A stretch of DNA of 40,589 nt, taken from Kiritimatiellia bacterium (GTDB taxonomy: Bacteria; Verrucomicrobiota; Kiritimatiellia; UBA8416; SLMC01). The notes under the pieces were generated by a model. That model saw only the letters and a program-made list of their open reading frames with translations. It had not been told where the DNA came from and made no database searches. Position numbers and translations under genes: made by a program. Shown here piece by piece: positions 1 through 40,589 of this stretch. Positions within the stretch are counted from its first letter, which is position 1; every line of letters starts with the position of its first letter. The stretch is from positions 1 to 40,589 of the forward strand of contig SLKS01000140.1 of assembly GCA_007134465.1 (NCBI GenBank), read 5' to 3'.

Positions 1-106
1 TAAGGACCGACAACTATCACGGCTGACCACCCTCGAATGCTTGGAGGCACAGTGCGATCCCATGCTCGATATCAAGGAGTCCGCCACCAAAATCATGGCC
101 GCTTAG
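1..106 (+). CDS. 3' end of an unidentified gene (partial)
   Basis: An open frame enters from the left edge (first full codon at base 2) and stops at TAG 104-106, giving about 34 C-terminal residues rich in Leu, Glu and Thr, with a Met-Ala-Ala end. No motif is recognisable in so short a piece. It converges on clpC, whose stop lies about 70 bases further on. It could equally be a chance open frame; only the sequence to the left can decide. Confidence 0.25.
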   Translation, partial: KDRQLSRLTTLECLEAQCDPMLDIKESATKIMAA

Positions 107-174
107 CTTAACACGTATGCCGTTCACGGGGGGGGCGTTTTTCGCACGGAACGCAACGGTTTTCCTCGCCATTT

Positions 175-2673
175 CTACGGCGCGGGCACCGCCGCCGTTT
201 TCTGCCGAAATTCGATGCGGTCGCGCTTCTTCACCGCCTGTACGGCTTCGTTCTCGGCCAGCTTCCCTTGCAGTATGTTTTCGGCCAACGGGTTTTCGAG
301 ATAGCGCTCGATGGTCCGGCGCAAAGGCCGGGCGCCCAGCGCCGGATCGAAGCCCTTGTCCAGCAGGAAGGTCTTCACCGCTTTGCCGACCTGAAGCTCG
401 ATGCCTTTGGCCGTCAACCGTTCCCGCACCTTGGCGAGTTCCAGGTCGAGAATGCCCCCCATGTCGGCGCGATCCAGTTGGCGGAAGACGAGCACATCGT
501 CGAAGCGGTTAAGCAATTCCGGCTTGAAGAATCTCTTGGCTTCCTCCAGCAAGCGGTCCTTGAGCTTGTCATGGCCGAGCGTTTCGCCCGTTTCGCCGAA
601 GCCCATGGCGCGCGCGCCGCGGGCGGAATCGAAGCCCATGTTGGATGTGAGAATCACCACCGTGTTCCGGAAATTGACATGGCGCCCGAAACTGTCGGTC
701 AACGTGCCTTCCTCGAGAATCTGCAGCAGCATGTGCATGACGTCGGGATGGGCCTTTTCGACCTCGTCGAACAGCACGACGGAATACGGACGGCGCCGCA
801 CCTTTTCGGTGAGCTGCCCGCCCTCGTCGTAGCCGACATATCCTGGCGGCGACCCGACCAAACGCGAGACGGCGAATTTTTCCATGTATTCGGACATGTC
901 GAACTGAACCAGAGCGTCGGCGTCGTTGAACATGAATTCGGCCAGCGCCTTGCCCAGCAGCGTTTTCCCGACGCCGGTCGGCCCCAGAAACACGAAGGAA
1001 CCGATGGGACGGTTTGGATCCTTGAGTTCGGCGCGCGAGCGGCGCAACGCCTTGGCCAAAGCTTCGATGGCATGCGTCTGTCCGACCACCCGTTTGGCCA
1101 GATTCTTCTCCATGCCCAGCAGCCGGTTGAGTTCGCGCCCTTCCATCTTGACCAGCGGCACGCCGGTCGCCTTCGAAACGATTTCCCGCATATGTTCGGC
1201 GGTGACGACAATCCGGCGCGCGTCCTCTTCGGCCTTCCATTTCCCGACCGTTTCCTCGAGCTGCTCTTTCGCTTTCTTCTCCTGGTCGCGCAAGCGGGCG
1301 GCATCCTCGAACTTCTGGTCGCGGATGGCCTGTTCCTTGTTCCGATGGATTTCGGCGATTTCGCTTTCCCGTTCGCGCAAGTCCGGCGGACGGGTTGACG
1401 CCTGTATGCGGACATGAGCGCCGGCTTCGTCCAGCGTATCGATCGCCTTGTCGGGCAGGAACCGGTCCGAAATGTAGCGGGCCGACAGCTTGGCGGCGGT
1501 TTCCAGCGCGTCGTCGGTGTACGAAACCTTGTGGTGCGCCTCGTAGCGATCCTTGAGCCCGTGCAGGATGCGCACGGTTTCGTCCACGGACGGTTCGTCC
1601 ACGCGCACAGGCTGAAACCGGCGCTCGAGCGCGGCGTCCTTTTCGATGTACTTGCGGTATTCCGTCAGGGTTGTGGCGCCGATGCACTGGATTTCGCCGC
1701 GGGCCAGAGCCGGCTTGATGATGTTGGACGCGTCCATGGCGCCCTCGGCGCCGCCGGCGCCGACGATCGTATGCAGCTCGTCCAGAAACACGATGACGTT
1801 CTTGCAGCGGCGCAGTTCGTCCAGCACGGCCTTGATGCGCTCTTCGAACTGGCCGCGATACTTCGTGCCCGCCACCATGAGCGCCATGTCCAGAGTCACC
1901 ACCTTCTTTTCGCGCATGATCTCGGGCACGTCGCCGGCGACCACCGCCCGGGCCAGCCCTTCCACCACGGCCGTCTTGCCTACGCCGGCTTCGCCCAGCA
2001 GAACCGGATTGTTCTTGTTGCGACGGCAAAGGATTTGTATGACGCGCTGCAGCTCGTTGGCGCGGCCGACAACGGGATCGAGTTCGTTCTTGCGGGCGAG
2101 TTCGGTCAAGTCGCGGCCGAAGGTGTTGAGCGCCGGCGTCTTGACCGCCTTGCCCTCGCCGCCTTTCGCGGGCTTGTGGGAAACAGGCCCTTCCTCGCCG
2201 TGTTCCTGGGCCTCGGCCTCGAAATCGAAGTCGGGCTCGAGCTCCTTCATGACTTCGATGCGCACGTTCTCGACGTCAATATCGAGGCGCGCGAAGATTT
2301 GGGCGGCCACGCCCTCGTCCTCGCGCAACAGGCCGAGCAGAATGTGTTCGGTGCCCACATAGGTATGGTGCAGCGCCTGCGCTTCTGCCATGGCCAAATG
2401 CAGCACTTTCTTGGAGCGCGGCGTGAACGGCGCATTGCCCACCGTCTTGGTTTCCGGTCCTTGTCCCACGGCCTTTTCCACTTCCAGCCGCACGCTTTCC
2501 AGGGAAATGCCCATGCGTTCCAGCACGTTCACCGCCACGCCTTCGCCGAGCGCGATCAGGCCCAGCAGCAAATGCTCCGTGCCCACGTAGGGATGGTTGA
2601 AGCGGTCGGCTTCCTTGCGCGCCAACTGGATGACCCGCTGCGCGCGCGGCGTAAAATTCGAAAAACCGTTCAT
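175..2673 (-). CDS. clpC: ATP-dependent Clp protease ATPase subunit ClpC
   Basis: Hsp100 unfoldase (832 aa) that feeds proteins to ClpP; in Firmicutes it degrades substrates marked by McsB arginine phosphorylation. Visible domains: two Clp-N repeats (about residues 5-70 and 82-145), first AAA+ module with Walker A GEAGVGKT (227-234) and Walker B ending FLDE (296-299), a UVR-type coiled middle segment (about 436-472), and second AAA+ module with GPTGVGKT (564-571) and Walker B VVLFDE. A Met-Gly-Phe tripeptide near 690-692 fits the ClpP-docking loop. The start at 2673 is preceded by an AGGAAG ribosome site and overlaps the mcsB stop (ATGA). The open frame extends 36 codons further upstream, but that part lies inside mcsB and is not homologous. 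It is the last gene of the ilvE-mcsA-mcsB-clpC operon. No CtsR repressor gene is seen beside it. Confidence 0.97.
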
Positions 2674-3794
2674 GACGACTTCCTGGCGGGCATGGCGGAT
2701 CGCGCGCCGGCCGCGCGTCGGCCGCGCGCGCCTTTCAGCGTGGCGCTTCCAAGCATGTCCCGCGTCATGCGCGCGCGCCATTCGTCCCGTTCGTCCGGCG
2801 TTTTGACGGCGCCGGCCATCTTCTGCAAATGCGCCGGCTGCGTCAGCAGCAGCGCCTCGTTAATGCGCCCGACGGACAAGCGTCCGATCAGGCCCAGATC
2901 CACGCCCAGCCGCAGCGCCGACAGCAAATCCACCGCTTCCTGAAAGGACAGCATCGTCGCATGCCGCACAATGCCGAAGGCCCGTCCCACATGGTCGCGG
3001 AGCGACACGCCGCGGCTCTCCAGCGCGCGCGTGCGAGCGTTCTCCTCGTGCATCGCCATCTCCAAGCCGATCTTCAGCATTCGATCGAGCAGCGCTTCCT
3101 CGCTTTCGCCCAGCGTGGACTGGTTGGAAATCTGGTACAAATTGCCCCACGCCTCCGTGCCCTCGCCGTTCAGGCCTCGCACCGCCAGGCCCATCTTCTC
3201 CAACCCTTTGGCTGCCGGCCCCATTTCGTCCATGATTCTCAGGCCCGGCAGATGCATCATCACGCTCACGCGCAAGCCTGTGCCCACATTGCTCGGACAG
3301 GCCGTGAGATAGCCGAGCGCGGAACTGAACGCGTACTCGACCCGCTGCTCGATTTCCTCGTCCAGCTCGCGCAAGCGCGTCCAGGTGCGGCGAGCGTCCA
3401 TGCCCGAGCCGATGCCCTGGATGCGGAAATGGTCTTCCTCGTTGATCATGATGGCGATCTGCTCGTCTTCCGAGACCACCACGCCGCCGCCCTGCCCCTT
3501 GTCCTGCTCGACAAGCTCGAGGCTGATCAGGCGCCGTTCTTTCAGCGTTTCGCGGTCGAGCGCATCCAAGCTGTCCATGTTCAGGAAGAGCCCGTTGCGC
3601 AGCGCGGGGATGTCGCGCAGCGTTTCGAACAGGCGTTCGCGCAAGACGCGCCGGACGCCAACGCCGGCCCAGCCCGGGAACGGCTCCCCCTTGACATTCC
3701 GCGCCAGACGGATGCGATGGCTTAGCGCCACGCCCGTGTCGCGACCGGTCGCCAGCCAGGCGCCGGGATTCTTTACCAAATCGTCCAAGATCAT
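2670..3794 (-). CDS. mcsB: Protein-arginine kinase McsB
   Basis: Phosphagen-kinase-fold enzyme (374 aa) that phosphorylates arginine side chains and so tags proteins for ClpCP. Family marks are visible: the SxRIRLARN-type nucleotide-binding stretch (25-33), the catalytic acidic motif INEEDH (117-122) followed by FRIQ, and the conserved CPSNVGTG with its reactive Cys at 166. The length is close to the Bacillus enzyme, plus a short basic tail after about residue 350. It overlaps mcsA by 4 bases upstream and clpC by 4 bases downstream, so activator, kinase and unfoldase are translationally coupled. McsB is known to need McsA for full activity; that this holds here is inferred from synteny. Confidence 0.95.
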   Translation of the reverse strand: MILDDLVKNPGAWLATGRDTGVALSHRIRLARNVKGEPFPGWAGVGVRRVLRERLFETLRDIPALRNGLFLNMDSLDALDRETLKERRLISLELVEQDKGQGGGVVVSEDEQIAIMINEEDHFRIQGIGSGMDARRTWTRLRELDEEIEQRVEYAFSSALGYLTACPSNVGTGLRVSVMMHLPGLRIMDEMGPAAKGLEKMGLAVRGLNGEGTEAWGNLYQISNQSTLGESEEALLDRMLKIGLEMAMHEENARTRALESRGVSLRDHVGRAFGIVRHATMLSFQEAVDLLSALRLGVDLGLIGRLSVGRINEALLLTQPAHLQKMAGAVKTPDERDEWRARMTRDMLGSATLKGARGRRAAGARSAMPARKSS

Positions 3795-4264
3795 TGGGTC
3801 AACGCCTTAATCCGGTCGCGCAAGGCGGCCGCGTCCTCGAAACGCTGGCTGGCCACGGCGTCCTTCAACTGTTTGCGCAAGTTCCATACGTCGCGCCGAA
3901 TCCGTTCGGCCGCCGGCGCCCGGCCCTCGTGCCGCATGCCCTTGTGCATGGAACGCAGCAAAGGCGCGACCTCGTCGGAGAACGTCTCGTAGCATTCGCC
4001 GCAACCGAGCCGGGAACGTTTGCGGAATTCGCTCAACGGCATGCGACAGGCCGCGCACTGGCGCTCGCGCGCCGGCGCGCCGGCGCGCTTCGGCAGGCCC
4101 GCGTCCGGCCCGAACAGAAATTGCGAGAGCGACAACGGCGCCTGCATCGAAAAGCCCTGCGCCGCCGCGCATGCCTCGCATACGTACAGCTCCTTGACTT
4201 CCCCGTTGCTCATGTGCTTGAAATGCACATGCGCCTCGTTCTTGTGGCAAAGGTTGCATTTCAT
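3791..4264 (-). CDS. mcsA: McsA, zinc-finger activator of McsB
   Basis: Small protein (157 aa) with four CxxC pairs (C3/C6, C29/C32, C70/C73, C88/C91), which fits two zinc sites, and a C-terminal UVR motif (about 122-157) resembling the one in ClpC. This is the standard McsA layout; the family activates McsB and links it to ClpC. The start at 4264 begins with Met-Lys-Cys-Asn-Leu-Cys, putting the first CxxC at the very N-terminus as in homologues. The open frame runs further upstream, but only as a shadow of ilvE. The ilvE stop overlaps this ATG and the stop overlaps the mcsB ATG, each by ATGA. Confidence 0.94.
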   Translation of the reverse strand: MKCNLCHKNEAHVHFKHMSNGEVKELYVCEACAAAQGFSMQAPLSLSQFLFGPDAGLPKRAGAPARERQCAACRMPLSEFRKRSRLGCGECYETFSDEVAPLLRSMHKGMRHEGRAPAAERIRRDVWNLRKQLKDAVASQRFEDAAALRDRIKALTQ

Positions 4265-5202
4265 GCGGAGGCGCCTCCGTCGCCGTCCACCGGATCGAGC
4301 CAGCCGTACGCATCCGGCGCCGCGCCCGACAGCAGGTCCATGTAGGCGGCCTGAATCTTCTCCGTGATCGGCCCGCGCCGACCGCTGCCCACCGGCAATC
4401 CGTCCACGCGCGCGATCGGAACAATCTCGGCCGCCGTCCCCGAAAAGAAAATTTCGTCGGCAACGTACAGCGCCTCTCTCGGGATGGCCTCCTCGCGCAC
4501 GGGCACGCCCTGCGCTTCGGCCAGCCTCAGCACGCAGTCGCGCGTGATCCCCGGCAGAATCGAGGAACTCGAAGGCGGCGTACGAACGATCCCGTCGCGC
4601 ACCACGAAGATGTTCTCGCCGGACCCTTCCGAAACGAAGCCGGCCGTGTCCAGCGCGATCGCCTCGTCCACGCCAATGCGCAGCGCCTCGATCTTCATCA
4701 GCTGCGAGTTCAAATAGTTGCCGCCGGCCTTGGCCAATGTCGGAAACGTGTCCGGCGCCGGTCGCCGCCAGGACGAAACCGATACGGAAACGCCGGCCTC
4801 GGCCGATTCCTCGCCCAGATAGCGGCCCCAGGACCAGACGGCGATCACGCAGCGAACAGGACACGGCAGCGGATTCAGACCCAGAACCTGCAGCCCGCGA
4901 AACACGAGCGGACGAACATAGCAGGATTTCAAACCATTGGCCCGGATCGTCTCCCGAATCGCCCGCTCGATGTCTTCCGGCGCGTAGGGAATCTCCATCC
5001 GATAGATTTTCGACGAATCGAACAGACGGCGGACATGATCCTTCAGTCGCAGAACGCAGGGGCGGCCTTGCACCTCGTAGCAGCGGATACCCTCGAACAC
5101 GGACGATCCGTAATGCAGCGCATGGCTCAGCACGTGGCAGGTGGCGTCGGCCCAGTCCACCAGCTTGCCGTCATACCAGATTTTTCCCTGTCCCCACGTC
5201 AT
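4261..5202 (-). CDS. ilvE: Branched-chain amino acid aminotransferase
   Basis: PLP fold-type IV aminotransferase (313 aa) for the last step of Leu, Ile and Val synthesis. Resemblance to E. coli IlvE is strong: HYGSSVFEGIR (30-40), the PLP lysine in AKAGGNYL (157-164, Lys158), SEGSGENIF (191-199), LPGITRD, and the C-terminal GWLDPV. A GGAG ribosome site lies about 7 bases before the ATG. It is the first gene of a four-gene operon, followed directly by mcsA with a 4-base overlap. An amino-acid biosynthesis gene heading a proteolysis operon is notable. The operon promoter should lie in 5203-5321, between this gene and tRNA-Leu; no convincing -35/-10 pair is seen there. Confidence 0.96.
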   Translation of the reverse strand: MTWGQGKIWYDGKLVDWADATCHVLSHALHYGSSVFEGIRCYEVQGRPCVLRLKDHVRRLFDSSKIYRMEIPYAPEDIERAIRETIRANGLKSCYVRPLVFRGLQVLGLNPLPCPVRCVIAVWSWGRYLGEESAEAGVSVSVSSWRRPAPDTFPTLAKAGGNYLNSQLMKIEALRIGVDEAIALDTAGFVSEGSGENIFVVRDGIVRTPPSSSSILPGITRDCVLRLAEAQGVPVREEAIPREALYVADEIFFSGTAAEIVPIARVDGLPVGSGRRGPITEKIQAAYMDLLSGAAPDAYGWLDPVDGDGGASA

Positions 5203-5321
5203 GACAAGACTCCGCGCCTGCGGCTCCGTAAAACTCCGTTCCTGATTCTTGCTTTCTTAGCGGAGGCGTCAGATCAAGGCGCTACCCTTCCCGCGCGCGG
5301 CAGGAAGCCGCCGGAAGGCGG

Positions 5322-5406
5322 TGCACCCGGAGGGATTCGAACCCCCACGGCCTCAACGGCCACAAGGACCTGAACCTTGCGTGTATGCCAATTTCACCAC
5401 GGGTGC
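5322..5406 (-). tRNA. tRNA-Leu (anticodon CAG)
   Basis: Read on the minus strand, this 85-base gene has a 7-bp acceptor stem (GCACCCG/CGGGTGC), a D arm with TGGTGAAATTGG, a 5-bp anticodon stem CAAGG/CCTTG around loop TTCAGGT (anticodon CAG, decoding CUG), a long variable arm typical of class II tRNALeu, and a T arm with GGTTCGAATCC. The 3' end reads discriminator A then CCG, so the CCA tail is not fully encoded. A short CCGCC-TTCC-GGCGG hairpin follows (about 5307-5320) and may help termination. Both strands were checked: the only sensible fold is on the minus strand. Confidence 0.95.
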
Positions 5407-5572
5407 CTCAGCCGAAAGAAAACAAGCTACCCGAACCGGAACGATATGTCAACCTCCCATTTCGCGCCTTTTCTTGCCGGGAATATCCCCGCTTCACTGC
5501 GCAAACGCAACCAGCCGGGCGCGTCCGGAAACGGCGGTGGCATTTGGTTCGCGATCTTTCGCGCAAAATGGA

Positions 5573-5701
5573 TTCTCGCCGCCGAACATGCCGGTGATCA
5601 ACTCGATACTGGGCCCGAAGAAAACACTGACGTTCATAGGGCTGGTGGTCGTCATGGCGGCGATCAGCGGGATCGTGTTCGGCATGATCATGGGATCATG
5701 A
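5573..5701 (+). pseudogene. C-terminal remnant of a membrane permease (COG0701-like)
   Basis: The frame ending at TGA 5699-5701 encodes a short run that resembles the last transmembrane helix of YraQ/COG0701 permeases: Ser-Pro-Pro-Asn-Met, then LGPKKTL, a hydrophobic helix, and a closing Gly-rich ISGIVFGMIMGS. The resemblance begins near 5573; upstream the same frame runs into the tRNA gene and carries no permease sequence. The rest of the gene is therefore missing. Read as a truncated relic, probably left by the rearrangement that brought in the neighbouring U32/methyltransferase pair. A short free-standing membrane peptide starting at ATG 5588 cannot be excluded. Confidence 0.4.
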
Positions 5702-5794
5702 AAAAGGGGGATCGGTTAACGCGTACGGCGACGCTTACGGGCGACATAGCAAGGGAAATGAGAATAGGGGTATATTGGGCGACGAATGCGCGCT

Positions 5795-6988
5795 CTACCA
5801 CTTGGCGGTTGTGAATTCATCGACAAGCTCATCGATTTCCTTCGCCAGGCGCGCTGCCTCGATACGATCATAGTGAACCGCGCGCGCAGCATGCCGATGG
5901 CAATAGCGGCACTCGTCACAGAATGTTTCCGAGCATCGGACGGTCCGAAATCCATCGAGAAAATCCGACAGCGCTTCGTTATCGATGCAGACGTTAAGCG
6001 CAAGCAACTGTTGACGCAGTCTAAACATGCGCATCATGAGTCGCCGCTCGCTCGCATCGAAGTGCGTCAGGGTTTTCAGGCTCTGTTCCTCGATGTTCGG
6101 GTGGAATCCGCGTGGGTCGCCGAACATTTCGAGAGAAACGATATCGAGCAGGTTGCCGTCGTAACGACGGGAAGCATAGGCGTTTGCGGCGCGCAACAGC
6201 CATGCTGTCGAGCGTGAACGGTCTATGATCTTGAACTCGTCGTATCCCATTGCCTCGTAGACGTGCAGGTCTTCCGGCCGAATCCAGCGGCTCATCAGAA
6301 AAGCCTCTGGATGCAGCAGCCTGTGCCGGGTGCATTGCCACAGGTAGGAATCGAACATAGCCAGTTTCCCGTTGTTTCCCCCGTTCTCCTGGGAGGCATG
6401 CCCAACACTGCACGCATGTTCGGCAAGGCACTGACAATGGTAGATGCAGGAGATATTGGCGAACAGTACTGCCCCGCAGGAAATCTCGGCCCGAATACGT
6501 TCAAGAGCCGGAAAATCCCGGGTGAATTCGCTATAAGGGAGGATCAGCGGGTCAACTCCCATCGCTTCCTGTTGCTTCAGGCGGGGAAGACTGGTTGGCC
6601 AACTGAGCACGCTTCCCCGCACTCTCAGCTCGGGAAAGTTACGCCGCACCAGGGAGACAAGAGCCAGGTTAGAGATCGCCACATTGTCGACTCCAAGCCC
6701 CGCCAGTTTGCCCACAAAATCAAGGAGAAGTCCCTTGCCTTCCCTGGTCTGTTCAAGATTCGCCAGGCATGGTGCGTTGATCAGGTAGCTGAATTCCAAG
6801 TCTCGTTCGTGGGCCGCCTGGATATATGCCGCCGCCGTATCCCAATTTACGCCGGGGAGCACGGAACCGGCCCTGCCACCGCCGACAAGATCATACGGCA
6901 ATTTGGCATAGACAGAAGACACCTCGGGAATTAATGCCAAACCGTCAAGGAGTTCGAAATCCCAGTTGGCTGCGACGCTCAGCTTCAT
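5795..6988 (-). CDS. U32-like TIM-barrel protein, Cys-rich, probable Fe-S enzyme
   Basis: 397-aa protein resembling the U32 (UbiU/TrhP/RlhA) family, whose characterised members are oxygen-independent hydroxylases or RNA-modifying enzymes rather than proteases. Visible: an N-terminal barrel start (MKLSVAANWD), a Gly-rich VGGGRAG (35-41), a central Cys cluster (C171, C181, C185, C187, C193, then C219) and a second cluster at the C-terminus (C352, C357, C360, C363, the last three as CxxCxxC). Such clusters suggest one or two iron-sulphur sites. The start at 6988 overlaps the stop of the upstream methyltransferase (ATGA), so the two are coupled. The substrate is unknown. The open frame continues 26 codons upstream but only as a shadow of the methyltransferase. 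Confidence 0.75.
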   Translation of the reverse strand: MKLSVAANWDFELLDGLALIPEVSSVYAKLPYDLVGGGRAGSVLPGVNWDTAAAYIQAAHERDLEFSYLINAPCLANLEQTREGKGLLLDFVGKLAGLGVDNVAISNLALVSLVRRNFPELRVRGSVLSWPTSLPRLKQQEAMGVDPLILPYSEFTRDFPALERIRAEISCGAVLFANISCIYHCQCLAEHACSVGHASQENGGNNGKLAMFDSYLWQCTRHRLLHPEAFLMSRWIRPEDLHVYEAMGYDEFKIIDRSRSTAWLLRAANAYASRRYDGNLLDIVSLEMFGDPRGFHPNIEEQSLKTLTHFDASERRLMMRMFRLRQQLLALNVCIDNEALSDFLDGFRTVRCSETFCDECRYCHRHAARAVHYDRIEAARLAKEIDELVDEFTTAKW

Positions 6989-7671
6989 CGTCGTCCGCCG
7001 CGTTGTTTGTGAAACGGCTTGAATCCGGTAATCCGCAAACCGAGAGCTGTTTCCGTGACGCCGCACCCTGCAAAGGCAGTCCTCCTTAGCAAATCTGTCG
7101 CCTCAACAGTGTTGTATGCGGCATTGATGGAGGCCACGAGGCTTTCCCGTACCGAATCGGAAAGCATCTGCTTTTGGAGAAAGTTGCGGGCGGAGCGGGG
7201 CAGGTCGCGGCGCAGATCGGAAAGGTATAACCTGCCTCCCGGCTTGAGAACTCTCAGGAATTCGGCAAGGATGGCGGATGGATCGAGCCACTCGTGCAGA
7301 GAGTTGCTTGAAAAGAGCGCATCAAAACTGGCGGTGTTGAACGGCATGGCCTCCGCGAAGCCGAGAACATATCGGGCCCGGTCGCCCAGCCCCAATTCCT
7401 CGGCATGCTTACAAGCCAGGTCAATCATTTCAGGATTCATATCAAGGCCGACTAGGCAAGTATCTGCTGTTCGCTGCAGCCACTCCAGTCCGAGATAGCC
7501 CGGACCGGATCCCACCTCAAGAACGGTTCCGCGCGTGATGCCGCTCTCCAGAATATCGCTGGTATTGAGCCAGCCGTTTTCTCGCAGCCTTCTCTGCATC
7601 CGGTCGTAGGCTTCCACATGGTCACGAGTCAGAGTCGGGCAGTTTGTCTCGGGAACTCTCGTTGGCAGCAT
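6985..7671 (-). CDS. Class I SAM-dependent methyltransferase
   Basis: 228-aa Rossmann-fold methyltransferase. Motif I is VLEVGSGPG (50-58), followed by the acidic LDMNPEMI loop (motif II), an FDALFSSNSLHEW segment (motif IV region) and LRVLKPGGRLYLSDL (post-motif). This is the methyltransf_11/25 pattern; small molecules, lipids or quinones are typical substrates. The ATG at 7671 follows a GA-rich stretch. It is translated just ahead of the U32-like gene with a 4-base overlap, so both probably act on the same compound. UbiE-like methyltransferases and UbiU/V-type U32 proteins both occur in quinone synthesis, which is one possible context but unproven here. Confidence 0.85.
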   Translation of the reverse strand: MLPTRVPETNCPTLTRDHVEAYDRMQRRLRENGWLNTSDILESGITRGTVLEVGSGPGYLGLEWLQRTADTCLVGLDMNPEMIDLACKHAEELGLGDRARYVLGFAEAMPFNTASFDALFSSNSLHEWLDPSAILAEFLRVLKPGGRLYLSDLRRDLPRSARNFLQKQMLSDSVRESLVASINAAYNTVEATDLLRRTAFAGCGVTETALGLRITGFKPFHKQRGGRR

Positions 7672-7783
7672 CTCTTCGTTCGCCCTCTAGCCTTAACAAA
7701 AAACAGGACGACTTGTCGGGCAACTGACGGCGGTGACCGATGGCAATCCCGCGCGCACCGTACCTGACGTTACAAAAGCGGCT

Positions 7784-7949
7784 TGACTAGACGGCATCCG
7801 AAAAGGGTCGGCGATGCCTGTCATTCCGAGCCTGCGAGGATTCTCGCTTCGCGAAAACCCTTTGTTTAGCGGCGTTCCGCCGAGATCCCTCGCAAGCTCG
7901 GGATGACAACCAGTACAGGCAGACCCTTTTCGGACAGGCTCTGACTAGA
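7784..7949. mobile_element. MITE-like palindromic element with possible 8-base target duplication
   Basis: A non-coding element bounded by 13-base inverted repeats (TCCGAAAAGGGTC at 7797-7809 and its complement at 7922-7934). Inside each end is a second inverted segment, CATTCCGAGC on the left and GCTCGGGATG on the right, so most of the element folds on itself. The octamer TGACTAGA occurs just outside both ends (7784-7791 and 7942-7949), as expected for a target-site duplication. No transposase is present, so this would be a non-autonomous element. GTCATTCCGAGC-type palindromes are known as dispersed repeats in many bacterial genomes. Confidence 0.6.
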
Positions 7950-7974
7950 AAGGGTTTGTCCTGTTTGTGGCCTC

Positions 7975-8018
7975 TCAGCCAAATTGTCCCGGCCTTATGG
8001 CCGGGACAATTTGGCTGA
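7975..8018 (-). terminator. Perfect 20-bp hairpin, probable terminator of the barrel-protein gene
   Basis: A perfect inverted repeat, arms 7975-7994 and 7999-8018, loop TTAT. It starts 16 bases past the stop of the minus-strand outer-membrane gene. There is no T tract on either side, so a classical intrinsic terminator is not certain; it may instead protect the mRNA 3' end or act in both directions. Confidence 0.55.
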
Positions 8019-8034
8019 TGACAACGAATGCCGC

Positions 8035-8718
8035 CTAGAACTTGAATGTTCCGCCAATGCTGAAAAAGGTGCGGTCTATATGAGTTGCCTCAACATACAC
8101 GGATATGTTGTCCGTGACGCTGTATGTGCCACCCAAAGCCACGGCCGGGTCGGTGTCGGAATTTGAATCGCTATAGGACTCTTGTCTCTCGACCCCGCGA
8201 AACTGCGCAGTGGAAGACCCTTTGAACTTGGTCTGCTGGTAGCTTATGCCAACGGCTCCGTACAAGCTGAACGTTTCACTAAGCGGCTTGCTTGCCAGCA
8301 AGGCGGCATTGATCGTCATCAGGTCCGTGTCGGTCTTCCATGATGAAGAGCCGTGCACCCACGAATGACTGCCCTTGTCGCTGAACCGCGCAAATCCAAA
8401 CGACATCCGCAAAGCCGCATCAAACGGCAGTTGAACAGGCAGCACATATTTGCCGCCGAGCAAGAAGTAGGGCTCCGCATCCATCCGGTCGAAATCAACC
8501 ATGCCGATGCCGCCGAAAACAGAGACTCCCTCCATGAACCCGTATTGAGCGCGAAGGCCATAAAGGTTGACGTCGCTTTCGATGGAAACTCCACCTGAAA
8601 CGCTCGTGTCTCCCTTGGAGACATTCGCGGTATCGGCATAGGGGACTCCCAGCCATGCGTGAGCTTGCGACCCCAGCAAGGCGGTTACGACAAAAAGGCT
8701 TGCAACAATTTTCTTCAT
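8035..8718 (-). CDS. Outer-membrane beta-barrel protein of unknown function
   Basis: 227-aa exported protein. It starts with a signal peptide (MKKIVASLFVVTALLGSQAHA, cleavage after AHA near residue 21). The rest alternates short polar and aromatic stretches typical of an 8- to 10-stranded barrel and ends in Phe (GGTFKF), the usual C-terminal signal for outer-membrane insertion. The ATG at 8718 has an AAAGGAC ribosome site; the frame is open for 45 further codons upstream without homology. It is monocistronic, with a hairpin after the stop. No specific family is recognised; OmpW/OprF-like small porins or adhesion barrels are possible. Confidence 0.8.
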   Translation of the reverse strand: MKKIVASLFVVTALLGSQAHAWLGVPYADTANVSKGDTSVSGGVSIESDVNLYGLRAQYGFMEGVSVFGGIGMVDFDRMDAEPYFLLGGKYVLPVQLPFDAALRMSFGFARFSDKGSHSWVHGSSSWKTDTDLMTINAALLASKPLSETFSLYGAVGISYQQTKFKGSSTAQFRGVERQESYSDSNSDTDPAVALGGTYSVTDNISVYVEATHIDRTFFSIGGTFKF

Positions 8719-8871
8719 TGTGGATGTCCTTTCATAATGGATTGCTAGATGTTTCACCTGTTTCACATCATGCTGTACACGTGGTTTTTCTTGTGGCCCA
8801 CCTCCTCCATATCGTAAAGTAACCGAACGCCTTGCATGCGCGACCGCCAGCAACCCTCAATGCGCCAAGCT

Positions 8872-9060
8872 TCATTGACTGCCATCCCTGTTCAACTCCG
8901 CCCTGCCGGACTGGACGGCGCGCTTGACGACATCCGACACCAAGTCGGACGAGGTTGTGTTCAGCGCAACAGCAATCTGCTCAACTCGTTGCAAGAGAGA
9001 AGGCGGCAAATGAACTGTTTCATTGACTTTCGACCGGCTATTGACACACCCCTTGCCCAT
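8872..9060 (-). CDS. Ribbon-helix-helix DNA-binding protein
   Basis: Short protein (62 aa from ATG 9060; 70 aa if GTG 9084 is used). The core has the ribbon-helix-helix pattern: a beta strand NETVHLPP, helix SLLQRVEQIAVALN, turn, and helix SDLVSDVVKRAVQSG. Such proteins are usually repressors or antitoxins. No toxin gene is adjacent on the same strand. Neither start has a clear ribosome site. Just upstream the sequence GTGCA-TTGCTC-TGCAC (9069-9084) forms a small inverted repeat and a TTGACA hexamer lies near 9092-9097 on the minus strand, which could be its own promoter and operator. Confidence 0.55.
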   Translation of the reverse strand: MGKGCVNSRSKVNETVHLPPSLLQRVEQIAVALNTTSSDLVSDVVKRAVQSGRAELNRDGSQ

Positions 9061-9319
9061 GGTTTTGGGTGCAGAGCAATGCACTACACTGTGTCAATAA
9101 AATATTTGTTGTTTTTCTTGGGATTTCAGTGGGAGGCGCTAGTCTATGAAGTGCGTTAGGTTCAGAAGCCCAATATCGTAAAGGACCCGCAGCGTCTGGA
9201 AGCGACGGATTTCGGTTCAGGAGTTGAGCAGAAAACGAGTGTGTTTACAGCGAAAGAGATGCGTCTCGGGTTACTCAACGGGAAAATGCGAGGAAGCGTC
9301 TCTTGCAAAAAGGCGAATC
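9061..9319. promoter_or_regulatory. Divergent intergenic region between two ribbon-helix-helix genes
   Basis: About 260 bases without a gene. It holds the minus-strand TTGACA hexamer and a small GTGCA/TGCAC inverted repeat near 9069-9084, an AT-rich patch (9090-9125), and an AAGGCG ribosome site just before the plus-strand gene at 9320. The motif ATATCGTAAAG near 9172 also occurs near 8810. No firm promoter can be named. Confidence 0.3.
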
Positions 9320-9583
9320 ATGAGGAAGGAAGCGGCTCTGCCTATTCGGCTGGATGCGGAAACCAAGGTAGCCCTGAACAAGATCGCGGAGACCACAGGC
9401 CTGTCCGTCTCCTCGCTCGTCCGCATGTTGGTCAAGTCGTTCGTCGAGGAATACGACCGCAGCGGCGGAACCGTGCGCATTCCGCCCCAATGGCAACGCA
9501 AACCGGAACCGCTCGCCTACAGGCCCGCGCGCAAAACGAAAACCTCCCTGCCCAAAGCCGCAGAAGCCCGAGCCGTCTATTAA
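9320..9583 (+). CDS. Ribbon-helix-helix protein with basic tail
   Basis: 87-aa protein. The N-terminal half reads as a CopG/Arc-type fold: strand AALPIRLDAE, helix TKVALNKIAETTG, helix SVSSLVRMLVKSFVEEY. The C-terminal 35 residues are Pro-, Arg- and Lys-rich and probably disordered, perhaps contacting DNA. The ATG at 9320 is chosen because an AAGGCG ribosome site precedes it and homology begins at its Met-Arg-Lys; the frame is open further upstream. It faces away from the other ribbon-helix-helix gene at 8872-9060. Function: DNA-binding regulator, target unknown. Confidence 0.6.
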   Translation: MRKEAALPIRLDAETKVALNKIAETTGLSVSSLVRMLVKSFVEEYDRSGGTVRIPPQWQRKPEPLAYRPARKTKTSLPKAAEARAVY

Positions 9584-9917
9584 TACGCTAAACGCTTTTC
9601 ACGTTAGAATCTCTATTCGCGTTTTCACTCGCAGTCATGCCGAAGCTTCGTGACGAAGGCAGGTGTGCTAACAGCAGCTCATCATGCAGCGGGTCTGTCT
9701 TGCCGCGCGGCACCTTTGTTTCGGTGGCGCTTGCTTTGTCATCCGATATTGGTACGCGAAGCGATCGTTTTTCGTTGACGGCTCGGCAAGTTTCCCCGAG
9801 TGTTTCGCTTAACCGGCTATGCGAACAATGGCCAAGCGGCATGTTGTCGATCCTTCCATGGCAGTGGTTGCCCTGCAAACCGTTTCAGCAAGGTTGTTGA
9901 ACGACTTCAGATTTTCC
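9584..9917. other. Intergenic region upstream of murC-murB
   Basis: About 330 bases with no convincing gene. A 96-codon minus-strand open frame (9588-9878) exists but shows no recognisable domain and no ribosome site. The promoter for murC-murB is expected here; I see no convincing -35/-10 pair and no clear ribosome site before ATG 9918. Confidence 0.4.
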
Positions 9918-12293
9918 ATGAACAGCGAACTCCAGAACATTGATGCGCGCGCGGCCGCCGAATGGCTGGCCGAGCCGCCCGGCCATGTTCACGGCATGGG
10001 CGCGTGCGGCGTGGGCATGGCCGGCGTGCTGGCGCATCTGCGCCGGCGCGGATGGACAGTGGACGGCTGCGACAGCGCGCCCAACCACAGGGCCGACTGG
10101 CTCGCGAGCCAAGGCATAGCGGTCCGGGCCGGGCACGGGCCCGAGCATATCGCCGAAACCGTATCGGCCGTTGTGCGCAGCGCCGCGACACCGGCCGATC
10201 ATCCGGAACTGGCGCAGGCGCGCGCGCGCGGCATTCCCGTCTTTTCGCGCGGCCAAGTTCTGGCCGCCCTGCTGACCGGGCCGGGCTCGGTCGCGGTCTG
10301 CGGCACGCATGGCAAGACGACAACCAGCTCTCTTCTGGTTCAGATTCTTAGACAAACCGGGCTCGACCCTTCCTGGTGCATAGGCGGAGAGACGGAAACG
10401 GCGGACGGCACGCTGGCGGCGGCCGGTTCTGGCGGCGGCGCGCCGTTCGTGGCGGAGGCCGACGAAAGCGACGGCACGCTGGCGCTGTACGCGCCCGACA
10501 TGACGGTGGTCGGTCCGATCGAGTTCGATCATATGGAGCATTTCTCCGGGCCGGCCGCGTTCGAAGCCTGTTTCCGGGCCGCCGCCGAACGCACGATCCG
10601 GCGCGTGTTCTTTTCGGCCGACGATGACGGCGCACGCCGGGTTGTCGGCGGCCTGCCGGGCGCGCGCGGGTTCGGATTCGCGGCCGACGCCGCCGTACGC
10701 GCGACCGCTGTTGCCGACAAGGATGAAGGCCAGACTTTCACGCTATGCGTGGACGGGATGCCTGTGGCGGAAGCGCAACTGCCGTTTCCCGGCCGGCATA
10801 ACGTGCGGAACGCGCTGGGCGCCATCGCGGTCGCCCTGGAACTGGGGGCGCCGCCCGACGCCGCCGCGCGCGCGCTGACTGCGGCCCGGCTTCCGCTGCG
10901 CCGCTTCCAGAAATACTTGGACCGCCCGGATTTGACGATCGTCTCCGACTACGCGCATCATCCCACGGAAATCGCCGCGCTGCTGCGCATGGCCGGGCCT
11001 CGCCGCCGCCTCGTCGTCTTTCAGCCGCACCGCTACACGCGCACATTGCGGCTGGCCGCCGATTTCGCGCCCGCCTTCGCCGAAGCGGACACCGTGATCC
11101 TGCTGCCTGTCTATGCCGCATCGGAAGCGCCGCTGCCCGGCGGCGCGCATTGGGACCTGTACGCGCGCCTGCGACAGGACGCCGAACAATCCGGCTGGTC
11201 CGGCCAAATGCGGCTGGCCATGAATTTCGAGCAGGCGCGGCACGAGCTGACCGCCGCTGTGCGACCGGGCGACATTCTGCTCGTGGTCGGCGCCGGCGAT
11301 GTCGAACGCCTGGCCGACTGGGCGGCAACACGCTTCCGCGAACCATTGTCGGCGGCGGACGACGGCAGCCCGCCTCCGCCCGCGCCTTTGCCGGAGCCCG
11401 GCGTTCTTTCGCCGGCCAGCGTTTGTCGCGCGCGCGAACCCTTGGCCGCCCGGACCACGCTGAAAGCGGGCGGCCACGCCGATCTGTGGGCGGTGGTCGG
11501 CAGCGAAGCGGATGCGCGCGCGCTGCTCGCGTTCTGCCAACGCGAACAGCTGCGCTGGCGCGTGCTGGGCGGCGGCAGCAACGTGCTGGTCGGCGATGCG
11601 GGCGTGGACGGGCTGGTCCTGCGCCTGGCCGCGCCCGGCTTCGGCACAGTGCGGCTCGCGCGCAACAGCGCGGGCGGCCACGACATCGTCTGCGGCGCCG
11701 CCGTGCCGCTGGCGCGGCTGCTCGCGTTTCTCGAAGCCGAAGAACTCGGCGGCCTGGAATTTCTCGAAGGCATCCCCGGCACGGTCGGCGGCGCGCTGGC
11801 CATGAACGCCGGCGCTGCCGGCGACGAGATCGGTCGGCACACGCTGTGGATTCGTTTCATGGAGGCGGATGGCCGCGTCGCGCACATCCGCGCTGCCGAT
11901 GCCGATTTCGCCTACCGGCATTGCGGCGGCCTGCAAGGTCGGCTCGCGCTCGAAGCCGCCTTCCGCACGGAGCCGAGCCGCCGCGAAACCATACGTGCCC
12001 GGCGAGAAACACTGGCACGCAAGCGCGCCTGGATGCGCGGCTTGCGGTCGGCCGGTTCGCTCTTCCTCAATCCGCCCGGCGACAAGGCCGGACGACTGCT
12101 GGACGCCGCCGGCTTGAAAGGGTTCCGCGTCGGCGGCGCGCGGCTAAGCGACGAACATGCCAATATCGCCGCGCTGGAACGCGGCGCGCGCGCTTCGGAT
12201 TTGCGCGCGCTCATGGAAGCGGCACGGACAACCGTGCGCCATCGGTTCGGTATCGCGCTCGAACCTGAAGTCGAATGCTGGGAGCGAACATGA
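9918..12293 (+). CDS. murC-murB: MurC-MurB fusion: UDP-MurNAc-alanine ligase / UDP-GlcNAc-enolpyruvate reductase
   Basis: Bifunctional cytoplasmic enzyme (791 aa) for two consecutive steps of peptidoglycan precursor synthesis. The N-terminal half is MurC: Rossmann start HVHGMGACGVGMAG (23-36), ATP loop GTHGKTT (129-135), EADESDG (180-186), PGRHNVRNA (291-299) and DYAHHPTE (344-351). A Pro-rich linker (484-495) leads to MurB: FAD-binding GGGSNVLVGDAG (551-562), GIPGTVGGALAMNAG (618-632), the catalytic Ser region SAGSLFLNPP (711-720) and the C-terminal LEPEVE (781-786). The order is MurC first although MurB acts first. The start at 9918 puts the Rossmann motif at the usual distance; earlier in-frame codons have no homology. 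The stop overlaps the ddl ATG. Such fusions are reported in some PVC bacteria. Confidence 0.95.
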   Translation: MNSELQNIDARAAAEWLAEPPGHVHGMGACGVGMAGVLAHLRRRGWTVDGCDSAPNHRADWLASQGIAVRAGHGPEHIAETVSAVVRSAATPADHPELAQARARGIPVFSRGQVLAALLTGPGSVAVCGTHGKTTTSSLLVQILRQTGLDPSWCIGGETETADGTLAAAGSGGGAPFVAEADESDGTLALYAPDMTVVGPIEFDHMEHFSGPAAFEACFRAAAERTIRRVFFSADDDGARRVVGGLPGARGFGFAADAAVRATAVADKDEGQTFTLCVDGMPVAEAQLPFPGRHNVRNALGAIAVALELGAPPDAAARALTAARLPLRRFQKYLDRPDLTIVSDYAHHPTEIAALLRMAGPRRRLVVFQPHRYTRTLRLAADFAPAFAEADTVILLPVYAASEAPLPGGAHWDLYARLRQDAEQSGWSGQMRLAMNFEQARHELTAAVRPGDILLVVGAGDVERLADWAATRFREPLSAADDGSPPPPAPLPEPGVLSPASVCRAREPLAARTTLKAGGHADLWAVVGSEADARALLAFCQREQLRWRVLGGGSNVLVGDAGVDGLVLRLAAPGFGTVRLARNSAGGHDIVCGAAVPLARLLAFLEAEELGGLEFLEGIPGTVGGALAMNAGAAGDEIGRHTLWIRFMEADGRVAHIRAADADFAYRHCGGLQGRLALEAAFRTEPSRRETIRARRETLARKRAWMRGLRSAGSLFLNPPGDKAGRLLDAAGLKGFRVGGARLSDEHANIAALERGARASDLRALMEAARTTVRHRFGIALEPEVECWERT

Positions 12294-13186
12294 ACGACAA
12301 ACGTCCTTTCGACAAGGTGGCCGTGCTGATGGGCGGCGTCTCCGCCGAACGCGAAGTTTCGCTGCGCTCCGGCGCCGCCGTCGCGCGCGGCCTGGCCGAA
12401 GCCGGATACCAGGCGACCGCCGTGGACGTGACCGCGCCCGCGCTCGATCTGCCGGCGGGAACCGAAGCGGTGTTCATCGCCTTGCACGGCGAATTCGGCG
12501 AAGACGGCCAGGTCCAGGCCATGCTCGACCGAGCCGGCATCCCCTACACGGGCTCGGGCGCCGATGCCAGCCGCTGCGCGTTCGACAAGATTCTGTCCAA
12601 GACTCGCTTTGCCGAAGCCGGCATCCCCACGCCGGCCTGGGCCGTCGCGCCGCCCGGCCAGCCGCCGCCACGCCCGCTGCCGCTTGTCGTCAAGCCCGCG
12701 CGGCAAGGCTCGAGTTTCGGCGTGCATTGCGTGCGCGAGGCCGGGCAATGGCAAGCCGCCTTGCGCGACGCCGGCCAATACGGATGCGACGTTCTCGCGG
12801 AAGATTACGTGCCCGGTCGCGAGCTGACGGTCGGCATCGTCGGCGACACGGCCCTGCCCGTCATCGAGATTGTGGCGGAAAACGACTGGTACGACTACAC
12901 CGCCAAGTACACGAAAGGCCGCACCGCGTATCGGCCGCCGCCGGGCCTGGCGCCGGACGCGCAGGCCGACATCCAGCGCCTGGCGCTGGCGGCCTTTCAC
13001 GCGCTGGGCTGTCGCGGTTTCGGACGCGCCGATTTCCGCCTGACGCCCGACGGCCGCCCATACGCGCTGGAAATGAACACCGTTCCCGGCTTCACCGAAA
13101 CCAGCCTGCTGCCCAAGGCCGCAGCCTGGACCGGCCTCTCCTTCGCCGCCCTGTGCGACGCCATCCTGCGGCTCGCGACTGTTTAA
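12290..13186 (+). CDS. ddl: D-alanine--D-alanine ligase
   Basis: ATP-grasp ligase (298 aa) that makes the D-Ala-D-Ala dipeptide of peptidoglycan. Visible: the N-terminal VLMGGVSAEREVSLRSG, the substrate motif HGEFGEDG, the ATP-grasp core VVKPARQGSSFGV, the YDYTAKYT loop with the Lys-Tyr expected of D-Ala-D-Ala enzymes, and the metal-binding LEMNTVPGFTETSLLPKAA. The length is normal. The ATG at 12290 overlaps the murC-murB stop (ATGA) and has GGGAGCG upstream, so ligase and fusion are co-translated. No D-lactate or D-Ser specificity signs are evident, so glycopeptide resistance is not implied. Confidence 0.96.
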   Translation: MNDKRPFDKVAVLMGGVSAEREVSLRSGAAVARGLAEAGYQATAVDVTAPALDLPAGTEAVFIALHGEFGEDGQVQAMLDRAGIPYTGSGADASRCAFDKILSKTRFAEAGIPTPAWAVAPPGQPPPRPLPLVVKPARQGSSFGVHCVREAGQWQAALRDAGQYGCDVLAEDYVPGRELTVGIVGDTALPVIEIVAENDWYDYTAKYTKGRTAYRPPPGLAPDAQADIQRLALAAFHALGCRGFGRADFRLTPDGRPYALEMNTVPGFTETSLLPKAAAWTGLSFAALCDAILRLATV

Positions 13187-13241
13187 GCCGCATCCGCAGG
13201 CGTTGGCGTGCTCGCAGCAGAAAAACTCGCTTATTTTAGGG

Positions 13242-14903
13242 CTAGCGGGCCGGCAGCGTTTCGGCGATATTGAGGGCGTGATCCCTGATTTTGCGGTAGG
13301 CGTTGAGCATGTCCATGTAGATCAGGCTCTTGATCGGCGAAACCTCCTGTTTCTGGACCCGTTCGAGGTGCCTCTCGCGGTAGACCTTCATCTGGCGGGT
13401 CACTTCGTCGGCTCGGGCATGGAAATCGGCCTGATCAATCGGCTCGTCCTCGCGTACGGCCAGGTTGACTTCGCGCAGATACTGCGCAATCTGGTCGTGC
13501 AAAGCGAACAGATTCCGCAGCCCTTCCTCGGAAATGGCGAGCCCCGCCTTGCGCAACCGCAGGCTCAGCTTGAGCAGGCTTTCGATATAGTCGCTGACCG
13601 ATTCGTATTCGTCGGCCTGGCGGAGCTGGCGCCGGGCTTCGCGCGTGATCTCGCGCGGCACGGTGCCCGAAACCATTTGACTGAGAAACTCGACGATTTC
13701 CTTTTGAATCACATCCAGTATTTCCTCGCGCCGGAACAGGCGCGCGTTGCGGTCCGGATCCGGATCGCGGTCGTCCAACGCGGCTTTCAGCCACACGAGC
13801 ATCTTTTCGACGCTGTCGGCCATGCGCAGAATTTCTTCCTTCGACTGCTGCACGGCCATGGCGGGCATGGAGAGCATGCGCAGGTTCAGCGAACTAAGAT
13901 GCGGAGTTTCCTTTCCTTTGCGGTCCGGAACCAGCCATTTCACGGTTTTGGCCACCAATGGCAGCAGCGGCAAAAAGAGGGCGGTGTTGGCGATATTGAA
14001 AAACGAATGGACCATGGCGACGCCCTGCCGCATTTGATCCTCACCGACACCCGTAACGGCATCCGTGCCCATGATGCGGTAAATGAAAAGGATGTATACG
14101 GGAAACAGCGCCGTGATCCAGATGGACCCGAGCAAATTGAAGATCGTGTGCGACAGCGCCGCGCGGCGCGCGTTGCGCGTGGTGTTCAGCGAGGCGAGCA
14201 GCGCCGTGATCGTCGTGCCGACATTTTCGCCCAGCACCAGCGCCGCCGCGGTCGGAAACGGGATCATGCCCGCTTCGGCCAGCCCGATCGTTATGCCCAG
14301 CGTGGCCGACGACGACTGCACGATCATGGTCAGCACGCAGCCGGCGACAACGCATTTAATGATGCCGAAATAGCTGTCGGCCTGAAACACGGCGAACCAC
14401 GCCTTGAACTCGGGCATGCCGGCCAGCGGCTTGAACCCCTCGGCCATCAGTTCCAGCCCGAAAAAAATCATGCCCACGCCCATGACGGCCATGGCGGCAT
14501 AGCGCAGCTTTTCGCGACGAGCGAACAGATAGACCAACGCCATGACGCCGAGCAGAGGCAGCCCGTACTTGCCGATCTTGAGCACGAGAATCCAGCCGGT
14601 GATCGTCGTGCCGATGTTCGCGCCCATGATCACGCCGATCGCCTGCGTCAGCGTCATGAACCCGCTGTTGACCAGCCCAACCACCATCACCGTGGTCACG
14701 GAACTGGACTGGACCATGCAGGTGACGAGAGTCCCTACGCCGCAGGCCATGAACCGGTTGTTGGTCACGGCCGCAATCATCTTGCGCAAGCGGTCTCCGG
14801 CCACGGCCTGCATGCCTTCCGACATGTGCTTGATGCCCAGCAGGAAGATGCCCAGCCCGCCCACGACCTGAAACAATATTTTCAAGAACAACTCGACGTT
14901 CAC
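13242..14903 (-). CDS. Na+/phosphate cotransporter with PhoU-like tail
   Basis: 553-aa inner-membrane protein of the PF02690 family. Two inverted repeats each carry a QSSS motif (65-68 and 196-199) followed by a G(A/E)N(I/V)GTT motif (94-100 and 225-231), the hallmark of type II Na/Pi cotransporters. About eight to ten membrane helices span residues 1-330; the last 200 residues are helical and PhoU-like (heptad-rich, cytoplasmic). The chosen start is GTG 14903, preceded by GGCGAGGG; the ATG at 14960 would add 19 residues without membrane or family features. It lies 94 bases after the lipoprotein gene on the same strand and converges on ddl. No pst or pho genes are nearby. Confidence 0.9.
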   Translation of the reverse strand: MNVELFLKILFQVVGGLGIFLLGIKHMSEGMQAVAGDRLRKMIAAVTNNRFMACGVGTLVTCMVQSSSVTTVMVVGLVNSGFMTLTQAIGVIMGANIGTTITGWILVLKIGKYGLPLLGVMALVYLFARREKLRYAAMAVMGVGMIFFGLELMAEGFKPLAGMPEFKAWFAVFQADSYFGIIKCVVAGCVLTMIVQSSSATLGITIGLAEAGMIPFPTAAALVLGENVGTTITALLASLNTTRNARRAALSHTIFNLLGSIWITALFPVYILFIYRIMGTDAVTGVGEDQMRQGVAMVHSFFNIANTALFLPLLPLVAKTVKWLVPDRKGKETPHLSSLNLRMLSMPAMAVQQSKEEILRMADSVEKMLVWLKAALDDRDPDPDRNARLFRREEILDVIQKEIVEFLSQMVSGTVPREITREARRQLRQADEYESVSDYIESLLKLSLRLRKAGLAISEEGLRNLFALHDQIAQYLREVNLAVREDEPIDQADFHARADEVTRQMKVYRERHLERVQKQEVSPIKSLIYMDMLNAYRKIRDHALNIAETLPAR

Positions 14904-14997
14904 GCACCCTCGCCTTGTCTCGTGCCGAATTCGCCATGAAAAGACAATAGCGCTTAGCAAAAACGGCGAGGGGCGCCAAGCGTTTGTTGGGATTTTG

Positions 14998-16515
14998 TCA
15001 GCGGCGGTAGCGGATGGGAATATAGAGAAGGCGCAGGGTGCGGCGGGATTCGTCGCGCCGGTGCCCGATCAGCCCGAGCAGCACGGACCATGACCGGCTC
15101 GATTCGGGCTCTGTCTCCCGGGCGTAATGGAAAAGAGGAAACAGGGACAGCTTCCGCGCGCTGTCTTCGTCGCGCCGATAGCGAAACAGGCCCCAAAGCG
15201 CTTCGTCTTCCTTGACCGGCCCGAGCCGCTCGCGCGTGTACAGCGTCCAGAACGGCGCCCAGCTCCGCTCCAGCTGCGGCAGATCCTTGCCGGGCCACAG
15301 CTCGAGCATGCGCAGGCGCGATGCCGACCCGGCTCGCTGCCAGGAAAACAGCGGCCAGAGCTTGAAGCGGCGTTCCGTCACCGTCGGCTCCGGCTCCGAC
15401 GTTCCGTTTTCCGGCGTCTGCTCCGTTTCGCCCGCATTGACGGACGCCGGGCGGGTCGCGTGCCGATACTGAACAAAAGGCATAAGGTTGAAATGCCTGA
15501 CTTCTCCGCCTGCGCGCGGCAGTCGGCCGCCAGAGAGCAGAGGCCAGAACAGGAACCAGGAGTCCGTGTTCCATATCGTTTTCCGGCCCCAAACCGGCCA
15601 CAGATAAAGCTTGTCGGTCAGGCCGCTGCCGTACTGGACGAGCGGCCACGGGGCATGCACCGTGGTTTGCCTGTCCGCCCGGGTGAAGCGGAAAAGCGGC
15701 GGCAGAAACATCCAGGTCTTCTCGTTTTCGAGGTTCCCGCGCCAGAACAGCGGCCACAGCATGCGCACATGGCCTTCGGCGCCGGGGTAAAGGTAGCGGG
15801 CTTCGGTCCAGAACGGCCAGGCGATCGTGCGCTTTTCCCACCGGCCCTCCTTGACCGTGCGCGCATAGAACGGGCGAAAGCCGATATGGGACAAGTCAGA
15901 CGATTCGGCCCAACTGCCCATCGGCCACAGCACGTCGTGCCGGCGCTGATCGTTGATGGCCGAAAAGCTGTAGAGGGGAAAGAGAACGAACACGATACGG
16001 TCCCGACCCAGGTACTCGCGCAACGTGCCTCCGAACGGGAAGAGGGCGAAATAGCCGTCCCCATGCCGGTCTCGCCCCGTGAAAAGCAGCGGAAACACGA
16101 CGAACCGGTAGCGGGAACCGGGCGTAGTGTTGTCGAAGTCGTTGCCGTAGGCCAGCAGAAAACGCCAGTAGGTTTCCTTGCCGAGTGTCTTGTGCATGCC
16201 GACCGGCCAGAGAAATTCCGAAAGCACGCGATCCCGTTCGGGGTTGGCGGAGCGCGCGTACAACGGGCGAACGGCGGTGAACTGGCCGCCGTCGTCGCGT
16301 GTGCGCCGCTCATAGAGCGGACCCAGCGCGCGCGTGCGGACGTTCCCTTCCAGATCGCGGTCGCGCGAGGCGAGAAAGCCCAGATCGAATTCGCGGCGCG
16401 CCGCCGAGCCCGACGCGGCGCAGCCGCCCCCCCCCAGCCCGAGCGCCAGCGCGCCGGCGACGCAAAGAACGGCCTGCGCGAAGACCCGTGTGCAGCTATT
16501 CGGAGAGAGGCTCAT
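14998..16515 (-). CDS. Putative lipoprotein with repeated LWP/LFP motifs
   Basis: 505-aa exported protein with a signal peptide ending GGGGC (about residue 32), an imperfect lipobox. The mature part repeats a 25- to 45-residue unit centred on a Phe/Trp-Pro core (VLFPLYS, VLWPMGS, IAWPFWT, MLWPLFW, YLWPVWG, LFWPLLS, KLWPLFS, SLFPLFH), at least nine times. The alternating aromatic pattern suggests beta strands, perhaps an outer-membrane or surface propeller. Similar proteins of unknown function occur in PVC bacteria (recollection, not a search). Its ATG shares the last base of the pyrB stop (TAATG), so it is translationally coupled to pyrB, an odd partner. Confidence 0.75.
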   Translation of the reverse strand: MSLSPNSCTRVFAQAVLCVAGALALGLGGGGCAASGSAARREFDLGFLASRDRDLEGNVRTRALGPLYERRTRDDGGQFTAVRPLYARSANPERDRVLSEFLWPVGMHKTLGKETYWRFLLAYGNDFDNTTPGSRYRFVVFPLLFTGRDRHGDGYFALFPFGGTLREYLGRDRIVFVLFPLYSFSAINDQRRHDVLWPMGSWAESSDLSHIGFRPFYARTVKEGRWEKRTIAWPFWTEARYLYPGAEGHVRMLWPLFWRGNLENEKTWMFLPPLFRFTRADRQTTVHAPWPLVQYGSGLTDKLYLWPVWGRKTIWNTDSWFLFWPLLSGGRLPRAGGEVRHFNLMPFVQYRHATRPASVNAGETEQTPENGTSEPEPTVTERRFKLWPLFSWQRAGSASRLRMLELWPGKDLPQLERSWAPFWTLYTRERLGPVKEDEALWGLFRYRRDEDSARKLSLFPLFHYARETEPESSRSWSVLLGLIGHRRDESRRTLRLLYIPIRYRR

Positions 16516-17579
16516 TACCCGGCATAGCCCAGAATATCCTGATCGCGCCGGAACAGGCAGGCCATGAGCGCGGCCCGAATCCACATGCCGTTCCGCATCT
16601 GGCGCCAGTACATGGCGCGCGGATCGTGGTCCACCCCCGTTGCGATCTCGTTGCGGCGCGGGAGCGGGTGCATGAGAATCGCCGTCGGCTTGAGCAGGGG
16701 CAAATGTTTCTCGAGAAACCAGAATGCCGAAATGTCCAGGCGCGCGCTTTCGCCCTTTTCCCTGTCCCACTCGTCCTGCACGCGCGTCATGTAGATGGCA
16801 TCGGCTTCCGGTATGCTCGCCTCGAAACAATCGGTCCGCTCGTAGACGGTTCCCGCCGCGTCCAGCTCGTCGAGAATGTCCTGGCCGATTTGAAGAGGAT
16901 CGGGCGCGACAAACGTCATGCGAACATCCCGGTAGCGGGCCAGCAGCGAAGCGAGCGAGCGGACCGTGCGGCCGCGCTTCAGGTCGCCGACGAAAACGAT
17001 ACGCTTGCCGTCCACGCCGCCCTGCTTCTCGAAGCTGCGCTGCAGCGTGTAGATGTCCAGCAGCGCCTGGGTCGGATGCTGGTCCTTGCCGGAGCCGGCG
17101 TTGACGATGGGAACCGGCCGTTCGGAATGGGACAGGACCCAGGCCATGCGTTCGGCCAGACCCTGTTCCTGGGTCCGCATCACGATGCAGTCGAAATAGG
17201 AACTGAATGTGCGGACGGAATCCTCCTGCGATTCCCCTTTGAATTCGCTGGAGGTGGTGGAATCGCGCACGTCGCCGATGCCCATGCCCAGAATCTGACA
17301 TGCTCCGGAAAAGGACAGAAACGTGCGCGTGCTGGGCTGGGTGAAGTAGAGCATGGCCCGCTTGTGGGAAAGCAGGCTTGTCAAGAAGTCCGATCCGGCC
17401 TTGGTTTTGGCGACAAGCCGGATTTTCGACGCCAGCTCGCCGAGCGCGTCCAGCCGTTCGCGCGTGTATTGCTGGGCGAACAGCACGTGAAGATCTCTTC
17501 TGTCTTCCACCAGGCAGGCCGCCTTGTCCGGGAGCGATAACGCCTGGAACGTTTCCCAGTCGAGCGAAGTCAAGGTCAT
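16515..17579 (-). CDS. pyrB: Aspartate carbamoyltransferase catalytic chain
   Basis: Catalyses carbamoyl phosphate plus aspartate to carbamoyl-aspartate, the committed step of pyrimidine synthesis. The 354-aa chain follows the E. coli PyrB pattern: carbamoyl-phosphate motif STRT (83-86), a Lys in the 80s-type loop (Lys114 in EFKGES), HPTQ (168-171), MTRVQ (264-268) and HPLPR (304-308). The start at 17579 is preferred because AAAGGA lies 6 bases before it; an ATG at 17594 is also in frame but lacks a ribosome site. argF lies just upstream and the lipoprotein gene overlaps its stop. No pyrI regulatory chain is seen in the window. The chain is slightly longer than usual because of N-terminal and C-terminal extensions. 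Confidence 0.94.
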   Translation of the reverse strand: MTLTSLDWETFQALSLPDKAACLVEDRRDLHVLFAQQYTRERLDALGELASKIRLVAKTKAGSDFLTSLLSHKRAMLYFTQPSTRTFLSFSGACQILGMGIGDVRDSTTSSEFKGESQEDSVRTFSSYFDCIVMRTQEQGLAERMAWVLSHSERPVPIVNAGSGKDQHPTQALLDIYTLQRSFEKQGGVDGKRIVFVGDLKRGRTVRSLASLLARYRDVRMTFVAPDPLQIGQDILDELDAAGTVYERTDCFEASIPEADAIYMTRVQDEWDREKGESARLDISAFWFLEKHLPLLKPTAILMHPLPRRNEIATGVDHDPRAMYWRQMRNGMWIRAALMACLFRRDQDILGYAG

Positions 17580-17598
17580 GCGCGTTCCTTTCATGCGG

Positions 17599-18624
17599 CT
17601 ATCGCGGCGCGAGACTTGCCGCGATCAGCGCCTTGATGGTATGCATGCGGTTTTCCGCCTGGTCGAACACTTTGGAAAAGGGCGCTTCGAAAACGTCGTC
17701 GGTCACTTCCAGCGCGCCGATATCGCGAGTCAGTTCGGTATGATGGTCGTGAAAGGCGGGCAGGCAGTGCAGGAAAATGACGCTGTCGTCGTCCAGGCGG
17801 CCGGTCCGGCGCATGGTTTCCATGTTGACCTGATAGGGCCAGAGCATATCCATGCGCTCTTCCCGTTTCGACTCTTCGCCCATGGAAACCCACACGTCGG
17901 TATAGACAGCCTGCGCATCGTGAACGGCGACGACAGGGTCGTTCACAATCGATATCTGCCCGCCGGTTCGGGCGGCGATCTCTTCGGCATGCGCGACAAG
18001 ATCGGCCCGCGGCGAAAGCTGGGGCGGCGAACAGTTCACGAACCGCATCCCGGCCTTGGCGCAGCCTTCCATGAGCGAATTGGCCACGTTGTTGCGGCCG
18101 TCGCCCAAATACGCCAGTTTCACGCCTTGCAGATTCCCGAACCGTTCCCGCACCGTCAGCAGGTCGGCCAGCGCCTGGGTGGGATGAAATTCGTCGGTCA
18201 GCCCGTTCCAGACCGGCACGCCGGAATGGTCCGCCAGCAGTTCCGCCGTGCGGTGCGCGAAACCGCGGAACATGATACCGTCGAACAGGCGCCCCAATAC
18301 GCGCGCAGTATCCTTGACCGATTCCTTCTTGCCCAAATGCATGTCGTTCGCCGACAGGTATTCGGAACGGCCTCCTTCGTCGGCAATGGCCACCGTCGTG
18401 GCCACACGGGTGCGCGTGGACGATTTCTCGAACGGAACGGCGATGTTGCGCCCGGAAAGCAGCCGCCCGCATCGGCCGGTTTGCCGGTCCTGTTTCAAGG
18501 CGGCGGCCAGATCGAGCAGAAGAAACATCTGTTTTTCGGTCAAATCGTAGAGGCGCAAAAGGCCCCGCTCGGGCAGGCAGGAATCCTGCAAGGCATTCAG
18601 CATCTCGGAAATAGCGGCGGCCAT
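17599..18624 (-). CDS. argF: Ornithine carbamoyltransferase
   Basis: Makes citrulline from ornithine and carbamoyl phosphate (arginine pathway). In 341 aa: the carbamoyl-phosphate motif SSTRTR (68-73), VWNGLTDEFHPTQ (138-150), TDVWVSMGE (242-250) and the catalytic HCLPAFHD (286-293). All are standard for the ArgF/ArgI branch. The ATG at 18624 has AAAGGGA upstream; the open frame continues toward 19011 only as a shadow of the divergent gene. It is the first gene of argF-pyrB-lipoprotein, so two enzymes that compete for carbamoyl phosphate are co-transcribed. The 135-base gap to 18760 must hold divergent promoters. A catabolic role is possible but no arc genes are present. Confidence 0.95.
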   Translation of the reverse strand: MAAAISEMLNALQDSCLPERGLLRLYDLTEKQMFLLLDLAAALKQDRQTGRCGRLLSGRNIAVPFEKSSTRTRVATTVAIADEGGRSEYLSANDMHLGKKESVKDTARVLGRLFDGIMFRGFAHRTAELLADHSGVPVWNGLTDEFHPTQALADLLTVRERFGNLQGVKLAYLGDGRNNVANSLMEGCAKAGMRFVNCSPPQLSPRADLVAHAEEIAARTGGQISIVNDPVVAVHDAQAVYTDVWVSMGEESKREERMDMLWPYQVNMETMRRTGRLDDDSVIFLHCLPAFHDHHTELTRDIGALEVTDDVFEAPFSKVFDQAENRMHTIKALIAASLAPR

Positions 18625-18759
18625 GGTTCGTCCCTTTCGGTTCCCGTGCCAGACAAACAACCATGCCATACCCGATGCCAAAGGGAATGCCAAGAAAAAA
18701 CGCTTGCGCACGAAAGCCGAAGCGCACACTATGGCGAAAACATTAAGAAAGGACTCGCC
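18625..18759. promoter_or_regulatory. Divergent promoter region argF / URO-D-like gene
   Basis: 135 bases between two divergent starts. The plus-strand side ends with a strong AAGAAAGGA ribosome site, the minus-strand side with AAAGGGA. No clear ARG box or -35/-10 pair could be identified by eye. Confidence 0.4.
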
Positions 18760-19932
18760 ATGACAACCGCTCCCAGCCCCGTCCAGCGCCGCAAGCCGAA
18801 TCCGTCCGATCGTCCAAGGCCCGGCGCCTATACGCCGCGCGAACGCATGCTTCGCGCGCTGAACCACCAGAAGACGGACCGCCTGCCCATTTCGCCCTGC
18901 GGCTTGAGCCCGTATACATGGCATGCCGATTTCCCCGATTATTGGCCGATCCTTGACGTGGCGGAACGGCATTGCGAGTTCCTGTGCAAACTCGGCATTT
19001 CCACGGGCCACGGCTTGTCGAAAGCGGACGCGTGGAACATGAAAACCGAAAAGGAGACGCTGGGCGAACGCAAGACCGAGCGCATGGAACTGCCCACCCC
19101 GCGCGGCACGCTAACGCAAGTCCGCGTGCACGACCGCTCGGTGGGCAGTTGGGCCACCGCGAAAAGTTTGGTCAACGACATGGACGAGCTGGACGCGCGG
19201 GACAGCCTGCCCTTCGAGCCGCTGGACGCGCGCGTGGACGGCATCCGCGAATTCGAGGCGGAAATCGGCGATGCCGGCCTCGTCTATTGCAGCGGCATTC
19301 AGAACGCCTTGCTGAACGCCTGCTGGGGCATGAGCGAGGAATTCCGCACGGTCTTCTGCTTCACCGAACAGGAACGGCTGCGCCGCATGGTGGAAACCGC
19401 GCAGGAACGGCTGCTCGACTATACGACACGGCTGCTCGATGCCGGCGCCGGTCCCGTCTTCCGCTGGTACGCCATCGAGGATTTCGTGGAACCGATGATG
19501 CCTCCCAGCTTCGTGGACGAGTTCATCGTGCCCTACGACCGCGAAATCGTCCGCTTGATCCACGAGCGCGGCCATAAGGTCGTCATGCATTGCCACGGCC
19601 GGCTGGGCGCGCAGATCGAGCGCATGCTCGCCATCGGCGTGGACGGAGTGGACTGCGCCGAAAGCCCCCCGCAAAACGACATTGATTTGGCGGGCATGAT
19701 CGAAAAGGCCGAGGGCCGTCTCGCGATCTGGGGTTATATCCAGTACGAAGACCTGGCGCGCAAGACGGGCGACGAAATCGAAGCCATGGTGCGGGCGGCG
19801 GTCGAAGCGGGCGGAACCGAAGGCCGCTACATTCTAAGCCAGGCGGCCAGCCCCTGGACAGCCGAGATAGACGCGCGCACGCGCGACAACTGGATTCGCA
19901 TGATCGAAGCCGGCGTCCGCTATGGGGGGTAG
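18760..19932 (+). CDS. Uroporphyrinogen-decarboxylase-family protein (MtaA/CmuA-like)
   Basis: 390-aa TIM-barrel protein of PF01208. It begins with a disordered basic segment, then the family start YTPRERMLRALNHQKTDRLP (24-43). The zinc-type motif reads HCHG (277-280), a variant of the HxC motif of corrinoid methyltransferases, followed by VDCAES (297-302). The haem-pathway enzyme HemE has different N-terminal motifs, so this is more likely one of the many PVC relatives thought to move methyl groups or decarboxylate unknown substrates. The ATG at 18760 has AAGAAAGGA at good spacing; the frame is open far upstream as a shadow of argF. No corrinoid protein gene is adjacent. Confidence 0.85.
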   Translation: MTTAPSPVQRRKPNPSDRPRPGAYTPRERMLRALNHQKTDRLPISPCGLSPYTWHADFPDYWPILDVAERHCEFLCKLGISTGHGLSKADAWNMKTEKETLGERKTERMELPTPRGTLTQVRVHDRSVGSWATAKSLVNDMDELDARDSLPFEPLDARVDGIREFEAEIGDAGLVYCSGIQNALLNACWGMSEEFRTVFCFTEQERLRRMVETAQERLLDYTTRLLDAGAGPVFRWYAIEDFVEPMMPPSFVDEFIVPYDREIVRLIHERGHKVVMHCHGRLGAQIERMLAIGVDGVDCAESPPQNDIDLAGMIEKAEGRLAIWGYIQYEDLARKTGDEIEAMVRAAVEAGGTEGRYILSQAASPWTAEIDARTRDNWIRMIEAGVRYGG

Positions 19933-20253
19933 CGTGTCGGGTATGGCTTGTCGGGTGTCCGTCGGCGGGCGGGCGCGCAGCCCAGTAACCAGCAGCCACT
20001 GATCAGTCACGCTGAAGTTTACGGCAAAGGTGACGACGGAGTTTGAATCGGAGGAGTTTACGAGGCAGTTTGCGTTGGAAGAAGAGGCGTGGCGATTTCG
20101 TCTGTTCCGTAAACTATGCCGTCAACGGCATCGAAACTAACTCCATCGTGATCTTTGCCGTGAACTGTTTCGATTGCGCTGTGCGAAGCGGGTGTTCAAA
20201 CAATCCCGAGACAAAAGATACGCGCAAAAACGTGTGTCTTCCCGAAAAAGCCT
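19933..20253. repeat. Gene-free region with an imperfect long inverted repeat
   Basis: 320 bases between two convergent genes. Arms at 20017-20044 and 20138-20165 match in 23 of 28 positions when one is reverse-complemented (both start GTT-ACGGCAAAG). A second copy of the core GTTTACGG occurs inside, together with the small palindrome ATGCCGTCAACGGCAT (20116-20131). It looks like a decayed mobile palindrome or a two-way termination region. No gene is seen. Confidence 0.4.
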
Positions 20254-20748
20254 TCACGATTGCGGTTCGGCGATGGTGTGGCGGCCGGATTTCGCGTTGC
20301 GCCTCAGCAGGAGTTCGATTCGGGCCAATTCGGCTTTCCAGTCGTTCAAGACGCGGATACGCTCTTTCATTTCGGGATTCTCCGCAAGCTTGCCGTCCGC
20401 GAACTCCGCGTATTCCCGGTGCGCTTGCTGCACATTCTCGCGAGCCTGGACCATGGCCGGATCGCCATGGGGACGGCCTTCGGCGGCAAGTTTCTGAAAC
20501 GCTTGATTGGCGGCCTGCATTCGCGCGCGAGCCTGCGCGGCTTCCGGATCCCGGCGAACGGTTTCGCGCGCGATATGCAATTCGCGCTCGGCGGCTTCAA
20601 TGCGTTTCTTCAGTTCGGCACGCCGCTGCACAAGAACCAGCACGTCCTGATCGGCATCCTGGGGACGCCGGGCTTCCGCGCCCGCAGGACACAGGATCAG
20701 CGCCGCGACCAGCAAACTCCAGAACACGAACAAAGGAATTCTTTTCAT
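20254..20748 (-). CDS. Periplasmic coiled-coil protein, function unknown
   Basis: 164-aa protein with a clear signal peptide (MKRIPLFVFW start, hydrophobic core, cleavage near AEA at 23-25). The mature part is highly charged (Arg, Glu, Ala), predicted as long helices with heptad patterns (about 40-155), a layout reminiscent of OmpH/Skp-like or structural periplasmic proteins, but no family motif is seen. Start support is strong: AGGAG 6 bases before ATG 20748. It is separated from rdgB by 170 bases that hold a dispersed repeat, so it is probably transcribed alone. Confidence 0.7.
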   Translation of the reverse strand: MKRIPLFVFWSLLVAALILCPAGAEARRPQDADQDVLVLVQRRAELKKRIEAAERELHIARETVRRDPEAAQARARMQAANQAFQKLAAEGRPHGDPAMVQARENVQQAHREYAEFADGKLAENPEMKERIRVLNDWKAELARIELLLRRNAKSGRHTIAEPQS

Positions 20749-20848
20749 CGCCTTCTCCTATAGCAGAAATCGTTCTTCATGCTGGAAAACATACGAAATT
20801 CGTACAGCTTGGTCAAGGCGGAAAACCAGGCGCCCTCCCTCGCAACAT

Positions 20849-20912
20849 AAGGCAGTTCTGCGGGGCTTGGTCGTGAGAGCCTGTCTATAGCGTTCAGAAG
20901 CCGGGATGCGCC
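20849..20912. repeat. Dispersed 64-base repeat, copy A
   Basis: Intergenic sequence starting AAGGCAGTTCTGCGGGG and ending GCCGGGATGCGCC, matched by copy B at 28467-28530 with 59 of 64 bases identical and no gaps. Near its left end AGGCAG can pair with CTGTCT (one G-U) about 26 bases on. It sits just after the rdgB stop. Confidence 0.75.
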
Positions 20913-20918
20913 CCCTCC

Positions 20919-21572
20919 TCAAGACATATCCTCGCCAGGCGGAACGGCTCGCGCGAGCGACGCCAGCGTTTCGCCCCATTCCTGCCGGGCTGCGGCCAGA
21001 GCACGGCCGCGATGCGAAAGAGCGTTCTTCTCCGCCGGCGCCATCTCCGCAAACGTTTGCGCGAAGCCTGTCGGAACAAAAAGCGGATCGTAGCCGAAGC
21101 CATGGCCGCCCCGTTCCGCTTCGGCGATGATTCCCTCGCACGCGCCTTCCACCGTGCGCGCGGTGCCGTCGGGCGCGGCCAGGGCCAGAACGCAGCGGAA
21201 CCGCGCGCGCCGGGACGGCGCATGGTCCAGCGCGGTCAGCAGTTTCCGGTTGTTGGCCGCATAGTCGGGCGGCTCGCCCGCGTAGCGCGCGGAACGCACG
21301 CCCGGCGCGCCGCCCAGCGCCTCGACTTCCAGACCCGAATCGTCGGCCAACGCCCAACGCCCGGTCAAAGTCGCCAGCGTGACGGCTTTCTTGACGGCGT
21401 TCTCCTCGAACGTGACCCCGTCCTCCTCCACCTCCGGCAGCTCGGGGCTATCCGCCGCCGAGACAACGCGCAAACCGGGCACCGACAGCAAAGCGCGAAT
21501 TTCCTCGCACTTGTGGCGGTTGCGCGAAGCGATCAGCAACGCGTCGGCGCTCATGGCCGGTTCCTTTGTCAT
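20919..21572 (-). CDS. rdgB: RdgB/HAM1 non-canonical purine NTP pyrophosphatase
   Basis: House-cleaning enzyme that hydrolyses dITP and XTP. Family motifs: ASRNRHKCEEIRALL near the N-terminus, FEENAVKKA, ADDSGLEVEALGGAPG, GFGYDPLF, and the C-terminal ALSHRGRAL. Start choice: ATG 21572 has a very good AAGGAG ribosome site 5 bases away and adds six residues (Met-Thr-Lys-Glu-Pro-Ala) before a second ATG at 21554, itself preceded by AAAGGAA; either may be used (217 or 211 aa). The frame continues upstream without homology. It lies downstream of the WD40-CAP gene on the other side of a 74-base gap, same strand. Confidence 0.95.
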   Translation of the reverse strand: MTKEPAMSADALLIASRNRHKCEEIRALLSVPGLRVVSAADSPELPEVEEDGVTFEENAVKKAVTLATLTGRWALADDSGLEVEALGGAPGVRSARYAGEPPDYAANNRKLLTALDHAPSRRARFRCVLALAAPDGTARTVEGACEGIIAEAERGGHGFGYDPLFVPTGFAQTFAEMAPAEKNALSHRGRALAAARQEWGETLASLARAVPPGEDMS

Positions 21573-21646
21573 TCGGCTCCTTCGCTCGGCGAATCGCTTG
21601 ACGCGCCCGTCGCGGCGCGGAACAATTCTGACCAAATCCTGCAGGT

Positions 21647-23224
21647 CTAGCGTTCCTTCATGCCGCCCGCATACGTGATCACAGCCATGGTTCGATATTG
21701 CTTGTGCGGACCGACATTGACGCCTGTGACTCGGAAATCGGGGTTGTAGATGTTGATGCGATGCCCGCGATCGGGAACCCCGTCGTCTATGATCAGTTGC
21801 AGCACGATCTCGCGCGCGGTCGAAAACCCGTAGGCGATGTTTTCGGCACATCGCTGTTGCCATTGGCCATGACGGGAAATGCGATCCGCAGGCCGACTCT
21901 TGTCGGATCCGTCATGGCCGACCATGCCTCTGGGGCCCGTGTCCCGAACATGGTCCGCCGCGGCGAGCGAAAGCCCTTTGGAAGGCGCAAGCGGCCGGAC
22001 CGGCCGGGCCTTATCGAGGAATGCGATGGCTTCGTCCACTGCCGCCACGCCTTCTTGCGTACGACGGCGGGTGCTGCCGGACACATGAATGTTCCCCTGA
22101 AATCCGCGCCGATAGGCGCGCGCGAATTCCGCGTAGGCGGCCGGTTTCGTACGCGCGAGATTCTGCTCCGCGACTATTTCCTTTTCGAGCCGCGTCAGGT
22201 AATCGGCGTCTATCCCTTCGACGGGCACAATGCCGCCGCCGGCAAACAGCGTTTCCGGGCTCAGCCGCCACAGCGCGAAGCTCTGGCGCGGCGCGCGCAA
22301 ACCGACAACCAGCCATTCCCCGTTCCGACTGACAGCCAAACACGTCGGTTCGGTAACGAACGGATCGAATCTGTGCAAGGGTTCCAGTGTCCGGCCGCAG
22401 TGCAGAAACACGATCCTGCCTTGTCCGGCGCTGGCCAGGATGCGGTTATCCCCGCTTAAGGCCAAGGCATTAATGCGGCCCCTGTGATGCCTTGCCGTCG
22501 CGGACGGCGTCTCGGGGTCGGCCGCCCACAGGGCCAGCCGGCCGTCGGAACCGGCCACGACAAGTCCTTGGCCCTGGTCCGTAAACGCCAGACCGGACAC
22601 TTGCCCGCCGCTGTGCGGAACCCTGCGCTCGATCGCCCCGCCTTCCGCATGCCAAACGAGCGCCTGCCGGCCGCCGGCGCCGGCCAGCCGCTTGCCGTCC
22701 GGCGAAAAAACAACCGTGGCCGATTCCCCGGCGCCTGTGGACAGACGCTCGGTTTCCGCCCATGTGTCCGTATCGAACAGACGGATCGTTCCGTCCGATC
22801 CGGCGGCGGCCAGCCGCTTGCCGTCCGGCGAAAAAGCCAACGCCACGATTCGCCGGGCATCGGTGTCCACAGCCCGGATCGGCTTTCCGGTCTCGCTGTC
22901 CCAGATGTACAGCCGATTGTATCCTCCCGCCACAAGATGACGACCGACAGGAGCGAATGCCACGGAAACGGCGGAACCGCCCGGAATCAGCAGCGCGTGC
23001 TTTTCGCTGCCGTCTTCCATCGCCAGCAGATGAACACGCCGATTCGAGCCCGCCAGCGCCAGCCGCGAACCGTCGGGACTGAAGGCGGCAGCCTGCACAG
23101 TCCCGTAGGCCCGACCCGTCGCCCGTTCGCTCGCCGCCTCCTCGCTCATGACAGGCGTGCGAAGCAACGCGAACGCCACAACCGCTAGACCCGCCCGCCT
23201 GAAACCGTCTATCGTCCTTTTCAT
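21647..23224 (-). CDS. Secreted WD40 propeller fused to a CAP domain
   Basis: 525-aa protein with an N-terminal signal peptide (about 1-29). Seven WD40-type units follow (about 40-325), each with a VAFSPDG-like strand (AAAFSPDG, SVAFAPVG, ALAFSPDG, TVVFSPDG, GLAFTDQG, ALALSGDN, CLAVSRNG), enough for one closed propeller. The C-terminal part (about 345-525) is a CAP/SCP/PR-1 domain: QNLARTKP, HDGSD, AENIAYG, and the signature GHRINIYNPDFRVTGVNVG. The start at 23224 has GGAAGGTG upstream. CAP domains bind sterols, lipids or act in defence and adhesion; the bacterial role is mostly unknown. Blades 3 and 4 share an almost identical 25-base stretch 125 bases apart, a sign of recent internal duplication. 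Confidence 0.88.
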   Translation of the reverse strand: MKRTIDGFRRAGLAVVAFALLRTPVMSEEAASERATGRAYGTVQAAAFSPDGSRLALAGSNRRVHLLAMEDGSEKHALLIPGGSAVSVAFAPVGRHLVAGGYNRLYIWDSETGKPIRAVDTDARRIVALAFSPDGKRLAAAGSDGTIRLFDTDTWAETERLSTGAGESATVVFSPDGKRLAGAGGRQALVWHAEGGAIERRVPHSGGQVSGLAFTDQGQGLVVAGSDGRLALWAADPETPSATARHHRGRINALALSGDNRILASAGQGRIVFLHCGRTLEPLHRFDPFVTEPTCLAVSRNGEWLVVGLRAPRQSFALWRLSPETLFAGGGIVPVEGIDADYLTRLEKEIVAEQNLARTKPAAYAEFARAYRRGFQGNIHVSGSTRRRTQEGVAAVDEAIAFLDKARPVRPLAPSKGLSLAAADHVRDTGPRGMVGHDGSDKSRPADRISRHGQWQQRCAENIAYGFSTAREIVLQLIIDDGVPDRGHRINIYNPDFRVTGVNVGPHKQYRTMAVITYAGGMKER

Positions 23225-23359
23225 GTTTACACCTTCCCGGAGAACCGTTACGGTAGTTGCCCTGTTCTGTATCAAACGCTCGCCGAACAGGCAAGAACTA
23301 AGGGTTCGCGCAGAAATTAAGAAGAAACGCGCATCTTTACCGGAAAGGATTTGGCGCGC
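23225..23359. promoter_or_regulatory. Divergent region with an inverted repeat
   Basis: 135 bases between the WD40-CAP gene and a plus-strand orphan. It contains the inverted repeat TTGCCCTGTTC (23257-23267) / GAACAGGCAA (23285-23294), one bulge, which could be an operator or an RNA hairpin. AAAGGA at 23344-23349 serves the plus-strand gene. Confidence 0.3.
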
Positions 23360-23998
23360 ATGCCCGGATTGCTGAGAGATATCGGCGATGACGACCCGCT
23401 GGACAGGCCCCGCGCGGGCGGGCTCTGGATCGGCGGCGATTTCTTTGCCAATGCGGCCGCGAAATTCTGGCAGGGCCTGCTGGACGAACTGACCGAATTC
23501 TTCCCGAACTGTTCGCTGATCGAACTCTCCGCTCCTTCTGTTGGGCGGCTCGAGCCCGATCTGCTGTTTCCCGAACGCGCCTTGCAACGGCAGCTTGACG
23601 ACCTGCAGTTCGCCGATCCGACCCTCGCGCTGGCGGATGCGCTCGCCGAACTGAATCTAATGGGCCCGCCTTCGCCGGTTCAGGCCAGGCTTTTCGAGGG
23701 CCGCGAAACGATCCTGTCTCGGACAATGCCTCCGGAAAGCCTGGACGCGGAAACTTTTTCCTATCTGCTTGCCTGGCAGTTCCAGTGGGCGGGCATTCCC
23801 GCCACACGCTGGAACGAGCTGCAATTGAGCGGCATCGTTCAGGGAAAAGCTCCGGATCGGGAGCGAATGTACCGCATGACGTTCAGCTTGGCAGGGAGGC
23901 CTTTATCCGAAGGCCTGATCGCCCGTTCGTTTTCACTCGTGCCCCGCGTCACCACCGCCACCCCTGCTAGCGTCGGCGGCGAGCGGAATAGACTTTAA
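23360..23998 (+). CDS. Conserved-looking protein of unknown function
   Basis: 212-aa acidic cytoplasmic protein without signal peptide or membrane helix. It has an N-terminal GGLWIGGDFF stretch and long amphipathic helices (about 30-60 and 85-115), then a C-terminal beta-rich segment ending in Arg/Val. No family is recognised. ATG 23360 is chosen because AAAGGA lies 10 bases before it; a TTG at 23351 is too near. Codon use is like the neighbours. It is divergent from the WD40-CAP gene and its stop lies 4 bases from the convergent coaX stop. Confidence 0.65.
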   Translation: MPGLLRDIGDDDPLDRPRAGGLWIGGDFFANAAAKFWQGLLDELTEFFPNCSLIELSAPSVGRLEPDLLFPERALQRQLDDLQFADPTLALADALAELNLMGPPSPVQARLFEGRETILSRTMPPESLDAETFSYLLAWQFQWAGIPATRWNELQLSGIVQGKAPDRERMYRMTFSLAGRPLSEGLIARSFSLVPRVTTATPASVGGERNRL

Positions 23999-24002
23999 GG
24001 CG

Positions 24003-24839
24003 CTACGCGTTCAGGCGGAAGATGCGGGCTATGCCGTACAAGGTCAGGTCGGGATCGAACACGAACGGCAGTTCGACCTGGCTCAGGACCCAGCGGGCGA
24101 AACCGCCTGTGGCGCACAGAGTCGCCTTCGGCGCCCGCAAATCGCGGCGGATGCCCGCCACGATGGCCGCCACCATGCCGCCGTAGCCAAGCCGCGCGCC
24201 AATGCGCATCGCCGCCTCCGTACTGCGCCCGATCGCGCCGCGCGCTCCGCCGGCCCTCAAAGCAATGCGCGGCAGCAACGCCGTCCGTTCGCAGAGATAG
24301 TCGGTCATCAACGGCAGGCCCGGCGCGATGACGCCGCCTGTGTAGGCGCCACGCGCGGATACGATGTCGAAGGTCACCGCCGTGCCGAAATCGGCCACGA
24401 TCGCCGGCGCGCCGTAACGGGCCAGGGCGGCGGACGCGTTGGCCAGACGGTCGGCGCCGATCGTGGCCGGTTTCGGATAATCCACCGTCACGCCCAGATC
24501 GAGCGTATGCCGAATCGGCAAGGGAGCCCGGCCGGTCGCCTTCTCCAGTTCCCGGCTCCACTGCGGCACGGCGGCGGGCACCACCGAACACAGCGCGGCG
24601 CCTGCGACGTCGGCGCCGGCCAGCGCCGACCGAATCGCCCGCGCTACGGCAGCCGACTTCTGTTCGCCGCCGGGCAAACGGACAACGCGGCCCGCGCGTT
24701 CGCCGCGCACCACGGCCAGCGAGACGCTCGTGTTGCCCACGTCCACGGCCAGGCACGCACGGGTATCGCCTCGGCTTGTGCCGGATTGAAGCGAAGAAAC
24801 ACGCGCCCGCTTCTTTCGGATATTCGGCTCTCTCTTCAT
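24003..24839 (-). CDS. coaX: Type III pantothenate kinase
   Basis: First enzyme of coenzyme A synthesis (pantothenate phosphorylation), ASKHA fold, 278 aa. Motifs: phosphate-1 CLAVDVGNTSVSLAVV (29-44), GADRLANASAAL, the phosphate-2 region VADFGTAVTFDIV, and GGVIAPGLPLM. The basic N-terminal 25 residues are an extension beyond the usual start. The ATG at 24839 overlaps the stop of the SGNH hydrolase gene (ATGA); the alternative upstream frame is its shadow. It is the last gene of an operon with nadC, so NAD and CoA synthesis are grouped; birA, often between these genes in other bacteria, is absent here. Confidence 0.93.
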   Translation of the reverse strand: MKREPNIRKKRARVSSLQSGTSRGDTRACLAVDVGNTSVSLAVVRGERAGRVVRLPGGEQKSAAVARAIRSALAGADVAGAALCSVVPAAVPQWSRELEKATGRAPLPIRHTLDLGVTVDYPKPATIGADRLANASAALARYGAPAIVADFGTAVTFDIVSARGAYTGGVIAPGLPLMTDYLCERTALLPRIALRAGGARGAIGRSTEAAMRIGARLGYGGMVAAIVAGIRRDLRAPKATLCATGGFARWVLSQVELPFVFDPDLTLYGIARIFRLNA

Positions 24840-25471
24840 AGCATGGCTTCCGCGCAGTCCAGCCAGCGGTCCGCGAGCAGTTCGTGACCGGCGGGCGTGG
24901 GATGCACGCCGTCGTCGAGCCAATGCGCCGCGGGCGCTGCCTCGAGCGCGTGATTGATCGCCGCCTGAAACGGCACGAAACAAGCCCCGCTTTCCCTGGC
25001 CAAACGCGCGACAATCTCGCCGCGTCTCCGCACATCGTCCGCCCACGCCGATGTCACCTCGCCGCAAAGCGCGACGAACGGCTCGCACAGAACCAGCTTC
25101 GCCGCCGGCAATTCGCGGCGGGTCCAGTCGAGCAGCATGCGATAGACCGTTTCGTACCGGTCGAGGTCCACGCCGTTGCCGCGCGTGAATTCGTGCCAGG
25201 TGTCGTTGACACCCACGAGCAGGCTGATCAGGTCCGGACGCAGCCGGATGGCATCCGTTTTCCAGCGGGCATAGACATCCACGATGCGGTCGCCGCTCGC
25301 GCCCCGGTTGAAGAACGCCCATCCTTCGTTCGGCCGACGGCGCAGCAGGCGTCCGGCAATGCGCGTCGCGTAGCCATGGCCAAGCCCCTTGCTGCGATTC
25401 GGCTCCTCCACCGACCGGTCGCGGCCGGCATCGGTAATGGAATCGCCTTGAAACAGGATGCGACGCGCCAT
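24836..25471 (-). CDS. SGNH/GDSL-family hydrolase
   Basis: 211-aa esterase-type protein. Block I FQGDSITDAG contains the nucleophile Ser; block II has FFNRGASGDR (Gly), block III LLVGVNDTWH (Asn) and block V DDGVHPTPAGH (Asp and His), so all four SGNH residues are present. No signal peptide is seen, so it acts in the cytoplasm. The ATG at 25471 has AAGGAGG 9 bases upstream and lies 4 bases after the nadC stop. Relatives act on acetyl esters of sugars or on phospholipids; next to a polysaccharide exporter a carbohydrate acetyl-esterase is plausible but unproven. Confidence 0.9.
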   Translation of the reverse strand: MARRILFQGDSITDAGRDRSVEEPNRSKGLGHGYATRIAGRLLRRRPNEGWAFFNRGASGDRIVDVYARWKTDAIRLRPDLISLLVGVNDTWHEFTRGNGVDLDRYETVYRMLLDWTRRELPAAKLVLCEPFVALCGEVTSAWADDVRRRGEIVARLARESGACFVPFQAAINHALEAAPAAHWLDDGVHPTPAGHELLADRWLDCAEAML

Positions 25472-25475
25472 GCGT

Positions 25476-26339
25476 TCACGCCTCCTTCTCGATTTCGAGA
25501 GACAGATCGGCGGCTGCCGCCGAATGGGTCAGGCAGCCGAGCGAAATGGCGTTCACTCCCGTTCGCGCGTAGGCCTCGACATTGTCCAGCGCAATGCCGC
25601 CCGACGCTTCCAGGCGGCTGCGTCCCGCGCATAGTTCCACGCAGCGCCGCAGCGCGTCCGGGGCCATGTTGTCGAGCAGAATCCAGTCGGGCGCCCCGTC
25701 CAGCGCATCGGTCAGCTCGGCTTCGTTCTCCACTTCGATCTCGATGGTTAGGCCGGGAAACGCCTGCCGGCAATGGCGCACGGCATCCGCCAGCCGCCGC
25801 CCTTCGCCGCCCGACCACAAAGCGCGATGGTTGTCCTTGATCAGAATCCGATCGTAGAGACCTTGGCGATGGTTTTCGCCGCCACCGCAGGATACGGCGT
25901 ATTTTTCGAGCGCGCGCAGACCGGGCGTCGTCTTGCGCGTATCGAGAATCGCCACGCCGTAGCGGCCGGCAACAGCAACGAAACGCCGGGTCAAGGTGGC
26001 AATGCCGGTCAGACGCTGCATGAAATTCAACGCTGTTCGTTCGGCCGTCAGAATGGCGCGCGCGCTGCCGCGCACGGTGAACAGCGCCTGGCCGGCCTCC
26101 GCGCGACCGCCATCCGGCACGAGCGTTTCGCACGCGAGACTCGGGTCCGTCTCCCGAAAGCACAAGGCCGCCACCGGCCCGCCCGCCACCGTCACCGGAT
26201 GCCGCGCCAGGATCGTCGCCCGCCGCCGGGCCGTCTCCGATACCAGCGCCAGCGTCGTCGCGTCGCCGGACCCGACGTCTTCCGCCAGCGCGCGCCGGAC
26301 CGTTTCCGCCACCGCTTCGTCCGCCAACCAGTCGCTCAT
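25476..26339 (-). CDS. nadC: Nicotinate-nucleotide pyrophosphorylase (quinolinate phosphoribosyltransferase)
   Basis: Converts quinolinate and PRPP to nicotinate mononucleotide in de novo NAD synthesis. 287 aa, normal length. Motifs: the N-terminal LAEDVGSGDATT (18-29), AERTALNFMQRLTGIAT (99-115), DTRKTTPGLR (133-142), CGGGENHRQGLYDRILIKDNH (151-171), and the phosphate-binding EASGGI near the C-terminus. The ATG at 26339 overlaps the ABC-ATPase stop (ATGA). nadA and nadB are not in the window. Confidence 0.96.
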   Translation of the reverse strand: MSDWLADEAVAETVRRALAEDVGSGDATTLALVSETARRRATILARHPVTVAGGPVAALCFRETDPSLACETLVPDGGRAEAGQALFTVRGSARAILTAERTALNFMQRLTGIATLTRRFVAVAGRYGVAILDTRKTTPGLRALEKYAVSCGGGENHRQGLYDRILIKDNHRALWSGGEGRRLADAVRHCRQAFPGLTIEIEVENEAELTDALDGAPDWILLDNMAPDALRRCVELCAGRSRLEASGGIALDNVEAYARTGVNAISLGCLTHSAAAADLSLEIEKEA

Positions 26340-27532
26340 GGCTGCGCCCCGCTCCAGCGACAGGGCATGTAGCAGGGGCCTGCTGTCGCCTTGTCGGCTT
26401 CGACCGCGATCGGGAAACGATGGTCGAGCCGGTGATAGTTCGTCTTGTGATCCGGCGAATGAACGGAAAAGGAGAACAGGTACGCGCCCGTACCCAGGCA
26501 AAGCGGATGCAGCGTGAAACGCACGCGGCCTTCCCCTTCGGCCTGCGGCACGGCGAACCCTTCGATCTGCGTGTTGTTGCCGTACAGCAACCGCCCGTCG
26601 CGATCGGAAACGGAAAAACCGAACACCGGGTTTTCCACGCGCGTGGCCGCGCGCCAGCGAATCTCCGCCGTCAGGCTCTCCCCCCAGCGGAACGTGTCCG
26701 TCCGCGCGCCGGTCCCGTCGGAGAAGATCACATCCTCGATCCGGATTTCGCCCGTTCCCCATTCCCGCGCCTGTCCGGCGGCCGCCCCTTGCCGGGCCGC
26801 CAGCACGCGATAGCGGCCGACCATGCCCTCCGCGTCGCCAACGCCCAGAACCTTGCCCTGGTCGAGCAGCAGAATCCGGTCGCTGATGGCCTGGATCGCC
26901 GACAGATCGTGCGACACCATCAGCATTGTCTTGCCGCGCCGCTTGAACTCGCGCATCTTGTTCAGGCATTTGGCCTGGAAATCGGCATCTCCAACCGCCA
27001 GCGCCTCGTCCACGAGCAGAATGTCCGGGTCCACCTCCACCGCCACGGAAAAGCCGAGCCGCACAACCATGCCCGAGGAATAGTGGCGCACCGGCTGGTC
27101 TATATGGCTGGCAATCCCGGCGAAATCCACAATGGCGTCGAAGCGCCGAATCATGGTGCGGCGCGACAGACCCATGATCGCCCCGTAAAGAAACACATTC
27201 TCGCGCCCGGTCAGATCGGGATGGAAACCCGCTCCGAGTTCGAGCAGCGACGACACCGTGCCGCGCGCCGTCACCGTGCCGGAGGAGGGCGTCATGGCGC
27301 CGGCCGCAATGGACAGCAACGTGCTCTTGCCCGAGCCGTTCGCCCCGATAATGCCCAGCGTTTCGCCCGGCATCACGTCGAACGAAACCTTGTCCAGCGC
27401 GTGAAACACCCGGCGCCCGCGCCGGGAACGCACCCACTCCAACGCCAGCGCTTTCAGCGTGCGCCCTCCTTTCGGGCACAGCCGAAACGCCTTTGTCACT
27501 TCGCGCATCGTTATGGCAGGCTTGTCGCTCAT
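26336..27532 (-). CDS. ABC transporter ATPase for polysaccharide export (Wzt/TagH-like)
   Basis: 398-aa nucleotide-binding subunit. Walker A GANGSGKST (63-71), a Q-loop-like LLELGAGF (97-104), signature YSSGM (151-155), Walker B ILLVDEA (171-177) and the downstream His switch MVSHD. This YSSGM signature and the GRENV stretch (109-113) mark the O-antigen/teichoic acid exporter class. After about residue 260 it carries a beta-sandwich of the Wzt C-terminal type, which in known systems recognises the modified end of the glycan. ATG 27532 is taken as start, 7 bases after the permease stop; a start at 27556 would overlap the permease. No glycosyltransferases are in view, so the substrate is unknown. 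Confidence 0.92.
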   Translation of the reverse strand: MSDKPAITMREVTKAFRLCPKGGRTLKALALEWVRSRRGRRVFHALDKVSFDVMPGETLGIIGANGSGKSTLLSIAAGAMTPSSGTVTARGTVSSLLELGAGFHPDLTGRENVFLYGAIMGLSRRTMIRRFDAIVDFAGIASHIDQPVRHYSSGMVVRLGFSVAVEVDPDILLVDEALAVGDADFQAKCLNKMREFKRRGKTMLMVSHDLSAIQAISDRILLLDQGKVLGVGDAEGMVGRYRVLAARQGAAAGQAREWGTGEIRIEDVIFSDGTGARTDTFRWGESLTAEIRWRAATRVENPVFGFSVSDRDGRLLYGNNTQIEGFAVPQAEGEGRVRFTLHPLCLGTGAYLFSFSVHSPDHKTNYHRLDHRFPIAVEADKATAGPCYMPCRWSGAQP

Positions 27533-27539
27533 CGCAAGA

Positions 27540-28328
27540 TCACAGCTCGTCCGCAAACCGTTTTTCCGTCGCCCGAAACAGGCCCAGCCCCGCCGGCAAC
27601 AGCGCCCAGGCCACCGCGAACGACAGCCAGACGCTTTCCCCGCCCGCGATCGGTTCCGACATCAGCGCAAAGCGGTAGGCCGACAATATGCCGCTCATCG
27701 GATTCAAATACACGGCCGCGCTCAAGCGTTCGGGCAATATCGCCATCTGTAAGTCCATGGAATAGAAAACAGGACTCATAAAGAACCACGCCAGCAGACC
27801 CACCCCCACGGCATGCTCCGTATCCCGGAAAAACACGCTCGCGGCCGAAAACGCCAGCGCCAAGCCCAGGCACAGCGCCGCGTGCGTCGCCAAGACCAGC
27901 GGCAGCGTCCACAGCGCCTGAAAATCGGCTTTCACAATCAGCAGAAACACCAGCAGCACCGCGAAGGTGAGCAGGAAATTGACCCCGTTCGCCAGCACGG
28001 TCGAAACGGGCAGAATATGGCGGGGAAACGCGGTCTTCTTGATCAGGTTCGCATTGCCGCTGATCGCACTCAGCGAATCGTTCAGGCTCATGGCCAGATA
28101 CTGCCACACCACGATGCCCACCACCAGAAACGGGAGAAAATCCTCGCGACCCAGATTCCAGCGCATGATGCGCGCGAACACCGAATAGATCGCGATCATG
28201 AACAAGGGCGCCAGCAGCGTCCAGAAAAAGCCAAGCGCCGAATTCTTGTAGCGAATCTTGATGTTGCGCGCGATCAGGATCGCCAGCAACTCCTTGCGCT
28301 CGCAAAGCTCTCCGAAAAAACCGCGCAC
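27540..28328 (-). CDS. ABC-2 type polysaccharide export permease (Wzm/TagG-like)
   Basis: 262-aa integral membrane protein, PF01061 family: six membrane helices preceded by a cytoplasmic LIARNIKIRYKNSALGFFWTLLAP amphipathic start (split here across residues 19-42), and conserved FPRHILPV and LNPMSGIL loops. It forms the channel with the ATPase encoded next. The proposed start is GTG 28328 with a GAGGGTGGGGG stretch upstream; an in-frame ATG at 28436 adds 36 residues that look unrelated. It is the first gene of the permease-ATPase-nadC-SGNH-coaX operon. Confidence 0.9.
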   Translation of the reverse strand: MRGFFGELCERKELLAILIARNIKIRYKNSALGFFWTLLAPLFMIAIYSVFARIMRWNLGREDFLPFLVVGIVVWQYLAMSLNDSLSAISGNANLIKKTAFPRHILPVSTVLANGVNFLLTFAVLLVFLLIVKADFQALWTLPLVLATHAALCLGLALAFSAASVFFRDTEHAVGVGLLAWFFMSPVFYSMDLQMAILPERLSAAVYLNPMSGILSAYRFALMSEPIAGGESVWLSFAVAWALLPAGLGLFRATEKRFADEL

Positions 28329-28747
28329 GCCCCCACCCTCTTCCCTGGAACAGGTTCCCGCCTTCAACAAGGCTTTAAACGAAACCCGACATTTCCAAAG
28401 CCGGCATGGGAATGCAAGGAAAAACGCGGCGCCCACCGTTCAGGCGCCTCGCATTCATTCGGGCGCAAGGCAGTTCTGCGGGGATTGGTCGTGAGAGCCT
28501 GCCTATGGTGTTCAGGAGCCGGGATGCGCCCTGAAGCCCGAATGAGCCGCCTTCGCCCTGCGGGCTACGGCGGGACATGTGGGTGTTTCGGGTTTAGGAT
28601 TTGATTCTTAAGGTACACGCCATGGGATCATCAAGCAAGCGCTGATTCAAATAAAAGCCCGCATTCACATAGACGGCGCCGCCATTCATGTGACGGGCGC
28701 CAATTCTTTCTGTTGACTCTTCTCCCGGCAAATGACATTGTTGCCTT
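28329..28747. other. Intergenic region with dispersed repeat and possible promoters
   Basis: About 420 bases without a gene. It holds repeat copy B (28467-28530), a GC-rich GCCTTCGCCCTGCGGGCTACGG stretch after it (seen here in two parts, 28550-28571), and, ahead of mntA, a TTGACT hexamer (28713-28718) with a weak CATTGT 17 bases on. No other structure is seen. Confidence 0.4.
28467..28530. repeat. Dispersed 64-base repeat, copy B
   Basis: Matches copy A (20849-20912) at 59 of 64 positions in the same orientation. AGGCAG near the left end pairs perfectly with CTGCCT here (28498-28503), where copy A has a G-U pair. Lies between the exporter operon and the toxin-antitoxin pair. Confidence 0.75.
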
Positions 28748-29188
28748 ATGAAAAAGAACGGAGATGCTTCCGAACATTCCGCGCAATCGGATCGGGAGAC
28801 TGTCGCCGGTCGGATTCAATCCGTTTTGCGCGACGAACCGGGGCTAAGGCTGGCCATGCTCTACGGATCGGCGGTCCATGACGCCTTGCGCGCCGATAGC
28901 GACGTAGATGTCGCCGTCCTGTTCGCGAACCCATTGACCGCCGAAGCCAAAATGGACTTGACGGCGCGTTTGGAACACGCGTTGCGCAGAACGGTGGACC
29001 TTGTCGACTTGTTCGCCGTTCGCGGAACGATTCTCAAGCAAATCCTGTGTCATGGACGCGTGCTGATCCGCAACAGCCCCGACGCTCTGGCCCGCCTGAT
29101 TGAAACCATGGTGTACAATCAAACGGACATGATGCCCTACGTTCGCCGAACGCTTGGCGAAAGACAAGAGAGGTTTGCCCATGGATAG
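28748..29188 (+). CDS. mntA: MntA-type nucleotidyltransferase antitoxin
   Basis: 146-aa minimal nucleotidyltransferase. The motif is GS-x10-DxD: Gly40-Ser41, then Asp52 and Asp54 (SDVDVAV), as in MntA. In studied HepT-MntA pairs the antitoxin adds AMP to a Tyr of the HEPN toxin and so inactivates it. A third acidic residue typical of the fold lies in the VDLVDLF strand. The ATG at 28748 has no good ribosome site, so translation may be weak or leaderless. Its last 8 bases overlap the toxin start, a usual arrangement in toxin-antitoxin operons. Confidence 0.88.
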   Translation: MKKNGDASEHSAQSDRETVAGRIQSVLRDEPGLRLAMLYGSAVHDALRADSDVDVAVLFANPLTAEAKMDLTARLEHALRRTVDLVDLFAVRGTILKQILCHGRVLIRNSPDALARLIETMVYNQTDMMPYVRRTLGERQERFAHG

Positions 29189-29594
29189 GGATGTGGTCCT
29201 GAACAAACTCGAGAGTTTGCGCCGCTGCATCGGCCGCATCGTGGAAAAAACGCCGGCTTCCTCCGATGTGCTGGCCGACGATTACGATTTGCAGGACATT
29301 ATCGTGCTGAACCTGGAACGAGCCGTGCAAGCCTGCGTGGATATCGGACTTCACGTTGTCAGCGAAAAGGAAATCCCGGTCCCCGACACCATGGCGCGAA
29401 CATTCGAGGCGCTGAAACAGGCGAACATTCTGAATGAAACAACAGCCGTGCGCATGATCAAGGCTGTCGGGTTCAGGAATACGGCGGTTCATGCCTATCA
29501 GGATATTGACTGGGAGATCGTCTACCGCATCGCCACGGAGCATCTGGACGACTTTCGCGATTTTTCCCGCCAGATTCAGGCGGCAATCCAATAA
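29181..29594 (+). CDS. hepT: HepT-type HEPN ribonuclease toxin
   Basis: 137-aa helical HEPN protein. The catalytic RX4HXY motif is complete: Arg99, His104, Tyr106 (RNTAVHAY); the Tyr is the residue AMPylated by MntA in known systems. Such toxins cut RNA, including tRNA ends. ATG 29181 is preferred because AGAGAGG precedes it; a start at 29154 lies inside mntA. The intact motif and overlapping organisation suggest a working pair rather than a relic. Confidence 0.88.
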   Translation: MDRDVVLNKLESLRRCIGRIVEKTPASSDVLADDYDLQDIIVLNLERAVQACVDIGLHVVSEKEIPVPDTMARTFEALKQANILNETTAVRMIKAVGFRNTAVHAYQDIDWEIVYRIATEHLDDFRDFSRQIQAAIQ

Positions 29595-29661
29595 CAGTCG
29601 TTGCCGAGCGACCGGTTTTTTCCAGAGCGCATGGTGGCGAAAGATCCTGAGCTTACCGACG

Positions 29662-31125
29662 CTAAGCGTCGGCGCACACTGCGGATTCAACATCCCTCTC
29701 GGCTTGGGCCTCGCTCGAAGGTGCGGGCTCGGCGGAATTACGAGCCGGAGCCTTTTCTTTTTGCGAAACCTTGCCCAGATAGGAGGGCAGCTCGACGCCT
29801 GCCATAGCGGCGACGTCCTGCAGCGGCGGCAGGCTCTTGATCAGGCCTGAAACGAAATTGGCTGTGCTCGACTTGCCATCGCTGCCGCCACCGTCCCATA
29901 CCGTGATCTTGTCGATTTTCAAATTGCGGATGGCTTCGGTCTGCAGCGCCACGATCTCATTGATTTTCTCGACCATGAGCAGCGTGGCGGCCGAGCGTGC
30001 GTCCTGGTTGCAGCTTCCGACGAGCGAGGCGTATCCCAGCGCCTTGCTGTCGAGCACCTGCCGGATTCCCTTGGCTTCAGCCTCGTACTTCAGCAGAATG
30101 GCGTCCGCTTCGCCCTTGGCCTCGCGGCGCACGCGCTCCGCCTCGGCCTCGGCGGCAATCTCGATCTTGCGTTTCTCGATTTCCTTGCGGACCACTTCTT
30201 CCGCGTTCAAGCGTTCCTGTTCGGCTCGATACTGCGCCTTTTGAATCTCAACCTCGGCCTCGCGACGAGCCACCTCGGCAAGCTTTTTCGCGGCAGCCTC
30301 CTTGACGGCAAGCGTTGCCTCGTAGTCCGCGATGTTGGCCTTGGCCGTGTTTTCGCCGTCGACGGCCTCAGCTTCCTGCTGCTGAACATACACGCGCTGA
30401 TCGGCTTCGGCCTTCTTCTTGCCTTTCTCCGCCTGGGCGATATTGTCGGCCACGCGAATCGTCTTTTCGCGCACGGCGTCCGCTTCGCCAATCGCGCCGA
30501 TCTTGTCCTGCTCGGCGACATCCACTTTGGCACGGTTGATCGCTTCCGATGCCGCCTTTTTGCCGATGCTTTCAATATAGATCGATTCGTCCGTGATGTC
30601 CGTGATGTTCACGTTGATCAGGTACAGGCCGATCTTGTTGAGTTCCGGCTCCACGTTCTTGCGAATCGATTCCAGGAAACTCTCACGGTCCTGGTTGATT
30701 TGCTCGATGGTCAGTGAAGCCACGGTCAGACGCAGCTGACCGAAGATGATCTCCTTGGCCATGTCCTCGATTTCCTTGGCTTGCAGATTCAGCAGGCGCT
30801 CGGCGGCATTGTTCATGATCGCAGGATCCGTGCTGATGCCGACCGTGAAGGTGCTGGGCACGTTGATGCGGATATTCTGGAACGAAAGCGCGTTCTGCAG
30901 GGGAATGCTGATCGTCATCGGCGTGAGCCGCAGGTACGCGAAATCCTGGATCAGCGGCCACACGAACGCACCGCCGCCATGCAGACAGTGCGACGATCGG
31001 TTTCCGGCCACCTTGCCGTAGATCACCAGAATCTGGTCGGAAGGGCAGCGCCGGTAGCGCAGGGACACGAATAGGATTGTAGACACGATCAATACCGTAA
31101 ACGCAATGATCACGACGGGCCACAT
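29662..31125 (-). CDS. Flotillin-like SPFH-domain protein
   Basis: 487-aa membrane-scaffold protein. A hydrophobic N-terminal helix (1-23) is followed by the SPFH domain (about 28-215) and then a long Glu/Ala/Lys-rich coiled coil (about 215-360) with EAEAER-type repeats, the flotillin tail, and a Pro/Ala-rich end. Flotillins form membrane microdomain rings. The start is firm: AAGGAGG 5 bases before ATG 31125. The NfeD-like gene lies 106 bases upstream on the same strand, the usual pairing of NfeD with SPFH proteins. Confidence 0.93.
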   Translation of the reverse strand: MWPVVIIAFTVLIVSTILFVSLRYRRCPSDQILVIYGKVAGNRSSHCLHGGGAFVWPLIQDFAYLRLTPMTISIPLQNALSFQNIRINVPSTFTVGISTDPAIMNNAAERLLNLQAKEIEDMAKEIIFGQLRLTVASLTIEQINQDRESFLESIRKNVEPELNKIGLYLINVNITDITDESIYIESIGKKAASEAINRAKVDVAEQDKIGAIGEADAVREKTIRVADNIAQAEKGKKKAEADQRVYVQQQEAEAVDGENTAKANIADYEATLAVKEAAAKKLAEVARREAEVEIQKAQYRAEQERLNAEEVVRKEIEKRKIEIAAEAEAERVRREAKGEADAILLKYEAEAKGIRQVLDSKALGYASLVGSCNQDARSAATLLMVEKINEIVALQTEAIRNLKIDKITVWDGGGSDGKSSTANFVSGLIKSLPPLQDVAAMAGVELPSYLGKVSQKEKAPARNSAEPAPSSEAQAERDVESAVCADA

Positions 31126-31231
31126 GATTGCCTCCTTGGTTTCTCTGTTTTTCCTGCTGTGTATTGATCGCGGGCCGCGCCCGAATCGTTAAGGTCTGAT
31201 TTATATCACTTGGCCGTCGCCCGTTCTATTT

Positions 31232-31783
31232 CTATGAGCATGGTTCCACGTGCAAGGTTCGCTCTCCGGCCACCTTGCTTACCCTCACCTGGCTTCCGGT
31301 TTTCAGCGGAGTTTGCGAGGAGGATACGGCATCGAAAAGGCGAAGTTGCCCTTGCACGGCTACCCGCACCTGTCCAGCTTTTCCGGGATGAATGGTCAGG
31401 TAAACCTCGCCTGTCTGCCCCACTGCGTTTTCAATACGCAAGGTGCCATCGGATTGCAGTCGTTTCATTCCGATCAAAAGTTTCCCGATGAGCCAGGCCG
31501 TGCCCGCTCCGGCAGCCAGCCCTCCCGCGATCGCGACAGCATTGCCCACGCGATTCTGTGTCGACAACGCCAGCGCAACCAGGCCGAACATCATGAAAAA
31601 GGCGGTCAATCCCTGCAGCGAGAGAAACTGGAAACTGCTGTCGGAATCCGACAGGGCTCCGTCGCCTTCCTCATCCATGCCAAGAAACATCAGCAAGGTT
31701 CGGATGACGAAAAACAATCCTCCCAGCAAGGCGCACAATGCGAAAAAACGCTGCATCGTCGTCCATGCCGTAAACCAGTTCAT
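31232..31783 (-). CDS. NfeD-like membrane protein with OB-fold tail
   Basis: 183-aa protein. Three or four membrane helices (about 10-35, 55-72, 78-105) precede a soluble C-terminal beta domain (110-183) that has the short NfeD OB-fold pattern (VGQTGEVYLTI, GQVRVAVQG, TGSQVRVSKV). This is the short NfeD class without protease domain, partner of flotillin. The ATG at 31783 follows a G-rich tract (GGGGGGCAGGCG). Probably co-transcribed with the flotillin gene. Confidence 0.85.
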   Translation of the reverse strand: MNWFTAWTTMQRFFALCALLGGLFFVIRTLLMFLGMDEEGDGALSDSDSSFQFLSLQGLTAFFMMFGLVALALSTQNRVGNAVAIAGGLAAGAGTAWLIGKLLIGMKRLQSDGTLRIENAVGQTGEVYLTIHPGKAGQVRVAVQGQLRLFDAVSSSQTPLKTGSQVRVSKVAGERTLHVEPCS

Positions 31784-31958
31784 CGCCTGCCCCCCCCCTT
31801 TGCGTGTTGGCGTCAGAAAGAAACTACTTATTACCGGATTGCCAGCTTCGAGTTCAATGAAATATTGCGCGTTTTTTCACGAAACCTTAAACAAGGGGGC
31901 GTCCAATCAAGGCGTTTTCAAAAGGATCGAAATGCGGTTTTGGCCAGCGCAGACGTTT

Positions 31959-32162
31959 TTAGATAAGCGCGAAGCCCTTCAGCGCGTCCCTGGGCAGCCG
32001 CTTCTTGTGGCCGAGACTGATCAGGCGTTCGGCCACGGCGTCGGGATCGAGCCCGATGTCCTCGGCCCTGAGCTTGCGGGCCGCACGCCAGCGCCGCACG
32101 CCGGCCGAGGTCAACACGCCCTCGCGGGTCAGCAGATCGAGCATGGAGTTGTTGTCGTTCAT
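31959..32162 (-). CDS. Small protein of unknown function, duplicated (copy 1)
   Basis: 67 aa, almost identical to the protein at 36609-36812 (three differences). Charged and helical; it has a central WRAARKLRAEDIGLDPDAV stretch and ends KGFALI. No family is recognised. The start at ATG 32162 has AAAGGA 8 bases upstream; the frame is open further, into the SUMF1 gene, without homology. It faces away from the SUMF1 gene and shares its promoter region. The better conservation of this gene than of its neighbour between the copies suggests selection on the protein. Confidence 0.6.
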   Translation of the reverse strand: MNDNNSMLDLLTREGVLTSAGVRRWRAARKLRAEDIGLDPDAVAERLISLGHKKRLPRDALKGFALI

Positions 32163-32245
32163 AACAGGGTCCTTTCTTTTGGGTTTGATTACTGCACCGG
32201 TTTCCGGCAGGTTGGGTTTCGGTTTCCTGCACGGAGGAATCGCGA
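32163..32245. promoter_or_regulatory. Shared divergent region with two direct repeats (copy 1)
   Basis: Contains CGGTTTCCGGCA (32198-32209) and CGGTTTCCTGCA (32220-32231), 22 bases apart, i.e. about two helical turns, followed by a GGAGG ribosome site for the SUMF1 gene. Both repeats are kept unchanged in copy 2. Confidence 0.45.
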
Positions 32246-34420
32246 ATGAAGGCTTCATTGATTGCGCTGGCGGCGTTGGTCTCGGCCTGCGCCGGGTTCG
32301 GTGTCCGAGCCTCTGCCGATGACGCCGGCTCTTCGGAGTTCCCCGAGCGGAGCCGGTCGGCGGGCGACTTCATTGCCGTTGACGTGTCGGCGGGGCCTGC
32401 CGCCACCAACTATCCTGTCCGCTATTTCGCCACGGCCGAAGATGTGCCCGGCGGCGTTACCAATGATCTGTACAAGACTGTGCACATACTGCTGCGCCGC
32501 ATCCCGGCGGGGTCGTTCGTCATGGGCTCGCCCGAGGGCGAGCCGGGGCGCTTCGCCAGTCGCGAAGCCCAGCGACAGGTGACGCTGGCGAAAGACTATT
32601 ACATGGGCGTGTTCCCCGTGACTCAGAAACAGTGGGAACGGGTGATGGGAAACTGGCCGAGCTGGTTCGGCAATCCGGCCTATCGCGACAGTCGGCCGGT
32701 GGAAAGAGTCAGTTACTTTGACATTCGGGAGAACCCCGACAACAGCGCCATCAGCCCGAACTGGCCGCAGTCGAGCCTCGTGCATGCGGACTCGTTCATG
32801 GGCAAGCTGCGAGCGAAGACGGGGCTCTCGACCTTGGACTTGCCGACGGAAGCGCAGTGGGAATACGCCTGCCGGGCGGGGACCGGCACGGCGTTGAACA
32901 GCGGCAAGAACCTGACAAACGTTGAAGCCTGCCCGAACATGTCGGAAGTCGGGCGCTATCGTCATAACCATCCGGGCGAGTATTCCGACTGTTCAAGCGC
33001 GAGCACGGCTGGCGGCACGGCCAAGGCGGGTTCGCATGCGCCCAATGCCTGGGGCTTGTACGACATGCACGGGAACGTGTGGGAGTGGTGTCTGGACTGG
33101 TACACGGCGGCGGCGCCGGAAACGACGGATCCTGCAGGTGCAGCTTCGGGGTCGAGCCGCATATTGCGGGGCGGTTGCTGGAACTACGCCGCGGTGTTTT
33201 GCCGCTCCGCATGCCGGGACGGCAACGTCCCGTCGAACCGCAACGACAACCGCATCGGTTTCCGCCTCGCCATGCCCCTGCCCGCCGAGCGGCACATGTT
33301 GACGGTATCCAACGGTACGGGCGGCGGCTCGCATGCCGCAGGTTCGGCCGTGAACGTGGTGGCGGAAGCCGCGCCCTCAGGCCATATTTTCGCCACGTGG
33401 CGGGTTGCCCCTGCCGACGCGGATATGGGCGAAAATTTCGACCCGATGGCCGCGTCCGCCACGCTAACCATGCCGGACCATGCCGCAAGCTTGACGGCAA
33501 CATACGTCCAGGACGCAGGCGATTACATGGTCATTGATCTCTCCGGCGGGCCGACAGCAACGAAGTATCCGGTGAGCTACACGAACGCGGCCCCGGCCGG
33601 CGGCTGGACCGACGAGTACAAGACCACCAAGCTGGTCATGCGCCGCATCCCGGCAGGCACGTTCATGATGGGCTCGCCCGAGAGCGAGCTGGGACGCTCC
33701 CGCAGCGAAGCCCGGCGGCAGGTGACGCTGACGAAGGATTTCTACATCGGTGTCTTTCCCGTGACGCAGAAACAATGGGAGCGCGTGACGGGAAACTGGC
33801 CGAGCCGCTATCGCAACCAAGCCCACCGAGAAGCCAAACCGGTCGAGTCAGTCACGTACTACGAAATTCGGGAAAACCCGCTGCCGGTCCTCGACGATTA
33901 CAGCAAAGGCAGCCCCATCGCGACGAACTGGCCGCAGTCGAGCCTCGTGCATGCGGACTCGTTCATGGGCAAGCTGCGGGCGAAGACGGGGCTCTCGGCC
34001 TTGGACTTGCCGACGGAAGCGCAGTGGGAATACGCCTGCCGCGCGGGAACGACAACGGCGCTCAACAGATGGAAAAACCTCACCCATCACGAAGAATGCA
34101 CGAATTTGTCCGAAGTCGCCAAGTACAGTCGCAATCGTATCGGGGGCTACGGTCCGGCCAAGGTAGGCTCTTTTCTTCCCAACGTTTGGGGACTCTACGA
34201 CATGCACGGAAATATCCTGGAGTGGTGCCTGGACTGGTATACGGAGGCGCCGCCCGGAACGACGGATCCTGTGGGACCGGCTTCGGGGGCGTGGCGCACG
34301 ATGCGGGGCGGGTCATGGGACCGCATCGCCAGATTCTGCCGTTCGGCCAGTCGGTGCGCCAGCTGCCCCTTCGATCCCCGCAACATCTTTGGCCTGCGCC
34401 TCGCCATGACCGTGCCATGA
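32246..34420 (+). CDS. Exported protein with two SUMF1/FGE domains and a bacterial-repeat domain
   Basis: 724 aa. Signal peptide 1-24; LVSAC at 11-15 could be a lipobox. Domain order: SUMF1/FGE-type C-type-lectin fold (about 85-343), a divergent InlB-like repeat (about 351-421, LTVSNGTGGGSHAAGSAV start and TLTMPDHAASLTATY end), and a second SUMF1 domain (about 463-724). Each SUMF1 domain shows IPAGxFxMGSP, GVFPVTQKQWERV, LPTEAQWEYACRAGT, WGLYDMHGN and RGG(C/S)W...CRSA. The Cys that would align to the second catalytic Cys of formylglycine-generating enzyme is Ser, so sulfatase activation is unlikely; a binding role is more likely. Both domains end in a DGR-like variable segment. GGAGG lies 8 bases before ATG 32246. 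Confidence 0.88.
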   Translation: MKASLIALAALVSACAGFGVRASADDAGSSEFPERSRSAGDFIAVDVSAGPAATNYPVRYFATAEDVPGGVTNDLYKTVHILLRRIPAGSFVMGSPEGEPGRFASREAQRQVTLAKDYYMGVFPVTQKQWERVMGNWPSWFGNPAYRDSRPVERVSYFDIRENPDNSAISPNWPQSSLVHADSFMGKLRAKTGLSTLDLPTEAQWEYACRAGTGTALNSGKNLTNVEACPNMSEVGRYRHNHPGEYSDCSSASTAGGTAKAGSHAPNAWGLYDMHGNVWEWCLDWYTAAAPETTDPAGAASGSSRILRGGCWNYAAVFCRSACRDGNVPSNRNDNRIGFRLAMPLPAERHMLTVSNGTGGGSHAAGSAVNVVAEAAPSGHIFATWRVAPADADMGENFDPMAASATLTMPDHAASLTATYVQDAGDYMVIDLSGGPTATKYPVSYTNAAPAGGWTDEYKTTKLVMRRIPAGTFMMGSPESELGRSRSEARRQVTLTKDFYIGVFPVTQKQWERVTGNWPSRYRNQAHREAKPVESVTYYEIRENPLPVLDDYSKGSPIATNWPQSSLVHADSFMGKLRAKTGLSALDLPTEAQWEYACRAGTTTALNRWKNLTHHEECTNLSEVAKYSRNRIGGYGPAKVGSFLPNVWGLYDMHGNILEWCLDWYTEAPPGTTDPVGPASGAWRTMRGGSWDRIARFCRSASRCASCPFDPRNIFGLRLAMTVP
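33167..33265 (+). other. DGR-like variable region, SUMF1 domain 1
   Basis: Residues 308-340. Invariant scaffold RGG-W, CRSA-R, P, R, GFR; between these the variable codons (residues N, Y, A; F; C; D, G, N; N; N, D, N; I) all end in C or T, as they would if copied from AAC template codons with adenine mutation. Inference: no template or reverse transcriptase is in the window. Confidence 0.45.
34304..34399 (+). other. DGR-like variable region, SUMF1 domain 2
   Basis: C-terminal segment of the 724-aa protein. Same scaffold RGGSW, CRSA-R, R, G-R; variable residues D, R, I; F; S; C, A, S and N, I, F are again from NNC or NNT codons. It is one codon shorter than the other two regions, and the stop follows after LAMTVP. 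Confidence 0.45.
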
Positions 34421-34451
34421 TCATGCCACTGCGGACGGCGCGTGACGACGT

Positions 34452-34981
34452 ATGAGAAGGCTGGAGGCTGATCCTGGCGCGCTTTTCTTGACTTGGCCAT
34501 CCTCGCCAGTGTGTTCAAAGCGGCTCCGGTCGAAGAGGTCCAGAAATACGTCGCCTCCGCGCCGAGGGGCAAGTACGCCCGTCGACTGTGGTTTCTTTAC
34601 GAGATGCTCACCGGCTCATCGCTCCCTATGGAGGACCTGAAGACGGGCGGTTACATCGACCTGATCGAGCCCGCCGAGTACTACACGGTGGTCCAGCCTC
34701 GTCCGGTGCGCCGTCAGCGAATCAACGACAACCTGCTGGGAGACGGGCAATTCTGTCCGACAATTCGACGAACCGAAGCGTTGCGTGGATTTGAAAAGGC
34801 CGATCTGCCTGCACGGTGCCGGAAGATTGATCTCTTCATCCAGGCGTGCTTGCCGAACAACGGTCGGCTTTCCGCACGTAAACGCGCCAGCCATTTCGAA
34901 TTCCTGTCGGACGATGAACTGGCGCAAATGGAGGATGCCATTCGATCCGCCTACGGCAATCGCGAGACGCAGGAACCATAG
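34452..34981 (+). pseudogene. Fic-family protein fragment without FIC motif
   Basis: The frame 34493-34981 (TTG start, 162 aa) resembles the N-terminal part of large Fic proteins: GKYARRLWFLYEMLTG, DLKTGGYIDLIEPAEYYTV, and INDNLLGDGQFCPTIRRTEAL are the usual landmarks. The catalytic HPFxxGNGR motif that should come later is absent; the frame ends at TAG... read as a stop after NRETQEP. Upstream, residues MRRLEADPGALFL in another frame (ATG 34452) look like the missing start, implying a frameshift near 34490. Read as a broken gene. It lies between the SUMF1 gene and hipA. Confidence 0.55.
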
Positions 34982-35003
34982 GATTTCCTTCGGGCTCGGG
35001 TGT

Positions 35004-36248
35004 TCATTTCAGGCCCTGAAGGAATAAGGCCGCTCGCTCTTTAATGATGCCAGCCACGCGTTCCACCATGCCGGGGTCGTTGGCAGCGTTCAGAACGGCC
35101 TCGTCCCGCAGTCCATCGATGCACTTGCCGCACAGGTCCACGATCCGTTCACGCAGCATAGGCCAGCCCACGCGGCATTCCCCGGCCATCTTCTGCCAGT
35201 GCGCGGGTGTGATCGTCTCAATGGATTCGCTCTTTCCGATCTTCATGGCCGGAGTCTTGGACAGTTCGGGCCAAGCCAGCGTGCAGACCAGATCGTAGAA
35301 CGGCGCAAGCCTGCGGTCGGTCTTGCCGCAGAGGATCGAGTAGTTCTTGCCATGCGCGTCGGCATTCCCGATCAGCGCATTGAAAATCAACCCGTCCAGG
35401 AAGTCCCGGATGTCCAGCGCCGACAAGGTGGACCACTCCCGAAGCAGACCGATACAGTCGCGGAGCAGCGGTCCGCCTTCCTGTTGATACTTCCGCTCCG
35501 GGGGGAACCCCAGCGCTTGGCAGAAGTCCTCCTGGTGAACACGCGTGACCGAGCCGTTGGCGTCTATGGATCGGTCGTAGCGCTGAACGACAATGCACGG
35601 CTTGTTGCCGACCGGGCGGTTGGACACCCGAGGCACGTTCAGGCCGACCGATCTGGCCAGCGTCATGCAGAGAACCTCGTTGGCCACCAGTCCCGTGAAT
35701 CGCTCGGGCTCCGGTTTGATGATATGCGTGCTCGGCGTGTTGCCGAGAGGCAGCGAGAGGGTCGCATCCCGAATCAGGACCGGCAACTTCGACTGCGATC
35801 CAGCCAACGAAAGCCGCAACCCTTCGCGTCCCGCCATCAGAGGACGGCGGGGAAGTTCTGCGACAATATCCTCCAACTCGCTTTCGCTCAGTTCACGAGT
35901 ACGGGTCTCGCCTACGGTCGGAGCAGGCGCGTGCTCCGGTAGCAGGCTGACCGCTCCCGCGCATTCGCCGCCGATCCGTTCCAGCATGGCGAAGTCGTTG
36001 CGCTCGCTGATTCCGAGAATGGCGGCGATCTGTTGCCGGGGCCCCTCATCGGGGAGGATGCCGGCGAAGAAAGGGCGAGCATGCTTGCCTCGGAACAGTT
36101 CGCTCTGGAGCGGCAGCGACCGGGAAAGCGGGATGGCATCCGACCTGCCTTCCCATTCCGAATCATAGCGGAACTCGAGCAGCCCGCTGTCATCCTCGTC
36201 CAGAGCGCCGACCCGCTCGCCATTCAGGTAGACGATCAATCGCTTCAT
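35004..36248 (-). CDS. hipA: HipA-family toxin, Ser/Thr protein kinase
   Basis: 414 aa, full length. The N-terminal Couple_hipA domain (about 3-105) includes YDSEWEG and ARPFFAGILPDEGPR. The kinase core has the Gly/Ser loop LAGSQSKL (148-155), HIIKPE (175-180), VVQRYDR (220-226), catalytic NADAHGKN (295-302, Asp297) and the metal Asp in FYDL (317-320). All key residues are present, so an active kinase is likely; E. coli HipA phosphorylates GltX, but the target here is unknown. Overlaps hipB by 4 bases (ATGA) as part of the same operon. Confidence 0.95.
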   Translation of the reverse strand: MKRLIVYLNGERVGALDEDDSGLLEFRYDSEWEGRSDAIPLSRSLPLQSELFRGKHARPFFAGILPDEGPRQQIAAILGISERNDFAMLERIGGECAGAVSLLPEHAPAPTVGETRTRELSESELEDIVAELPRRPLMAGREGLRLSLAGSQSKLPVLIRDATLSLPLGNTPSTHIIKPEPERFTGLVANEVLCMTLARSVGLNVPRVSNRPVGNKPCIVVQRYDRSIDANGSVTRVHQEDFCQALGFPPERKYQQEGGPLLRDCIGLLREWSTLSALDIRDFLDGLIFNALIGNADAHGKNYSILCGKTDRRLAPFYDLVCTLAWPELSKTPAMKIGKSESIETITPAHWQKMAGECRVGWPMLRERIVDLCGKCIDGLRDEAVLNAANDPGMVERVAGIIKERAALFLQGLK

Positions 36249-36484
36249 GGCTTCTTGCTTCCGGCATCATCGCCGCCGAGGGGCGTTATCTCGATGGCCA
36301 ATCCAAGCGCCTGCAATACCTGGAACGTCTTGCCAATCTGGCAGGTGGGCTTCCCCTTCTCCAGATCAACAATGAAGCGCAGCCCCGTGCCACAGGTCAT
36401 GGCCAGTTCCTTCTGGGTGATCTTCAGCCGCTTGCGCCGCGTTCGGATCGCCATGCCGATTTGTTCTGAAGCTTTCATTTTCAT
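36245..36484 (-). CDS. hipB: HipB-family antitoxin, XRE-type repressor
   Basis: 79-aa helix-turn-helix protein: GMAIRTRRKRLKITQKELA forms helices 1-2, and TGLRFIVDLEKGKPT includes the recognition helix. It ends in a short polar tail (GGDDAGSKKP), as in HipB. ATG 36484 is chosen; an ATG/GTG at 36508 would run into the operator. It neutralises HipA and represses the operon in known systems. Two palindromic sites just upstream fit autoregulation. Confidence 0.92.
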   Translation of the reverse strand: MKMKASEQIGMAIRTRRKRLKITQKELAMTCGTGLRFIVDLEKGKPTCQIGKTFQVLQALGLAIEITPLGGDDAGSKKP

Positions 36485-36486
36485 AG

Positions 36487-36549
36487 TTCCCGAGCGGTAA
36501 CATCGCACGCCGCAGTAGATTCGTCAACCGGTATTTTACCGTTCGGGAA
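36487..36549 (-). promoter_or_regulatory. Candidate hipBA promoter with paired operators
   Basis: TTCCCGAGCGGTAA (36487-36500) and TTACCGTTCGGGAA (36536-36549) are reverse complements except one base, and each is itself a near palindrome (TTCCCG/CGGxAA type). Centres are 49 bases apart. A minus-strand TTGACG hexamer lies between them, with GATGTT 17 bases on at the inner operator. Fits HipB autorepression. Confidence 0.6.
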
Positions 36550-36608
36550 TGCCGTGGTTCAAACCCCCTCATAGGATCGAAATGCGGTTTGGGCCAGCGC
36601 AGACGTTT

Positions 36609-36812
36609 TTAGATAAGCGCGAAGCCCTTCAGCGCGTCCCTGGGCATCCGCTTCTTGTGGCCGAGACTGATCAGGCGTTCGGCCACGGCGTCGGGATCGA
36701 GCCCGATGTCCTCGGCCCTGAGCTTGCGGGCCGCGCGCCAGCGCCGCACGCCGGCCGAGGCCAGCACGCCCTCGCGGGTCAGCAGATCGAGCATGGAGTT
36801 GTTGTCGGTCAT
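36609..36812 (-). CDS. Small protein of unknown function, duplicated (copy 2)
   Basis: 67 aa; differs from copy 1 at residues 2 (Thr for Asn), 18 (Ala for Thr) and 57 (Met for Leu). AAAGGA lies ahead of ATG 36812. Same divergent position relative to the SUMF1 gene. Persistence of an intact frame in both copies with few changes supports it being a real gene. Confidence 0.6.
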   Translation of the reverse strand: MTDNNSMLDLLTREGVLASAGVRRWRAARKLRAEDIGLDPDAVAERLISLGHKKRMPRDALKGFALI

Positions 36813-36897
36813 AACGGAGTCCTTTCTCTTTTGAGTTTGCTTACTGCACCGGTTTCCGGCAGGTTGGGTTTCGGTTTCCTGCACGGAGGGATTTTGA
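36813..36897. promoter_or_regulatory. Shared divergent region with two direct repeats (copy 2)
   Basis: CGGTTTCCGGCA (36850-36861) and CGGTTTCCTGCA (36872-36883), the same 22-base spacing as in copy 1. A GGAGGG ribosome site follows for the SUMF1 gene. Confidence 0.45.
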
Positions 36898-37941
36898 ATG
36901 AAGACTTCAGTGATTGCGTTGGCTGCGCTGGTCTCGGCCTGCGCCGGGTTCGGTGTCCGCGCCTCTGCCGATGACGCCGGATCTTCGGAGTCCCCCGAGC
37001 GGAGCCGGTCGGCCGGCGACTACATGGCCATAGACGTGTCGGCGGGTCCTGCCGCCACCAACTATCCCGTTCGGTATTTCGCCACAGGAGAAGACGTTCC
37101 CGGCGGCGTCACCAACGATCTGTACAAGACCACCCACATACTGATGCGCCGCATTCCGGCTGGCACGTTTACCATGGGTTCGCCCGAGGGCGAGTTGGGG
37201 CGCAATAGCGACGAAGCCCAGCGCGAGGTGACGCTGACGAAGGATTTCTACATCGGGGTGTTCCCGGTCACACAGCGGCAGTGGGAACGCGTGGCGGGCA
37301 ACTGGCCGAGCTGGTTCAGGAACACGTCGTACCGCGACAGCCGTCCCGTGGAGCAGGTCAGCTACTTGAAAATCCGAGAGTGCCCGAACAACAACCCGAT
37401 CAGCCCGAACTGGCCAAAGTCGAGCCAGGTGCACGCGGACTCGTTCATGGGCAGGCTGCGGGCCAGGACAGGGCTTTCGACGCTGGACCTGCCGACGGAG
37501 GCGCAGTGGGAATACGCCTGCCGTGCGGGAACGACGACGGCACTGAACTCGGGCAAGAATCTGACAAATACGGAATCTTGTCCGAACATGGATGAGGCGG
37601 GACGGTATAGGCACAACCATCCCGGCGGGTATGATCCAATGTTCCCAACGAGCACGAACGCGGACGGGGGCACGGCGAAAGTGGGCTCGTATCTTCCCAA
37701 TGCCTGGGGACTGTACGACACGCACGGGAACGTGTTGGAGTGGTGCCTGGACCGGCATCTGGCCGAGGCGCCGTGGTCGGCGGATCCCGAGGATGCGGTT
37801 TTGGGGTCGTTCCGCACAACTCGGGGCGGGAGCTGGGGCTGCAACGCCAGGCACTGCCGCTCCGCGTACCGGCTCAGCGGCACCCCGGACTTTCGGCTCA
37901 GCAACTACGTCGGCTTTCGCATCGCCATGACCGTACCGTAA
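36898..37941 (+). CDS. Exported single-domain SUMF1/FGE-fold protein
   Basis: 347 aa. Signal peptide and first 80 residues nearly match the 724-aa protein at 32246-34420 (MK-SxIALAALVSACAGFG start). One SUMF1 domain: IPAGTFTMGSP, GVFPVTQRQWERV, LPTEAQWEYACRAGT, WGLYDTHGN, RGGSW and CRSAYR. As in the other copy, the position of the second catalytic FGE Cys is not Cys. The C-terminus carries the clearest of the three DGR-like variable segments and ends IAMTVP. A 48-aa gene on the other strand starts its stop 10 bases after this stop. Confidence 0.88.
   Translation: MKTSVIALAALVSACAGFGVRASADDAGSSESPERSRSAGDYMAIDVSAGPAATNYPVRYFATGEDVPGGVTNDLYKTTHILMRRIPAGTFTMGSPEGELGRNSDEAQREVTLTKDFYIGVFPVTQRQWERVAGNWPSWFRNTSYRDSRPVEQVSYLKIRECPNNNPISPNWPKSSQVHADSFMGRLRARTGLSTLDLPTEAQWEYACRAGTTTALNSGKNLTNTESCPNMDEAGRYRHNHPGGYDPMFPTSTNADGGTAKVGSYLPNAWGLYDTHGNVLEWCLDRHLAEAPWSADPEDAVLGSFRTTRGGSWGCNARHCRSAYRLSGTPDFRLSNYVGFRIAMTVP
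37822..37920 (+). other. DGR-like variable region, single-domain SUMF1 protein
   Basis: Scaffold RGGSW, AR, CRSA-R, TPD, R, GFR. The 14 variable positions read G, C, N; H; Y; L, S, G; F; L, S, N, Y, V: 13 of 14 codons end in C and one is TTT, none codes for K, E, Q, M or W. That is the set produced when adenines of AAC codons are randomised. Conserved codons between them often end in G (CGG, GGG, TGG, AGG, GCG, CCG), so the pattern is not just local GC use. Confidence 0.5.
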
Positions 37942-37951
37942 CACCACTTCC

Positions 37952-38098
37952 TCACGCCGCCATCCTCACGCTTGTACGCGCCATGTCGCGATGCCAGGCC
38001 CTGCAGGCTCCGGAGTGCGGGCAGCTCGGGCAGTAGAACGAGCCCTCGTTGGGCAGGAAATGCCCGGCCCGAACCACGGAAACAATGACGGCGGGCAT
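37952..38098 (-). CDS. 48-aa Cys-rich (zinc-ribbon-like) protein
   Basis: Short gene with an excellent ribosome site (AAAGGAG, 6 bases before ATG 38098). The protein starts MPAVIVSVVRAGHFLPNEG and has FYCPSCPHSGAC (21-32), i.e. Cys23, Cys26 and Cys32, with His28 and His36 close by, enough to bind one zinc. The tail is basic. No family is recognised. Convergent with the SUMF1 gene, 10 bases apart. Could be a regulator or toxin-sized peptide; function unknown. Confidence 0.55.
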   Translation of the reverse strand: MPAVIVSVVRAGHFLPNEGSFYCPSCPHSGACRAWHRDMARTSVRMAA

Positions 38099-38458
38099 GT
38101 GACACTCCTTTCGTTAAGGGGATGATGGGAAACCCCGGAACGGTTCCGGGCCGCGAATGCGGGACCTGGAGAAACTCGGAACGGGCGGCGGCGGCGAATC
38201 CGGAGCCCTTATGTTATGACCGTTTCCCGGCGGAAATTTAGTCGGGGATTGGGCTTGCTTAAGCTGCGGGTCTGCCGTACATTGCAGAGCGGTGGCGAGG
38301 GCCTGACTTCTGTAATGTCTCAAGGCTGACGTTGGCAGGGAAACGTGATGAGAGATTTTCTAAGGGGGTTGACCGATCCGATGAATACCGAGGGATTCAC
38401 CCTCGGCGATCGTTCGGCCCTTGGCGCTGAAAAACGAAAAACCGGAGGAGGTCCGAGA
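38099..38458. other. Intergenic region upstream of the slipin gene
   Basis: 360 bases. A minus-strand open frame (38114-38323) has a Pro-rich, low-complexity product and no ribosome site and is not called. A weak promoter-like pair TTGCTT (38255-38260) and TACATT (38278-38283), spaced 17, could serve the plus-strand gene. An in-frame ATG at 38348 with AGGGA upstream is an alternative start for that gene. Confidence 0.35.
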
Positions 38459-39412
38459 ATGTCACGCGACACGCTGAACGAATTGCGGGGTGAACACGCT
38501 GCACGGCAACTGAAGCGGATGAAGCTTCGGTTGCCTATCATAGCGGCTACGTTCGGAATTGCGTCTGTCTGTTTGCTTCCTGGCGTTATCCTTCTCCTTG
38601 GACAAGGCAATGCGATTGCGCTCATTGTTTCCGCTGTTGTGGCTGTTGCCGCTTCAGTCCTCTTGAACATGTCGGCGCAACTCCTCGCGGAATGGGATCG
38701 GGCGGTCGTCTTGAGAATGGGCCGCTTCGAACGGGTGGCCGGCCCAGGATTCTTTATGATCATGCCGGTCGTGCAGCATGTCTCGCGCGTGCTCGATACA
38801 AGAGTTCGTACGACATCGTTCTACGTTGAATCCATGCTCACGAAGGACACCGTGCCGATTTCGATCGAAGCCATTGCCTTCTGGCGTGTTCTCGATGCGC
38901 GGAAAACCGTATTGGAGGTCGAGGACTATTACCAGGCGATCACAATGGCCGTCCAAACGGCGCATCGCGACATTATGGGCGAGCATAATCTGACGGACAT
39001 CCTGGCGAAGCGCGAGGAAATTGTCCTTGAACTGAAGCAAGTACTGGAGGCGAAGGCGAACACATGGGGGATCGAGGTGGGGTCGATCGAGATTCGAGAC
39101 ATTACAATCCCGCAAAACCTCCAGCAGGCTCTATCCAAACAGGCACAGGCAGAACGAGAGCGGTTGGCGAGAGATATCTTGGGCGAAGCCGAAATGGATA
39201 TCGCCGACAAGTTCGCAAAAGCATCGGAAGCCTATCGAGACAACCCTATTGGCCTGCAACTCCGTGCAATGAATATTGTATACGAGGGACTCCGGTCCGG
39301 CACCTCCATGATGTTGGTACCGTCATCGGTGCTTGACACGATGAATCTGGGCTCGGTGGCCGCACTGGGCGAGTCCCTGCGTCCAAAACCGGTTGAGGCA
39401 AAACCGAAATGA
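38459..39412 (+). CDS. Slipin/stomatin-like SPFH-domain membrane protein
   Basis: 317 aa. Two membrane helices near the N-terminus (about 25-45 and 49-70), then the SPFH domain with the typical LGRFxRVxGPGFFxxxPxxxxV pattern (RMGRFERVAGPGFF), DTVPISIEAIAFWRV, and an IRDITIP strand, followed by a QAQAERERLARDILGEAE coiled coil. Slipins form membrane rings. ATG 38459 is preferred because GGAGGAGG lies 7 bases upstream; starts at 38345/38348 would add 37-38 residues of no known type. No NfeD gene is adjacent, unlike the flotillin at 29662-31125. The next gene starts 64 bases on. Confidence 0.9.
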   Translation: MSRDTLNELRGEHAARQLKRMKLRLPIIAATFGIASVCLLPGVILLLGQGNAIALIVSAVVAVAASVLLNMSAQLLAEWDRAVVLRMGRFERVAGPGFFMIMPVVQHVSRVLDTRVRTTSFYVESMLTKDTVPISIEAIAFWRVLDARKTVLEVEDYYQAITMAVQTAHRDIMGEHNLTDILAKREEIVLELKQVLEAKANTWGIEVGSIEIRDITIPQNLQQALSKQAQAERERLARDILGEAEMDIADKFAKASEAYRDNPIGLQLRAMNIVYEGLRSGTSMMLVPSSVLDTMNLGSVAALGESLRPKPVEAKPK

Positions 39413-39476
39413 GCGCCAACCAGCCCTCCGAGCATACGCGCTAAAGGCGAGCCGCTCAAGGGCCACGTTGGGCCGA

Positions 39477-40370
39477 ATGATGAAAACAAATCTCTTTACA
39501 ATAATCTGCGCTGTCGCGGCAATCGGATGCGCGCACTTGGGAATACGAGTGGGGTTCCGATATCTTGCGCTTGGCGGGATAACCCGTCTTCCCTCCGCAG
39601 AACAGCGAATTCAAAGCGTTCCTGTGCGCCTCGACGTGAGTCAGCCTGCTGACCGCACACATTATGTTGACCTGGGTTACGCATCTTTTTATACACCGGA
39701 ACAATTCGAATTAGAAGCTTGGCCCGCAGGTGACGGCACATGCCTTGTGCTAACCAACAATAGAATCCGTCTCCTGTTTCTTGCTCCGTTTTCAATAACA
39801 TCGTTTCGTGCCGATAGACTCAACGGAAACCCGATAACTCAAAATGCAAAAATGGAATATCCGAAACTCAGCAGACAAACAGAACTCATGTATGTCGATC
39901 CTGTTCAAGCAGAGATCGACATAGAATACACCCTCTACCCGAATTTCTGGCAGGTGCTGGCGTTAAACCGCGACGCTTTTACAGCCTTGAAGACACGCCT
40001 TATGCATAAAGCGGTGTACCAGCGGGGTCAAAACAAGGTGCTTTTGTACAAATCCGATCAAACCAAGGGTTTAGTTAGAATTGGAGACTTTCCCGACGAC
40101 CCTTCCGTCCTCTCCGGAATGATTGCATCCGTTCAGGGAGACTGTCTCGTCGGCTTTCATCTGTACAGGAAACACAAGGTTGAACAGGCTGTCGACGAGC
40201 TTCTGGTGACGATCCTTTCATCGTTTTCATTTGCGGTTGATGAGATTCCTGATCAAGCGCAACTCATCGACTTAATCGCCGCTACAGGAGTCAAGCACAG
40301 AAAACATAGCCAACAAGACGAGTCCGTACCATCGGAAGCCGCGCCGAGCGCGTATCCCGATGTTCGGTGA
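39477..40370 (+). CDS. Membrane-anchored or exported protein of unknown function
   Basis: 297 aa with an N-terminal hydrophobic stretch (Met-Met-Lys then LFTIICAVAAIGCAHLGI), a signal anchor or lipoprotein signal (AIGCA could be a lipobox). The rest is mixed alpha-beta without recognisable motifs, and ends in a polar Ser/Pro-rich tail. ATG 39477 is taken (a second ATG at 39480 follows); the ribosome site is weak. The base composition is clearly AT-richer than the neighbours, hinting at transfer. It follows the slipin gene by 64 bases on the same strand and may be co-transcribed. Confidence 0.65.
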   Translation: MMKTNLFTIICAVAAIGCAHLGIRVGFRYLALGGITRLPSAEQRIQSVPVRLDVSQPADRTHYVDLGYASFYTPEQFELEAWPAGDGTCLVLTNNRIRLLFLAPFSITSFRADRLNGNPITQNAKMEYPKLSRQTELMYVDPVQAEIDIEYTLYPNFWQVLALNRDAFTALKTRLMHKAVYQRGQNKVLLYKSDQTKGLVRIGDFPDDPSVLSGMIASVQGDCLVGFHLYRKHKVEQAVDELLVTILSSFSFAVDEIPDQAQLIDLIAATGVKHRKHSQQDESVPSEAAPSAYPDVR

Positions 40371-40589
40371 CCGGGCGTCACACCGCCCCGTACGGAGCGT
40401 TTCTGCCCCGAAACCGGCGGTTCGGCACCGGATTCGGAGGGTTTCGCACCCGATTCAGGAGTAGATTCCGGCGTTGATCAGGTGATCGAGGTGTCAACAA
40501 TAGACCCCTGACGGGAAGCCGACGCGATATTCATGCAGTGCTGCGGGCGTTGAGCGCCGGTGGCCGGGTGAACTTTCCACTAGTGGAAA
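40371..40589. other. Gene-free right end, possible edge of an insertion sequence
   Basis: No gene seen. GGCACCGGATTCGG and CGCACCCGATTCAG (about 40423-40458) are imperfect direct repeats, and the last 16 bases (40574-40589) form the perfect palindrome TTTCCACTAGTGGAAA, cut by the window edge. Subterminal direct repeats are typical of IS21-type ends. Suggestive only. Confidence 0.3.

Follow-up and report, generated by a model that had tools for sequence, protein, structure and literature searches.

The window, i.e. the whole stretch of DNA analysed, comprises contig C44 in full (40,589 bases) and belongs to a 4.0 Mb assembly of 409 contigs with a completeness of 85.2%. Two of its genes together carry three FGE-sulfatase domains, here called copies 1 to 3, each ending in a segment that resembles the variable region of a diversity-generating retroelement (DGR) target (Table 1). 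The preliminary description had given position and frame of these segments correctly, and a scaffold that is kept while the intervening residues differ is indeed seen in all three.

Table 1 Features of the two genes and of the duplicated units
Feature	Position	Strand	Details
Gene, 724 aa, two FGE-sulfatase domains (copies 1 and 2)	32246..34420	+	PF03781 at 32501-33271 and 33644-34405
InlB-type repeat joining copies 1 and 2	about 33296-33514		residues 351-423; PF18998
Copy 1 variable-region-like segment	33167..33265	+	RGGCWNYAAVFCRSACRDGNVPSNRNDNRIGFR
Copy 2 variable-region-like segment, shorter by one codon	34304..34399	+	RGGSWDRIARFCRSASRCASCPFDPRNIFGLR
Gene, 347 aa, single FGE-sulfatase domain (copy 3)	36898..37941	+	PF03781 at 37150-37926
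Copy 3 variable-region-like segment	37822..37920	+	RGGSWGCNARHCRSAYRLSGTPDFRLSNYVGFR
Duplicated unit, first copy: about 320 bases upstream and most of copy 1 coding sequence	31923..33181		pairs with 36573-37836
Duplicated unit, second copy	36573..37836		pairs with 31923-33181

The product of the 724-aa gene begins with a signal-like N-terminal stretch in which a candidate lipobox (VSAC) was spotted by eye, and the three domains probably belong to binding proteins of the FGE/C-type-lectin fold that are secreted or lipid-anchored, with a presumed location at the surface and a presumed ligand. The two duplicated units are 84% identical. Immediately upstream, they agree at 59-60 of 60 bases, but in the variable region at no more than 35 of 60, and their history, which may have included conversion, allows no simple dating. 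When copies 1 and 3 are aligned outside the segment, 59 of the 226 codons specify a different amino acid, so that the earlier caution about differences beyond the segments was justified. The remaining scanned genes of the window are chromosomal in appearance, and the best named relatives by protein similarity, at 57% identity, are Lentisphaerae/Kiritimatiellae MAGs.

When a profile of 11 family members was compared with PDB sequences, TvpA ranked first (E 5.7e-35), while copy 3 alone retrieved formylglycine-generating enzymes first and TvpA tenth. A structure search with the AlphaFold2 model of copy 3 (pLDDT 80.9) returned PvdO, then TvpA, then FGE. The copies thus display the C-type-lectin/FGE fold, and their variable stretch closes the domain at its C-terminus, as looked for in a DGR target. 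With formylglycine-generating enzyme (SUMF1) and PvdO they have PF03781 and the fold in common. In contrast to the former, the first of the two FGE cysteines, a pair which we take to be catalytic in that enzyme, aligns with a variable column, where copy 3 has C but copies 1 and 2 have Y and R, respectively; the pair is kept in copy 3 only, and the three copies do not as a group show this mark of a catalytic formylglycine-generating enzyme. A quick tree with SH-aLRT support only was calculated from FGE domains without the segment, using 75 of 85 rows after short upstream frames, including those of the proven targets L085 and L119, had been dropped. In it, the window copies fall into a group of 40 rows (SH-aLRT 99, poorly resolved inside) to which three proven targets, L028, L105 and L131, belong as well, the composition of this clade being biased by the selection of loci for likeness to copy 3. 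The closest rows, L023 and L022, have no adjoining template.

Complete DGRs occur in related genomes, which belong to the order and class of this one. Among the 76 genomes searched (this one counted), 66 contain FGE relatives and 37 contain RVT_1. A reverse transcriptase (RT) gene adjoins an FGE gene at two loci of G016 and in G012, G020 and G058, and at each of these loci both a template and a variable region were recovered by a script that screens for near-repeats mismatched specifically at adenines. Three further full template/target pairs lie at other loci. Across these eight pairs, to which the partial pairs (L113, L116) and later-found ones were not added, 171 of 175 mismatches fall on a template A; the weak matches L125, L134, L166 and L168 were judged to be chance or tandem repeats. 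Where read, the RTs of the complete elements carry IGxxxSQ, presumably the mark of DGR reverse transcriptases, and those of G003, G038, G052 and G060, in which orthologs of the window genes are present, carry QGxxxSP. Both accessory genes scanned (in G012 and on G016:C272) match bAvd above cut-off. Twenty-three template segments of related genomes encode the consensus RGGSW-NNN-A-x-N-CRSA-N-R-NNNN-P-x-N-R-NNN-I-GFR, and their AAC columns are the variable columns of the window copies. When 345 genomes of the class were screened with a template pattern, 16 contained it, this genome not being among them. Three DGR targets (L081 on G016:C28, L083 on G012:C50, and L131) share the scaffold, have template AAC where the window copies vary and are 44-58% identical to copy 3, the G016:C28 target at 58%. 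Unlike the window copies, they adjoin an RT and a template and match the latter at non-adenine bases. Because templates of the same scaffold exist in related genomes, an origin of the segments as DGR variable regions is well supported by sequence comparison, and this part of the earlier proposal of remote DGR targets holds.

The same templates define the codon signature, since the 14 test columns were set from other genomes' templates, in which they are mostly AAC or AAT. Pooled over the three copies, the 42 codons at these columns have C (39) or T (3) as third base without exception, and none encodes K, E, Q, M or W, just as had been noted before, down to the 13 NNC and one TTT of copy 3. If copy 2 is aligned to the templates without a gap, 13 columns result, again with every codon ending in C or T. 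On a set of nine columns, the counts are 27/27 and 0/27, respectively, and the excess of C-ending codons over 220 upstream codons is significant in each copy (p = 3.8e-5, 1.4e-3 and 2.0e-3). Outside the segments of the same genes, C and T together make up 48-51% of third bases and C alone 36-38%; T accounts for 25% of the C/T-ending codons there vs 3/42 at the variable columns (p = 0.003). Moreover, the third base is kept despite a residue change in 33 of 37 variable-column cells, compared to 98 of 194 elsewhere (Fisher p = 5e-6, with non-independent cells from three overlapping pairs; p = 0.05 for the pair of copies 1 and 3 alone). This test separates DGR writing from loop divergence, and it favours writing. 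The variable codons are hence NNC or NNT only with the third base kept, as looked for in AAY-derived codons of a DGR target.

Comparison of the copies with each other is less simple to read. Copies 1 and 3 differ at 26 of 31 adenine sites and at 12 of 68 others, nine of the twelve being third positions, but the adenine columns are the loop columns of the domain as well, and so confounded a contrast does not by itself tell DGR writing apart from divergence of the loops. At non-adenine sites, copies 1 and 2 differ at 20/67 and copies 3 and 2 at 15/67; among scaffold third positions, the differences amount to 9/33 (copies 1 and 3), 15/32 (1 and 2) and 10/32 (3 and 2). The copies thus do not agree at non-adenine sites as if one template had written them, and with scaffolds differing in this way, no single template recently wrote all three. 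Relative to the template consensus, copy 3 is nearest with 8/68 non-adenine mismatches, followed by copy 1 (13/68) and copy 2 (18/67), where eight proven targets show 8-17 and 55 other segments a median of 18. The closest template from another genome has 7 mismatches to copy 3 among 67 non-adenine sites, and none of the genomes searched yielded a template with exactly these scaffolds.

The genome-wide search for a DGR reverse transcriptase, Avd and a template, which the preliminary description had proposed as a check, gave neither an RT nor a template. In the 85.2%-complete assembly, there is no match to PF00078 (RVT_1) and no relative of the G012 DGR RT; five patterns revealed no template repeat across the 409 contigs, the pair finder none inside the window. 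As to a DGR accessory gene (Avd or similar), no bAvd match exceeds the curated cut-off. The sole Avd-family match (PF22296, 29.8 bits vs a cut-off of 40) lies at one end of contig C308, where a small gene for 129 aa follows type II secretion-like genes. Given these neighbours and the lack of a target or template nearby, the idea that the contig end interrupts an Avd-linked element was rejected. Genomes G001 (same genus, 79% complete) and G002 (same family, 90% complete) likewise yielded no RT, template or bAvd above cut-off. Hence, the part of the earlier proposal that placed a current DGR elsewhere in this genome found no backing, although the element could sit in the missing ~15% of the assembly and, since the assembly is incomplete, its absence is no proof.

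Given the codon signature, the matching templates and complete DGRs in relatives, the clade with DGR targets and the fold, all of them observed directly, the explanation we hold to be fairly probable is that all three domains once served as DGR targets and are now orphaned. In the past, a DGR reverse transcriptase would have read AAC-rich template repeats, placing random bases wherever the template has an adenine, and the resulting cDNA would have replaced the gene ends, turning AAC codons into NNC codons. Afterwards, the genes would have been duplicated and the scaffold sites would have drifted apart, the element no longer being with them. That these very copies were written, and that the element was lost and not merely left unassembled, is what we infer from these observations. 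First-position C is commoner in the window copies than in proven targets (7/42 vs 3/113, p = 0.004), as expected from drift after writing. Counted against orphaning are the missing ~15% of the assembly, the lack of an exact-scaffold template anywhere and a signature that has hardly decayed, with few T and a C share (25/27) like that of proven targets (61/72), which favours recent writing. The C share is also higher than the 24/36 of four segments of G003, G052 and G038 (p = 0.014), which were hand-picked from genomes with QGxxxSP, the only RT type read there, leaving L026 at 1078, L090 and the L025 segment of G060 uncounted. Another gene of this genome, located on contig C264, has the appearance of a fourth orphan, with a scaffold of a different type: of its 24 codons, 21 end in C or T and none encodes K, E, Q, M or W, and it falls into a four-row tree group with the DGR target L084. 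Going beyond orphaning as such, a frozen repertoire can be put forward tentatively, in which a DGR wrote the copies, useful variants became fixed, and duplication together with loss or silencing of the element left an inherited array of binders, a fate that would be common in the class. If so, the list of such cases would extend to the C264 gene, L032 of G036 and L023, L024, L026 and L091 of G003, G052 and G038 (one RVT_1 match each, QGxxxSP).

Alternatively, the segments might be active remote targets, rewritten in trans, each from its own or a shared template, by at least one DGR that lies on a mobile element or in a portion of the genome missing from the assembly. The near-intact NNC codons and the incomplete assembly would fit such a situation, all three T-ending codons lie at columns that are AAT in some templates (10, 15 and 23), and two or three templates per genome are possible in the class (G016, G027, G149, G161). 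Remote targets are also described for cyanobacteria and T. denticola (PMC7517822, PMC4891356), and by its own statement, a metagenome survey follows an approach that would overlook such targets (PMC8144416). We nevertheless regard this alternative as unlikely, given that neither RT nor template was found in the assembly, that the non-adenine scaffold differences would require at least two templates and that the base spectrum at codon position 1 is unlike that of proven targets (p = 0.003 overall).

Ordinary divergence of FGE domains that never met a DGR is improbable. On this reading, the loops would favour N, D, S, G, Y and similar residues with C/T-ending codons, and the genome would prefer C. 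The scaffold is the natural family consensus, as the preliminary description had rightly cautioned, and the adenine columns coincide with loop columns. A further 74 FGE segments for which no template was matched show a similar tendency (81% C/T-ending, 53/666 K/E/Q/M/W), yet many of these may be present or former targets themselves. Similarly, L032 (9/9 C/T, 8/9 C) bears the signature in G036, a 96%-complete genome without an RVT_1 match, but the same genome contains a bAvd match over cut-off, so that an element may have been lost or missed there. Against ordinary divergence stand the complete exclusion of K, E, Q, M and W at the nine columns, with C or T at every third base, and the stability of third bases under residue change. 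Elsewhere in this genome, four FGE segments (L207, L213 at 2167, L224 and L229; the other-frame regex matches L213 at 2994, L219 minus, L228 and L230, which are not FGE, were excluded) encode 2, 2, 3 and 2 K/E/Q/M/W residues and are 58-71% C/T-ending over 22-24 codons, and FGE segments from G001 and G002 encode 2 and 1 such residues. A phage origin was rejected, as the nearest phage-collection and viral-contig records are only 37% and 43% identical. One exact template pattern is absent from viral contigs; some of these contigs carry template/target pairs of more distant kinds.

As orphaned targets, the window copies have several known counterparts. Treponema denticola TvpA (PDB 2y3c) and other FGE-type DGR targets resemble them in the FGE/C-type-lectin fold, the C-terminal variable region and the scaffold. 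The differences to TvpA-type targets are that no template or RT was found in the window genome and that two of the window domains share one gene, joined by an InlB-type linker. Retention of target genes without the element has precedents as well: T. denticola possesses FGE-type target genes without core DGR components (PMC4891356), and cyanobacteria have kept variable-protein homologs without the element (PMC7517822). In these cases, a matching template or element is known from other isolates or from the same genome, whereas for the window copies only related, non-matching templates are known. FGE-type targets, remote targets and targets left without an element have thus all been described previously (PMC4891356, PMC3521204, PMC7517822), and the window copies are a fresh instance of a known phenomenon, with no new mechanism. 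A literature search for work on DGRs that mentions Kiritimatiell- found none.

DGR surveys that start from the RT overlook targets away from it, as one large survey itself admits (PMC8144416). With the codon test applied here (NNC at template-AAC columns, third base fixed where residues differ), former or remote targets can be found from the target alone, and it would reveal how often DGR-made variants persist after loss of the element.

Beyond the three segments in the window, the source genome carries a fourth FGE-type segment, of template type CRVA/CRVG, in which 21 of 24 codons end in C or T and none encodes K, E, Q, M or W. This segment is probably a further orphaned target of a diversity-generating retroelement (DGR).

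Features in the window and on contig C264 of the source genome
Feature	Contig	Position	Strand	Remark
FGE segment (L219/L319)	C264	4664-4759		fourth such segment in genome
67-aa ORF, copy 1	window	31962-32162	-	
67-aa ORF, copy 2	window	36612-36812	-	
HipA-like gene with small HipB-like gene	window	35004-36484	-	flanked by both FGE genes
WD40-type beta-propeller repeats and CAP (cysteine-rich secretory) domain in one protein	window	21647-23587	-	

In the window, the duplicated DNA upstream of the FGE genes is identical at 59-60 of 60 bases in places, the adjoining genes being far more diverged. Its small ORF, transcribed divergently from the FGE genes, shares 95.5% identity between copies and weakly matches the start of DUF3150, under the cut-off. 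Between the FGE genes, the HipA-like gene is accompanied by a small helix-turn-helix (HipB-like) gene, a probable toxin-antitoxin pair.

On viral contigs (loci L241, L242, L262, L263, L309), template/variable-region pairs adjoin FGE relatives of the window proteins. Template repeats with the scaffold of the window segments were found in related genomes G149 (C101, C107) and G161 (C73, C281, C241); since these two or three repeats per genome lie on separate contigs, they suggest several DGRs in each.
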